Positions 1-64,000 of a stretch of DNA of 64,000 nucleotides are shown here, piece by piece (position 1 is the stretch's first letter; the number at the start of each line of letters is the position of its first letter). The stretch covers positions 39,320-103,319 of the forward strand of contig CACBPT010000002.1 of the NCBI GenBank assembly GCA_902541245.1, in the 5' to 3' direction. Source of the stretch: an uncultured SAR86 cluster bacterium (lineage in GTDB: Bacteria; Pseudomonadota; Gammaproteobacteria; Magnimaribacterales; D2472). Below the pieces are notes generated by a model that worked only from the letters and a program-made list of their open reading frames with translations, did no database searches and had not been told where the DNA came from. A program made the position numbers and the translations under genes.

Positions 1-283
1 TCGCCCCTATTTGTGTAGATGATACTTCACCATTTTTAAATATTATAAGTGTTGGAATTGACCTAACACCATATTGAACAGCTAGTTCTTGATTAGAATC
101 AACATCCATTTTGCAAACTTTAACTGAGCCAACCATTGCATTAGCAACTTCTTCTACAGTTGGTGCTAGTTGTTTACATGGTCCACACCATTCAGCCCAG
201 AAATCAACTAAAACCGGTTGCTCAGAGTCAATAACCTCTTGATTAAAATTTTCAGAAGTCAGCTCTTTAACATTTTCACTCAT
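1..283 (-). CDS. trxA: Thioredoxin (partial, C-terminus beyond window edge)
   Basis: Reverse translation gives MSENVKELTSENFNQEV...VLVDFWAEWCGPCKQLAPTVEEVA...VRSIPTLIIFKNGEV with the WCGPCK active site; start codon overlaps hemB stop. Confidence 0.93.
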   Translation of the reverse strand, partial: MSENVKELTSENFNQEVIDSEQPVLVDFWAEWCGPCKQLAPTVEEVANAMVGSVKVCKMDVDSNQELAVQYGVRSIPTLIIFKNGEVSSTQIGA

Positions 284-1272
284 GAATTTAGCTCCACCGC
301 TATTTGTTTTGCAGCATAGCTGAGAATGGCATTTGCACCAGCTCTTTTGCAACACATTAAAGATTCTAGCATAACATCTTTATCAAGCCACCCTTTCTCA
401 ATGCTCAATTGAAGCATTGAATATTCTCCGCTAACTTGATAAACAAAAGTTGGGACCTGAAATTTTGATTTAATTGAATGCACAACATCAAGATAAGCAG
501 TTCCAGGTTTAACCATTACTATATCAGCTCCTTCTTCTATATCCATCCCTACTTCATGAAGAGCTTCATCGAGATTTGCAAAATTCATTTGATATGTTTT
601 CTTCGAAGCCTTACCTAGATTTGCAGCTGATCCAACGGCCTCTCTGAATGGACCATAAAAACTAGAAGCATATTTGGCAGCATAAGATAAGATAATCGTA
701 TCAAAAAATTTATTCGATTCTAAGGTATCCCTAATAGCCTTTATTCTTCCATCCATCATATCTGATGGAGCTATAATATCAGCGCCAGATTGCGCTAACA
801 GCAAAGCTTGATCTTGCAGTAATTTAACAGTTTCATCATTCTCGACCCTTCCATTCATCAAAAGTCCGTCGTGCCCATGATCTGTATATGGATCAAGTGC
901 AACATCTGCAATTTTAATAATGTCTGGAAATCTTTCTGCTAAGCCAGTTAATGCTAAACATACTATATTGCTTTCATCTAATGCGTATGATCCATCTTTA
1001 TCTTTTTTGCCTGCATCAATTGCGGGAAAAATGGCGATTGATTTAATTCCTACTTGGGTTAGTGCTTCTACCTCGAAGTACAAAGAATCTAAATTATGCC
1101 TATGTATCCTAGGCATAGATGGTATTTCAATTTTATCTTCAGATTGATCGGCTATAAAAATTGGTTGAATTAGATCGTCAGTGTTTAAATTATTCTCAGC
1201 AATTAAGTCTCTTAAAAAACTTTTTGCGCGAGTTCTGCGCAACCTTGTTTGAGGATATGTTCTTTTAATCAT
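280..1272 (-). CDS. hemB: Delta-aminolevulinic acid dehydratase (porphobilinogen synthase)
   Basis: Full-length ORF; motifs DVALDPYTDHGHDGL, APSDMMDGR, MVKPGTAYLD. Confidence 0.96.
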   Translation of the reverse strand: MIKRTYPQTRLRRTRAKSFLRDLIAENNLNTDDLIQPIFIADQSEDKIEIPSMPRIHRHNLDSLYFEVEALTQVGIKSIAIFPAIDAGKKDKDGSYALDESNIVCLALTGLAERFPDIIKIADVALDPYTDHGHDGLLMNGRVENDETVKLLQDQALLLAQSGADIIAPSDMMDGRIKAIRDTLESNKFFDTIILSYAAKYASSFYGPFREAVGSAANLGKASKKTYQMNFANLDEALHEVGMDIEEGADIVMVKPGTAYLDVVHSIKSKFQVPTFVYQVSGEYSMLQLSIEKGWLDKDVMLESLMCCKRAGANAILSYAAKQIAVELNS

Positions 1273-1277
1273 TTAAG

Positions 1278-2939
1278 TTAATCAGTAATAGCGCCTTTAG
1301 AAGCTGATTGAACAGTCTTTTTATATTTTGCTAGTACACCACTTTTTGGGGACGAATTAGGATTTTTCCATAAATCTGCTCTTTTTTTCATTTCATTTTC
1401 AGAAATATTGAGTTCTAAAATATCCTTATTTGCGTCAATGGTAATCTCATCTCCATCTTCTATTAGAGCAATAGGGCCACCTAATTCTGCCTCAGGACTT
1501 ATATGACCAACTACAAAACCATGAGTACCACCTGAAAATCTTCCATCAGTAATAAAAGCAACTCTATCTCCCAAACCCTGTCCCATGATTGCAGATGTTG
1601 GCTTAAGCATTTCTCTCATGCCAGGACCACCTTGGGGACCCTCAAACCTTATAACAACAACATCTCCATCTTTAATCTTCTTATCAAGAATTGCTGTCAT
1701 TCCCTCTTCCTCAGAATTAAAGACTCTGGCATTTCCAGTGAAAACAGTCCCTTCTTTGCCAGTAATTTTTGCTACGGCTCCTTCTGGAGCTAAATTTCCG
1801 TAAAGCACCCTTAGGTGACTTGAATCCTTTACGGGATTATTCAATGGCATGATAATCTTTTGATTGCTAGGATAAGGATTTACATCCTTGAGATTTTCTT
1901 CTAATGTTTTACCAGTTACGGTCATGCAATCTCCATGCAAAAGATTATTATCAAGCATAGTTTTCATCATGGGAGTAATTCCACCTATTTCGTTTAATTG
2001 AGACATAAAGTGATCGCCAAAAGGTTTAATGTCTGCTAATACAGGAGTCACTTTTCCAATCCTAGTAAAATCATCTAGATCTAAGTCAACGCCTATGCAA
2101 TGAGCAATTGCAATGAGATGTAAGACAGCATTTGTTGATCCTCCAAGCGCAATTACAACTGCTATAGAATTTTCAAAAGCTTTTTTTGTCATGATATCAC
2201 TTGGTTTTAAATCAAGATCAAGTAAACGTTTTATTGCTTCCCCAGCATTTTGACAATCTACTTTTTTATCATCAGACACTGCATCCTGACTGCTACTTCC
2301 TGGCAAACTCATCCCCAATGCTTCAATGCTTGATGCCATGGTATTTGCTGTATACATACCTCCACAAGATCCTGGTCCCACGACTGAAACTTCTTCAATA
2401 GCTATTAGCTCATCCTCAGTTATATCTCCTTTTGCATATTCGCCAACTTTTTCAGAAACTGTTACATAATCTGTATTTATAGAACTTGGCCGAATGGATC
2501 CTCCATAGATGAAAATTGAGGGTCTATCTAGTCTTGCTAATCCCATAAGTGCTCCAGGCATATTCTTATCACACCCACCGATTGCAATAACTCCATCATA
2601 ACCAAGGCATCCAACAACAGTTTCAATTGAATCTGCAATAACTTCCCTAGAAACTAATGAAAATTTCATACCTTGTGTACCCATAGATATCCCATCAGAT
2701 ACAGTAATAGTATTAAAAAGAACTCCTTTGCATCCCGATGCATCTATTGAGCTTTCAACGAGATCAGCTAGCTCATTGATATGCATATTACAGGGTGTGA
2801 CTTTTGACCAAGTCGAAGCAATGCCAACTAATGGTTTTGAGAAATCAGCTGTTTCAAAACCAACACCTCTAAGCATTGATCGAGACGCGGCCTGAAAGGG
2901 TCCGTCTACTAAATTCCTTGAATGTTTTCTATTAGACAT
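1278..2939 (-). CDS. ilvD: Dihydroxy-acid dehydratase
   Basis: 553 aa; [36 protein letters not shown]-type motifs. Confidence 0.96.
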
Positions 2940-2941
2940 AA

Positions 2942-4540
2942 TTAAACAGTTGAATAACGCAATGCTGCATTAAGAAGTTTATCAGTATAGACTTCTTCTG
3001 GGTTTGAGAAAACTTGTTTTGCTGGTCCTGACTCAACAATGTATCCATTTTGCATCACAAATATGTAATCCGACATTGATTGAACAACCTTCAAGTCGTG
3101 GCTAATAAACAAGTAAGTCATTTTAAAGTCTGTTTGAATATTCTTTAAAAGCTCAATTATCTGCATTTGAATTGATCTATCTAGTGCAGAAGTAGGCTCA
3201 TCTAAAATCATAAATGATGGATTTAGTATTAAAGACCTGGCAATTGCAATTCTTTGCCTTTGTCCACCTGAAAATTCGTGAGGATATTTAAATCTATCGT
3301 CTGGATTAATCTCAACTGACTTCAAAGCTTCAGCAATACGTTCGTCTTTTTGATTTTTTTTAAGATTAAAGTGAACGTCAAGGCCTTCACCAACTATCTC
3401 TCCTATTGTCATTCTTGGTGAAAGAGACCCATATGGATCTTGAAATACAATTTGAATATCTTTTTTGATTAATTTTGATTCTCTTGAATTTAATTGACCG
3501 ATATTACGACCTTCAAAAAGAACTGAACCTTTGAAATCAATCAGTCCTGCTAAAGCTTTCCCAAGTGTTGATTTACCAGATCCAGACTCGCCAACTAATC
3601 CAATTGTTGATTGTCTTGGTATAGAAAAATTCACATCTTTAACAGCATGAAAGAATTCTTTCTTAAAAAAATTTTTGTTTGGTAAAGGATAAAAAATATT
3701 CAGATCCTTAACATCAATAAATGATTTTTTTTCAGTTAATGTCTCTTTTTTTGCCTTCGGTTCTGAATCAATAAGTTTTTTTGTATAGGCATGTTGCGGA
3801 CTTGAAAAAACAGTCTTTGTATCTCCCTGCTCCACAACCACTCCATCCTGCATTACTGTAATAGTGTCAGAAAATTTTTGAATTAATCCTAAATCATGAG
3901 TGATGAATAATATTGACATTCCTATTTCATTTTTTAACTTGATCATTAAGTCTAATATTTGAGCCTGGATTGTTACATCAAGTGCAGTAGTTGGTTCATC
4001 AGCAATTAGTAATTTAGGTTTGTTTGCAAGGGCCATGGCAATCATAATTCTCTGCCGCTGACCACCAGAAAGCTCATGTGGATATGAGTCGAACCTTCTA
4101 TCAACATCCGGGATCTCAACCAAACCCATTAAATTTTTTGCCTCTAAAATAGCATCATGCTTGTATTGTTTTTTATGCAATAAAATAGATTCTACAATTT
4201 GATCTCCAACTTTATGATATGGATTAAGTGAAGTCATTGGTTCTTGAAAAATCATTGAAATCTTATTCCCTCTAATCTTTCTTAAAGATTTTTTATTAGC
4301 ACTTAGTATTTCCTCACCATCAAATTCAATTGATGATTTCTCTCCATATGATGCCTTAGGCTCTTGAAGCAAGCGCATAATTGACATTGCTGTAACTGAT
4401 TTGCCAGACCCAGATTCTCCAACTAAACCAACAATCTGATTTTTTTCAATCAGCAAATTAAAGTTCTTCACTGCAGAAAATTTACTTTTTCTAACTTGAA
4501 AATTTACGTACAAATTTGAAATTTTAAGTAAAGGAGTCAT
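2942..4540 (-). CDS. Peptide-type ABC transporter, tandem ATP-binding protein (YejF/DppD-DppF fusion type)
   Basis: Two complete NBDs: [10 protein letters not shown]...[15 protein letters not shown] and [11 protein letters not shown]...[15 protein letters not shown]. Confidence 0.93.
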
Positions 4541-5563
4541 TTAAATAAAATTTTTGTAGGATTTAATAATATCTAGCGCAGCAATTTTTGCTGACTTCAG
4601 TGCGGTTAGATTAACAAAACCATGAATAAGATGAGGATAATGAATTTGCTCCACATAATTTCCTGAGTTATTAATCTGCCTCGCATAAGCTTCGCCTTCA
4701 TCACACAGAGGATCAAATCCTACTGTTATAATCAATGTCTTTGGCAATGCAACATCTGGATCAATAGTTAAGTTAAAAGTTGGATCGGCATGATTACTAT
4801 CTGATGCCATAAGCTGCTTCCAAAACCAAATCATAAAATTCTGACCTAAAAAAAAGCCTTTGCTAAACTCGACTTGTGATTTTGAATTACATAAGGGATC
4901 TGTCATTGGATATATTAAACATTGAGAATGAGGAAGCTCAAAATTATTAAGAGATCTATATGTTGATAAAGAAGCTGCTAAGTGCCCTCCGGCACTGTCT
5001 CCGCATAAACTAATTTCAGAAATAGGGATGTTTTTTTCTTTAGAGATCCATTCAATAGCAGAATTAGCATCCTCTAGGGCTAATGGGAATTTATTTTCCG
5101 GTGCCAATCTGTATTCTAGAGAAAAAACCCTAGCCTTTAAGTTAGATGAAAGCAATTTAACCCATGCATCATGGGTATTAACGCTTGAAACAACATATCC
5201 TCCTCCATGAAAATATAAAATTATTGTATTAGATTCTAATTTTTCGGGAAGGTATTCCCTGATCATCAGAGTACCCCAATCTTTTTCAATACAATAATCA
5301 ATGGTTTTAATATGCTCCCTAGGTTTTGCATTCAGTGGCAAATCAGATCTACCATTTTCAACCTTTTCTCTTAAGTCTTCTACTGAATTATGAGAATCCG
5401 GATCCTCAAATGAATTATTTTGCAATGAAAGGAGGCCAAGAAATATTTGTGTTTGATAATCTAGTATTTGATTATTAACTATAATTTTTTTCTGCAAAGT
5501 AAGACATTTTAAAAGCCAAGTTGGAAGAGCAAAAAAAATCTTTAAAAATATTTTTATAATCAC
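4541..5563 (-). CDS. Alpha/beta hydrolase (HSL/esterase family)
   Basis: HGGGYVV oxyanion motif, GDSAGGHLA nucleophile elbow. Confidence 0.88.
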   Translation of the reverse strand: MIIKIFLKIFFALPTWLLKCLTLQKKIIVNNQILDYQTQIFLGLLSLQNNSFEDPDSHNSVEDLREKVENGRSDLPLNAKPREHIKTIDYCIEKDWGTLMIREYLPEKLESNTIILYFHGGGYVVSSVNTHDAWVKLLSSNLKARVFSLEYRLAPENKFPLALEDANSAIEWISKEKNIPISEISLCGDSAGGHLAASLSTYRSLNNFELPHSQCLIYPMTDPLCNSKSQVEFSKGFFLGQNFMIWFWKQLMASDSNHADPTFNLTIDPDVALPKTLIITVGFDPLCDEGEAYARQINNSGNYVEQIHYPHLIHGFVNLTALKSAKIAALDIIKSYKNFI

Positions 5564-5585
5564 TTTATCTTTTTATAATGCATCT

Positions 5586-5999
5586 ATGAAATCAAAAAAA
5601 TTATTATACTCGTTTGTTTTTCTATCCGGATTTATATTTAGTAATCTACTATCTGAAGAAACAGATTTACTAAGTGTTAATGATGCGTTTATATTTAATA
5701 CAGAAATAAAAGAAAACAAAATTATTGCATCATGGGAAATAAAGCCAGGTTATTACCTTTATAAAAAATCAATTTTAATTCAAGATGGTAATAAATTGCT
5801 AAAGCATAGGTTCATAACAAAAAATGAATTAAGGGTAGTTGATGAATTTTTTGGAGAAACTCTTATTTTAAAAGACTTTTTGAAGGTTGATGCTGAGCTT
5901 TTAAGTGATGATAAAAGTTTGTTTAGCAACATAAAAATAGGTTATCAGGGTTGTGCTGAAGGTAAATATTGCTATCCAAAAATACTAAAAAGTCTTTAA
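5586..5999 (+). CDS. Standalone DsbD N-terminal (alpha) domain-like periplasmic protein
   Basis: Signal peptide; YQGCAEGKYCYP resembles the nDsbD redox motif (QGCADAGxCYP); only 137 aa; immediately upstream of aroQ. Confidence 0.75.
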   Translation: MKSKKLLYSFVFLSGFIFSNLLSEETDLLSVNDAFIFNTEIKENKIIASWEIKPGYYLYKKSILIQDGNKLLKHRFITKNELRVVDEFFGETLILKDFLKVDAELLSDDKSLFSNIKIGYQGCAEGKYCYPKILKSL

Positions 6000-6041
6000 A
6001 TTCGTTTAATTTCATGAAAAAACACTATAAAATCTTTTAAA

Positions 6042-6482
6042 ATGAAAATACTAGTCATACACGGTCCAAATTTAAATCTACTTGGTTTAAGAGAGCCTGA
6101 CGTTTATGGCTCAACTACAATGGAAGAAATTAATCAAGGTTTACTCGATGTAGCAAATTCTAATGATATTGAGATTGAAGCTTTTCAGAGTAACGCAGAG
6201 CATGAAATTGTTACTAAGCTTCAAGAGTCAATTGACCAAATAGACTATATTATTATCAATCCAGGAGCTTTAACTCATACTAGTATTGCAATTCGGGATT
6301 GTTTGCTTGGTATCGGAGTTCCATTTTACGAAGTTCATATATCTAATATTTTTGCAAGAGAAGAGTTTAGACATAAATCTTTTTTTTCAGATATTGCGAG
6401 AGGCGTTATTTGTGGACTTGGAACACAGGGGTATGAACTTGCATTGAGTCACATTATTAAGAGTTTTCAGGATAAAAAATAA
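6042..6482 (+). CDS. aroQ: 3-dehydroquinate dehydratase, type II
   Basis: IHGPNLNLLGLREPDVYG, INPGALTHTSIAIRD, EVHISNIFAREEFRHKS. Confidence 0.96.
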   Translation: MKILVIHGPNLNLLGLREPDVYGSTTMEEINQGLLDVANSNDIEIEAFQSNAEHEIVTKLQESIDQIDYIIINPGALTHTSIAIRDCLLGIGVPFYEVHISNIFAREEFRHKSFFSDIARGVICGLGTQGYELALSHIIKSFQDKK

Positions 6483-6913
6483 TGGATATTCGAAAGATTA
6501 AGAAATTAATTGAAATGCTTCAAGAATCTGATCTAAGTGAAATTGAAATTCAAGAAGGTGAGGATTCAGTTAGGATTTCTAGAGGAAGCACGAAACCCAT
6601 AGAGGTTCAATCAGTGCCTATTGAATCCACAAAAGTAGATATATTATCTAGAAATAATGATGCTGCTGAAAATAGTTCAGGCTCATCTATAAAATCACCA
6701 ATAGTAGGAACTTTTTACAGAAAGCCTGCGCCAGAAAAACCTCCTTTTGTTGATATTGGAAGTCATGTGAATGCTGGAGATGTTGTTTGTATAGTGGAAG
6801 CAATGAAAATGATGAATGAAATAAAATCAGAATTTACTGGTCAAGTTACCGCGATTAATGTTGAGGACGGCTCGCCAGTTGAATTTGATCAATCTCTGAT
6901 AGTCATAGATTAA
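6482..6913 (+). CDS. accB: Acetyl-CoA carboxylase biotin carboxyl carrier protein
   Basis: EAMKMMNEI biotinylation motif; precedes accC. Confidence 0.96.
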   Translation: MDIRKIKKLIEMLQESDLSEIEIQEGEDSVRISRGSTKPIEVQSVPIESTKVDILSRNNDAAENSSGSSIKSPIVGTFYRKPAPEKPPFVDIGSHVNAGDVVCIVEAMKMMNEIKSEFTGQVTAINVEDGSPVEFDQSLIVID

Positions 6914-8256
6914 TGTCAAAAAAAATTTTAATTGCCAATCGAGGAGAAATTGCTCTGCGAGCTCTAAGGGCCTGCAAAGAACTAGAACTTCAAACTGTTG
7001 CAATTCACTCCTCTGGAGACAAAGAACTTAAGCACTTAAGATTAGCAGATGAAACTGTTTGTGTTGGACCCGAAAATCCACTTGAAAGCTACTTAAATAT
7101 TCCAGCAATTCTTTCAGCTGCTGAGTTATCAGGTGCAAATGCAATATATCCAGGATATGGCTTTCTTGCTGAAGATCCTGATTTTTCAGAGAGATGCGAG
7201 GCCAGTGGTTTTATTTTTATAGGACCCTCTTCAAATGTTATCCGAAAAATGGGAGATAAAATTACTGCAAAGGATCTTGCAGAAGATTCAGATATCCCAA
7301 CGGTACCGGGCTATAAGGGTGAAATGCCTGATAATGATGAGGATATAAAAAAAATAGCCAAAAATGTTGGTTATCCTCTCATGATCAAAGCATCAGCCGG
7401 AGGAGGTGGAAGAGGAATGAGAGTTGTGCATGATGAGTCAACGCTAATTTCCTCTATACAACTTACAAGACAGGAAGCAAAGAATGCTTTTGGAAATGAT
7501 ACCGTGTATTTTGAAAAATTTATCAAAAATCCAAGGCATATAGAAGTTCAAATCGTTGCTGACGGAAAAGGTAGTGCTATACATCTTGGAACGAGAGATT
7601 GCAGCATGCAAAGAAGGCATCAAAAGATTATAGAAGAGGCTCCTGCTCTTGATGTTAATGAAGACTCTCTGACTGAAACATTAGAAGCATGTTTAAGGTT
7701 ATGTAAAAATATTGACTACTCAGGTGTTGGAACTCTGGAATTTCTCTATGAGAATGAAAGATTCTATTTCATCGAGATGAATACAAGAATACAGGTTGAG
7801 CATCCTGTATCAGAAATGATTACTGGATTTGATATTGTAAAGGCGCAATTAAAAATTGCTCTTGGTATACCAATAACTCTTGATCAAAAAGAAATTATTG
7901 TTCGGGGTCATGCAATTGAATGCAGGATTAATGCTGAGGATCCTGAAACTTTTGTACCATCACCTGGAGTTATTAGTAAAATGCATCCGCCTGGTGGATT
8001 TGGGGTGAGATTTGATTCTCACATTTATTCAGGATATAAGGTGCCCCCATACTATGACTCTCTACTTGCAAAAATAATTACAACTGCAAACACCAGAAAA
8101 TCATGCATTAAAAGAATGTTAAGTGCCTTAGACGAATTCTTTGTAGAGGGCATAAGCACTAATCATTCTTTGCATCAAAAGCTCTTAAAAGATGAGATAT
8201 TCTGTCAGAATAAACACAATATTAATTATCTTGAAGAATCCTTTATAAAGAAATGA
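6913..8256 (+). CDS. accC: Acetyl-CoA carboxylase, biotin carboxylase subunit
   Basis: IANRGEIALRALRACKEL, KASAGGGGRGMR, EMNTRIQVEHPVSE. Confidence 0.97.
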   Translation: MSKKILIANRGEIALRALRACKELELQTVAIHSSGDKELKHLRLADETVCVGPENPLESYLNIPAILSAAELSGANAIYPGYGFLAEDPDFSERCEASGFIFIGPSSNVIRKMGDKITAKDLAEDSDIPTVPGYKGEMPDNDEDIKKIAKNVGYPLMIKASAGGGGRGMRVVHDESTLISSIQLTRQEAKNAFGNDTVYFEKFIKNPRHIEVQIVADGKGSAIHLGTRDCSMQRRHQKIIEEAPALDVNEDSLTETLEACLRLCKNIDYSGVGTLEFLYENERFYFIEMNTRIQVEHPVSEMITGFDIVKAQLKIALGIPITLDQKEIIVRGHAIECRINAEDPETFVPSPGVISKMHPPGGFGVRFDSHIYSGYKVPPYYDSLLAKIITTANTRKSCIKRMLSALDEFFVEGISTNHSLHQKLLKDEIFCQNKHNINYLEESFIKK

Positions 8257-10658
8257 GTTTAGAAGAATATAATCCCCAAAAATTAGAAAATCTCATTCAG
8301 GAATCATGGAAAAAGAAGGACTCTTATAAAGCCGACTTATCTAAAACTAAAGAAAAATTTTACTGCCTATCTATGTTTCCTTATCCATCTGGAAAATTGC
8401 ATATGGGGCATGTAAGGAATTACACAATTGGAGATGTAATTTCAAGATTTAAAAGAATGCAAGGTTTCAATGTACTGCAACCAATGGGTTGGGATGCATT
8501 TGGTCTACCTGCAGAAAATGCAGCGATAGAGAATAAAGTTGATCCAAAAAGTTGGACTGAGCAAAATATCCAAAGTATGAAAGCGCAATTAGAGAGATTG
8601 GGCTTAAGTTACGATTGGTCAAGAGAGGTTAAAACCTGCGATCCAAATTATTTTAAATGGGAACAGGAGATCTTTACTAAATTACAAAAAAAAGGTCTTG
8701 TGTATAGAAAAAAATCTTTAGTTAACTGGGATCCAGTCGATGAAACTGTCTTAGCAAATGAGCAAGTAATTGATGGTAAAGGTTGGAGATCTGGAGCAAC
8801 AGTAGAACTTAAAGAAATTGACCAATGGTTCCTAAGGATTACTGATTATGCTGATGAATTGTTGTCATCAATTGAAAACTTAGACTGGCCTGAGAATGTA
8901 AAGTCAATGCAAAAGAATTGGATCGGTAAGTCATTTGGATCAGAAGTAAAATTTACTTTGCTTAGTAGCGATGAGTTAACTGCTTTTACAACAAGAATTG
9001 ATACCATCTATGGCGTAACATTTATAGCTATTTCGCCAAATCATCCAATTGCTCAAAATCTTGCGAAAGATAATGCTGAGATCAATGAATTTATAAAAGA
9101 ATGTAATGCAATAAAAATGGCTGAAGCAGATTTGACTAAAGCAGATAAACTGGGACTTAAAACAAGTTTAAAAGTACGACATCCCTTCTCCGATAATAAT
9201 CTTGATGTTTGGATTGCAAATTATGTCCTCATGGATTATGGGACAGGAGTGGTTATGGGTGTTCCAGCTCATGATGAAAGAGACTATGAATTTGCTAAAA
9301 AATATAACATTGAAATTAAGCAGGTCATTGAAAGTGATGAATTGCCATCGCCTATAAAAGGTAAACTTATTCACTCAGATATTTTTACCGGACAAGAATC
9401 AGATGAAGCGATTAAAAATATTAATGATTGCTTAGAAAAAAATGCTATCGGAAAAAGCATTGAAAATTTTAGATTAAGAGACTGGGGTGTAAGCAGGCAA
9501 AGGTTTTGGGGATGTCCCATACCTGTAGTTTTCGATAATGGTGAGCCTATTTTTTTAGAAAAAAAGGATCTTCCAGTGGAATTGCCAAAAATTAAAGATG
9601 GAGAAGCCCCTAAACCATTAAGTCAAAATAAAGATTTTTTTGATTTGGGGTCTGGAAAGACTCGTGAAGTTGATACATTTGATACATTTGTAGACTCGTC
9701 ATGGTACTACGCAAGATTTACTGCTGCAGATAATGATGAAAAAGCTCTTGACGAAAATTCAAAATATTGGCTGCCTGTTGACCTGTACATAGGTGGAATT
9801 GAACACGCAATTTTACATCTCTTATATTCAAGATTTTTCCATAAAGCAATGAGAGATATTGGTCTCGTGGAGGGTGACGAGCCTTTTAAAAAACTTCTTA
9901 CACAAGGCATGGTATTGAAGGATGGATTTAAAATGTCTAAGTCAAAAGGAAATACTGTAGATCCACAAAAGTTCATTGATAAATATGGAGCTGATACCAT
10001 TAGGCTTTATATGATGTTTACATCTCCGCCCGAACAGTCTCTAGAGTGGTCAGATACTGCAATTGAAGGCTCATATAGATTTCTAAAACGACTTTGGGCT
10101 CTAATATCAGATAGAAAAATATTTTTAGAAAAACCACCAACCGATTTTTCAAAACTTGAGCTTAAACTTCGTCAAAAAAGTCATCAAACTTTAAAAAAAG
10201 TAACTAATGATTATGGAGAGCGAAACTCATTTAATACAGCAATAGCATCAATTATGGAGTTATTGAATGCGATACCTGATTCATTTAAATCAGATGATGC
10301 AAGTTCAGCAGAGGTATTTTGTTTGGACGAAGTTATTCAATTTACACTCAAAATGCTATCGCCAATCACTCCACACATAAGTCTTTATTTATGGAAAAAA
10401 TATACTGACTCTGACGGATACAATTTTGAGAATTCCTGGCCACAATATAATGACGATTTTCTAAAAGTCGAAGATTTTCAGTTAATAATTCAAGTAAATG
10501 GCAAGGTCAGAGGCAAAGAAATCATTTCAGTAGATGCTGACCAAACTTCAATAGAAAAGCTTTCAAAAGAGAATGAAAATGTTAAAAAAGTTCTAGCTAA
10601 TCAACCTATAAAAAAGGTAATCTATGTTAAAGAGAAGCTAATTAATTTTGTAATATAA
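8253..10658 (+). CDS. leuS: Leucyl-tRNA synthetase
   Basis: MFPYPSGKLHMGHVRNYTIGD (HIGH) and KMSKSKGNTVDP (KMSKS). Confidence 0.97.
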   Translation: MSLEEYNPQKLENLIQESWKKKDSYKADLSKTKEKFYCLSMFPYPSGKLHMGHVRNYTIGDVISRFKRMQGFNVLQPMGWDAFGLPAENAAIENKVDPKSWTEQNIQSMKAQLERLGLSYDWSREVKTCDPNYFKWEQEIFTKLQKKGLVYRKKSLVNWDPVDETVLANEQVIDGKGWRSGATVELKEIDQWFLRITDYADELLSSIENLDWPENVKSMQKNWIGKSFGSEVKFTLLSSDELTAFTTRIDTIYGVTFIAISPNHPIAQNLAKDNAEINEFIKECNAIKMAEADLTKADKLGLKTSLKVRHPFSDNNLDVWIANYVLMDYGTGVVMGVPAHDERDYEFAKKYNIEIKQVIESDELPSPIKGKLIHSDIFTGQESDEAIKNINDCLEKNAIGKSIENFRLRDWGVSRQRFWGCPIPVVFDNGEPIFLEKKDLPVELPKIKDGEAPKPLSQNKDFFDLGSGKTREVDTFDTFVDSSWYYARFTAADNDEKALDENSKYWLPVDLYIGGIEHAILHLLYSRFFHKAMRDIGLVEGDEPFKKLLTQGMVLKDGFKMSKSKGNTVDPQKFIDKYGADTIRLYMMFTSPPEQSLEWSDTAIEGSYRFLKRLWALISDRKIFLEKPPTDFSKLELKLRQKSHQTLKKVTNDYGERNSFNTAIASIMELLNAIPDSFKSDDASSAEVFCLDEVIQFTLKMLSPITPHISLYLWKKYTDSDGYNFENSWPQYNDDFLKVEDFQLIIQVNGKVRGKEIISVDADQTSIEKLSKENENVKKVLANQPIKKVIYVKEKLINFVI

Positions 10659-11783
10659 ATGAACTACATAACACCATTCGATGACTACCCAATCCATCAG
10701 GCAGTAGAGCCAATTACGATTCCTGGCTCGACTGATAGAAATTTCTATGACAGGTATTTCTTTAATGGTATGGATCCTGAAAATGAATACATCTTTGAAA
10801 TAGGTATAGCCCTTTATCCTAATAGGCATGTTATGGATGCCCACTTCAGCATCTCTTATAAGGGTAAGCAGTATTCATTTCATGCAAGTCAACGCCTAGA
10901 AAAAAACAGACTGCCTATAAATATTGGTCCGATGTGCCTAACAATTGACGAACCAATGAATGAGTTAACATTCTCATTAAAAGATCCTGATAACAAGTTA
11001 AATTGTAATCTCAAATTTTCAGCTAACTCTATTGCGCATCAAGAACCTAGATCTCTATTAATGGAGGGCACTAGAACAATTATGAATACAATAAGGTTTA
11101 CACAGCTTGGAAAATGGACGGGTGAAATATCAACTGAAGCTGGATTGGTAAAACCTATGGCGGTTTATGGCACAAGGGACAGATCATGGGGTGTCAGACC
11201 AGTAGGAGAACCTGAAGGCGGTGCTCCAGGTATGCTGAATCAAGAACCAGGAGTTTACTGGTGTTGGGCTCCTATCCATTTTGATAAGTTTTGCACTCAA
11301 TTTGGCACATTTCAGGACCAAAATGGAAATACAACTCAAATTTCTGGGCACAAATTACCCCTATATGATGATATGTCCTCTGCCCCCACTGATATTGAAA
11401 TCGAGACAATGCACTCCCTTCATCATTCCGTAAACTGGAAAAAGGGTACCCGATGGGCTACTGGCGCAAAAATATCTGGCATGCTTAAGGATAATAAAAA
11501 ATTTGAAATAGAGTTAGAGACTATGGGTCCAATATTTTTCTGTAAAGGAATTGGTTATCAGCATGATGAATGGAAACATGGTATTTGGAAAGGAGAAAGT
11601 GAAACAGGATATGAAGTATGGGACTTATCTAATATTGATCCAGGTGATTACACTTTTTTCCATACTCATCAAATTGCAAAAGCAACACTAGGCTCTGAAA
11701 AAGGTATCGGAATACTTGAAAACTTAGTTGTTGGAAGACATGATCCATCTGGCTTTGAAGACTTCTTTGATGGGGCAAAATAA
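10659..11783 (+). CDS. Hypothetical protein with AttH/carotenoid 1,2-hydratase-like (DUF7064/7065-type) features
   Basis: ORF begins directly after leuS stop; YGTRDRSWGVRP motif resembles the RDxSWGxR signature of AttH/CrtC-like lipocalin-fold proteins. Confidence 0.5.
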   Translation: MNYITPFDDYPIHQAVEPITIPGSTDRNFYDRYFFNGMDPENEYIFEIGIALYPNRHVMDAHFSISYKGKQYSFHASQRLEKNRLPINIGPMCLTIDEPMNELTFSLKDPDNKLNCNLKFSANSIAHQEPRSLLMEGTRTIMNTIRFTQLGKWTGEISTEAGLVKPMAVYGTRDRSWGVRPVGEPEGGAPGMLNQEPGVYWCWAPIHFDKFCTQFGTFQDQNGNTTQISGHKLPLYDDMSSAPTDIEIETMHSLHHSVNWKKGTRWATGAKISGMLKDNKKFEIELETMGPIFFCKGIGYQHDEWKHGIWKGESETGYEVWDLSNIDPGDYTFFHTHQIAKATLGSEKGIGILENLVVGRHDPSGFEDFFDGAK

Positions 11784-12234
11784 ATTTAAAAAGTATTTCT
11801 CAATACTTATTTGTTTTTTATTGATCACAAATTGCCAATATCAGTGGGTTGAAAAAAAACATATAGAATTAGAAAAAATTAGCTTTGGGTCTAGTATTAA
11901 AGACTCCTTTAAGAACAAAACAGTAAGATATTTTTCTGCTGGCGCATCTAAGGATAATATGAGTCTGAAAATCTTAGATATTAACTTTAGGAAGAAAAAT
12001 TTCTACGGAGGAATTGCGGCAAGAGCAAAACAAATAGAAGTTATTGGTGAATTAGAATATATTTTTTTAAATTCAACTCATAGTAAAAGTGGTATTCTTC
12101 AAATATCTGGTTGGATACCAGTTAATGAATCTAATCCGCAGTCAGAATTGATGGCGCAAAAAATAATAATTGAGGAATTGGAATTTTCTTTACTAGAAAA
12201 GCTTGTACAGGAATATTGGTTAATTGAAAGTTAG
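11770..12234 (+). CDS. lptE: LPS-assembly lipoprotein LptE
   Basis: Lipoprotein signal MGQNKFKKYFSILICFLLITNC; position directly before holA; start placed at internal Met of the 11728 ORF. Confidence 0.7.
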   Translation: MGQNKFKKYFSILICFLLITNCQYQWVEKKHIELEKISFGSSIKDSFKNKTVRYFSAGASKDNMSLKILDINFRKKNFYGGIAARAKQIEVIGELEYIFLNSTHSKSGILQISGWIPVNESNPQSELMAQKIIIEELEFSLLEKLVQEYWLIES

Positions 12235-13222
12235 TTTTATAAATTTTTTAGATCCTAAAGATCATAAATATTTCCTTTTAACTGGCGGCGAACATGTTTT
12301 AAAGCAAAATGCTGTTAAAAAGATATTAGAAAACTTAAAAATCAAAGGGTTCAGCGAGAAAGTCTCTATCTCTCAAGATGAACTCGATTCAATTCAAGAA
12401 ATAACTTCAAGAAATATGGGTGGCTCTCTTTTTCAAGAAAATCTTATCATTCACATAAAGCATACTTCGGGGAAATTTCCAGAAAAAATTAAGTCGTTTA
12501 TTGAAGACGGGCATATTTTTAAATCTTCTAACATTGCATTAATTATTGAATCAAGTATTGAGAAAACCCCAGTAAATGGAATATGGATAAAAAATTTTGA
12601 TTCCTTTGGCCTTATTATTAATTGCAGCAAATTAAAAGTTATGGAAGAAAAAATTTGGCTTAAACGACAGTTAGACTTTTTGCCTAAAAACTTACTTCCA
12701 ATATTTGGAGCTTCAATTTTTCAAAACAATGAGGCAAATCTTTTAGGCCAAAAAAATGAAGTAGCACTACTGAAACTATTATTTTTGAGTAAAGATTCTA
12801 TTAATGAGTCAAAAACAGATCATATTATCTTTGGATCTGGCATTAGTGCATTTGAACTTGAAGATTTATTAATTCAAAGAAATTTTAAAAAAGTTCTCAA
12901 AACAATTAGTTTTATGCGAGAGCAAGATCGTCAGAGCTCTGCTCCAATTATTTGGATAATTTCAAAGGTTATAAACTCTTGCTTAGAGTCATTAAAAGCA
13001 AAAGATAAAAAATCTGCATTAATTAAGAGTGGAGTTTGGTCATCTAAAATTAGTCTTTATTTGGATTTAGTAAAGCGAGCTAAGACAAAGGAGTTTTTAA
13101 AGCTAAATGAAGAAATACTAAAAATTGATTTAATTAACAAAGGTCTTGTAAAGGCAAATACCTGGGAGCAAATAGATGGCTTAGTTCTTAAGCTTCAAGA
13201 TGCGACTGCATTGCAGACTTAA
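12224..13222 (+). CDS. holA: DNA polymerase III subunit delta
   Basis: Divergent sequence but length, HolA-like N-terminus and leuS-lptE-holA synteny. Confidence 0.8.
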   Translation: MKVSFINFLDPKDHKYFLLTGGEHVLKQNAVKKILENLKIKGFSEKVSISQDELDSIQEITSRNMGGSLFQENLIIHIKHTSGKFPEKIKSFIEDGHIFKSSNIALIIESSIEKTPVNGIWIKNFDSFGLIINCSKLKVMEEKIWLKRQLDFLPKNLLPIFGASIFQNNEANLLGQKNEVALLKLLFLSKDSINESKTDHIIFGSGISAFELEDLLIQRNFKKVLKTISFMREQDRQSSAPIIWIISKVINSCLESLKAKDKKSALIKSGVWSSKISLYLDLVKRAKTKEFLKLNEEILKIDLINKGLVKANTWEQIDGLVLKLQDATALQT

Positions 13223-14030
13223 AATATTCTGAAATTTCTATATACCCCTCATAATTCTCTTGTAACTCATAATCAGTACCGATTAAATTAGTTATCGGTA
13301 AAAGGCCTTTTGTAGAGCTTGTTAACCATATGCAAGGTGAAGTATTAAAATCTTTGATATCGCATTTGCCTTCTTGCACAAAATATGAAGTGCCTTCGAG
13401 TGCCGAAATTAAGATCTGCCTAGTTATTCCTGGCAAAATATTTTCAGATAGTGCTGATGTTCTTACTACTCCCGAAGAATCAAAATAAAAAACATTACTT
13501 GCACCTGCTTCAGTCATAAAACCATCTCGATGCATTACAACTTCTTGGCAGCCTAGAGATTTTGCCTTGTTCATAGATAAAACGTTCCCAAGCAACGAAG
13601 TTGATTTGATGTTACATTTTCTCCATCGGTCATCATTGCACAACATAGCACTTATTGGAGAAGAGGAAGGAGTAGATGGCATTGCATAACCAAACCTTTC
13701 TATTTCAAGATCATCTTGGTAAAGATGGGACCTAATAGCATCAATGCCTCTAGAAATTTGATAATAAATATAACCATCTTGATCAACTAAGGCAGATTCA
13801 AGTTGTTCAATATCATGACGTACGCTCTTAAAATCAACAATCATATTCATTTGATTAACGCTTTCGATCATGCGATCAAAATGCTCTTTAAAGCACAATG
13901 GTTTTCCTAAAAAATACGGAATTACCTCATAGATACTATCTGAAAACGTATAAGCTCGAGAAAGAGGTGACACCCTGATATCATCAAGTGTGCTTAATTT
14001 ACCTTGATATATTGCAGAGATATCTATCAT
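13188..14030 (-). CDS. Class IV aminotransferase, D-amino-acid aminotransferase-like
   Basis: RAYTFSDSIYEVIPYF, MTEAGASNVF, LPGITRQ motifs; adjacent to dacA. Confidence 0.88.
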   Translation of the reverse strand: MIDISAIYQGKLSTLDDIRVSPLSRAYTFSDSIYEVIPYFLGKPLCFKEHFDRMIESVNQMNMIVDFKSVRHDIEQLESALVDQDGYIYYQISRGIDAIRSHLYQDDLEIERFGYAMPSTPSSSPISAMLCNDDRWRKCNIKSTSLLGNVLSMNKAKSLGCQEVVMHRDGFMTEAGASNVFYFDSSGVVRTSALSENILPGITRQILISALEGTSYFVQEGKCDIKDFNTSPCIWLTSSTKGLLPITNLIGTDYELQENYEGYIEISEYFKSAMQSHLEA

Positions 14031-15178
14031 TTACCCAAAGAAAATAAGCTCATGACCCAGAAGACAATTCGAGCCCAAATTCTTCCAAAGAAACCTTTTG
14101 CTTCGACAGACTCTATTGCAATCAGTGGTGCTGATAGCACTAATTGGTCGTTAGAAATAAATTCAATACTACCAATTACATCGCCTTCAGATATGGGAGC
14201 TTGAAGATTGTTATTAAAATTATAATTTGCTTTCAAATTTTTAAAAGCAGATCTAGGTAAAGTTAACAAAATGTCCTCCTTAGCTCCAAGAGGCACTTTA
14301 TCCAACTTACCGCCCCATACTTTTGCAGAGGTGACCTCAGTATCTTTTGTAACTAGTTTTTGGGTAGCAAAAAATCTAAATCCATACTCAAGAAGTCTTT
14401 GAGATGCAGTTAGCCTTTCGTTTTCTGAGGGGCTTCCAGCTACCACTGCAATTAATCTCATATCGTTTCTCTTTGCAGATGAGATTAAACAATATCCAGC
14501 TGAATCAGTATGTCCTGTTTTAACTCCATCTACTGTTTCATCTCTCCATAGAAGCTTGTTTCTATTGAGCTGTCTTATGCCGCTAAATGTGAATTCTTTT
14601 TCTTTGTATATTGCATAGTGATCAGGAAACTTATTAATCATTGCTTTTGTGATATTTGCTAAATCTTTTGCAGATGAAAAATGATCTGGATCTGTCCAAC
14701 CAACAGCATTTTGAAACAAAGTATTGCTTAAACCTAATTCAGAAGCATAGGCATTCATAAAATCGACAAATCCTTCTTCTGAGCCAGCTACATACTCAGC
14801 CATTGCGACAGTAGCGTCATTTCCGGACTGAATAACTATTCCAGATAATAGGTCTCGAACTGAAATCCTTTTCCCAGCCTCAATAAACATTTTAGATCCA
14901 CCAGTTTTCCATGCCTTTTCACTGATCAAAACTTTGTCATCTAAACTAATTGCACCAGAAGCAATTTGATCAGCTATAACATATCCAGTCATTACCTTTG
15001 TCATGCTTGCTGGAGAAATATGATTATCAGCATTGAATTCTGCTATAACAGTATCGGTGCTTGCCTCAATCAATATGTAACTATCTAAATTTAATTTAGG
15101 TGCTTTCGGAACCATCGATTGAGCAAGAATGTCAATACAAAATAAGGCAAAAAGGAAAATATAAAATATTTTTTTCAT
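14027..15178 (-). CDS. dacA: D-alanyl-D-alanine carboxypeptidase (PBP5/6 family)
   Basis: SPASMTKVMTGYV (SxxK), SGNDATVA (SxN), VKTGHTDSAG (KTG); start chosen at MKKIFYIFLFALF signal peptide. Confidence 0.93.
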   Translation of the reverse strand: MKKIFYIFLFALFCIDILAQSMVPKAPKLNLDSYILIEASTDTVIAEFNADNHISPASMTKVMTGYVIADQIASGAISLDDKVLISEKAWKTGGSKMFIEAGKRISVRDLLSGIVIQSGNDATVAMAEYVAGSEEGFVDFMNAYASELGLSNTLFQNAVGWTDPDHFSSAKDLANITKAMINKFPDHYAIYKEKEFTFSGIRQLNRNKLLWRDETVDGVKTGHTDSAGYCLISSAKRNDMRLIAVVAGSPSENERLTASQRLLEYGFRFFATQKLVTKDTEVTSAKVWGGKLDKVPLGAKEDILLTLPRSAFKNLKANYNFNNNLQAPISEGDVIGSIEFISNDQLVLSAPLIAIESVEAKGFFGRIWARIVFWVMSLFSLGK

Positions 15179-15188
15179 TATATTGATA

Positions 15189-16220
15189 TTACTTAAATTC
15201 GATGGATAAATCATACACGGCTTTTGCATAAAAATGACTACGATTATATTTGGTAATAGCAATAAAATTTTCGTCTCCAATAAAATATTTATCTCTTGGC
15301 TTGCTTAAAAAGATTTTTTGTCCAGCTTTAATAAGATTTTTATCTTTAATATCGTTCATGTTCATTAAATTTTGTAATTCAAGATTATTTTCTATTGCAA
15401 TTGATAATAAGCTATCGCCCTCTTTAATGATATATTCCTCTTTGAAGCCTTCTGTATATTGAAGAGGAATAAATTTATTGAAATTACTTGGAAGTTCATA
15501 AATCTTACTAACATTGTTTAATTGGACTTTTTTTACTATTACACCGTCTCTTTTCCAGCCATGTTTTTTTAAATAATTAGCAATGCTGGCAACAGCATCT
15601 GGCACAGAATTAAATAAATCAGCATATCCATCTCCGTCATAATCTATTGCATAGGCTCGATAACTAGAGGAAATAAATTGTCCATATCCCATAGCACCAG
15701 CATATGATCCTTGAACTGAGTTAATATCTAAATTATTCTCTCTAGATAAAACGAAGAAGTGAATAAGTTCACTCTTAAAGAATTTTGATCTTCTCGGAAA
15801 ATCAAAACCAAGGGTTGTTAAACTATCAAGTACTCTGTAGCTACCTTTAATTTTTCCATATCTAGTCTCAACTCCTAATATGGAAGTAATAATTTCTCTT
15901 GGTACTCCAAAATCTTCTTCAACCCTATCAAAAAGAGATGCATTTTCTTTAATAAATTTTTTACCATTAATAATTCTTTTCTCTTCTATAAAAAGTTTTC
16001 TATACCTATCCCAAGTCCAAGTAAATTCTGCTGGGGATGACATTGATTGCAGAATCATCTCATGTTTTTTAGCAGATTCGAGAACCTGAATTACATAACT
16101 TTTTTCAAACCCATGATCACGAACAAGAGTTTCAATAACCTCTTTAGCTTCTGGATGCTCGGAGTAGTCAGCAGAAATATTATTTGATAAAAAAAATAAA
16201 ATTATAATTAGAATTTTCAT
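15189..16220 (-). CDS. mltB: Lytic murein transglycosylase B with embedded LysM domain
   Basis: ILGVETRYGKIKGSYRVLDSLTTLGFDFPRR, SYAGAMGYGQFISSSY; LysM-like EEYIIKEGDSLLSIAIENNLELQNLMNMNDIKDKNLIKAGQKIFL. Confidence 0.88.
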   Translation of the reverse strand: MKILIIILFFLSNNISADYSEHPEAKEVIETLVRDHGFEKSYVIQVLESAKKHEMILQSMSSPAEFTWTWDRYRKLFIEEKRIINGKKFIKENASLFDRVEEDFGVPREIITSILGVETRYGKIKGSYRVLDSLTTLGFDFPRRSKFFKSELIHFFVLSRENNLDINSVQGSYAGAMGYGQFISSSYRAYAIDYDGDGYADLFNSVPDAVASIANYLKKHGWKRDGVIVKKVQLNNVSKIYELPSNFNKFIPLQYTEGFKEEYIIKEGDSLLSIAIENNLELQNLMNMNDIKDKNLIKAGQKIFLSKPRDKYFIGDENFIAITKYNRSHFYAKAVYDLSIEFK

Positions 16221-17305
16221 TGAGGTAAAAATTTTTTATGAGTACTCATTGATATAATTATGCCAAAAGCAAAAAATAATGATATTAAAGATGACCCACC
16301 TTTACTAATAAAAGGAAGAGGCATGCCTACAACTGGAAGGAGTCCTACGACCATGCATAAATTTATAATTAAATTTGCGGCAAAAGTCAGAGTTATCCCG
16401 CCAATTACCAATCTACAAAATCTATCCCTAGCATTTAATGCTAAATAAAAACACCTTAACAAAATAAATAGATAAATACTCAGTAAGAATAAAACTCCAA
16501 TAAATCCAAACTCCTCTGCAATAACAGAAAAAATGAAATCAGTTTCTGTTTCTGGAAGAAAATTTAATTGTGTTTGAGAACCCTCCCTGAAACCTTTTCC
16601 AAAAAAGCCACCTGAGCCTATTGCGACTTTGGATTGAATTATATTCCAGCTTGCGCCAAATGGATCTATATCTTGATTAAAGAATGTTGCAATTCTTTGT
16701 CTTTGGAAAGGTTGCAATAGAATATTCCAGATAAAAGGTGAGCTTAAAATTAATAAGACAAATGACCCTCCTATAAAACTCCAACTTAAGCCAGAAAGAA
16801 AAAGCACAAAGAATCCTGAGCAAGCAATAATTATTGCAGTTCCAAGATCTGGCTGGCTAAATACAACAAAAAAACAGCTCAAAATAATTAATAAACTTAT
16901 AAATATTTCTTTTCTTTGTATTGGAAGTTTTTTGTTAAATAAGAAATTAGCTAAAAAAATTGGTACTGCTAGCTTCAATAGTTCTGAAGATTGAAAAGAA
17001 AAAGGTCCAACCCTTACCCATCTCTGTGCTCCATTAATTTCGGGACCAAAAAGATATGTAACTCCTAACAGCAAAAATGAAAAAATAAGGAACAATCCTG
17101 AGGTTCTTCTATAAATATCAGGATCAGGCTGACTAACCAAAGTCATAATTATTAACCCAAAAACAACATAAAAAAATTGCTTTAAAAGAATGCTGAAATC
17201 TGCATTTGAGGCAGAAAATAGAAAAAAAAGTCCAAGTGTTGAGAGCAAAAGAAGGCTAAAAAATAAATATGGATCAAAGTATATTTTTTGCAATTGTTTA
17301 ATCAT
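16217..17305 (-). CDS. rodA: Rod shape-determining protein RodA (SEDS)
   Basis: SEDS protein: QPDLGTAII, GSGGFFGKGFREGSQTQLNFLPETETDFIFSVIAEEFG; next to PBP2. Confidence 0.96.
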   Translation of the reverse strand: MIKQLQKIYFDPYLFFSLLLLSTLGLFFLFSASNADFSILLKQFFYVVFGLIIMTLVSQPDPDIYRRTSGLFLIFSFLLLGVTYLFGPEINGAQRWVRVGPFSFQSSELLKLAVPIFLANFLFNKKLPIQRKEIFISLLIILSCFFVVFSQPDLGTAIIIACSGFFVLFLSGLSWSFIGGSFVLLILSSPFIWNILLQPFQRQRIATFFNQDIDPFGASWNIIQSKVAIGSGGFFGKGFREGSQTQLNFLPETETDFIFSVIAEEFGFIGVLFLLSIYLFILLRCFYLALNARDRFCRLVIGGITLTFAANLIINLCMVVGLLPVVGMPLPFISKGGSSLISLFFAFGIIISMSTHKKFLPQ

Positions 17306-19133
17306 TAATTAAGCTCTTTAAAACTTCAATTGCAACTGGTCCAGCAACAGCTCCTCCGCTTTCACCATTCTCAATCACAACTGAGACAGCATATCTTGGG
17401 TTTGGCATTGGACCAAAGGCAATAATAATAGAGTGATCTCTCAATAATTCTGAGGTTCTTACTTCTTGATAAGCTTCCTTGCTGTCCAAACTAACTAGCT
17501 CTGCTGTTCCAGATTTTCCAGCTACTTGAAATTCCTTGAGATCACGAATACTTCTTGCAGTTCCAAAATCACTCTCAATAACGCCAAGCAGGGCTTGATG
17601 CATTTTGATCCAATCTGAATCATCAAATCTATCATCCTCCCAAATTTTTAAAGGTTTTGTTTTATTCTCAAGTCTTACAATAGAGGGCTCAATAAATCTT
17701 CCTTTTTTAGCAATAAGAGATGCGTAGTTCGCTAATTGCATAGGTGTTGCTAATAAATAGCCCTGTCCTATACCTAAATTAACTGTATCACCTTTAACCC
17801 AACCTGCATTCATGACGCTGTATTTCCATTCAGGAGTGGGAACTAATGCTTGATCCTCATCATAACAATCAAAGCATACTTTTTGCCCAAAACCGAGGCT
17901 AAATAAATGATTAGACAATTCCTCGATATCAGCTTGGTATGCTAATGAGTAGAAGTAAGTATTTGAACTTACCAAAAATGCTTTATGCATATTTACTTTT
18001 CCATGACCACCCCTACGCCAACCTCTAAAAACCCTACCTGTCTCTGGTAGCGTAAAAAATCCTGGATCTTTTATCTCAAAATCCCAATTAACAATATTAT
18101 TTGATAATCCATACATGCCAATTGCAGGTTTAATAGTTGATGCTGGCGGATATCTTCCTTGCAAAGCTCTATTAAAAAAAGGTTTGTCAGAATTATTAAC
18201 TAAAGTTTGAAAATCATCCTCATTCATTCCATTTGATAACTGATTTATTGAATAAGTTGGAGAGCTATATAAAACGTTAATACCTCCAGAATCTAAGTCT
18301 ATAGCAACGACTGCACCTCTTCTGTTGCCAAGGAATTTTGCAGCACTTTTTTGAGCTTCAATATCTAAATTTGTATACAAGTCAGAACCTTGTAAAGGCT
18401 TAGTAAGAGAGATTGATTGAACCAGTTTTCCTCTAGAATTTATTTCATATACTCTTTTACCATGACTTCCACTTAGATGATCTTCATATATCTCTTCCAA
18501 TCCTGTACGACCCTTTATAAGACCATGTGCGTAAACTAATTCAGCATCTCTCCAATTACTTCGAGGAATTTCAGGCATTGATTTAAATTCATCCTCAGTT
18601 CTTGAGGTATATCCTAAGACGTGTGAAAAAATATTAGGATATTCACTCATTCTTCTATAACGCTTAGCTATGAATGCATTTTGAAAATTAAAACCCCTTA
18701 CATTAAATCTAGCAATTTCTTCTTCAGAAAGATCTTTTTTTAAAACTAATTCTTTATTCACAAATGCTTTTTCTTGTTCAAGTTTTTTATACTGATATCT
18801 ATCTGATTCAGATAAAAAAATTACAGGTTGAATCTCATCTAGAAAAGAATCTATGTCAGCAATTTGATTAGGCCTTGTAATTAAATCAAAAGTTGGTTCA
18901 TTTTTAATAAGAGCTTTGCCATCTCTATCAAAAATCTCCCCCCTAAGAGCTTGGACAGGAACTATATAATTTTTATTTTTTAATGCTGCAAGCTGATAAT
19001 CGTTATATCCAGATATTTGTAAAACAAAAACTTGAACGAGAACTGCAGTTAGACTTAAAACCACAATTCCAAAAAGCAATATCGCCCTTGAAGAAAAATT
19101 ATTTTTTTCGATTTGTCTTTCTTCAAAAATCAT
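17298..19133 (-). CDS. mrdA: Penicillin-binding protein 2
   Basis: PPASTIKP (SxxK), SSNTYF, GKSGTAE (KTG-type); adjacent to rodA. Confidence 0.96.
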   Translation of the reverse strand: MIFEERQIEKNNFSSRAILLFGIVVLSLTAVLVQVFVLQISGYNDYQLAALKNKNYIVPVQALRGEIFDRDGKALIKNEPTFDLITRPNQIADIDSFLDEIQPVIFLSESDRYQYKKLEQEKAFVNKELVLKKDLSEEEIARFNVRGFNFQNAFIAKRYRRMSEYPNIFSHVLGYTSRTEDEFKSMPEIPRSNWRDAELVYAHGLIKGRTGLEEIYEDHLSGSHGKRVYEINSRGKLVQSISLTKPLQGSDLYTNLDIEAQKSAAKFLGNRRGAVVAIDLDSGGINVLYSSPTYSINQLSNGMNEDDFQTLVNNSDKPFFNRALQGRYPPASTIKPAIGMYGLSNNIVNWDFEIKDPGFFTLPETGRVFRGWRRGGHGKVNMHKAFLVSSNTYFYSLAYQADIEELSNHLFSLGFGQKVCFDCYDEDQALVPTPEWKYSVMNAGWVKGDTVNLGIGQGYLLATPMQLANYASLIAKKGRFIEPSIVRLENKTKPLKIWEDDRFDDSDWIKMHQALLGVIESDFGTARSIRDLKEFQVAGKSGTAELVSLDSKEAYQEVRTSELLRDHSIIIAFGPMPNPRYAVSVVIENGESGGAVAGPVAIEVLKSLIND

Positions 19134-19597
19134 TATTTATGGTATGGATGATTTCTGTGAATCGAACTTGCTCTGTAAATTTGTTCCATTAAAAATATTT
19201 TAAAAAGTCTGTGAGGAAAAGTTAACTCAGAGGCTGATAAAATTAATTGTGATGTTGCGAACAATTTTTTTGATACTCCATGAGCACCACCAATGATAAA
19301 GTTAATATTTATTCCATGATCAATTTTATCTTGTAAAAGGGTTGCGAATCCAAGGCTATTGATCTTTTGCCCTATTCTATCCCACAAAATTATATATGAA
19401 TCAGTATCGAGTAGTTTAACAATTTCTCCTCTCTCAGCCTCTAATATTGACTCTTTATCTAAATTTTTAGACGATAAGGGCTTAATCTCAACAAAAGAAA
19501 TTTTCAAGTTTGAGGGAATTCGTTTTGAATAAAATTGAAGAGCCTGCTTTTCCCAATCAGTTAGCTTATGACTGATACTTATTATTTTGCATTTCAT
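19133..19597 (-). CDS. rlmH: 23S rRNA (pseudouridine1915-N3)-methyltransferase
   Basis: INFIIGGAHGVSK, LTFPHRLFKIFLMEQIYRASSIHRNHPYHK C-terminal signature. Confidence 0.96.
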   Translation of the reverse strand: MKCKIISISHKLTDWEKQALQFYSKRIPSNLKISFVEIKPLSSKNLDKESILEAERGEIVKLLDTDSYIILWDRIGQKINSLGFATLLQDKIDHGININFIIGGAHGVSKKLFATSQLILSASELTFPHRLFKIFLMEQIYRASSIHRNHPYHK

Positions 19598-19932
19598 TAT
19601 GCAGAAGCGAGAGTTTTTTCACCCCACAAACTTTCTAAATCATAAAATTCACGAGTGTCTTTTTGCATTATATTTACAACAACATCTCCACAATCAACCA
19701 ATATCCACTCACATTCATCTTGGCCTTCTATACCAACTAATTTTCGCTGATGAAGTTTAATAGATTCTATTAATTTATTAGCAATTGCTTTAGCATTTCT
19801 TGAAGATGATGCCGTGGAAATGATTAACCAATCAGCAAAAACTGATGTATCTCGAATATCTAAGATGAGAATGTTCTGAGCTTTTAAATCATTCAGAGCG
19901 TCAACACAAATTGTTTTTAAATCAGAGTCCAT
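19597..19932 (-). CDS. rsfS: Ribosome silencing factor
   Basis: ADWLIISTASSSRNAKAIAN, EGQDECEWILVDCGDVVVNIM. Confidence 0.95.
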   Translation of the reverse strand: MDSDLKTICVDALNDLKAQNILILDIRDTSVFADWLIISTASSSRNAKAIANKLIESIKLHQRKLVGIEGQDECEWILVDCGDVVVNIMQKDTREFYDLESLWGEKTLASA

Positions 19933-20094
19933 AGATATTTATCACCTTGTAGTGTGTTGTAAGATTTTTTAAAATTAGTTTTAATTTTTTACGTCCTAGA
20001 TTAATTATCAGAATATCTAACTTAATTGAAGAAATCTATAAAATATTTCTAATTTATATACTCGTTCAATCAATCTTTTGATTAAGATACATAA

Positions 20095-20529
20095 ATGTAT
20101 TTAATTAATTCTTTTATCCAGTGGTTTGCTGATCATCCCGAGGTCCTTATTGGTATGGGGATATCCTCTATTTTTATTTTTTTGATCAGTATTTTGGGGA
20201 TTAGTTGGTTTGTTGCTCAAATACCTGAGGACTATTTTCTAAAATCAAAAAGACAACCCTCTAAATGGAAAGAACAAAAACCAATCCTTAGATTTGTAGT
20301 CGTGTTTGGAAAAAATCTAATTGGGCTCTCTCTAATTATTGGAGGTCTATTAATGCTAGTTTTACCTGGCCAAGGTTTGCTCACGATAGTCACTGGATTA
20401 TTATTGGTCAACTATCCAGGTAAATATAAGTTGGAACAAAAACTCTCTTCAATACCTTCTATATTTAGTGCATTAAATTGGATAAGAGTGAAGGCAAAAA
20501 AACCTCCTCTTCAAAGAAAAGCTTCTTAA
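20095..20529 (+). CDS. PGPGW-family transmembrane protein
   Basis: Two or more TM segments; MLVLPGQGLLTIVTGLLLVNYPGK resembles the PGPG motif family. Confidence 0.65.
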   Translation: MYLINSFIQWFADHPEVLIGMGISSIFIFLISILGISWFVAQIPEDYFLKSKRQPSKWKEQKPILRFVVVFGKNLIGLSLIIGGLLMLVLPGQGLLTIVTGLLLVNYPGKYKLEQKLSSIPSIFSALNWIRVKAKKPPLQRKAS

Positions 20530-20589
20530 TAATAAAATGAGATAAATTTATTCATAGACAAATAAAAAATTAAATTCAGGAGATCTGAG

Positions 20590-21597
20590 ATGGCAGTAAA
20601 AAATAGAAAATGGATTTTAAAAGATAGACCTTCGGGCTTGGTGAAAGATTCTGATTTTGAACTTGTTACTGAGGTGCTCCCAAAAATTAACAAAGGCGAA
20701 ATACTCCTTGAAAATCTATATCTTTCTTTTGATCCAACTCAAAGAGGTTGGTTGAATGATATGCCTGGGTATCTTCCGCCTGTTCAGATTGGCGAAGTTA
20801 TTCGATCTGGTGGAATAGGTAGAGTGATAGATTCTAATAACCCAGAGTACAAAATTGGTGACCTAACCTTTGGTTTAATAGGTTGGCAAACTCATTGTCT
20901 TATAAAACCTAATGTAGATGAAAGATTCAGGGTAGTTCCTGATTTATTGCCTATTCCTACAATGTTAAATGTTTTGGGTTCAACTGGTATAACCGCATAC
21001 TATGGATTAATTGAGCTTGGAAAACCAAAATCTGGAGAAACAGTTTTAGTATCTGGAGCGGCGGGTGCTACAGGCTCTGTTGTTGTTCAGATTGCAAAAT
21101 TAAAAGGATGTCATGTCATAGGGATTGCAGGAGGTAAAGAAAAATGTGATTGGCTGAAAGATATTGGTGTCGATGAAGTTATTGACTATAAAAATTCTGA
21201 TGTCCATAAAGAATTACCAAAAGTGGTTGAAAATGGAATTGACATATATTTTGATAACGTTGGCGGAAAAATATTGGAAACTGTTCTTGAATTAATCAAT
21301 ATAAATGCTCGTGTTCTGTTGTGCGGAGGAATTTCATCCGGATATGATGCAACCAGACCAGCTGATGGTCCAAACAACCTATTTTCATTGATTATAAAGA
21401 GGGCAAAAATGCAAGGATTTTTGGTTCTAGATTATTTACCCAAATCTGAAAAAGCCCTAGAAGAAATTGCAACCTGGGTTATGGAAGGAAAACTCAAGCA
21501 TAGAGAAGATATTCAAAAAGGAATTGAAAATTGTCCACAAACTTTAAATAGACTCTTTACTGGAGAGAATAAAGGGAAGCAGTTGCTTAAAATTTAA
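20590..21597 (+). CDS. NADP-dependent oxidoreductase (zinc-less MDR, CurA/leukotriene B4 dehydrogenase-like)
   Basis: LSFDPTQRGW, VSGAAGATGSVVVQIAKLKGCHVIGIAGG. Confidence 0.93.
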   Translation: MAVKNRKWILKDRPSGLVKDSDFELVTEVLPKINKGEILLENLYLSFDPTQRGWLNDMPGYLPPVQIGEVIRSGGIGRVIDSNNPEYKIGDLTFGLIGWQTHCLIKPNVDERFRVVPDLLPIPTMLNVLGSTGITAYYGLIELGKPKSGETVLVSGAAGATGSVVVQIAKLKGCHVIGIAGGKEKCDWLKDIGVDEVIDYKNSDVHKELPKVVENGIDIYFDNVGGKILETVLELININARVLLCGGISSGYDATRPADGPNNLFSLIIKRAKMQGFLVLDYLPKSEKALEEIATWVMEGKLKHREDIQKGIENCPQTLNRLFTGENKGKQLLKI

Positions 21598-22193
21598 GAA
21601 GAGTTTTCTGAAATTTTGTTTACTATTTTGGCAAGCATATTCATCCTTTGAGACGCATCAAAAGCCTCAAGCAAAGACTGTTTTTGAATCGGAGTAATGG
21701 GAATTAGCCCAGCTAATTGATAACTAACAGATTCTGCTGACAGCAGATCAATTTCTAAAGGCAAAGATTTTACTTGAGGGTGCTCTTTAAGCTGACTAAG
21801 GACATTAATTAGCTCGGGAAATTGAGCTAAAACTGCTTGATCATCGACTTTAGGCTCAGTTATGGGAGAAATACAGGCATAATGAAGCCCTGATTCAAGT
21901 TGCTCCACTGATTTTATAGAAACTTTTTGACATCCTTTGACAGTAATTCCTAGCAATCCATTAGGCAATTGATTAAAGTCAATTATTTCAACAAAAGTTC
22001 CCTGCGACATAAGACTTTCACCAGATTGATTATTTGTACTCAAAGTGATGACAAAGCCAGTGTCAGTTTTCATACAATTTTTTACCATTGAAAGATATCT
22101 AGGCTCGAAGATTTGAAGTGTTTGTATTGTTCCTGGTAAAACAACTAATCCCAACGGGAAAACTGGAAGTTTATTTGCTTTTGATGAGTTCAA
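21594..22193 (-). CDS. Standalone Lon N-terminal substrate-binding domain protein
   Basis: LPVFPLGLVVLPGTIQTLQIFEPRYLSMV typical LON-N start; no AAA or protease domain. Confidence 0.85.
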   Translation of the reverse strand: MNSSKANKLPVFPLGLVVLPGTIQTLQIFEPRYLSMVKNCMKTDTGFVITLSTNNQSGESLMSQGTFVEIIDFNQLPNGLLGITVKGCQKVSIKSVEQLESGLHYACISPITEPKVDDQAVLAQFPELINVLSQLKEHPQVKSLPLEIDLLSAESVSYQLAGLIPITPIQKQSLLEAFDASQRMNMLAKIVNKISENSS

Positions 22194-23472
22194 TTATTGG
22201 CTCCGATATTTTTTTACTATCTTTATTACTCATAATTAGAATAACATCAAAATTATCTATTTCCTCTTTTAAATCTTCCAATAATAGCTTAATTGAATCA
22301 TACTCAAATTCCTGATTTTTTTTACCTGATAAATTGAGCCAGTAAGATTTTTCCAGAGCAGAAGTGGTGTCATAAAGTTCTTGCCCATGATATCCCTGCG
22401 ACATAGTATTTGAAGCCAGCTCAATGATGCCAATTATTCTCTTAGAAGAAAAACAACTTACAGCAGCTTGAACTGTATGAAGTATTGCGGTGGGATGATG
22501 AGCAAAATCATCTATAACTTGTTTGTTATCATTTTGAAATACTGTTTCAAATCTTCTTTTCACTCCTTTTGATTTTGTTAGAGCTGAAAAAGAGTCTTTT
22601 GGATGAATGCCGTATAAGAAAGCAGCATACATAGCCATGACCGCATTGCTTAGGTTGTGATAACCATGCATTGGAAGATCAACAATATTATATTTTTCGG
22701 AATCATATTTGATTACGCCCTCCTCGATTGCAAGCTGTATATTTTCTTTATCGCCTATTTGATGCAAGTTTGACCAACAACCCATATCTATTAGTTTTAA
22801 AATATTTTTATCTTTGCCATGAAATAAAATGTGACCATTTTCTGGAACTGTTCTCACTGCATGATGAAATTGTTTCAGGATATCTGATAAGTCTTCAAAT
22901 ATGTCCGCATGATCAAATTCAATATTATTTATGATGAAAGTATGAGGATGATAGTGGATGAATTTTGAACGCTTATCAAAAAAGGCTGAATCATATTCAT
23001 CGGCTTCAACGACAAAAAAATTAGATGATCCAAGGCGTGCAGAATTTTTAAATGACTCGCTAACACCTCCAACCAAAAATCCAACATCAATGCCTCTAGC
23101 TTTAAAAATTTCACAAATTAAAAAAGATGTAGAGGTTTTGCCATGTGTTCCGGATACAGCAATTATTGTTTTATCTTGAATAATCTCCCCCAATATTTTT
23201 GGACCCGAAGTATACTCAAGCTTGTGATTGAGGATATGTTCGACAGACGGATTACCTCTGCTTAATGCATTACCAATTACATAAAGGTCGGCAGCAGGCA
23301 AATCAGATTCTTCATAACCCATCACCATATCTACACCTAAGGAATCAAGCTGATCTGACATCGGAGGATAAAATTGCTTATCACTTCCAGAAACTGAATG
23401 CCCTTTTTCAACAAGAATCTGAGCAAGGCCCCCCATGAAGGTGCCACAAATGCCTAAAATATGAATTTTCAT
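22171..23472 (-). CDS. mpl: UDP-N-acetylmuramate:L-alanyl-gamma-D-glutamyl-meso-diaminopimelate ligase
   Basis: MKIHILGICGTFMGGLAQ, VSGTHGKTSTS, EADEYDSAFFDKRSKFIHY; start moved from 23505 to 23472 at MKIHILG. Confidence 0.95.
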   Translation of the reverse strand: MKIHILGICGTFMGGLAQILVEKGHSVSGSDKQFYPPMSDQLDSLGVDMVMGYEESDLPAADLYVIGNALSRGNPSVEHILNHKLEYTSGPKILGEIIQDKTIIAVSGTHGKTSTSFLICEIFKARGIDVGFLVGGVSESFKNSARLGSSNFFVVEADEYDSAFFDKRSKFIHYHPHTFIINNIEFDHADIFEDLSDILKQFHHAVRTVPENGHILFHGKDKNILKLIDMGCWSNLHQIGDKENIQLAIEEGVIKYDSEKYNIVDLPMHGYHNLSNAVMAMYAAFLYGIHPKDSFSALTKSKGVKRRFETVFQNDNKQVIDDFAHHPTAILHTVQAAVSCFSSKRIIGIIELASNTMSQGYHGQELYDTTSALEKSYWLNLSGKKNQEFEYDSIKLLLEDLKEEIDNFDVILIMSNKDSKKISEPIIELIKSK

Positions 23473-23532
23473 TTTTAAATATTTATCGGTAACATTTGTT
23501 ACCATAGACTATATTAATTATTTTATAAACTA

Positions 23533-24774
23533 ATGAAAAAAAATGCCTTTTACGCTCAATCAGGTGGTGTTACATCAGTTATTAATGCCTCTGCCAGTGC
23601 AGTAATTTTAGAAGCAAGAAAATCTCAGAAAATTGGAAAGGTTTTTGCCGCTAAAAATGGTATCCTTGGTGCTTTGAAAGAAGAGTTAATTGATACATCA
23701 AAAGAATCAAAAAAATTTATTGAAAGTCTTCAATTTCGACCTGGAGGAGTATTTGGTTCTTGCAGGTATAAATTAAAAGATATTGATGAAAATATAGAGG
23801 AATATGAAAGATTAATAGAAGTTTTCAAGGCTCACGATATCAGTTATTTTTTTTACAATGGAGGGAATGATTCTGCGGATACCGCCCTCAAAATTTCACA
23901 AATTAGCGATACACTTAACTATCCTCTTCAATGTATTGCAATACCAAAAACTGTTGATAATGATCTTGCGGTTACCGATTGTTGTCCAGGGTTTGGTTCG
24001 GTTGCTAAATACGTTGTTACTTCAACCATTGAAGCAGCATTAGACGTTGAATCAATGTGTGAGACTTCAACTAAAGTTTTTATTCTTGAAGTTATGGGTA
24101 GGCATGCGGGCTGGATCGCTGGATCAAGTTGCCTTGCTCAAAAAAGTTACCCTAACGCTCCACATATTATCCTTCTTCCTGAAGTTAATTTTAATCAACT
24201 AAAGTTTTTAGCAAAAGTAAAAGAAATGGTTAAAAAAAATGGCTTTTGTGTGATTGTTGCATCGGAAGGAGTTAAAGATTCTAAAGGAAAATTTCTAGCT
24301 GAGTCAGGCTCGGTAGATGCATTTGGTCACAGTCAACTTGGAGGTGTTGCACCTTATTTGGCAGGTTTAATTACTAAGAAGTTAAAGATTAAAAATCATT
24401 GGGCTGTAGCTGATTATCTTCAACGAAGTGCAACTCACCTATCATCTGAGTTGGATAGGTCACACGCATATGAAGTAGGCAAAAAAGCAGTTGAATACGC
24501 TGTAAAAGGATTAAATGGAGTTATGCCAATAATTAAAAGAAAAAGTTCATCTCCTTATAAATGGGAGATTGTTTCAGCACCTCTGTCCAAAATTGCAAAT
24601 GTTGAAAAAAAACTCCCTGCAAGATTTATTTCAGCTGATGGATTTGGTATGACAAATAAAGCACGACAATATTTTGAGCCTTTGATTGGAGGAAAATCTA
24701 AGGTAATAAATAATGTAAATTATCAAGCTGGAAAAATGGAAATGGTCCCAAAAAAATTAAATGCCTGGAGATAA
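23533..24774 (+). CDS. 6-phosphofructokinase, predicted pyrophosphate-dependent
   Basis: YNGGNDSADTALKI and PKTVDNDLAVTDCCPGFGS; the GGNDS/PKTVDNDL combination is typical of PPi-PFK. Confidence 0.9.
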   Translation: MKKNAFYAQSGGVTSVINASASAVILEARKSQKIGKVFAAKNGILGALKEELIDTSKESKKFIESLQFRPGGVFGSCRYKLKDIDENIEEYERLIEVFKAHDISYFFYNGGNDSADTALKISQISDTLNYPLQCIAIPKTVDNDLAVTDCCPGFGSVAKYVVTSTIEAALDVESMCETSTKVFILEVMGRHAGWIAGSSCLAQKSYPNAPHIILLPEVNFNQLKFLAKVKEMVKKNGFCVIVASEGVKDSKGKFLAESGSVDAFGHSQLGGVAPYLAGLITKKLKIKNHWAVADYLQRSATHLSSELDRSHAYEVGKKAVEYAVKGLNGVMPIIKRKSSSPYKWEIVSAPLSKIANVEKKLPARFISADGFGMTNKARQYFEPLIGGKSKVINNVNYQAGKMEMVPKKLNAWR

Positions 24775-25248
24775 AGCATTTAGATGATTTATGATCCTTT
24801 TTAATTCGTTTTTCAAAATTGTTTTATCTTCATCATTTAAAAAAGAGCCAAAATAAAAACGCCTGCCCTTTGATTGAAAACAAAATTCATCAGAATTGTA
24901 TTGGTTCTTTTCTACTTCAAGGACAACAAAACTTCTATATTCTTCCCAAGTTTTTTCTTTAATTAGCCTGCCCCTCTCTAATTTAATTTTTTCATTTGAA
25001 ATATAAACAACTTCTTTTTGTTGACTCCAACGAAAACTAATATAAAAACAAGTTAATACTATTATTACCTCTAATCCTGCAAAGGGAAGAATTAATCCAG
25101 CGCCCATTATGAAAAAAAATACTCCAATGGATAAACATATGAAGGCCAAACTGCCTAAAAAAATTACTCTATTCCACCCTCTCAATGAATAATTGGGAGA
25201 AATCTCAATTAAAAAATTATTTTCTGTGGTTTCTTGAATCTTAATCAT
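24757..25248 (-). CDS. DUF2244-like membrane protein
   Basis: Two adjacent N-terminal TM helices and W/R-rich C-terminus (GRRFYFGSFLNDEDK). Confidence 0.6.
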   Translation of the reverse strand: MIKIQETTENNFLIEISPNYSLRGWNRVIFLGSLAFICLSIGVFFFIMGAGLILPFAGLEVIIVLTCFYISFRWSQQKEVVYISNEKIKLERGRLIKEKTWEEYRSFVVLEVEKNQYNSDEFCFQSKGRRFYFGSFLNDEDKTILKNELKRIINHLNALSPGI

Positions 25249-25254
25249 ATTACA

Positions 25255-26466
25255 ATGATGCCTATTATGGTCACTCGAACAGATTTTAACCGATATATGA
25301 TGCCGACATACAATCCGGCATCTTTTATACCATCAAAAGCTAAAGGCTCCTTGGTGTGGGATAAAAAAAATAAAAAATACATAGACTTTGCTTCTGGAAT
25401 TGCAGTTTCTAGCTTGGGGCATTGTCATCCAGAACTGAATAAAGCATTAGTCGATCAATCAAAAAAAATGTGGCATCTTTCCAATGTTTTAATGAATGAG
25501 CCAGCAATAAGATTGGCTAAAATTTTTTGCAAACATACCTTTGCAGAAAAAGTCTTTTTTGCTAATTCTGGTGCAGAGGCAGTTGAAGGCGCAATTAAAA
25601 CTGCTAGAAAATTTGCATATGAAAATATAAGTAAAAAGAAAAATGGAATAGTATCCTTCTCCGATGCTTTTCATGGTCGAACCATGATGGCAATTGCCCT
25701 GAATGGATCTGAGAGATTTGTTAAAGGCTTTGGACCAATGCCAGGTGGAATCAAAAATCATCCTTTTAATGAAACGAAGAATTTAGAAAAGGCAATTACA
25801 AAAAACACTGCGGCAGTAATCATAGAACTAGTTCAAGGTGAAGCTGGAATCATTAAAGCAAAAAAAGACTTCATTCAAAAGATTAAAAAGCTATGCAAAG
25901 AAAATAAAGTTCTAATAATCGTGGATGAAGTTCAATCAGGGGCTGGAAGAACAGGAACCTTGTTTGCTTATGAACAATTTGGCGTTAAGCCAGATATCAT
26001 GTGCTGCGCCAAAGGTATTGGTGGAGGAATTCCAATTGCAGCTGTCTTAACTACAACTAAAATAGCCAAAAGCATGGAAATAGGATCCCATGGAACTACA
26101 TTTGGGGGTAATCCACTAGCATGTGCAGTAGCTGAAAAAGTAATGACTCTGCTTACAAAAAAAATGTTACTAAATGGTGTTAAGAAAAAAGAAAAAATCT
26201 TTTTAAGAGAATTACAGAGTATCAACAAAGATCATAAGTGTTTTAGTGCCATTAGAAGTTCTGGGCTTTGGATAGGTTGTAAATTAAACGTTACAGAAAA
26301 TTTTAATTTAGATACTGTAATGAGAGCCTGTTATGAAAACGGCCTAATGATACTTAAAGCAAATGATAATACTATTAGAATAGCGCCAAGCCTTATTATT
26401 GCTGATAGTTTAATCTTAAAAGGATTGAAAATTTTGAGAACTGTTATTCAGGAGCAGCATCCTTAG
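25255..26466 (+). CDS. argD: Acetylornithine/succinyldiaminopimelate aminotransferase
   Basis: [48 protein letters not shown]; start in 25234-25270 is uncertain. Confidence 0.92.
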
Positions 26467-28732
26467 TTTTTTCTATCTCTTCCAGCTTGATCATTCCATT
26501 ATATCCTGTTGGCAGCACTCTACCTCGCTTTGCTCTAGAGGTAATGTACTCCTCCAGCTCTTTAATCGTCCAAGTTTTACCTCCAGTTTTTCCTTCATGA
26601 TAAATATGAAGTTTACTATCCTCAGCTAAGCAGCAAACATCCATCATAAATTCAGACTTTTCTTTGAAAGCTTTAGTTGAGATGCTGATTAATTTATTTC
26701 CCCTTCCTTTTGGCAAAACAGGCAATTCCTCAATTGGAAAAATTAACATTTTATTACTGACTTTGCCTTTATTGTCCTGCGTCGAAAAAGTTGCAGCAAC
26801 AAATTTATGATTATCATTAATTGTAACTGGAGAGATAACATTAGATCCTTCCGGAACCCTCATAAATTGCTTACCTTTTTTTTGATTAGAAATTGCATTA
26901 GATAGAGTGCTTATAAAACCAAATCCAGCAGAATTAGAAATTAATATTTTTGAATCATCTGTTCCAATTGCCACGCCTTCAAAAGTAACTCCTGATTCAG
27001 AAATAACCCGCCCAGTTATAGGCTCTCCCATGCCTCTTGCAGATGGCAAGGAGTGTGCCTGCAATGAATAAGCCTTACCGCCTGAATCAAAAAACACAGC
27101 TGTTTGATTATTTCTTCCTTTAGCAAAATGTTGTAATTTATCATCTCCTCTGTATGTAAGATTGCTTGCTTCGACATCATGTCCTTTAGCAGATCTGATC
27201 CAACCCGCCTCTGATAAAATGATTGTTACAGCTTCTGATGTAACCATTTCTTCTTCTGAGAATGCTTTAGCATCTGAAGAAGACTCAATTGGAGCATTTC
27301 TTTCATCTCCAAATTTATTTTTAATTTCTTTAAGCTCTCTTTTAATGTAAGTTTTTAACCTAGCTTTGGATTTTATAATTTTCTCAAGCTCTGCTCGTTC
27401 CTTTTCTAGCTCATACCTTTCTTCCTCAAGCTTAATTTGCTCAAGCTTTGCTAACTGTCTGAGCCGTATTTCTAAAATAGCATTGGTTTGGATCTCTGAA
27501 ATTTTAAAAATTTTCATTAATTCTTTTTTTGGATCATCACTATTTCTTATAATCTTTATCACCTTGTCAAGATCAAAATATACAATTAATAAACCCTCTA
27601 ATACATGAATTCTGTCATCTACTTGATCAAGCCTATGTTCCAATTTCCTTAAAACTGTTTGCTGTCTGAATTTCAGCCATTCTGAAACTAGATCTTTAAG
27701 TGCAAAGACTCTTGGGGAACCTTTTAAACTTATTAAATTGATGTTTACGCGGTAATTTTTTTGCAGATCGGTTGTTGCATAAAGATGATTCATAACTTCA
27801 GAGGCACTAATTCTGTTAGATTTTAATGAGATGACTAGCCTTACAGGCTCTTTATGATCTCCTTCATCCCTCAAATCAACTACCATTGGCAGTTTCTTTT
27901 TTTGCATTTGATCTGCAATTTGTTCTAGAATTTTTGATCCAGAAGCTTGATGTGGCAATGCTCTGACAATAATGTCATTACCCTCAGACTCCCAATGAGC
28001 TCTCACTTTAAAGCCACCCCTCCCAGTTTCATACATTTCTTTTAGCTCTTCTGACGAAACAATGATTGGAGCAGGATTGCTAAAATCAGGACCCTTAATA
28101 AATTTTAATAAATCTTTCGTGCTTGATTTTGGATGATCTAAAACATGAATGGCAGCATCAAGCACTTCATTTAAATTATGAGAAGGAATGTCAGTCGCCA
28201 TTCCAACAGCTATTCCAGTAGTTCCATTTAATAAAATACTTGGTATCTTTGCTGGCAATAAAGTTGGCTCCAATAAAGAACCATCAAAATTAGGTTGCCA
28301 GTCTACAGTACCTAGTTTTAACTCCGACAGAAGTAAGTCAGCAAATCCAGTAAGTTTTGATTCTGTATAACGCATTGCTGCAAAAGACTTTGGGTCATCT
28401 TGGGTACCCCAATTTCCTTGTCCATCCACAAGGGGGTATCTAAAAGAAAAATGCTGCGCCATCAAGACCATTGCCTCATAAGCAGCGCTGTCTCCATGAG
28501 GATGGAATTTGCCTATGACATCTCCAACAGTCCTTGCAGATTTTTTATATTTTGAACTTGCATTCAAACCTAATTCACTCATAGCATATAAAATTCTTCT
28601 TTGAACAGGTTTCATGCCGTCCCCAATGTGCGGCAATGCACGATCTAAAATGACATACATTGAATAGTTTAAATATGATTCCTCAGCGTAATCTTTAAGG
28701 CTTATTGAACTGAGGTTTTTATTAATGTTCAT
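26444..28732 (-). CDS. parC: DNA topoisomerase IV subunit A
   Basis: [52 protein letters not shown]. Confidence 0.96.
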
Positions 28733-28734
28733 AA

Positions 28735-30624
28735 CTAAACGCTTACAATTTTGCCTCTTTTTTCAAGCCATTCTTTACGGGCTCCAGCATTCTTTTTTGA
28801 TAACAATAGATCCATCATGCTATTTACATTATCAGATGAGGTTATAGTTAACTGAACTAATCTTCTAGTTTGAGGATCCATAACTGTTTCTCGTAATTGA
28901 GATGGATTCATCTCTCCCAAACCTTTAAATCTTTGAATATCAATTTTTGGTTTGCCAGCTTTTGTTTTTAATTTTTTCACTATTGAGTCTTTCTCATCTT
29001 CGTCTAAAGCGTAAAACACTTCCTTTGCACAATCTATTCTAAATAAAGGTGGCATTGCCACAAAAATATGTCCAGCTTGAATTAATGGTTTGTAATGCCT
29101 TAAAAAAAGGGCGCACAGTAAGGTAGCAATGTGAAGGCCATCTGAATCTGCATCAGCTAAAATACATATTTTCCCATAGCGAAGTGATTCAATGTCCGAG
29201 CTACCTGGATTAACTCCGATCGCCGTAGCAATATCTTTGATTTCAGCAGATTTGATAATCTCTGTGCTCTCAAGGTCCCAAGTATTTAAAATTTTACCTC
29301 TTAAGGGCATGATTGCTTGAAATTTTCTTTCTCTAGACTGCTTAGCGGAGCCACCTGCTGAATCTCCCTCTACAAAAAATAGTTCTGTTTCAGATAAATC
29401 AGTGCTGTTACAGTCTGATAGTTTGCCTGGAAGAGCTGGACCCTGAAAAGATTTCTTTCGGTCAACAACTTTCGTTTCTTTTGTTCTAGCTTGAGCTGAA
29501 GCAATAGCTAGCTCTGCTAATTTTTCACCCTCCTCTGTATGCTGATTGAACCAAATACTTAAGATATCTTTTGTTGTAGAGTAAACAAAAGTTTGATGAT
29601 CCTTTGAATCTAATCTCTCTTTAGTTTGCCCAGCGAATTGTGGATTCGTTAATTTTGAGGAAACGACAAAAGTACTGTGCTGCACTACGTCATCAGCTGT
29701 TATCTTCAATCCTTTTGGAATTAAATTTCTAAATTCACAAAACTCTTTGACTGACTCAAGTAAGCCTGCTTTAAATCCATTCAAATGAGATCCTCCTTGT
29801 GCGGTTGGAATAAGGTTGACATAAGATTCATTCATTAGATTCTTTACAGGCTTAGTTGACCAATTCAAGACAAAGTCTAACGCGTTATCATCTCCTGATT
29901 TGCTACAAGAAATTGATTCTTCTAATAGTAGCTCAAGATCTTCAGAAGATTCTGATAAATAAGAAATGAGACCACTTTCATAATTCCATAGTATTTTTTC
30001 ATTTTTTTTCTCATCAAAATATTCAACAGTTAGGCCGGAACAGAGCACTGCTTTTGCTTTAAGTAAATGCTTAAGATTTGATTTATCAATTTTTGTTGTT
30101 TCAAAATATTGATCATCGGGAAGAAAATTTATAGCTGTTCCTGTATTCCTTGCTCCAATATCTCCAACTTTTTTAAGGTCAGAAATTTTTTCGCCACCAT
30201 TGAAATTCATCTCAAATTTATGGCCATCCCTTTTAATTTCAACAGATAATTTTTTTGACAGAGCATTAACAACTGAAACGCCAACGCCATGCAAGCCACC
30301 AGAAAAATTGTAATCCTCACCTGAAAATTTTGCACCAGCATGCAACTTGCACATAATAAGCTCAACGCCTGAAACCTTATGTTCAGGATGAATATCTACT
30401 GGCATTCCTCTTCCGTCATCAATCACTGAAATGTAACCATCCTTATGAATATTAACTTTAATCTTTGAGCAATGACCAACTAAAGCCTCGTCAATAGAAT
30501 TATCAAGAACTTCCTGTATTAAATGGTTTGGCTTAGAGGTGTCTGTATACATGCCCGGTCTTTTTCTGACCGGATCTAAGCCTGATAGAACTTCTATCGA
30601 CTCAGAATCATAGTTTTTAGCCAA
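28735..30624 (-). CDS. parE: DNA topoisomerase IV subunit B
   Basis: [59 protein letters not shown]. Confidence 0.96.
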
Positions 30625-30822
30625 TTTTGTTTCCTAATGCTTTTAAACTTTCAACTAATATTCTACTCTAAGTAAATTAAAAGAATTGTATAAATTAATA
30701 GATTTTAGGAGATTTATTTACAATAGATTAAAATAATAACTACAGTATTTATATGTAAAGTTAACTTGACATATACACTGCATTTAAGTTCTAATGTGAG
30801 CGCTGTAAACATTAAATAAACT

Positions 30823-32154
30823 ATGATTAAATATATATTGATTGCAATCCTTCTTTGTCAGAGTGAGAGCAGCTTAGCTGATAGTCTTTTAGATATATAT
30901 AATGATGCCTTAGAAAATGACCCTCAATATAAATCTGCAGAATTTTCATATTTATCTGGCAAGGAAATTAAAGTTCAAGGTAGAGCTGGTTTACTTCCAA
31001 ATATTTCAATTAGCGCTCAAACTAATTGGAACGAATACTACCAAAATGGAAACCTTCAAAATGAATATAATAATTTCAATACTTCTGCTCGTTTAACTCA
31101 ACCATTAATCCGACTTGATACATGGTTTAAATATCGCCAATCCAAATTTCTTACAGATGCCGCAGAGGCCGATTTTGCATATTCACAGCAAGCACTAATA
31201 GTCAGAACAGCAGAACTTTATTTTAATGTTTTAAGAGCTATTGATAATTTGAGTGCTGCTAAGTCAGAAGAAAAAGCAATAAAAAAACAATTAGATCAAA
31301 TAAGGCAGAGGTATGAAGTAGGACTCTCCGCAGTAACAGAAGTTCAAGAAGCTCAGTTAGCATTTGATCTTAGCCTTGCTGCAAGAATAAGAATTGAAGG
31401 AGAAGTTTATACAACAAAAGAGTCTTTAAACGCATTGGTTGGAAGAGAAATAATTTCTATTGATGGCCTTATTAATGACTTAAATGTTTCTAATCCAATC
31501 CCTGCGTCAAAAGAAGAATGGGCAAGAAAGGCTGTAAAAAATAATTTTAGGCTACAAGCTGCAAATCTAAGAAAGTTTGCATCAAAAAATAATGCTAGAA
31601 GCGTAGCATCTAACCATTTACCAAAAGTTGACATCGTAGGAACTCAGTCAGAGTCAGAAACTAATCAATATTCTTTTGACGGGCTCAACACTGGGGGTGC
31701 TTTTAACATCACAGTCCCAGATGAAACTCAGCGTGATACCTATAGTCTGCAACTTTCAATGCCAATTTTTCAAGGTGGAGCTGTATTATCAAGAACTAAA
31801 CAGGCATATGCAGAGTCAAATAAGTCATCTGAAGATGCCCTATTTACGGAAAGAAGTGTCATTCAAGATGTTAGAAGTCAGTACTCAAACGTTATTACAT
31901 TGGTGGCAAATCTAAGAGCACAAAAACAAGCAGTAGTCTCAGCTTCAAGTGCCCTAGAGGCAACAAGGGTTGGATATGAAGTTGGTACCAGAAATATTGT
32001 TGATTTGCTCCAAGCAGAAAAAAACTTATATAGTGCTGAACGAAATCTTTCAAATGCAAAATATGATTATTTAATTACAACTCTTCGCTTGCATTTAGCT
32101 GCTGGGACTCTTGCTCCTGAAAATTTAGTTGAGATTAATAACTTACTTGGCTAG
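30823..32154 (+). CDS. tolC: TolC-type outer membrane efflux protein
   Basis: Signal peptide; LLDIYNDALENDPQYKSAE, VGLSAVTEVQEAQ, VGTRNIVDLLQAEKNLYSAERN. Confidence 0.93.
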   Translation: MIKYILIAILLCQSESSLADSLLDIYNDALENDPQYKSAEFSYLSGKEIKVQGRAGLLPNISISAQTNWNEYYQNGNLQNEYNNFNTSARLTQPLIRLDTWFKYRQSKFLTDAAEADFAYSQQALIVRTAELYFNVLRAIDNLSAAKSEEKAIKKQLDQIRQRYEVGLSAVTEVQEAQLAFDLSLAARIRIEGEVYTTKESLNALVGREIISIDGLINDLNVSNPIPASKEEWARKAVKNNFRLQAANLRKFASKNNARSVASNHLPKVDIVGTQSESETNQYSFDGLNTGGAFNITVPDETQRDTYSLQLSMPIFQGGAVLSRTKQAYAESNKSSEDALFTERSVIQDVRSQYSNVITLVANLRAQKQAVVSASSALEATRVGYEVGTRNIVDLLQAEKNLYSAERNLSNAKYDYLITTLRLHLAAGTLAPENLVEINNLLG

Positions 32155-32159
32155 CAGAT

Positions 32160-32972
32160 ATGCCTGAATTGCCGGAGGTTGAAACCTCAGTTCAAGCGAT
32201 TCAAAAATTTAAAAAACAAAATATTGAATCCATAGAGATTTTTAATCCTAATTTAAGGTGGAGAGTAGACTCGCAAGACTTTCAGAAGCTTCATGGTAAA
32301 AAAGTATTAAATATCACCAGAAGAGCTAAATACATAATGATAAATTTTGGTGAATTCGACATCTTGATTCATTTAGGTATGACTGGAACTCTTAGAATTA
32401 CTGATAAATACTCAAATCTTTACAAGAAGCACGATCATGTTGAGCTAATCTTCGAAACTGAAAAAATAATTTTTAATGATCCTAGAAGATTTGGTTCTTT
32501 TCATTTTATTTCAAATCTTGAAAATCATTTCTTATTAAATAGCCTTGGGCCTGAACCACTATCTAAACAATTTGATGGTGCATATCTATTTAATAAGATT
32601 AAGAAATCTAAATCGCCAATAAAGAATGCTTTAATGAATCAAAAAAATGTCGTTGGTATTGGTAATATTTATGCAAACGAAATATTATTTGATGCAAAAA
32701 TTCGACCGACACGAAAATGCAAAACTCTTACAAAAAAAGAAAACATGCAAATTGTAGAATCAACAAAAAAAATTTTGAAACTTGCCATAAAAGCTGGCGG
32801 AACAACTCTTCAAGATTTCTATCAGCCAGATGGCAATAAAGGGTACTTTAAAATTGATTTAATGGTCTATGATCGGGCTGGCAAATATTGCTTATTTTGT
32901 AAAAAGGAAATTATAGCAAGGATCATTCAAGCACAAAGAGCAACGTTTTTTTGTAAAAAGTGCCAAGGTTAA
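32160..32972 (+). CDS. mutM: Formamidopyrimidine-DNA glycosylase
   Basis: MPELPEVETS N-terminus, GNIYANEILF, zinc finger CLFCKKE...CKKCQ. Confidence 0.96.
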   Translation: MPELPEVETSVQAIQKFKKQNIESIEIFNPNLRWRVDSQDFQKLHGKKVLNITRRAKYIMINFGEFDILIHLGMTGTLRITDKYSNLYKKHDHVELIFETEKIIFNDPRRFGSFHFISNLENHFLLNSLGPEPLSKQFDGAYLFNKIKKSKSPIKNALMNQKNVVGIGNIYANEILFDAKIRPTRKCKTLTKKENMQIVESTKKILKLAIKAGGTTLQDFYQPDGNKGYFKIDLMVYDRAGKYCLFCKKEIIARIIQAQRATFFCKKCQG

Positions 32973-33451
32973 TTAGCAATCTTGTTATTCAAGGCAGTTT
33001 TGACATTTTCAGGAACAAATCTTGAAACATCGCCTCCAAAAGTAGCTATTTCTTTAACCAAACTAGATGAAACATATATCAAGGTATCCTTGGGAGTAAA
33101 AAATATGCTCTCAATATCTGGAGCCAAACTTCTATTCATTGTTGCTAATTGAAACTCATATTCAAAATCTGCAACAGCCCTTAGACCTCTGATAATTGCA
33201 ATCGCATTATTGTCTCTTGCCAAATCAACAGTTAGCTGTTTTGAGTAGCCTATAACCTCAATTTTAAGATTGTCTTTAAAGATATCTGAAATAAGCTCTA
33301 TTCTCTCGTCCACAGAAAACAATGGATTCTTTGATTGACTTTCGGCAACACCAAGTATGACTTTGTCAAAAAGGCTAGCAGCTCTCTCTACAATATCAAT
33401 ATGCCCAAATGTAATTGGATCAAATGAGCCTGGATAAATTGCTGTTTTCAT
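32969..33451 (-). CDS. coaD: Pantetheine-phosphate adenylyltransferase
   Basis: AIYPGSFDPITFGHIDIVERAA, IIRGLRAVADFEYEFQLATMN. Confidence 0.97.
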   Translation of the reverse strand: MKTAIYPGSFDPITFGHIDIVERAASLFDKVILGVAESQSKNPLFSVDERIELISDIFKDNLKIEVIGYSKQLTVDLARDNNAIAIIRGLRAVADFEYEFQLATMNRSLAPDIESIFFTPKDTLIYVSSSLVKEIATFGGDVSRFVPENVKTALNNKIAN

Positions 33452-33515
33452 TATCGAATGATACTAAACATTTTTAATTCATCAAAATATACGATGATTA
33501 TGTAAAATAATTCTT

Positions 33516-33692
33516 ATGAATAAAAAAAAGGTAACATCTATTCACAAGTCCAGATCAGAAAAAAAAGATATGCCAAGTGCAGTAGATGATGCTGCCGATG
33601 TAATGTCAAAATATGACAAAATAAATATCAAAAAAAGGGATGAAAAATATAACTTTAAAGAGATTAATTACGAAAAGCCTCCGCATCATTGA
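33516..33692 (+). CDS. Small hypothetical protein (58 aa)
   Basis: ATG...TGA ORF below the supplied track cutoff: MNKKKVTSIHKSRSEKKDMPSAVDDAADVMSKYDKINIKKRDEKYNFKEINYEKPPHH; fills an otherwise empty gap. Confidence 0.4.
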   Translation: MNKKKVTSIHKSRSEKKDMPSAVDDAADVMSKYDKINIKKRDEKYNFKEINYEKPPHH

Positions 33693-33748
33693 CTGAACAA
33701 AAAAAAATAGCCTTATTTGTGAATATTGAATTAATGCTTAGGTGAAAA

Positions 33749-34141
33749 TCAAGCCTCTTTATTTGGGTCCCATATAACTAAATTCTTTCTTTTCAGTCTA
33801 TTGGCGACTAGCTTGTATCTGGACTGTTCCTCGCGCCATTCTTTTATCCAATTCTCACCATCTCTTTCGGCATCTACAAATATTGCATTGGTGAAGGCAA
33901 TTGGAATGATAATTCCAACATGAACCAATATGCTTGTAAGAATGTCATACCCGAGGAATCCTAACCAAAAAATTGCGATAAATCCAAAGGCTGCACTCCA
34001 TATAGAAAATAGAACCAACATAAAATAGGTTTGAAGGCTTGGTTCAACATGCTTCAAAGGATTATATCTAACATCCATAATAGATCTCCACGTATCTACT
34101 ATGAACATTATTACTCTTCTAAATAAACTAGGTTTTTCCAA
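33749..34141 (-). CDS. Small two-TM membrane protein (2TM domain-like), unknown function
   Basis: Two hydrophobic stretches followed by basic tail; directly downstream of katG on same strand. Confidence 0.55.
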   Translation of the reverse strand: MEKPSLFRRVIMFIVDTWRSIMDVRYNPLKHVEPSLQTYFMLVLFSIWSAAFGFIAIFWLGFLGYDILTSILVHVGIIIPIAFTNAIFVDAERDGENWIKEWREEQSRYKLVANRLKRKNLVIWDPNKEA

Positions 34142-34175
34142 TTTTGATTGTTCTTTAAATTAAACGATTAGCTTT

Positions 34176-36308
<2,133 letters not shown>

Positions 36309-36445
36309 TTATACTCACTCCAATGTTTTAATTTTTATAGCATTAAGCTGTGGTTATTAAATACATTACTAAATTTTTATGTATTGGTAAATATATAAAA
36401 AAAGAATGTTATATTCGATTTAATAAATGATAAAATTAATCTATT

Positions 36446-37342
36446 ATGATGACTTTAAAGCAAATTGATTATGCCCTAGCGGTTGCAAAAAACCTTCATT
36501 TTAAAAAAGCAGCCGATGCGTGTTTTATATCTCCCTCAACATTAAGTAATGCAATTACAGAATTAGAAACACAACTTGGTGTAAAAATATTTGAGAGGGA
36601 CAATAAAAAAGTTATTGTTACAAGCCTCGGACAAGAAATTTTAAAGAAGGCTCAGCAAATTAAATTAGATGTCCAAGATATTAAAGAATTAGCAAAACAA
36701 AATTCGCAAGCTCTTAATCATCCAATTTCTTTAGGCATTATTCCAACAGTTAGCCCATATTTTCTGCCCTTAATTCTGCCAACAATACAAAAGGAATTTC
36801 CAAATTTAACTCTTAGAATTGAAGAACTTCAATCACAATTTCTTGTAAAAAAACTTAAAGAAGGAGAGCTTGATATGGCTATACTTGCATTACCATATGA
36901 CCTAAAGGGATTAATAAGCCTTAAGTTTTGGGAAGAAGATTTTTATTTAGTTTCACACAAAAAAAATAAAAATGCTGCAGAAACAGAGATAAAAGCTAAT
37001 CAACTAGATCAATCAAAATTAATGCTTCTCGATGATGGCCATTGTCTTAAAGATCATATTTTAGATGCATGTAATATAGCGAGTGCTTCAAAGCATTCCC
37101 TTAAAGCTTCAAGTTTATTAACCCTTATTCAATTAGTTAAAGGGCAGATGGGAAGTACACTTGTGCCACAAATGGCTTTGAAAGAGTTAGTAGGCTCAAG
37201 AAAAGAATTATCAATCTCACACTTAAATGAACCAGGACCACATAGGGAAATAGCACTTATTGTTAGAGAAAATTATGCAGGTATTGAAAGTGCAATGTTA
37301 CTATTAGATTTTTTTAAGAGATCTCTTAAAAAAATCTCTTAA
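36446..37342 (+). CDS. oxyR: LysR-family regulator, OxyR-like
   Basis: HTH KQIDYALAVAKNLHFKKAADACFISPSTLSNAITELE; LDDGHCLKDH resembles OxyR redox region; divergent from katG. Confidence 0.85.
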   Translation: MMTLKQIDYALAVAKNLHFKKAADACFISPSTLSNAITELETQLGVKIFERDNKKVIVTSLGQEILKKAQQIKLDVQDIKELAKQNSQALNHPISLGIIPTVSPYFLPLILPTIQKEFPNLTLRIEELQSQFLVKKLKEGELDMAILALPYDLKGLISLKFWEEDFYLVSHKKNKNAAETEIKANQLDQSKLMLLDDGHCLKDHILDACNIASASKHSLKASSLLTLIQLVKGQMGSTLVPQMALKELVGSRKELSISHLNEPGPHREIALIVRENYAGIESAMLLLDFFKRSLKKIS

Positions 37343-37629
37343 TGTTCCATGATTAATGGTCCAGACGCAGGATCGGTGACACCTAGTTCCTCAGAAATTT
37401 CCTCCAACATATGCCTTATGGTATCTAAAAAGCCAATCATATCTGGCATGGCTTTATCCATGGAATCCTTAGAATCCCATAAGCCCATACTACAAAATTT
37501 GTTATCGTCAATTTGAACTAATTTCGCTGATATTTGACCATCATTTAAATTAGCCTCTTCAAAAGTTTTCAAAAAATCTTCTCTAAATTCTGGTTTTACG
37601 TGGAATTTTACAATATTCATATGTGACAT
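37339..37629 (-). CDS. Antibiotic biosynthesis monooxygenase (ABM)-like small protein
   Basis: ~96 aa, IVKFHVKPEFREDFLKTFEEA and SMGLWDSKDSMDKAM. Confidence 0.55.
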   Translation of the reverse strand: MSHMNIVKFHVKPEFREDFLKTFEEANLNDGQISAKLVQIDDNKFCSMGLWDSKDSMDKAMPDMIGFLDTIRHMLEEISEELGVTDPASGPLIMEH

Positions 37630-37717
37630 AAGTTTCTCCGAAATTATTTTATATTTTTTTCTAATTTTACATAAACTGGCTTGATTGAATGCTCAATCAA
37701 GAGCACTAATCAAACTA

Positions 37718-38155
37718 TTATTTTAATTCATCCAATTCAACAGTTTTTTGCCATTGAAGCTTAAAATCTCTGGAGATAAATTTAGCTTTACTATCTCGGA
37801 CCTCAATAACATCTGAATAAATGATTCCCATATCTAATTTATGGAGACTTCCTTCATTATCAAATATGTGACTGGCAATACAATAGGTATCTCCTTTATA
37901 AGTATTTTCTTGCCACTCTCCATTAACATTCATTATTTGATGCATGGTACTTTTATAATTTTCTAATTGTTGCATTGCAGCTATAAAATTCTTTAAGCCA
38001 TTAATCTCATAGTGACCATACATAGAAAATTCGTCCCACATAATAGAACCTAAGGATGAAAATTGTCTTTTATCAATATAAGATGCATACAAATTAGACA
38101 ATTTTGTGGGCACCATAACGACAGAAGTTTTAGATGTTATAACTCTATTTTCCAC
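37718..38155 (-). CDS. SnoaL/NTF2-like protein
   Basis: 145 aa, cone-fold-like pattern (YASYIDKRQFSSLGSIMWDEFSMYG...HIFDNEGSLHKLDMGIIYSDVIEVRDSKAKFISRDFKLQW). Confidence 0.6.
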   Translation of the reverse strand: MENRVITSKTSVVMVPTKLSNLYASYIDKRQFSSLGSIMWDEFSMYGHYEINGLKNFIAAMQQLENYKSTMHQIMNVNGEWQENTYKGDTYCIASHIFDNEGSLHKLDMGIIYSDVIEVRDSKAKFISRDFKLQWQKTVELDELK

Positions 38156-39041
38156 TATTTTTTACCTCTGAAATCAATTTTAAAACTTTATAAATATCCT
38201 CAGGCCCTTGAACAAAATTAATTGGAAACACTTCAACTTCATCTAATCCAGCTGCCATCGATTTTTCAATCTCCTTGAGAGTTAGTTGAATGTTGGGCAA
38301 TCCGTCCTCATCAACACAAGTTGGAAGTTGACCCCTTATCCTTGGCTGATCCTTCCTTCCTGCATTTATAAAAGCTTCAGATAATATTTGTTTACCCTCA
38401 GAAATAAAATCTCTACTAGTTTTGATTGGAATCCAGCCGTGTCCGACTCTAGCAATTCTAGAGGCATTTTCAGGTGTCATTTTTAAACCAAATAATAATG
38501 GCAGATCTTTGCCTTGTGGAGGTTGAGGATGACACCAGATATCATCAAAATTAAAATATTTGCCGTGAAATGAGATCGGGCTATCTTCCCAAAGTAATTT
38601 ACAGATATCTAAAGTTTCCCAGAATATCTCATCTCTATTTTCAAAGCTTAGTCCAGCAGTATCATATTCCTCTTTTTGCCAACCCAAACCCACTCCAAGC
38701 TCTAATCGTCCTTTTGAAATAGAATCTATAGTTGCAGCTGTCTTTGCAAGCAATGCAGGATTTCTTAAGGGCGCTATCAGTACAGCAGTAGCTAATTTTA
38801 TATTTGTTGTGTTGGAGGCAATCATTGTTAGAAGAGATAGTGGCTCATACCATGGAGCTTCTGATGGGAGTGGGAATTTTCCAAACGGATATTTATGAAG
38901 ATTTTTACCCATCACCACATGATCAGTAACACTAACAGAGTCAAAACCAAGTTCCTCTCCCATTTGAGAAATTTCAATTAAAGATGAAATATCTCCACCA
39001 TAAAAATTTTCTAAACCAAATAGACCCAAAACTAATTTCAT
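38145..39041 (-). CDS. LLM-class (luciferase-like) flavin/F420-dependent oxidoreductase
   Basis: GFDSVSVTDHVVM, LATAVLIAPLRNPALLAKTAATIDSISKGRLELGVGLGWQKEEY. Confidence 0.9.
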   Translation of the reverse strand: MKLVLGLFGLENFYGGDISSLIEISQMGEELGFDSVSVTDHVVMGKNLHKYPFGKFPLPSEAPWYEPLSLLTMIASNTTNIKLATAVLIAPLRNPALLAKTAATIDSISKGRLELGVGLGWQKEEYDTAGLSFENRDEIFWETLDICKLLWEDSPISFHGKYFNFDDIWCHPQPPQGKDLPLLFGLKMTPENASRIARVGHGWIPIKTSRDFISEGKQILSEAFINAGRKDQPRIRGQLPTCVDEDGLPNIQLTLKEIEKSMAAGLDEVEVFPINFVQGPEDIYKVLKLISEVKNSGK

Positions 39042-39112
39042 ATATTTCTCATTTAAAAATTTGATTGTACGAATATTTTGTATTCAATGCACTTCATTAA
39101 AATTAATAATTC

Positions 39113-39826
39113 CTAAAATAATAATATCAAAGCTAGTAAAGATAATAATAACTTTAGGACAACATAAAACTTTTCAAAAGAAATATAACCAATCAACTTT
39201 TTTCCTAACAATGCCCCTGCATAACCATTAATAGCAAGAATAATGATAAAAGAAAGGTAATCTCTAAGAGAGAAATTAAAAAAATACATAAATAAAATAA
39301 TTTTAATGGAATGCTGAAAAATCATAACTGCCCCGTGATTAGCTACTAAAACTTCTGGTGATAAATCTTTTGTTCTCATGTAGGACGTTACCAATGGTCC
39401 ATTTGCTCCAATAAAAACACCTGCAAAGCCAGAAATAAATCCGCAAAACCAGTCATTTTTCATAATTGAAAGAACAAAATTATCTAAAGGAGCCCAAGTA
39501 AAAAATAATATAGTTACAGCAATTAACCAAATTAATACTTCTTCAGATACTGATCCAAATAATAAAATTGCACAAAATGCACCAAAGATAGTCGCAATTA
39601 GAATATTTTTAATAAGTTGCCATTTAAAAAATTCTTTATAAACATATGTCCTGGATAAGTTATTCGAGAGTTGAATGGCTCCATGCAAAGGAATAAGTGT
39701 ACCGGGGGAGAAATATTGAGCCAATGCAACAAGCATTATCAAACCGCCACCAACACTAAAAACAGAGGTTAACAAAGATGTTAAGAAAGATAAAATGGAG
39801 AAAAAAATAATAAACTCTAGTGACAT
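39113..39826 (-). CDS. TauE/SafE family sulfite exporter/permease
   Basis: Multi-TM; SVGGGLIMLVALAQYFSPGTLIPLHGAIQLSNN, GFAGVFIGANGPLVTSYM. Confidence 0.85.
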   Translation of the reverse strand: MSLEFIIFFSILSFLTSLLTSVFSVGGGLIMLVALAQYFSPGTLIPLHGAIQLSNNLSRTYVYKEFFKWQLIKNILIATIFGAFCAILLFGSVSEEVLIWLIAVTILFFTWAPLDNFVLSIMKNDWFCGFISGFAGVFIGANGPLVTSYMRTKDLSPEVLVANHGAVMIFQHSIKIILFMYFFNFSLRDYLSFIIILAINGYAGALLGKKLIGYISFEKFYVVLKLLLSLLALILLF

Positions 39827-39868
39827 GTAAGAGTGTGTTTTTAGTTATAAAGGAATTAAGATTAACTC

Positions 39869-42316
39869 ATGAATAATATAGAGCAAATTATTAATGACCT
39901 AACATTAGAAGAAAAAGTATCACTCCTCAGTGGTTTTAACTCTTGGTATACCAATAAAATAGAGAGGAAATCCATTCCAAGCATTAAGATGTCAGATGGA
40001 CCAAATGGAGTAAGGGGAGATTCCAATTCAGGTAAATCATCAGCTTGTTTTCCTTGCGCAATATCAATAGGTTCCTCTTGGGATCTCGATCAAGTAAAAA
40101 AAATAGGTGTTGCTTTGGGTGAAGAAGCTCAAGCAAAAAATGTGGATGTACTCTTAGGCCCTACAATTAATATTCATAGGCATCCTTTAGGAGGACGACA
40201 TTTTGAAAGTTTTTCAGAAGACCCATTCTTGACTGGAAAAATTGCATCTAGTTATGTTCAAGGCGTTCAATCTCAAAATGTTGCAGCCTGCCTGAAACAT
40301 TTTGTAGGTAATGATACTGAATTTGAAAGGCATTCGATCAGTTCAAATATTGATGAACGAACGCTGAGAGAAATATATCTTTTACCATTTGAAATAGGAG
40401 TGAAAGAAGGTAATGCAAAAGTTGTAATGAGTGCTTACAACAAATTAAATAATGTCTACTGCAGCTCTCATCAGGAATTACTTTTAGAAATTTTAAAAAA
40501 AGATTGGGGCTTTGACGGATATGTTGTAAGCGACTGGGGTGCGGCTCTTGAAACTGAAGAAAATGCCAAGGGTGGATTAGATCTTGAAATGCCTGGACCT
40601 AGTAATGTTTGGGGCAATGCTTTGATTGAAGCAATAAAAAATAAAAAGGTTGCAGAGGATTTGATTGATGACAAGGTAAAAAGGATCTTATCAGTAGCAG
40701 AATTCTCAAAACGTTTTGATCAACCAAAAATTAAGAATGAAGAGGCCATTGATAATCCAGAGCATAGAAAATTATTAAGAAAAGCTGCAGCTGACGGAAT
40801 GGTTCTTTTAAAGAATGATGATATGTTGCCTCTTAAAAAAGATATAAAAAAATTAGCAATAATTGGGCCTAATGCAAAAGAGGCGCAGATTATTGGGGGA
40901 GGAAGTGCAAGCCTAAAACCTCACTATCAAGTCCATCCATTGGAAGCAATACAAGCAAGGATCGGATCTAAAACAGAAATTTTATATTCAAAAGGTTGTC
41001 ATACACATAAATATCTTCCAAAGATTAATGAAAAGTTAATGGGATCATCCGATGGTTTTTTGGTGGAGTATTTCGATGGAGAAAATTTTGAGGAAAATCT
41101 ACTCTTTAAAGAAAATTTAAGGGGCAGTAAGTTCTGGGTTTTCGAAGGTTTTGCTAAGGAAATCATTGGTAAAGAGGAAAGATCAAAAACGTCAGTAAAA
41201 TTTTCTTGTGCATACACTCCAGATATTGCTGGCGAGCATGCATTTGAGATTTTTGGTATTGGTCAATGTCGCATGTTGATAGATGACAAAGAGCTGATTG
41301 ATAATTGGAATAATATTGAGCCTGGTGAAGCATTTTTTACTTTTGGATCCGCATCAAGAAAAGGATTTGCAAATCTTGAGAAGGGGAAAACTTATAAAGT
41401 AGAAGTACAGTATTACTTTGAAGGAAATTTTCCTGCCCTCTATATTGGTTGTCAGCCTCCTGACAAGATTAATTTATTTTCAGAAGCTATTGATGTTGCC
41501 TCTGAGGCAGATGCAGTAATTTTGATTGTGGGGACTAATTCTGACTGGGAAACAGAAGGCAACGATAGAGCAGATCTTAATCTGCCAACAAATCAGAATG
41601 CTTTAATTGATTCAGTTTTAAATACTAATAAAAATACAGCATTAGTTATTAATACAGGATCGCCAGTTAACATTCCATGGTCAAATAAGGCTAAGGCTAT
41701 ATTACAAACGTGGTTTGCGGGACAAGAGTTTGGAAATGCTTTATTTGATATTTTATCTGGGGAAATAAATCCCTCTGGAAAATTACCAACATCATTTCCT
41801 GTGAGGATTGAAGATACACCAGCATTTAAATCATATCCTGGTAAAAATTTACAAATGAACTATGATGAAAAACTTTTAATAGGCTATAGGTGGTATGAGA
41901 AACAATCTATTCAGCCATTATTTTGCTTTGGTCATGGATTGTCTTACACAAAATTTAAATACAAAAATTTAGAGATCAACATAGAGGATAATAAAGAAGT
42001 TTCATGCAAATTTTCCATTAAAAACATAGGGGAAATTTCAGGCGCTGAAATAGCTCAATGTTATCTTCGCTATACAAAAAATTTAGAAAATGAGCCCAGC
42101 AAAACACTTCAAGGTTTTTGTAAAGTAAATATTGATGCTCTTGAAGAAAAAAATGTTGAGATAAGACTGACACAAAGAAATTTTTCTTATTGGTCCACAG
42201 ATACTAAATCTTGGCAGATTAGAGATGGCTCATATGAGATTTTGATTGGATCATCTGTTGAAACTATCTATTTAAAATCCTCAATCAAGCTTGAGAAAGT
42301 TCTTGAAGTTCTTTAG
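39869..42316 (+). CDS. Glycoside hydrolase family 3 beta-glucosidase with PA14-like insert
   Basis: VVSDWGAALETEE GH3 nucleophile region; GSASLKPHYQVHPLEAI; PA14-like insert (EYFDGENFEENLLFKENL...GEHAFEIFGIGQCRMLIDD). Confidence 0.93.
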   Translation: MNNIEQIINDLTLEEKVSLLSGFNSWYTNKIERKSIPSIKMSDGPNGVRGDSNSGKSSACFPCAISIGSSWDLDQVKKIGVALGEEAQAKNVDVLLGPTINIHRHPLGGRHFESFSEDPFLTGKIASSYVQGVQSQNVAACLKHFVGNDTEFERHSISSNIDERTLREIYLLPFEIGVKEGNAKVVMSAYNKLNNVYCSSHQELLLEILKKDWGFDGYVVSDWGAALETEENAKGGLDLEMPGPSNVWGNALIEAIKNKKVAEDLIDDKVKRILSVAEFSKRFDQPKIKNEEAIDNPEHRKLLRKAAADGMVLLKNDDMLPLKKDIKKLAIIGPNAKEAQIIGGGSASLKPHYQVHPLEAIQARIGSKTEILYSKGCHTHKYLPKINEKLMGSSDGFLVEYFDGENFEENLLFKENLRGSKFWVFEGFAKEIIGKEERSKTSVKFSCAYTPDIAGEHAFEIFGIGQCRMLIDDKELIDNWNNIEPGEAFFTFGSASRKGFANLEKGKTYKVEVQYYFEGNFPALYIGCQPPDKINLFSEAIDVASEADAVILIVGTNSDWETEGNDRADLNLPTNQNALIDSVLNTNKNTALVINTGSPVNIPWSNKAKAILQTWFAGQEFGNALFDILSGEINPSGKLPTSFPVRIEDTPAFKSYPGKNLQMNYDEKLLIGYRWYEKQSIQPLFCFGHGLSYTKFKYKNLEINIEDNKEVSCKFSIKNIGEISGAEIAQCYLRYTKNLENEPSKTLQGFCKVNIDALEEKNVEIRLTQRNFSYWSTDTKSWQIRDGSYEILIGSSVETIYLKSSIKLEKVLEVL

Positions 42317-44288
42317 CAGTGAGTTCAACTTTGGATGCTTCTATTGAACTATTGGTCTCAACTAAAGTTCTTGGACCGATGAGTGGAAAAATTAAATCAG
42401 ATTGATGAAGAACATACGCCAAAGCAATTTGAATTGGTTCTAGCCCTCTTTTTTCTGCCAATTCAAAGCACTTATCTCTTCTTTTTAAGTTTTTTTCATA
42501 ATGCCAAACTCTCATTTCTTCATCCAAAGTGGGATTTGAAAAATGATTATTTGATATCTGTTCTTTTTTCTTAATAAAAAATCCTCTGGCTTGAGAAGAC
42601 CAAGGAAATAATAAAATCTTTTCTTTGATAATGTACTCAAGAAATTCCTTATTTACTCCAACACAACCCGGCCACACAGGCTTAATCATTTCGGCTAAGC
42701 TAAAATTATTGCTTAGAACAGAGAATGGTTCTATTTTATTTTTTAACGCAATATTTCTAGCTTCAGAGAACCTATCTAATTCCCAATTTGAGGCTCCTAA
42801 TACATCAATCAAACCCTCATCACGAATTTCTGACAATGCGTGAACAAATTCATCAACAGGTACGTCTTTATTATCACGGTGAAGACAAAAAATATCTATT
42901 TTTGAAAGTTTGAGCCGATCAAGCGATTCAAGAATTTGAGGTCGAATAAATTGTGGCTCACATTGAGGAGTATGAGCAGCCTTGCCAATAACAATTACAT
43001 CATTTGCAACTCCTCTGGAATTAATCCAATCACCAAGATATTTATCTCCTTTTCCATGGTTATAAATATATGCTGTGTCAAAAATTCTTCCGCCTGATCC
43101 ATAGAAATGATCAAACATTGTAAAGGCATGCAGATAAGAGGTTTGATTATCACAACCTATTGCAAGTCTCGAACCAATTTTACTAATTTTTGGTAAAGTC
43201 ATTTCTTTGAGTATTGGTATTTTCATCTTAAAAACATGCGATGAGTAAATTGGGGAGTTCTTTAAGGAACTTTTTGGGCACTCAATTTTTATTTTTTTTC
43301 TCCATTGATCAAGCCAAAACATATTGCTCTGAGTTTCGGCGTGAGTAATAAAATCTGATTCTATTTTTTTCTTAAGAATGCAACTAGAAGCATGTTCAAT
43401 TTCTCTAGCAAACAAACCAAATTCATCGAGACACGAAATTTCTTTTTTACCTGCATCTGGAATTGAAATAAAAATAGATGATTTTCCATCTTGAAATTGT
43501 CCACAATGCCATGGCTGATCAACAGTGATGGATTTTTGATTGCTTGATATAACAAGATTATTAGCAAAGTTTTCATTTATTGCACAGCTAATTTTTGCCT
43601 CAATTGTCTCTGAAAAAATTAAATGTGCATGTGACTGAGCATCAACGCCTGTTTCATCTAATTGACCTGTTGCAGAAAACTCTTTTGGTTCTGCAAAAGG
43701 AGTTCCCTGCAAATGACCTGCTATTAACTTACACATTGTGAGGGGATAGCATCCTATATCTAAGATTGCGCCACCCCCTAAATCGGGATTTCTTAATCTG
43801 TGATCCTTTGCAACCTTGGCTTCAAAACCGAATGAAGCTTCAATTAAGATTTTTTCTTTTGTATCTGAAAAAATATTTAAATTTTCTAAAATATTTTTTG
43901 TTTGAGGATGCATTCTATACATGAATCCTTCCATTAAAAAAATATTTGATTGAATAGCTAGGTCAATAAGAATCATGCTCTCATGAGCATTCATTGCAAA
44001 TGGCTTCTCACAAAGAACATGTTTACAATTTTTAATAGCTGCTAATGTATGAACAAAATGTTCGCTGTGGGGCGTTGCGACATAAACTGCATCTATTTCA
44101 GCTGAAGATAAAAAATCTTCTAATTGATAATGAGCATCAATGTTAAATTTTTTAGCAAAAGCATTTGCTGCATCAACATTTCTACCAAATACTGATATTA
44201 ATTTAGAATTTGAGGTTGATTTTATAGAATGCCCAAAAGCAGATGCTATTGAGCCAGAGCCAATAATCCCCCAATTAATTTGTTTCAT
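42285..44288 (-). CDS. Fusion protein: Gfo/Idh/MocA oxidoreductase (N) + aldo/keto reductase (C)
   Basis: N-term NWGIIGSGSIASAFGHS...VLCEKPFAMNAHES; C-term SRLAIGCDNQTSY...RIFDTAYIYNHGKGDKYLG...DVIVIGKAAH; continuous 667-aa ORF. Confidence 0.9.
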   Translation of the reverse strand: MKQINWGIIGSGSIASAFGHSIKSTSNSKLISVFGRNVDAANAFAKKFNIDAHYQLEDFLSSAEIDAVYVATPHSEHFVHTLAAIKNCKHVLCEKPFAMNAHESMILIDLAIQSNIFLMEGFMYRMHPQTKNILENLNIFSDTKEKILIEASFGFEAKVAKDHRLRNPDLGGGAILDIGCYPLTMCKLIAGHLQGTPFAEPKEFSATGQLDETGVDAQSHAHLIFSETIEAKISCAINENFANNLVISSNQKSITVDQPWHCGQFQDGKSSIFISIPDAGKKEISCLDEFGLFAREIEHASSCILKKKIESDFITHAETQSNMFWLDQWRKKIKIECPKSSLKNSPIYSSHVFKMKIPILKEMTLPKISKIGSRLAIGCDNQTSYLHAFTMFDHFYGSGGRIFDTAYIYNHGKGDKYLGDWINSRGVANDVIVIGKAAHTPQCEPQFIRPQILESLDRLKLSKIDIFCLHRDNKDVPVDEFVHALSEIRDEGLIDVLGASNWELDRFSEARNIALKNKIEPFSVLSNNFSLAEMIKPVWPGCVGVNKEFLEYIIKEKILLFPWSSQARGFFIKKKEQISNNHFSNPTLDEEMRVWHYEKNLKRRDKCFELAEKRGLEPIQIALAYVLHQSDLIFPLIGPRTLVETNSSIEASKVELTAKELQELSQA

Positions 44289-45633
44289 GATTCAGTTTTT
44301 TGCTTTCTATTTCAAAAATTAATTTTTGATGATATGTCTTATCAATTGGATAGAAAGACACCAAAACAAAACTTAGGAAGATGCCAGTTAGAGGTATCCA
44401 AGTCATAACGAATTTTAATTCATATAATGTTTTCTCAGACTGAGTTGAGTTAGGCTCAAAACCAATTTGAGTTAAAACCATGCCAAGTAAAAGGGCAGCA
44501 AATGCAATGGCTGCTTTTTGGGCGAAGGTCATAAATCCATATAATGATGATTCTGTTCTAACACCAGTTTTCCATTCTCCATATTCAATTGTATCTGGAA
44601 GCATTGACCAAAATAGAACTCCTGTCGCCCCATTACCAATCCCAATAAAACCAAGAATAAGAAGTAGTTCTTGTAATGAATCAATTAAGGAGAAATAAAA
44701 AATTAAAAGTCCGATAATTAGTAATGACATTGCAGTCATCCATGAATTTCTTTTCCCAATTTTTAGCGCGGCATATGCCCATAATGGAATGGCCAAAAGA
44801 GCTGATCCACTGCTGACTCCAAGAATTAATCCCTGATATTCGTGCAGATCAAGAGAGTACTTAACAAAATAAATTAAATTGTTATTAAACATTATTGAAG
44901 TGGAGCCAAGAATAAGAATTGATCCAAAAACAATCCAGAATGGATAATTATTTACAACTGACTTAAATACCTTTGCAAAGCTCGGCAGTTGTACTCCAGA
45001 AGAATTAAATTCTCTTTCTTGCACAAATCTAACTGTGATGCTCAAAACTATTACTGCCATAAGGCCACATAGAATACCCAAGAAAATAAATCCGAAAGCT
45101 TCATTTGTGCCACCAAAGAATAAAACTATTGGGAATCCTAAGGCTGAGACCGTCAAAGTCCCAAAAGAGGCTCCAATCATCCTTGCAGTAGTTAGTTTTG
45201 TTCTTTCGTCACTATCATCAGTAATCCTTGCTGTTAAGGATGAATATGGAACGCTTACTATCGTAAAACATGTTCTATGCAATAAATTGATAGCTAATAA
45301 AAATACAAAAAGTTCTACCCCTTCAAATGGAGGCACCCAAAATAACAAGATGAAAGAAAAAGCTAGTGGTATTGCTCCATAAAAAATATATGGGCGATAG
45401 CTTCCCATCTTGGTTCTTGTTCTTTCTGCTAGATATCCCATAAAGGGATCAGTTATTGCATCCCAAGCTATCCCAAGTGCATAAAGCCAGCCGGCTAGAA
45501 GAGGCGATATGCCCACCACATCAGTATAAAAATATAAGAGATATAGCCCCACCCCACTCCAATACAAACAGATTGCGTAATCTCCAATGCCATAAGCTGC
45601 TCTTACTTTATTTGGTACTTTATTGAGATTCAT
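44275..45633 (-). CDS. MFS transporter, glycoside-pentoside-hexuronide (GPH) family
   Basis: KVRAAYGIGDYAICLYW, GWLYALGIAWDAITDPFMGYLAERTRTKMGSYRPYIFYGAIP. Confidence 0.92.
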   Translation of the reverse strand: MNLNKVPNKVRAAYGIGDYAICLYWSGVGLYLLYFYTDVVGISPLLAGWLYALGIAWDAITDPFMGYLAERTRTKMGSYRPYIFYGAIPLAFSFILLFWVPPFEGVELFVFLLAINLLHRTCFTIVSVPYSSLTARITDDSDERTKLTTARMIGASFGTLTVSALGFPIVLFFGGTNEAFGFIFLGILCGLMAVIVLSITVRFVQEREFNSSGVQLPSFAKVFKSVVNNYPFWIVFGSILILGSTSIMFNNNLIYFVKYSLDLHEYQGLILGVSSGSALLAIPLWAYAALKIGKRNSWMTAMSLLIIGLLIFYFSLIDSLQELLLILGFIGIGNGATGVLFWSMLPDTIEYGEWKTGVRTESSLYGFMTFAQKAAIAFAALLLGMVLTQIGFEPNSTQSEKTLYELKFVMTWIPLTGIFLSFVLVSFYPIDKTYHQKLIFEIESKKLNHETN

Positions 45634-45704
45634 AAATGTTCTTTGACTATAGCAGTCTTGTTGTCAGTTGGTAATATTTTGGAAGTGCATTAGTATAAAA
45701 ATTC

Positions 45705-46619
45705 ATGAAAAATAACCAGCAATACAAAGAGGGCTTTTCAGAAAATAATGGGGTAAAAATTTTTTATCGTGATTATGGTCCTGAAGATGGAGATCCTGTA
45801 CTCATGGTGCATGGCCTAGGTGCTCAGCTTGTACATTGGCAGCCTCATCTAATAAGTTTCTTGCAAGCTAATAACTTTCGACCGATAACTTATGACAATA
45901 GAGATGTTGGCTTGTCATCAAGGTTTGCTGCTACGCCATCATTTGTGTTGGATTACATTAAATACTTCCTTAGGTTGCCCATTAAGTCAGAGTATAAAAT
46001 TGATGATATGGCAGATGATGGAATTCAGTTATTAGAAACTTTAAAAATTGAAAAAGCCCATATTTTTAGCACTTCAATGGGTGGAATGATTGCCCAAATA
46101 ATTAGCGCTCAATATCCAGAAAAAGTTAAAACTTTTACATTAATCGCCTCGACGGCATCAACTCCCAGCCCAATCAATGCGCCAACAAAGGCAGTCAGAG
46201 AAATTATGTTACAAAGGTCAAAAAATCCAAATGCTTCTTATAACGAGATCATCAAAAGAGAAATAAAAATGGTTTCGCTTATTGGAATGGAAGGAAGAGA
46301 AGTTGATACTCCTGAGTTTAGAAAAGAGACGATAGAGAACTTAGGCCGTTCCAAAGATGGATCTGGATATGCTAGACAACTTTTATCAATTCTTGCATCA
46401 AAAGATAGACTAAAAAAAATTAAAAAAATTAAAGCCCCAACATTAATAATTCACGGCAAAGATGATCCCATGATTCATGTTAAAAATGCATATAAAATGC
46501 ACAAATTAATTCCGCATAGCAAACTTAAAATAATAAAAAATATGAGGCATCTTATTGAGCCAGAAGTTCTCAAGCAATTTGAGGGAATACTTTTAGAGCA
46601 TCTTAAGATCAGCTCTTAA
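45705..46619 (+). CDS. Alpha/beta-fold hydrolase
   Basis: MVHGLGAQLVHW, FSTSMGGMIAQ nucleophile elbow, IIHGKDDPMIHV. Confidence 0.9.
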   Translation: MKNNQQYKEGFSENNGVKIFYRDYGPEDGDPVLMVHGLGAQLVHWQPHLISFLQANNFRPITYDNRDVGLSSRFAATPSFVLDYIKYFLRLPIKSEYKIDDMADDGIQLLETLKIEKAHIFSTSMGGMIAQIISAQYPEKVKTFTLIASTASTPSPINAPTKAVREIMLQRSKNPNASYNEIIKREIKMVSLIGMEGREVDTPEFRKETIENLGRSKDGSGYARQLLSILASKDRLKKIKKIKAPTLIIHGKDDPMIHVKNAYKMHKLIPHSKLKIIKNMRHLIEPEVLKQFEGILLEHLKISS

Positions 46620-47028
46620 GTGCCTCAAGCTCGTCCTTACTAATAAGCAGCATTTCGCCTATTTGCATAAAAAGTGAATTTTCGTATTGATCAACAGTAT
46701 CATCAGACAAAATCACATCCCAGATATTCGACAAAATCTCAATTTTCATTCTTTTAGTACAGTTGCTATTTATAATGTTGATAAATGGGTTAAAAGACTC
46801 TTTGTGACTTGTCCACTCCTTTAACTCTTGAAATGCATCCAAAAAATTACCTTCAGGATATAAATCTAAATAAAAATTTTTAATTTCTTCTATTTCTTCC
46901 TCATCTACTTTTCCATCCATTCGAGCTATCTCAATCATTAAACATAAAACAGCTGAGACATGTGGCGGCATATCGTCAGCACTTCCAGAAATATCAGAAA
47001 ATAATTTTTTTTTGAAAATAGACAACAT
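46609..47028 (-). CDS. TerB-like (tellurite resistance TerB family) protein
   Basis: CLMIEIARMDGKVDEEEIEEIKNFY acidic metal-binding-like motif. Confidence 0.75.
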   Translation of the reverse strand: MLSIFKKKLFSDISGSADDMPPHVSAVLCLMIEIARMDGKVDEEEIEEIKNFYLDLYPEGNFLDAFQELKEWTSHKESFNPFINIINSNCTKRMKIEILSNIWDVILSDDTVDQYENSLFMQIGEMLLISKDELEALKS

Positions 47029-47093
47029 GATTTTTAAAATAATTCAAAATTAACTATACCAATCTTTTTTGAAAAAATAATCATAATGGCCTT

Positions 47094-47954
47094 TCAATCC
47101 CAAACACGCATAAGTCCCTCTTGCGCGGTCGAGGCAATTAATTTTCCTGCTTTGGTATATATAGATCCTCGAGAAAAACCTCGAGCATTTTGAGAAATTG
47201 GGCTGTGCATGTGATGCAAAATCCAGTTATTAAAGTTGACTTTTCCATGAAACCACATCACATGATCTAAGCTAGCACTTTGAAATTTTTTAGACATAAA
47301 ATTTACTTCATGAGGATTTACAGCTGCTCCAAGCAGTCCCATGTCAGAACAATATAATAGTAATGCTTGATGAATTCTTTCATCTTCAGGCAGCTTACCA
47401 GTTGGCTTCATCCAAGTGCTTCTGTAAGGTGGCAATTTTTCAACTTTTAACAAATCCATTGGTTCAACTTGTCTTGTTTCAATTTCTCTTTCTCGGAGCC
47501 ACATGGGCAAATAGTCCTTAGGAATTTTTTTTTGCACGTCTTTTCTTAACTCTAAATCACTTTTAAGGTTTTCTGGACCTGCAATCTTTGGCATTTTTAT
47601 TTGATGACTTAAGCCCTTTTCTCTTTTTTGAAATGAAATGGAGCAACTAAAAATTGCCTCTCCATTTTGAATTGCATTTACTCTTCTAGTCGTGAAACTC
47701 TTACCATCTCTAATTCGGTCAACTTCAAAAATAATATTTTTCTCAAAATTCCCTGGTCTCAGAAAATACGAATGAAAGGAATGAACCCATCTTGCTTTTT
47801 CAACTGTTTGATATCCAGCAATTAAGCATTGAGCCATGATCTGACCACCAAAGATTCTTTGAAACCCGACACTTTTTCCAGTCCAAGAGTAAAGATCTCT
47901 ATCAATTCTGGTTAAGTTTAAAAGCTCAAGTGTGTGTTTAAGGGCGCTATTCAT
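47094..47954 (-). CDS. tesB: Acyl-CoA thioesterase II
   Basis: FQRIFGGQIMAQCLIAGYQTV, HSFHSYFLRPG, SLDHVMWFHG... Confidence 0.94.
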   Translation of the reverse strand: MNSALKHTLELLNLTRIDRDLYSWTGKSVGFQRIFGGQIMAQCLIAGYQTVEKARWVHSFHSYFLRPGNFEKNIIFEVDRIRDGKSFTTRRVNAIQNGEAIFSCSISFQKREKGLSHQIKMPKIAGPENLKSDLELRKDVQKKIPKDYLPMWLREREIETRQVEPMDLLKVEKLPPYRSTWMKPTGKLPEDERIHQALLLYCSDMGLLGAAVNPHEVNFMSKKFQSASLDHVMWFHGKVNFNNWILHHMHSPISQNARGFSRGSIYTKAGKLIASTAQEGLMRVWD

Positions 47955-48069
47955 TAATTTTGATGATTTATTGAATTAAAATTTATCTTACATTGAATCA
48001 ATTAAAACTAGAACTTTATCTCATCAAAAGTTAGCATATGTGCACCTGTAAATACTAAAATACAATCAA

Positions 48070-49053
48070 ATGATAAACTCAGAAAGAATCAGCCTACCAG
48101 ATCAACCCGATCAAAAAATTAATGTGAAAAAAACATTTAATATTGACACAAATCTCTCAGTAAAAGGCTACAAAGAAAAGACACAATGGGTGCCTGAAAT
48201 TGATTCAACTTATGTATTTGACAAAGATACAACTCTATCGATTTTAGCGGGCTTCGAACATAACCGCAGGGTAATGATTCAGGGATATCATGGAACTGGA
48301 AAATCTACACACATTGAGCAAGTCGCAGCTAGACTCAATTGGCCTTGTGTTCGAATTAATCTCGATAGTCACATAAGCAGAATAGATTTATTAGGTAAAG
48401 ATGCCATTGTGCTAAAAGATGAAAAACAAATTACAGAATTTAAAGAAGGTATTTTGCCATGGTCTATTCAAAATCCCGTTGCTATTGTTTTTGATGAATA
48501 TGATGCGGGTAGACCTGATGTAATGTTTGTGATTCAAAGGATTTTAGAGGTGGAAGGTAAATTAACTTTATTGGATCAAAATCATGTGATTTCACCTCAT
48601 CCAAGCTTCAGACTTTTTGCAACCACCAATACTGTTGGCATGGGAGATGTTACCGGTCTTTATCATGGCACACAACAAATTAATCAGGGTCAAATGGATC
48701 GTTGGCATATATTATCAACGTTGAATTATTTGGAACGTTCACATGAAATCGATGTGGTTGCAGGTAAAGTGCCTGAGCTTAAGTCAACAAAAGATAAAGC
48801 CTTAGTTAAAAGCATGATTCAGCTTGCTGATCTTACAAGACAAGGCTTTATTAATGAAGATATATCAACATTAATGTCTCCAAGAACTGTAATAACATGG
48901 GCTCAGAACTATATTATTTTTAAAGATATACAGCATTCTTTTAAGCTATCATTTCTTAACAAATGTGATGAGGCTGAAAGACCAATTGTTGCAGAGTATT
49001 TTCAAAGATGTTTCGGTGAAGATCTTAAAGAAAGTCATAATCCAGAATCATAA
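48070..49053 (+). CDS. cobS: CobS-like AAA+ ATPase (cobaltochelatase small subunit family)
   Basis: MIQGYHGTGKSTHIEQVAARLNWPCVRINLDSHISRIDLLGKDA, Walker B AIVFDEYDAGRPDVMFVIQRILE. Confidence 0.93.
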   Translation: MINSERISLPDQPDQKINVKKTFNIDTNLSVKGYKEKTQWVPEIDSTYVFDKDTTLSILAGFEHNRRVMIQGYHGTGKSTHIEQVAARLNWPCVRINLDSHISRIDLLGKDAIVLKDEKQITEFKEGILPWSIQNPVAIVFDEYDAGRPDVMFVIQRILEVEGKLTLLDQNHVISPHPSFRLFATTNTVGMGDVTGLYHGTQQINQGQMDRWHILSTLNYLERSHEIDVVAGKVPELKSTKDKALVKSMIQLADLTRQGFINEDISTLMSPRTVITWAQNYIIFKDIQHSFKLSFLNKCDEAERPIVAEYFQRCFGEDLKESHNPES

Positions 49054-49056
49054 TAA

Positions 49057-50832
49057 ATGAGCTGGGTTAAGAATCGGGAGGAGTTCAAGCAAGCAGTCCT
49101 CTCAGCAACAAGGGCTATATCTCATAATTCAAATCTAGAAAGTACTTCACAGGCCTCAAGCCGACCTCCTTCTTTGTCTCATATCTCTTTGCAAAATCCT
49201 CCAAGATCCTCATCTCAAATTAACTCCTGGAGAGGGGAAGCAGATTTCCAAGCTTTTTGGCATCTCTATCACAAAGAAAGTCCCTCACTTAAAATGCCAA
49301 AAATAGCTAGAGATTTTTTTGCTGAACTAGAGCTTTCCAGAGTTGAAATGATTGGAGGAGAAGCTTTTCCTGGTGCAAAGACAAATTTAAGTTTATTTTT
49401 AGAGGCTGAAGCGAAGAAAAATATTGATAATAAAATCCCTTCTATTAATCCATTGGCTTCAAATTTATGGTTGAAAAAACTGAATGGTGATGAATTACAT
49501 GAGGATAGTAAAAATATAGTTAATGCTTTTCTGTCTGCCGCTCCCAAAAATATTAATAAATTAGGCAAAAGACTAATCAAAGCTCAGAAGTCTCAAGAGG
49601 ACTTTCAATTAATTGCTCTTGAATTGATGAAAGATCTTGATTTAATGTATGAACCACAAACTAATAGCGATGAGGAGTCATTAGGAGATGAGTCAATTTC
49701 AGAGGAGCAACAAGCTCAGGATCAAAATCAAGATCAAGAAGAATTTGAGCAGACCTCAGAAGAACAAGTTATAGAAGCACAAACAGAGGGTATTGCAGAT
49801 GAAGAAACTGATTTAATAGAAGAAGTTCAAGCGCCTATTGATTCAACTTCAATAGATGAAGAAATAGATTTAACAAGAAATTTTAATGCAGACTTAGATC
49901 AAACAGCTTATGAAGATTATCAAATTTTTACTTCTCAATTCGATGAAATTATAAATGCAATTGATTTAGCAACTCCCGAGGAGACACAAAGACTTAGAAT
50001 ACAGCTTGATCAGCTTATATCACCATATCAAACCACTATTGGAAAATTGGCTAATAGGCTTCAAAGACTACTGCAAGCGCAACAAAACAGAAGCTGGAAT
50101 TATAATCTTGAGGAGGGCTTGCTTGATACAGCTAAGCTTCACCGAGTTATAACAAGGCCTGGAGATCCTTTAAGTTTCAAACAAGAAAGTGAAAGTAAGT
50201 TTAAAGATACAGTTGTATCACTTTTAGTTGACAGCTCTGGGTCAATGCGAGGCCGCTCAATGACTTTGGCAGCAATTTGTGGAGATATTATAGGCAGTAC
50301 TCTTGAGAGATGTTACGTCAAAACTGAGCTTTTAGGTTTTACTACAAAACATTGGAAAGGCGGTGATGCAAGAAAAGCTTGGGTTAATCAAGGCAGTCCC
50401 TCTAACCCAGGCCGATTAAATGATTTGAGACATATTATCTTTAAATCTGCTGATGACAATTTTCGTAAAGCTAGAAAAAGTTTTGGAATTATGTTGAGAG
50501 AGGGTTTGTTAAAGGAAAATGTTGATGGAGAGGCTTTAGCTTGGGCTCATCAAAGATTAAGTAAACGTAACGAAGAAAGAAAAATTTTAATAGTAATATC
50601 AGATGGAGCTCCAGTTGATGACAGCACTCTTTCAATAAATCACAGTAATTTTTTAGATAATCATTTGCGACAGATCATCAATATGATTCAAACTCAAAGC
50701 AATGTTGAGCTTCTTGCAATTGGAATTGGGCATGATGTGACTAAATATTATGAAAAATCTATTACAATTAACCGAGCTGATGAGCTAGCTGAGGCTTTGC
50801 TGGATAAGCTCACGGAACTTTTCAATGGTTAA
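49057..50832 (+). CDS. cobT: CobT-like VWA protein (cobaltochelatase family)
   Basis: Acidic central region and C-terminal [69 protein letters not shown]. Confidence 0.92.
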
Positions 50833-50888
50833 AAAAAAGCATATAGTAGTGAATCTCACGCTATTGTGAGTATTAAGAGTGTATAAAA

Positions 50889-52007
50889 ATGAAAATTAAA
50901 AGAGTTGATGGGCCTCCAAAGGATATCTTGACGTTTGATCTTGATGTGGAAAATGAATTAAACCTTACTCCTCAGCAAGTCGAAGATGTTGCTGAAATAT
51001 TTAATACCCCATTAACCGGTGCTTATAACTGGGACTATACAGTTGCCGATAATAGAATTAAAAAACTTTATGAATTAGGCAAAGAATTAAACTGGAACGG
51101 CTCTATGGATTTAAACTGGGATTACAATCATCCAGCAGATGAGAGAATCATGCAGGCCGAAGAAGATCTACCTCATGAGACACTTCAAGCATATGAAAGT
51201 TTAACTGAAAAAGAAAAAATTGAGTTTGATCGTCATGATGCAGCCGAACTTCTCAGTCAGTTTCTTCACGGAGAACAAGGAGCATTGCTTGTTGCATCTC
51301 AACTTACAGCATGTGCGCCTACTTATAATGCAAAACTATATGCAGCCTCGCAAACTTTTGACGAAGCTAGACATGTTGAAGTTTTTAATCGTTATCTTCA
51401 AGAAAAAATTGGTATGCATTACCCAATTAATAAAAATTTAAAGCTTTTGCTTGACAAAATACTTACTGATCCTAGATGGGATCTTAAATTTATTGGAATG
51501 CAAATTATCATTGAAGGTTTAGCACTGGCTGCTTTCCAAATGTTAAAAAGTCTATCAAAGGATCCACTATTAACTCAGCTTCTTCATTACATAATTCGTG
51601 ACGAGGCTAGACATGTTACATTTGGCATCAATTACTTGGAAGATTTCATCAAAACATTGACGCCTGAGGAAATTGAAGAAAGAGCAGAATTTGCATACGA
51701 GGCATGTGTTATTTCTAGAGAAAGACTCATTAATACAAAAGCCATGCAGAAATATTTAAAAATGTCTGAGGAGGAAGCAAGAGAATTTGCGTTATCAACA
51801 ACTGCTAATACTGCTTTCACTAACTTTCTGTTTACAAGAATCATGCCAAATCTCTCAAGAATAGGTCTGCTTACAGATAAAGTAAGACCGAAATTTGAAG
51901 CATTAGGTTTGCTCGAGTATGAACATGCTCCTGATGACTTTGAATGTGATTGGAACGAGCTTGAAAAACCTTTAGAAAAATTTGGTGAAATTCCTAAGGT
52001 TATCTAA
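50889..52007 (+). CDS. Ferritin-like diiron carboxylate protein, unknown function
   Basis: Four-helix diiron pattern: HGEQGALLVASQL...DEARHVEVFNRYL...IIEGLALAAFQML...RDEARHVTFGINYL. Confidence 0.85.
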   Translation: MKIKRVDGPPKDILTFDLDVENELNLTPQQVEDVAEIFNTPLTGAYNWDYTVADNRIKKLYELGKELNWNGSMDLNWDYNHPADERIMQAEEDLPHETLQAYESLTEKEKIEFDRHDAAELLSQFLHGEQGALLVASQLTACAPTYNAKLYAASQTFDEARHVEVFNRYLQEKIGMHYPINKNLKLLLDKILTDPRWDLKFIGMQIIIEGLALAAFQMLKSLSKDPLLTQLLHYIIRDEARHVTFGINYLEDFIKTLTPEEIEERAEFAYEACVISRERLINTKAMQKYLKMSEEEAREFALSTTANTAFTNFLFTRIMPNLSRIGLLTDKVRPKFEALGLLEYEHAPDDFECDWNELEKPLEKFGEIPKVI

Positions 52008-53223
52008 TCAATTTTTATTTTTAGCGACGATTTTTGTAAACGTCTCTTTATCGTCTGCAGTTCAATTAATAAAACCATCTGAAAATTCTTATCTAGATAT
52101 TCAAGAAGCCCTTATTCTAGCCGAACCGGGAGATATAATTAGGCTATCTGCAGGTATATTTACTTTAGAAGACTCACTTTCACTCGATGTGCCTGGAGTA
52201 CAAATTGAAGGTGAAGGTATGGGGCAAACAATCCTCGACTTTAGCAATCAGCTCAGCGGTGCTCAAGGACTCAGTGTCACTTCAGATAATGTAACTCTTC
52301 AAGATTTTGCAATTCAAAATGCTAAAGGCGATGCAATTAAAGTAAAGGGTGTTACAAACATAAAGTTCTTAAGAGTAAAAACTGAGTGGACGAATGGTCC
52401 AAGCTCAGAAAATGGAGCTTATGGGCTATATCCAGTCGAATCAAAAAATGTTTTGATAGATGGATGTGTTGCAATAGGAGCATCTGATGCTGGAATTTAT
52501 GTTGGGCAATCTCAAAACATTATTGTTCGAAATAGTAGAGCAGAATTTAACGTTGCAGGAATTGAAATCGAAAATTCTTACTTTGCAGATGTTCATAACA
52601 ATACAGCAACAAATAATACTGGTGGAATATTAGTTTTTGATTTGCCTGGCTTACCACAACAAGGCGGACATCATGTGCGGGTATTTAACAACCGTTCAGT
52701 TGGCAATAATACCGATAATTTTGCACCTGAAGGAAACATTGTGGGTGAGGTCCCTAGAGGTACTGGAATAATAATTCAAGCAAATTCTGATGTGGAAATA
52801 TTTAATAATGAAATTGGGGAGAATGATACTGTAAATATTGCAGTGGTGACATATGGGAATGATACAGATGATAAAACTTACTATCCCCATCCTAAATCAA
52901 TTCAAATTCATGGAAATACGTTTGGTCCAACTGGATATAATCCTGACACTAGTAAGGGAGAGCTAGCTAAGATACTTTTTGATTTATCAGGCGGAGACAT
53001 GCCAGACATTTTTTGGGATGGTTTGTTGCCATTTACTCAACTTATATTTGGGCAACCAGAAAATGAAAAAATGGTTGTTACTAACAACGGTAATGCAACA
53101 TTGCTTGCCATAAAACCTATTGGTTATATGCTCCCCTATTTTGAGCCAGCAATTATAGACATCCATGAGTTTGATGGAGAGATTATTCCACTTGAAAAAG
53201 TAGAGTTTGATGAAACATTCTAA
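51982..53223 (+). CDS. Secreted parallel right-handed beta-helix repeat protein (TIGR03805-like)
   Basis: Signal peptide; repeated NVLIDGCVAIGASDAGIYVGQSQNIIVRNSRAEFNVAGIEIENSYFADVHNNTATNNTGGILVFDLPGL. Confidence 0.85.
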   Translation: MVKFLRLSNQFLFLATIFVNVSLSSAVQLIKPSENSYLDIQEALILAEPGDIIRLSAGIFTLEDSLSLDVPGVQIEGEGMGQTILDFSNQLSGAQGLSVTSDNVTLQDFAIQNAKGDAIKVKGVTNIKFLRVKTEWTNGPSSENGAYGLYPVESKNVLIDGCVAIGASDAGIYVGQSQNIIVRNSRAEFNVAGIEIENSYFADVHNNTATNNTGGILVFDLPGLPQQGGHHVRVFNNRSVGNNTDNFAPEGNIVGEVPRGTGIIIQANSDVEIFNNEIGENDTVNIAVVTYGNDTDDKTYYPHPKSIQIHGNTFGPTGYNPDTSKGELAKILFDLSGGDMPDIFWDGLLPFTQLIFGQPENEKMVVTNNGNATLLAIKPIGYMLPYFEPAIIDIHEFDGEIIPLEKVEFDETF

Positions 53224-54247
53224 AAAAATTTCTGTATTAATTAGTTTATTCATTTGTTTTGACACAAAATCTCAAAGCATTAGTAGTTTTGATTTTGAAA
53301 AATTTTCACATGTACCAAAATTTCTCAGTGATTATGGTTTTTTTAAGGATTTAAAAAATCAGAAGCCAGTTTCAAATGTCCATCCATATTCTTTATCGAG
53401 CCAATTGTTTTCAGATGAAACTGATAAGCTAAGATTTGTTTATGTGCCCGAAGGAAAAAAAGTTGGCTATGTAAAAAATAAAGTCTTTATATTTCCAGTT
53501 GGTTCAGTTCTTATAAAAACTTTTGCATATCTAAATAATAATGGTCCCCTGGAGGCCGAATTACTTGAAACCCGCCTTCTAATAAATACCAATAATGGTT
53601 GGAAAGCCATTAGCTATGTTTGGAATGAAGATCAAACGGATGCTAAAAGAGCAATAGCTGGAGCTACAATTCCTACAAGGTTTGTGAATTCTTCAGGAAT
53701 AATCAAAGATGTAAGATATCGAGCACCTAATCAGAATCAGTGCAAAGAGTGTCATCAATTAAAAAAAGTTATGACTCCAATAGGTCCCAAGGCAAGAAAC
53801 ATGAACAAGTTAGTTGAATATGATGGTGGGGAGATGAATCAACTTATCTATTGGGCAGCATTAGGATGGATTAACGAAAATCTTGGATCAACTTCAATCT
53901 CAAATTACGCAGATGTTAATGCAGTTTTGAATGAGAGAGCTAGGGCATACCTTGATATAAATTGTGGCCACTGTCACATACCTGGTGGTTCGGCAGACAC
54001 AACAGGCTTATATTTGAACTTTACGGAGCAAGATAAAGAACAAATTGGAATATATAAAAAGCCAGTTGCAGCTGGACGTGCAAGTGGAAATTTAAAATAT
54101 TCAATTGTTCCCGGTCATCCTGAGGATTCAATTCTTCTTTATAGGATGAAGTCATTAGATCCCGGAATCATGATGCCAGAATCTGGCAGAGCCCTCTCAG
54201 ATGAAACAGGTATAAAATTGATTACTGATTGGATTGACAAACTATAG
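53207..54247 (+). CDS. SO2930/TIGR03806-family diheme c-type cytochrome
   Basis: Two CXXCH motifs (CKECH, CGHCH); LSSQLFSDETDKLRFVYVPEG; paired with beta-helix gene. Confidence 0.88.
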   Translation: MMKHSKKISVLISLFICFDTKSQSISSFDFEKFSHVPKFLSDYGFFKDLKNQKPVSNVHPYSLSSQLFSDETDKLRFVYVPEGKKVGYVKNKVFIFPVGSVLIKTFAYLNNNGPLEAELLETRLLINTNNGWKAISYVWNEDQTDAKRAIAGATIPTRFVNSSGIIKDVRYRAPNQNQCKECHQLKKVMTPIGPKARNMNKLVEYDGGEMNQLIYWAALGWINENLGSTSISNYADVNAVLNERARAYLDINCGHCHIPGGSADTTGLYLNFTEQDKEQIGIYKKPVAAGRASGNLKYSIVPGHPEDSILLYRMKSLDPGIMMPESGRALSDETGIKLITDWIDKL

Positions 54248-54307
54248 CCTTTAAATTTGTCTAGTAGCCCATAAGTAATTCATAATAGTTCTTTTAGGAG
54301 AAAACTT

Positions 54308-55048
54308 ATGTCAAAACACTCTGCTTTAAATACTTTTGGAAGATCTGGAAATCCAGCTTTTACAAGAAATTTTGATAATACTGGTGCGTTGCCTCAGACA
54401 GAACGTATGACTCTCGATGGCGCTGTAAACAAAACAGCCATCTTGCTGTCACTTTGTTTCGCTGGAGCATTTATCGGCTGGAATATTCCTTCACTAGCGA
54501 TGCCAAGTCTTATTATTGGAACCATTCTTGCATTCGTTACAATTTTTAGAAATCCAGCTAAAGCGGGAACTACTGCACCCTTTTACGCAGGCTTTGAAGG
54601 AGTTGCGCTTGGTGGAATTACAGTGTTTGCTGAAGCCCAATATCCCGGTATTGGTATTCAAGCAATAGGACTAACCTTTGGTATTCTTGCATCTTTACTG
54701 TTTTGCTATAAAAGTGGCATCATCAAACCTACTGAAAACTTCAGGCTAATGATTTTTTCAGCTACTATGGGTATTGCTCTTTTGTACCTAGTAAGTTTCA
54801 TCATGTCTTTTTTTGGTTCAGGGATTGGCTTCATTCATTCTAATGGACTTTTTGGAATAGGATTTTCATTATTTGTTGTTGGAATTGCAGCGCTTAATCT
54901 TGTTTTAGACTTTGATTTTATTGAAGAAGGTGCTGATCAAGGATTACCAAAGTATATGGAATGGTACGGAGCTTTCTCGCTTATGGTTACTTTAATATGG
55001 CTTTACATTGAAATATTACGCTTACTAATGAAACTAAGAAGCAGATAG
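54308..55048 (+). CDS. Bax inhibitor-1/YccA-like membrane protein
   Basis: ~7 TM; MTLDGAVNKTAILLSLCFAGAFIGW, FYAGFEGVALGGITVFAEAQYPGI. Confidence 0.85.
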   Translation: MSKHSALNTFGRSGNPAFTRNFDNTGALPQTERMTLDGAVNKTAILLSLCFAGAFIGWNIPSLAMPSLIIGTILAFVTIFRNPAKAGTTAPFYAGFEGVALGGITVFAEAQYPGIGIQAIGLTFGILASLLFCYKSGIIKPTENFRLMIFSATMGIALLYLVSFIMSFFGSGIGFIHSNGLFGIGFSLFVVGIAALNLVLDFDFIEEGADQGLPKYMEWYGAFSLMVTLIWLYIEILRLLMKLRSR

Positions 55049-55255
55049 ATGAATGCTATATTTTTTAGCATTCTTGCTATATTTTCCTTATTTGTTTTTA
55101 TGAATCTCGGAAAAATTAAAGCTTCAAAAAAGCAAATGGACAGAGATGACAGAATCAAATGGGGCAATCGTCGACGAACGTCATTTTTCAAAAATAAAAC
55201 AACAATTGTTGAAGGTAAGGCAGAAGAAGTCAAAGACGATGACAAAGACAAATAA
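55049..55255 (+). CDS. Small membrane-anchored hypothetical protein
   Basis: 68 aa, N-terminal TM, charged tail; starts right after upstream stop and abuts the pantothenate kinase start. Confidence 0.6.
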   Translation: MNAIFFSILAIFSLFVFMNLGKIKASKKQMDRDDRIKWGNRRRTSFFKNKTTIVEGKAEEVKDDDKDK

Positions 55256-56076
55256 TGCTTGCTGCCTTTGACTTTGGGATTTCAAATACAGATGTAGCTA
55301 TATTTTCTGAAAACTCTGTTAATTACTTCACTGTTCCATCTTCTAAAGAAAAAATAACGACTAATCTTATAAAGAAAATACTTTTTGATCTTGAATTACC
55401 TATATCAAAAGTTGAAGTATTGGGAGTTACAGGTGGCAAATCATCAGATCTTGAGGATTCGTTGGGCGGAATAGAAATTATTAAAATTAATGAGATTGAA
55501 GCAATTGGACTGGGGGCAAAAAAATTATATGGTTTGGAAGATGAGTCTGCCCTCATTGTCAGTGCAGGAACAGGAACAGCTTGTGTTCATGCTCAAGGAG
55601 AAAGCTTTAATCATCTTGGCGGAATCGCAGTTGGTGGGGGTATGTTAGAAGGATTAGGATCTCTTCTTTTTAATACTTCAGATGGTGGAGAAATTAATGA
55701 ATTTGGTGAAAAAGGTTCAAGACTCAAGCTTGATTTATTAATTGGAGATGTAGTAAACAAAATAGGTAATCTGTCTCCAGAGCTTACAGCAGTAAACTTT
55801 GGGAAAGCAGCTTTTAGCTCCACCGATACAATTGAAAATACAGCAGCAGCACTATGTAATATGATTGGCGAGGTGATTGGGACAGTTGCTTACTTAAATG
55901 CATTGTTAATTGCATCTGAAAAAGCATGTTTCATAGGCAGAACATCCTGCCTGTCAGAAATTACAAATGGTATTGATCAAAGACTGGGGCTAGCCGGAGT
56001 TAAAGGACACTATCAGCCAAATCGTGAATATGCCAATGTTATTGGAGTCCTGGAAGGAATTGAAAAATATAAATAA
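55255..56076 (+). CDS. coaW: Type II pantothenate kinase (Fumble/CoaW-like)
   Basis: LAAFDFGISNTDVAIFSE phosphate loop; IVSAGTGTACVHAQGESFNHLGGIAVGGGMLEGLGSLLF. Confidence 0.85.
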   Translation: MLAAFDFGISNTDVAIFSENSVNYFTVPSSKEKITTNLIKKILFDLELPISKVEVLGVTGGKSSDLEDSLGGIEIIKINEIEAIGLGAKKLYGLEDESALIVSAGTGTACVHAQGESFNHLGGIAVGGGMLEGLGSLLFNTSDGGEINEFGEKGSRLKLDLLIGDVVNKIGNLSPELTAVNFGKAAFSSTDTIENTAAALCNMIGEVIGTVAYLNALLIASEKACFIGRTSCLSEITNGIDQRLGLAGVKGHYQPNREYANVIGVLEGIEKYK

Positions 56077-56090
56077 TTCTTTTTTTAATC

Positions 56091-56618
56091 TTAAATTAGT
56101 TCTAGAATTTTTTTAAGACATGAATCAACATCAGATGAGTTATTTATTAAATGATGTGAGTACTTTTCATATAAGCACTTCCTCTCTTCGAACGCATCCT
56201 TGATAGTTTGATTGGGTGATTTTGCAAATCCCCTTGCGGAAAAATTTTTTACTCTTTCAATTATCTGATCAAAAGGAACATCTAAAAAGAAAACGGTTGA
56301 ATTATCCATTAAATAATTCATAGCTTTACTACTATAAATAGCACTTCCACCAGTTGATAAAATAATTTTATTAAAATTAATTTTTAATAGTATGTCCTCT
56401 TCAATCTCACGCAGTTTTAGATATCCTTTATTGTCTAAAATATTTTGAAGTGATTGGCCATACTCTTTTTCAATAAAAAAATCAGAATCTATAATTTCAT
56501 AATCAATAATTTTGGCTAGCTCATTAGAAATGGTAGATTTTCCTGCTCCAGCCATTCCTATAAGTGAAATAGATCTCTTAGAAGATTTATTTGCTTGCAT
56601 CAATTTGACACCTTGCAA
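56091..56618 (-). CDS. aroK: Shikimate kinase
   Basis: ISLIGMAGAGKSTISNELAKIIDYEIIDSDFFIE, STGGSAIY; start may be 56600. Confidence 0.88.
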   Translation of the reverse strand: MQGVKLMQANKSSKRSISLIGMAGAGKSTISNELAKIIDYEIIDSDFFIEKEYGQSLQNILDNKGYLKLREIEEDILLKINFNKIILSTGGSAIYSSKAMNYLMDNSTVFFLDVPFDQIIERVKNFSARGFAKSPNQTIKDAFEERKCLYEKYSHHLINNSSDVDSCLKKILELI

Positions 56619-57063
56619 TTATTGATTCAGTGGCCAGTAAATTTTTTCTGGAGGTTCGAGTAGCAAACAAAATCTCACATATTAGAAAAATAAGAGACAA
56701 AATTAGACTAAGCATACAAAGTATAAATGCTATAGAAATAAAACTATCTAATGTGATTTGATTTATGCCACCTACAAATAACGCACCAATTACGATGCAA
56801 ACAATCAAGCCGCTTAAGGTACAAAAGAAGATTGAAGTATTGATGAATCGAGTACGTTGGATAAGTCTCGTTCTATTCATTAAAATTATTTCCTTATCCT
56901 CTAAATTTACCCTTTCAAGAAAGCTTTGAAGATATCTCAGTCTGTCTATAATCCTTCCAAGTCTGCCAGTCATTACATTCAAAAGAGCTCCAATACCAGC
57001 CAATAAAAATACTGGAGTAACAGCAGTTTGCATAATTTCTGAAATAGATAAATATTCTGGCAT
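56587..57063 (-). CDS. DUF2721-family membrane protein
   Basis: TAVTPVFLLAGIGALLNVMTGRLGRIIDRLR N-terminal signature, 3 TM. Confidence 0.85.
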   Translation of the reverse strand: MPEYLSISEIMQTAVTPVFLLAGIGALLNVMTGRLGRIIDRLRYLQSFLERVNLEDKEIILMNRTRLIQRTRFINTSIFFCTLSGLIVCIVIGALFVGGINQITLDSFISIAFILCMLSLILSLIFLICEILFATRTSRKNLLATESIIARCQIDASK

Positions 57064-57144
57064 TAATAAATAGATTAACCTTTAGTAATAAATTGTAATC
57101 TTTTAAAAACAATATTAGAAATGAAAAATAGCCCTGAGGAGAAT

Positions 57145-57220
57145 TGGTGGAGCTAGGCGGGATCGAACCGCCGACCCCCTGCTTGCAAAGCAGGTGCTCT
57201 CCCAGCTGAGCTATAGCCCC
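57145..57220 (-). tRNA. tRNA-Ala(TGC)
   Basis: Reverse strand GGGGCTATAGCTCAGCTGGGAGAGCACCTGCTTTGCAAGCAGGGGGTCGGCGGTTCGATCCCGCCTAGCTCCACCA folds as 76-nt cloverleaf with encoded CCA, anticodon TGC. Confidence 0.97.
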
Positions 57221-57371
57221 ATACAGGTTGATAATTGTACAAGATATCTTTTGCAGTGCAATATTGTCTTTTCAAAAATAAAAATCTCGCAAGGAGCCAA
57301 TAAAAAATCTATAATCAAACATTAAAATGTTATCAAAGACTTTGGGAAAAGAAGTCTCATCATTTTATTGA

Positions 57372-57489
57372 CTCCTTTTGAGATGGTTCCTCAAAGGAGG
57401 CTACCGTAAACCCTGTGTTCGTCTTAGGGAACTTATGAAGGGTTCAGGGAGTAAAGCTACCACAACTTTTAATGGCAACCTCCTATGAG
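57372..57489. ncRNA. Unassigned structured RNA candidate (possibly divergent short 6S-like RNA or leader)
   Basis: 16-nt arms CTCAAAGGAGGCTACC (57390-57405) and GGCAACCTCCTATGAG (57474-57489) pair with one mismatch and two wobbles; inner CCCTG (57411-57415)/CAGGG (57445-57449); alternative hairpin CTCCTTTTGAG (57372-57382)/CTCAAAGGAG (57390-57399); no ORF of track length in the gap. Confidence 0.45.
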
Positions 57490-57496
57490 AAAATTG

Positions 57497-59698
57497 TTAT
57501 AACTTGTAACTAAATCCTAATTTAAATGTTTGAGGTTTTTGCGATCTTGCCCCACTTTTTGGAGCTCTAGCAGCAATGTCCTCATTATCTGTAACGTTTT
57601 CTAATACGCCATATACATCTAACTTTTCACTCATTCGCTTTCTTATAGAAAGATCTATAAAGCTATAGGAATCTATGTTCTCGAAAGCACCACACTGAGC
57701 AGTAGAACAAGAGCTTCCATGATCTGCCAATCTTAAATATCCACTCCAGCCACTTTCAGCAATGAAGCCTGCACTTAGTGCTAAGACTGAACTAGGGATA
57801 TATGGAAGGTCATCTCCAGATGCCACAATACCAAAATAGTCACTGTCGAAGCTGTTTTCAAAGGTCGCATCAGTTGATGTGAATGTTAAGGCTAAAGGGA
57901 AACTTACCCCATCTCCTTCGATAACCATCGATCCATCAACTTCTAAGCCAGAAACATCAACTTCTCCACCATCAAAAGTGTCGCCAGGATCACAGTCTCC
58001 ACCATTAGAGTTTTTACACTCTGCAACTAAATTTGCATAATCGCTTGAGAAATACATTACTTCGAGAGCAGTGGTGCCTTTGTTATATCGAAAACCTAAT
58101 TCGATATTATCAGCTTCCTCAGCGTCACCATTAAAGACAGGTGACATGCCTTGATGAAAACCAGCAACAAGCTTTAGGTTTTCATTCATGTCATAAGTTG
58201 CCCCAATTCCTGTAGTTGAATAATCGCCACTGGATTTTTTATTGATATATCCTGATTTTGGTTGAGTTCTGCTTCCTGAAACACCGTCATCCCATCTATT
58301 TTCAACTTTGTCATATTCTTCTGATCTGTATCCGACGGTTACTGTCAACCTGTCCATTGAAATAGTATCTTGAACAAAATAGGATGTAGCATCAGTTTCT
58401 CTTAATCTATTATTGCTGCTTGTGAAACCAGTACCACAATTATATAGAGCTGAGTTTGTTCCAGAAGCGCTTTGTTGAAAACATTCATATCCCTGCATTC
58501 TACTCTCATAGTCCTCTAGGTCTCTGTAACCAAAAGTTAGAGAGTGATTTTCTATATCAGTAGATACTTGAAACTGGATACCTTCATTCCCATAGAATCT
58601 ATTATTGTGCTTTAACTTTACTTCAGTAGCTTGAGTGCCATCAAGAATTCCTTGAGCAATTGCATTACCAGCATTTGCTGCCTCAATAACTCCATTTATA
58701 CTATTACTAACTCCGCCTGTCTTGCTGTTATTTGCTTTATCAACTTTGAACCAATCTCTATGATAATCATTGCTAAATGACGTCAGAACTATATCAACAT
58801 TACCAAAAGACCCTTTGTATGTTATAGATTCTTGTTCTCCATCATTATCCATCATGTCATATTGAGTCATCCCATAACGCATTCTTGGGTTCTTATTAAA
58901 GCTTGCCTGTGAAAGACCTACATATGTTTGTTCAGAGGACTCATCTAAATCAAGATATTTGAATGTAACCTCGTGATCTCCAGATGAATAACGCAGCTTA
59001 ACTAGCATGTCAGATTTTTGAAAACCTGTATCACCACCTACATTAGCAATAGAATCAAAACCATCAGTAGCATGTTCATGAAATTCAACCATGCCACCAA
59101 ATGTTCCATTATCTCCACCCATAACTGCATGAGATCTAGTCATGCCATTATCTCCAATTTCTTGGACAAATTTACCTCTTCCTTCTGTGGGAATTGGTGT
59201 ACTTATGAGGTTTAAAGCTCCTCCAATCGTACTAGGGCCCTGCGTAATAGCAGATGGGCCTTTGAGAACCTCAACAGCATGGATTCTTCCCGTTGTAGGG
59301 AAATAGTATGCTGATGCAGACGTATAAGGAGCAGGAGCAACTAACACACCATCTTCCATAATAGTTATTTTGCCAGATCTATCTAAACTTGTTCCCCTTA
59401 TAGAAATGTTAGGCCTTAAGCCATAACCATCCTCTGTTCTGAAAAAGACTCCGGGTACAGCAGAGAGAATTTTATGTATATCTGTATCAATTACTTTTTG
59501 CAGATCTTCATTAGAAATTACTGTTACAGATCCAGGAATATTTGAAGGATCTTCAAAAGTTCCTATAATGCTGACAGATTCAATTGTCTCAAGATCGTAA
59601 TTTGTATTAGCAAAAGCTGGAACAAAAAATAGAATTGCAAGCAATCCCATAATTACAAAATGTATTTTTGTATGAATATTAGGCCATTTGTTTTCCAT
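57497..59698 (-). CDS. TonB-dependent siderophore/iron receptor (FecA-like)
   Basis: Plug domain SVIGTFEDPSNIPGSVTVISNEDLQKV...RPNISIRGTSLDRSGKITIMEDGV; C-terminal TFKLGFSYKL; Fur-box-like site upstream. Confidence 0.92.
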   Translation of the reverse strand: MENKWPNIHTKIHFVIMGLLAILFFVPAFANTNYDLETIESVSIIGTFEDPSNIPGSVTVISNEDLQKVIDTDIHKILSAVPGVFFRTEDGYGLRPNISIRGTSLDRSGKITIMEDGVLVAPAPYTSASAYYFPTTGRIHAVEVLKGPSAITQGPSTIGGALNLISTPIPTEGRGKFVQEIGDNGMTRSHAVMGGDNGTFGGMVEFHEHATDGFDSIANVGGDTGFQKSDMLVKLRYSSGDHEVTFKYLDLDESSEQTYVGLSQASFNKNPRMRYGMTQYDMMDNDGEQESITYKGSFGNVDIVLTSFSNDYHRDWFKVDKANNSKTGGVSNSINGVIEAANAGNAIAQGILDGTQATEVKLKHNNRFYGNEGIQFQVSTDIENHSLTFGYRDLEDYESRMQGYECFQQSASGTNSALYNCGTGFTSSNNRLRETDATSYFVQDTISMDRLTVTVGYRSEEYDKVENRWDDGVSGSRTQPKSGYINKKSSGDYSTTGIGATYDMNENLKLVAGFHQGMSPVFNGDAEEADNIELGFRYNKGTTALEVMYFSSDYANLVAECKNSNGGDCDPGDTFDGGEVDVSGLEVDGSMVIEGDGVSFPLALTFTSTDATFENSFDSDYFGIVASGDDLPYIPSSVLALSAGFIAESGWSGYLRLADHGSSCSTAQCGAFENIDSYSFIDLSIRKRMSEKLDVYGVLENVTDNEDIAARAPKSGARSQKPQTFKLGFSYKL

Positions 59699-59749
59699 GA
59701 TATTTACTTCCTTAAAGAGTGAAGTTACTCAATAAAAGATAAATATCCT

Positions 59750-59782
59750 AAATGAGAATGCAAATGATAATCATTCTCATTT
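59750..59782 (-). promoter_or_regulatory. Putative Fur box(es) upstream of TonB receptor
   Basis: aaatgagaatg-caaatgataat-cattctcattt: perfect 11-bp inverted repeat with 11-bp spacer, containing near-consensus aaatgataatcattctcat. Confidence 0.82.
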
Positions 59783-59806
59783 ACAAACGCAAGCTTTTTT
59801 TAAATA

Positions 59807-60292
59807 TTAATCATTTCCTTTAATTGCGAAATAAAGACCTAGAGCAAATATAAAAATCTGCTCACTCATAAATAACTTTTGTGTAATAAACCAATCAGGA
59901 TGCGCTAGATAAAATGCTCCAATCATAATGACTACCACAGCACCGCCACCAAGCCGAGTTACCAAATGGCCTACTCTTCCTAAGAAACCACCAATTATAA
60001 TTGCGGCGCCAGCTCCAACCTCTCCCAATGCAACTAAACTAGCTACTATTTCTGGTGCAGCCATTCCCATGCTTTCAAACCAAGGAACCATCTTTTCTGG
60101 AGGTAATGGAAATTTACCTAAACCGTGAAGAATAAATGATACACCCACGACAAGTCTTAAAATCCATGGAGCTAAGCCCATGAACGGTTTAGCAACATCA
60201 TCTAAATAATTTGAAATACTCATACAAACTCCGTTTTTATTTATTGTATATGATGAAACGATAAGATTTGCAAATATAGAAAGAACCCCCAT
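59807..60292 (-). CDS. DoxX family membrane protein
   Basis: LRLVVGVSFILHGLGKFPLPPEKMVPWFESMGMAAPEIVASLVALGEVGAGAAIIIGG. Confidence 0.9.
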   Translation of the reverse strand: MGVLSIFANLIVSSYTINKNGVCMSISNYLDDVAKPFMGLAPWILRLVVGVSFILHGLGKFPLPPEKMVPWFESMGMAAPEIVASLVALGEVGAGAAIIIGGFLGRVGHLVTRLGGGAVVVIMIGAFYLAHPDWFITQKLFMSEQIFIFALGLYFAIKGND

Positions 60293-60316
60293 ATTGGAAT
60301 TTATAAGGAGACTATT

Positions 60317-60475
60317 ATGTTTAATCCATTAAAAATGGCAGGGGATCTTAAGGGCATAGAAAAAATGCTGAAACCTGCATTAGAAAAATTCATGCAAGAC
60401 TCTGGTTTTGTAAAAGAGTCTGAATTTAAAAAGTTATTAAAAAGAGTGGAAGAGCTTGAAGAGAAGATAAAATAA
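60317..60475 (+). CDS. Small coiled-coil protein (52 aa), possibly UbiK/YqiC-like
   Basis: ATAAGGAG RBS upstream; MFNPLKMAGDLKGIEKMLKPALEKFMQDSGFVKESEFKKLLKRVEELEEKIK. Confidence 0.55.
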   Translation: MFNPLKMAGDLKGIEKMLKPALEKFMQDSGFVKESEFKKLLKRVEELEEKIK

Positions 60476-60511
60476 CTAATTAATTCTTTCTACCCTGTTA
60501 ACAAAAATTGG

Positions 60512-60982
60512 CTAGCTCTTTTCAACCAAGTGAAGGTTGATATCAAAAACAAGAGTTGAATTGGGAGGTATGGTAGGTCTTCCTTCAGAACCATATGCTA
60601 AATCTGGGTGTATAAAAACTCTCCAAGAATCACCCTCTTGCATTAAATCAATGGCTTTTTGACATCCAGGAATCAATTGCGAAAGTTGAATTTTAAGAGG
60701 TTCACCTATTTCAATTGAACTCCAAAATACTGATCCGTCCATCAAAGTGCCATGAAAATCAGCAGTAATAATATCTGAAAGGTTTGGTGAGATTGAACCA
60801 TCAACAGAAGATTCTAATACTTCGTATTGTAAACCTGGTTCAATTTCAATAACGTTCGTGTTTAATAGATTTGCTTCGAGAAATCTTTCACTTTTTTCTA
60901 AATTAACTTTTAAGATCGATTCTTGACCACATGCAGTGATCAAAATCAAGAAGGAACTTAAAATATAAAAATTACTTTTCAA
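60512..60982 (-). CDS. FKBP-type peptidyl-prolyl isomerase, lipoprotein
   Basis: Lipobox LITAC; YEVLESSVDGS, ITADFHGTLMDGSVFWSS, PGCQKAIDLMQEGDSWRVFIHPDLAYGSEGRPTIPPNSTLVFDINL. Confidence 0.92.
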   Translation of the reverse strand: MKSNFYILSSFLILITACGQESILKVNLEKSERFLEANLLNTNVIEIEPGLQYEVLESSVDGSISPNLSDIITADFHGTLMDGSVFWSSIEIGEPLKIQLSQLIPGCQKAIDLMQEGDSWRVFIHPDLAYGSEGRPTIPPNSTLVFDINLHLVEKS

Positions 60983-61000
60983 TACAAAATACCAAAATAT

Positions 61001-61048
61001 AAATTAATAAATTAATAAATTAATAAATTAATAAATTAATAAATTAAT
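61001..61048. repeat. Tandem repeat, 6 x 8 bp (aaattaat)
   Basis: Six perfect consecutive copies of aaattaat between the APH-like kinase 3' end and the FKBP 5' end. Confidence 0.97.
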
Positions 61049-61049
61049 T

Positions 61050-61868
61050 TTAAAGATTTTTCACTATTTTTGTTAGTGAAGTTTCCCAAACCTGCTCAAG
61101 CAAACCTATGAATTTCGACCATTTTTGTAAGATATTGATGTCAAAGATTTCTAAATTATGCCCATATCCAATTGATAAATCATCAATTTGATCTGCATCA
61201 AGGTTAAAACTCTTCATTAATGAGGCAATATCAAAACAAGGATGATTTTTACTTGCATATTCCCAGTCAAGAAAATAATATTTCGAATTCCAAATTATAT
61301 TTTTAGAATGTAAATCATTGTGAGAGAGAATTTTTTTTACTCCATCATCAACCAAATCGTCATATAGATCAAAGGCTTCTTTAATTAAAAGGCTGTTAGA
61401 GGCATCACTTAATAATTCCTTATATAAAATCATGGAATCTAAAAAAATATTTTTGCAGTTTTGAGGTATGGTGGAACTATGGATCGAATAAAGAGATCTT
61501 CCTAGCTCTATTAAAGAAAAAGTATTTGATGTGTTTTGATCAAAAGTTGGTTTATTGCCTGGGATGTACTTCCAAATCATTATTCCAGAAGATTGATTCA
61601 TGTAAAGTAACTCAGGAGATAAATCTAAATGCATAATATTTTTTAGGAGATTTTCCTCATTTTCTCTATCTATTGCTAACTTTGAAGCAAGAGGAGAATC
61701 AAACCTTATCACTGCCTTAGTGTCATTAAATCTACATAGATAAACTTGGGATATTAAGCTACTAGAAAGTTCTCTATCTAGGATGCATTTTCCAGGTATG
61801 GATTCAATTCTTTTGAGTAATAATTCCATGATTTTCTTCAAGTACTTTTTTCCAAGCTTTATAACCAA
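61050..61868 (-). CDS. APH-superfamily small-molecule kinase (choline/thiamine kinase-like)
   Basis: LSHNDLHSKNIIWNSKYYFLDWEYASKNHPCFDIAS catalytic and DFG-equivalent motifs. Confidence 0.85.
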   Translation of the reverse strand: MVIKLGKKYLKKIMELLLKRIESIPGKCILDRELSSSLISQVYLCRFNDTKAVIRFDSPLASKLAIDRENEENLLKNIMHLDLSPELLYMNQSSGIMIWKYIPGNKPTFDQNTSNTFSLIELGRSLYSIHSSTIPQNCKNIFLDSMILYKELLSDASNSLLIKEAFDLYDDLVDDGVKKILSHNDLHSKNIIWNSKYYFLDWEYASKNHPCFDIASLMKSFNLDADQIDDLSIGYGHNLEIFDINILQKWSKFIGLLEQVWETSLTKIVKNL

Positions 61869-62409
61869 AGAATATTATGACTATGTATAGTCCAAATAAA
61901 AATGCAGTGGGCAAAAGGCCTCTGGATACAAAAAGCAAGATTGAAATTGAATCAATAACTAACCAATAAATCCAATTTTCAAGTAATTTCTTAGCAACCA
62001 TGTAGGTTGCAACCACTGCTCCCCAAGTCACAAATGCATCAAAAAATGGAAGGGCTGCATCTGTATATGATTGAAGTAATAGTCCTGATAAAACAGAAAG
62101 GGCCAATATTAAAGAAATAGCATAGAAATGCTTCAACATGCTCCAAGTATTTACAATAAAATGATTGTCAATTTGATTGCCTTGTCTCCATTGCAACCAA
62201 CCATACAAACCCATAAAAACATAAAAAATTTGTAAGTATGCCTCCATATATAACCCAGCTGAGTTCATTATAAAAAAATATAAGACAGAGCTAATAATTC
62301 CAGCTGGCCAGCACAAGATATTTTGTCGAACAGCTAATAAAAGATAGAGAATGGCTAAAAGAACAGCAATTAGTTCTAGCGAATGATTCTGAAAATAGTC
62401 AAAAATCAT
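61804..62409 (-). CDS. PnuC-family vitamin transporter (nicotinamide riboside or thiamine, PnuT-like)
   Basis: ILYLLLAVRQNILCWPAGIISSVLYFFIMNSAGLYMEAYLQIFYVFMGLYGWLQW. Confidence 0.92.
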   Translation of the reverse strand: MIFDYFQNHSLELIAVLLAILYLLLAVRQNILCWPAGIISSVLYFFIMNSAGLYMEAYLQIFYVFMGLYGWLQWRQGNQIDNHFIVNTWSMLKHFYAISLILALSVLSGLLLQSYTDAALPFFDAFVTWGAVVATYMVAKKLLENWIYWLVIDSISILLFVSRGLLPTAFLFGLYIVIIFFGYKAWKKVLEENHGIITQKN

Positions 62410-64000
62410 ATCTTACACTTATACCAACATGCCTAGGATCACCATGACGTTCGTATAACGTGTCTGCAAAATCTGGCGCCTCATTTCCAAAATAGAACCC
62501 TCTGGTAGAGTAATATTCATCAAAGACATTTCTGGCCCATATAGTGTAGGTCCAGCTATCAATAAAATAATCATAACTAATGTTTGTTAGAGAATAAGAC
62601 TTAGATTTATTGTTATGAGAATCAGAATAGTAAAAACTACTTTTACCAACGATGTCTATTGATAAAGAAGCTTGATCTGAAATTGACCAATTCAGTCCAA
62701 GTGCATAACTTTTTTCAGGTGCATGTGCTTGGGCCCTCCCTTCTAAATCTGGTCTAGATTGCCAATTTTTAATCTCTGTTTTTAAAAGACCAAACCTGGC
62801 AAAAATATTTAGCACTTCGTTAGCCTGCAAATCAACATTTAATTCAAGTCCATGATTGATTCCTTCTGCAGCATTTTGAGTCAAAAAAGAAAACGTATTA
62901 GGATCACTTGGATCAACTTGGGTTGATATTAATACCTGTTGATCATCTCGATCTGAATAAAAAATTACTGAAGATATATTCATCCTTGAATTTAATAGTG
63001 TTGCTTTCCATCCTAGCTCGTAGTTAGTTAAAAACTCGGGATCATAATATAAATTGCTATTTTGAGAGTCTGGCGCTAATCCAAGATTAAGATTAAAGCC
63101 GCCTTGATTGAATCCTCTGGCTATACTTATAAAAACATTTGCGGAATCGCTTAGAGTTTTGTTCAGTGAAATTTTGCCACCAGACATCTTATCTGATGGA
63201 TTAAATGACTCACCAAATGAGTCATAATAATTAGATTGATAATCTTCCCATCTTGCTCCAATAGACAATTTAGTAGACTCGTTAAAAAAATAATCTAAAT
63301 TACCAAATATAGACAAATTATCTGAAGAAAAATGACTAGATGATGACGATTCACTTGCATATGGGCCAAAAGGATCGGAGGGATCTCCATAGATACCATC
63401 ATCATTTTTTAAATTCATTTCTTTGATATCAAAATAACTTACACCTAAAACCCACTCAGAAGTTTGTTTTGAATCAAAGTCTACCGAGTCCGAAATCAAC
63501 CTAAATTCCTGACTAAAGGTTTCTCTCTCCCTCAACGTTTCTGAAAAATAATCATAAGTATAGGGAGCATGTGAATCAGCATTTCCCCAATCGGCATCAT
63601 AGCTTAGGACAACATCGGTATCTGTGGTACTAGTAATACTTTGTAACTCATATCCGTCAAAAGTATTGAAGATCTTCATACTAAAAGCATTTGTTTTTTG
63701 AGAATCCATGCCAGGCCTATCTGAGAGAGTATTCAAACTTCCATCTATGGTCCAAATATCAGCAGGATCATCTAAATCTATTTGGGTAATCATAAATTTA
63801 AGTGTTGTTTTATCTCTAAGTTTCCAATTGATCTTTAACCTATATGTATCTTCATCTTTTTTAGATGTATTCGATTTGCCTGAATATAAATTCTTTCTAA
63901 ATCCATCTGAGTAATCTTGTCTCAATGCTAATCTGTATGTTATTTCGTCATTAAATTCCATTGGACCTCCAAATGCGATCCCAGCATTGCGCGTTCCATA
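62399..64000 (-). CDS. TonB-dependent receptor (partial; N-terminus beyond window edge)
   Basis: Open frame continues upstream of the listed Met to the window end (YGTRNAGIAFGGPMEFND...); beta-barrel repeats and terminal aromatic strand RHVGISVRYDF. Confidence 0.92.
   Translation of the reverse strand, partial: YGTRNAGIAFGGPMEFNDEITYRLALRQDYSDGFRKNLYSGKSNTSKKDEDTYRLKINWKLRDKTTLKFMITQIDLDDPADIWTIDGSLNTLSDRPGMDSQKTNAFSMKIFNTFDGYELQSITSTTDTDVVLSYDADWGNADSHAPYTYDYFSETLRERETFSQEFRLISDSVDFDSKQTSEWVLGVSYFDIKEMNLKNDDGIYGDPSDPFGPYASESSSSSHFSSDNLSIFGNLDYFFNESTKLSIGARWEDYQSNYYDSFGESFNPSDKMSGGKISLNKTLSDSANVFISIARGFNQGGFNLNLGLAPDSQNSNLYYDPEFLTNYELGWKATLLNSRMNISSVIFYSDRDDQQVLISTQVDPSDPNTFSFLTQNAAEGINHGLELNVDLQANEVLNIFARFGLLKTEIKNWQSRPDLEGRAQAHAPEKSYALGLNWSISDQASLSIDIVGKSSFYYSDSHNNKSKSYSLTNISYDYFIDSWTYTIWARNVFDEYYSTRGFYFGNEAPDFADTLYERHGDPRHVGISVRYDF

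Follow-up and report, generated by a model that had tools for sequence, protein, structure and literature searches.

What occupies the 276-bp gap between the stop codon of a TonB-dependent receptor (57497) and the tRNA-Ala gene in an uncultured SAR86 bacterium, and what could an RNA read from it be doing? An earlier note on the window, the whole stretch of 64,000 nucleotides analysed here, had placed in this gap a structured RNA with two mutually exclusive helices, in which the segment 57390-57399 (ctcaaaggag) pairs either with 57480-57489 (ctcctatgag) as part of a long helix or with 57372-57382 (ctccttttgag) as a hairpin; letters, coordinates and the length of the gap all check out. The minus strand of this region also contains AAGGAG-N8-ATGATG..., which opens the frame MMRLLFPKSLITF, and an element on that strand runs in the same direction as both of its neighbours, the receptor and the tRNA. 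The region singled out at the time (57372-57489) spans one hairpin, H1, and reaches into one arm of another, H2, which had been missed. The parts of the element and its surroundings are the following.

57497-59698, minus strand: TonB-dependent receptor (Pfam PF00593 and PF07715), stop codon directly before H1
57286-57491, minus strand: whole structured RNA element (H1 and H2), ~206 nt, from alignment A2 of 15 genomes, the consensus structure and pair counts
57388-57491, minus strand: hairpin H1, ~104 nt (fold z -4.55 in the window's copy; model R1)
57474-57491, minus strand: 5' arm of H1, forming helix P1 (compensatory changes); its inner 10 nt, 57474-57483, can also form helix P1' (pairing of alignment cells)
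57448-57461, minus strand: invariant core GGUAGC-UUUA-CUCC, putative alternative partner of the 5' arm in P1' (alignment and nascent-fold prediction)
57407-57446, minus strand: inner stems P2 (57439-57446 with 57407-57414) and P3 (57429-57433 with 57416-57420) and apical loop CCCUAAGA (consensus fold)
57388-57405, minus strand: 3' arm of H1 in P1, which includes 57390-57399 (compensatory changes)
57286-57382, minus strand: hairpin H2, arms 57365-57382 and 57286-57303, variable loop (compensatory changes)
57234-57261, minus strand: promoter-like TTGCAC-N16-TACAAT upstream of tRNA-Ala, conserved in the alignments; downstream limit of the element
57145-57220, minus strand: tRNA-Ala(UGC)

Folding and covariation of the two hairpins

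The minus strand of 57360-57496 (137 nt) folds at -40.7 kcal/mol with a z-score of -3.4, as good a fold being reached by 0 of 200 shuffles, and the plus strand of the same stretch attains a z of only -0.9. Because only the minus strand folds beyond chance, the RNA, if it is made, is that of the minus strand; averaged over 15 genomes, H1 has a z of -4.4 on this sense strand versus -2.8 on the opposite one. The two-hairpin structure was obtained by aligning 15 loci (A2). Its long helix, P1, joins 57474-57491 to 57388-57405 by 17 pairs including G-U, with one internal mismatch, and the pairing of 57480-57489 with 57390-57399 proposed in the earlier note is real and lies inside it. Changes on both sides are found at 5 pairs of P1 (both copies of genome G009 counted) and compensatory changes at 6 pairs of H2. 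Parsimony on the element's own tree assigns 2 to 6 pair-state changes to the covarying pairs, and several of these changes are therefore independent. The inner stems P2 and P3 are nearly invariant and hence lack covariation support. Thus the structured RNA claimed in the note is borne out by compensatory substitutions in related genomes, in H1 and H2 alike, and the covariation scores of P1 and of H2 across homologous loci exceed those of all 500 shuffles.

A scan of the intergenic regions of G008 in fixed 110-nt windows, which lie out of register with H1, gave the element no high rank, 181 at best by z and 8th by energy. For that reason no exceptional genome-wide folding is claimed and the case is one of conservation and covariation. 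Judged from the aligned sequences, the gap encodes a conserved structured RNA with two hairpins kept by selection.

Conservation within one SAR86 genus

A DNA search recovered the element from 16 genomes of one genus, the window's own and 15 relatives, and the covariance model R1, built from H1, returned these 16 among the 26 genomes of that genus and none among the 81 others of the family (107 genomes); a conserved 22-mer of the element occurs in 14 records, all SAR86. Each genome carries it at one locus, always with tRNA-Ala(UGC) directly downstream. Among the 10 genus genomes without a hit, the tRNA locus and its upstream region are still visible only in G013, so that absence from the others may reflect incomplete assemblies. 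At this locus G013 holds a strongly diverged copy of H1, and H2 is missing there as well as in G009. The latter genome has two tandem, diverged H1 copies and no H2 (L024:980-1238). A hit with 3 mismatches in G063 was rejected as a homologue, since it falls in an apparently coding stretch with neither tRNA nor hairpin.

Between species the H1 core (A2 columns 29-60) shows 99.0% identity, the corresponding values being 51.5% for third codon positions of the receptor, 60% for the H2 loop and 69% for the 70 nt before the tRNA. The motif GGUAGC-UUUA-CUCC itself is unchanged in all 17 aligned copies, save for a single-base insertion in one of the two from G009. As far as sequence comparison can tell, the core is conserved well beyond what pairing explains.

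On the receptor side, 14 of the 15 aligned genomes start the stem no more than a few bases from the stop codon. The body of the receptor in G008 (L089:2939-5029) is that of a different TonB receptor from the one at 57497-59698 in the window, resembling a cassette-like exchange. Conserved in this genome are the DoxX gene before the receptor, the first ~30 receptor codons, which encode the N-terminal signal region, and the RNA, and since the RNA has been retained despite the exchange of the body, it is independent of which receptor precedes it.

The same gap between receptor and tRNA contains simple terminators in the sister genera g2, g3 and g9, and in g10 it is 46 bp long and has no structure. 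In g8 (L135-L139) it is occupied by other long hairpins of ~60-100 nt, largely conserved within that genus; they have no significant similarity to H1 and score no better than chance against its model. With terminators, other hairpins or nothing at this place in the sister genera, the element sits at the position of the receptor's 3' end. A consensus scan found no promoter or terminator at the element, which also lacks the short GC stem followed by a U tract of an intrinsic terminator, and only two clades, the window's own and the adjacent one, have a U-rich tail following H2. The TACAAT of the promoter-like sequence before the tRNA (57234-57261) is conserved across genera of the family; the consensus scan did not call this sequence.

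Predicted nascent folding and a candidate partner-binding RNA

The inner 5' arm of H1, GGAGGYURCC, can pair with the invariant core to form P1'. In alignment A1, 169 of 170 cells of this helix are paired and all changes are one-sided. For the first 58-61 nt the predicted minimum-energy fold includes P1', wholly or in part, in 18 of 18 copies: those of the 15 genomes, the two of G009 and the diverged one of G013. When inner sequences were shuffled (four sequences tested), a match of 10 pairs like this one came up in 0.3-2.2% of cases. In the full hairpin P1 reaches -38 to -45 kcal/mol versus -29 to -32 with P1' forced. These models make P1' a plausible folding intermediate of the nascent RNA. 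Covariation cannot prove it, because the core never varies, and, its changes being only one-sided, P1' may owe its conservation to the invariant core and to the constraint that P1 imposes. The alternative hairpin of the earlier note, in which the 3' arm pairs with CUCAAAAGGAG, can form in the window's copy and is possible in 93% of cells; three of its pairs are broken in 5/15, 3/15 and 2/15 of the relatives' copies, none has changed on both sides, 343 of 500 shuffles pair as well, and its downstream partner is one arm of the covarying H2. Mutually exclusive helices are therefore still plausible, by way of the core, and it is the particular partner 57372-57382 that lacks compensatory support.

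Small RNAs derived from 3' UTRs are known from bacteria, CpxQ and SdhX among them. Like these, the element is a conserved RNA that directly follows the stop codon of a coding gene on the same strand, with conservation beyond that of coding silent sites; unlike these, it mostly ends without an intrinsic terminator, and it belongs to a genus in which neither Hfq nor ProQ was found. Profiles of Hfq, CsrA and ProQ had no match in the 26 genomes of the genus, which are incomplete and may hold distant homologues of Hfq and ProQ, and the control genomes, E. coli among them, were positive. The usual sRNA chaperones thus seem to be missing. A sponge RNA of the CsrB/RsmZ kind was rejected, the CsrA that it would bind not having been found, as was a trans-acting sRNA dependent on Hfq or ProQ, for which no chaperone was found in these incomplete genomes. 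A target screen, confined to start regions and covering somewhere between half and two thirds of the genomes, gave duplex energies for 520 ortholog pairs of two species that equalled those of shuffled controls; the strongest individual hit, a cytochrome oxidase subunit II-like gene, lay at the control mean, and no 12-nt complement was common to two genomes. The literature library searched yielded neither a description of the element nor a paper on SAR86 regulatory small RNAs. Intergenic structured-RNA candidates have been found by covariation in marine and other bacteria, their function being mostly unknown (PMC2704228; PMC2864571). Compared with the descriptions given in these surveys, not with their motif lists, the element is similar in its covariation, its intergenic position and its marine bacterial host, and it has no match in Rfam 15.

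The explanation that we hold to be slightly better than even is a lineage-specific structured noncoding RNA of the minus strand, derived from the 3' end of the receptor, with a core that would bind a partner. Transcription of the receptor would run into the element, and the RNA would end before the tRNA-Ala promoter. The nascent 5' arm would first pair with the core as P1'; once the 3' arm emerges, P1 would displace P1' and leave core segments such as ACUCCC, CUUCA and CCCUAAGA open, to be read in a sequence-specific way by a partner, be it a protein or another RNA. H2 would keep the RNA distinct from the tRNA unit, perhaps also forming or protecting the RNA's 3' end.

Competing explanations and significance

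The main rival to a partner-binding RNA is a purely cis-acting 3'-UTR module, in which the hairpins would end or protect the receptor mRNA, keep transcription out of the tRNA gene and replace the terminators of the sister genera. The position shared with the terminators of g2, g3 and g9, the start of the stem directly after the stop codon and the U-rich stretch that follows H2 in the clade of the window all speak for this module; we nonetheless rate it as possible but rather unlikely, because hairpins that stabilise or terminate need no inner sequence conserved at 99%, most species show no U tract behind H2, G009 and G013 have no H2 at all, and the RNA persists where a different receptor has come in. 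A palindromic repeat or mobile element devoid of cellular function would be in keeping with the tandem duplicate in G009 and with the other long hairpins at the equivalent place in g8, but it is very improbable in view of the single locus per genome, at the same place in every carrier, and of an invariant core for which viral contigs gave no match.

It is also conceivable that the element is a true switch akin to an attenuator or riboswitch, with P1' and the pairing of the 3' arm with CUCAAAAGGAG opposed to P1 and H2 and the outcome deciding between read-through to the tRNA and processing. Overlapping, mutually exclusive helices are indeed what it has in common with attenuators and riboswitch leaders; they form a chain, P1' is kept in all copies and the second pairing is available in most cells. 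Unlike such leaders, the element follows a coding gene and has neither a conserved leader peptide nor a match to a ligand family. The switching leader envisaged in the earlier note does not survive comparison: the 13-codon frame is confined to the window's three-member clade, where it carries substitutions, a different short frame (MRKHGNFLSPSSQV-like) occurs in five genomes, and neither is kept in the remaining seven (L012-L014, L016, L018, L022, L023), which have none or another. A leader or attenuator with a leader peptide was rejected because the short ORF with its Shine-Dalgarno site, whose SD/ATG region lies in or beside the covarying H2 stem, is not conserved. With a second pairing that shows no compensatory change and is broken in up to 5 of 15 copies, a cost of ~6-15 kcal/mol for forcing P1' in the full hairpin, H2 missing from two genomes, and no regulated coding gene but only the tRNA downstream, equipped with its own conserved promoter-like region, we consider a switch distinctly unlikely. 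A divergent or short 6S RNA deserves next to no credence. The likeness consists of a long closing stem around inner loops and a few similar letters (CCCUGA and AGGGUU); unlike 6S RNA, the element is a hairpin of ~104 nt plus H2 and has no match to RF00013 even at E 10; a clear RF00013 6S gene lies at another locus in 23 of 25 congeners, among them 14 of the 16 carriers. In G008 the two share a contig, with 6S at C1:572289 and the element at C1:617063, 45 kb apart; the window's own genome, only 58% complete, yielded no 6S. The 6S identity was rejected on these grounds and is already refuted as far as such tests go. The Rfam 15 search for 6S and riboswitches that the note had suggested returned tRNA as the sole family in the window, and up to E 0.5 nothing but tRNA was matched at 7 related loci: the element matches no catalogued RNA family.

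A more far-reaching version of the partner-binding RNA, which the sequences make imaginable and which we regard as unlikely, is a bistable regulatory RNA that would pass from P1' to P1 and whose exposed core would act in trans, either with no known chaperone or via a new RNA-binding protein. If true, such an RNA would belong to a streamlined ocean bacterium seemingly devoid of Hfq, CsrA and ProQ. SAR86 is among the most abundant bacterial groups of the surface ocean, and an RNA core that hardly varies, in a genus where the search for Hfq, CsrA and ProQ came up empty, may provide a handle on the use of RNA regulators by streamlined bacteria.
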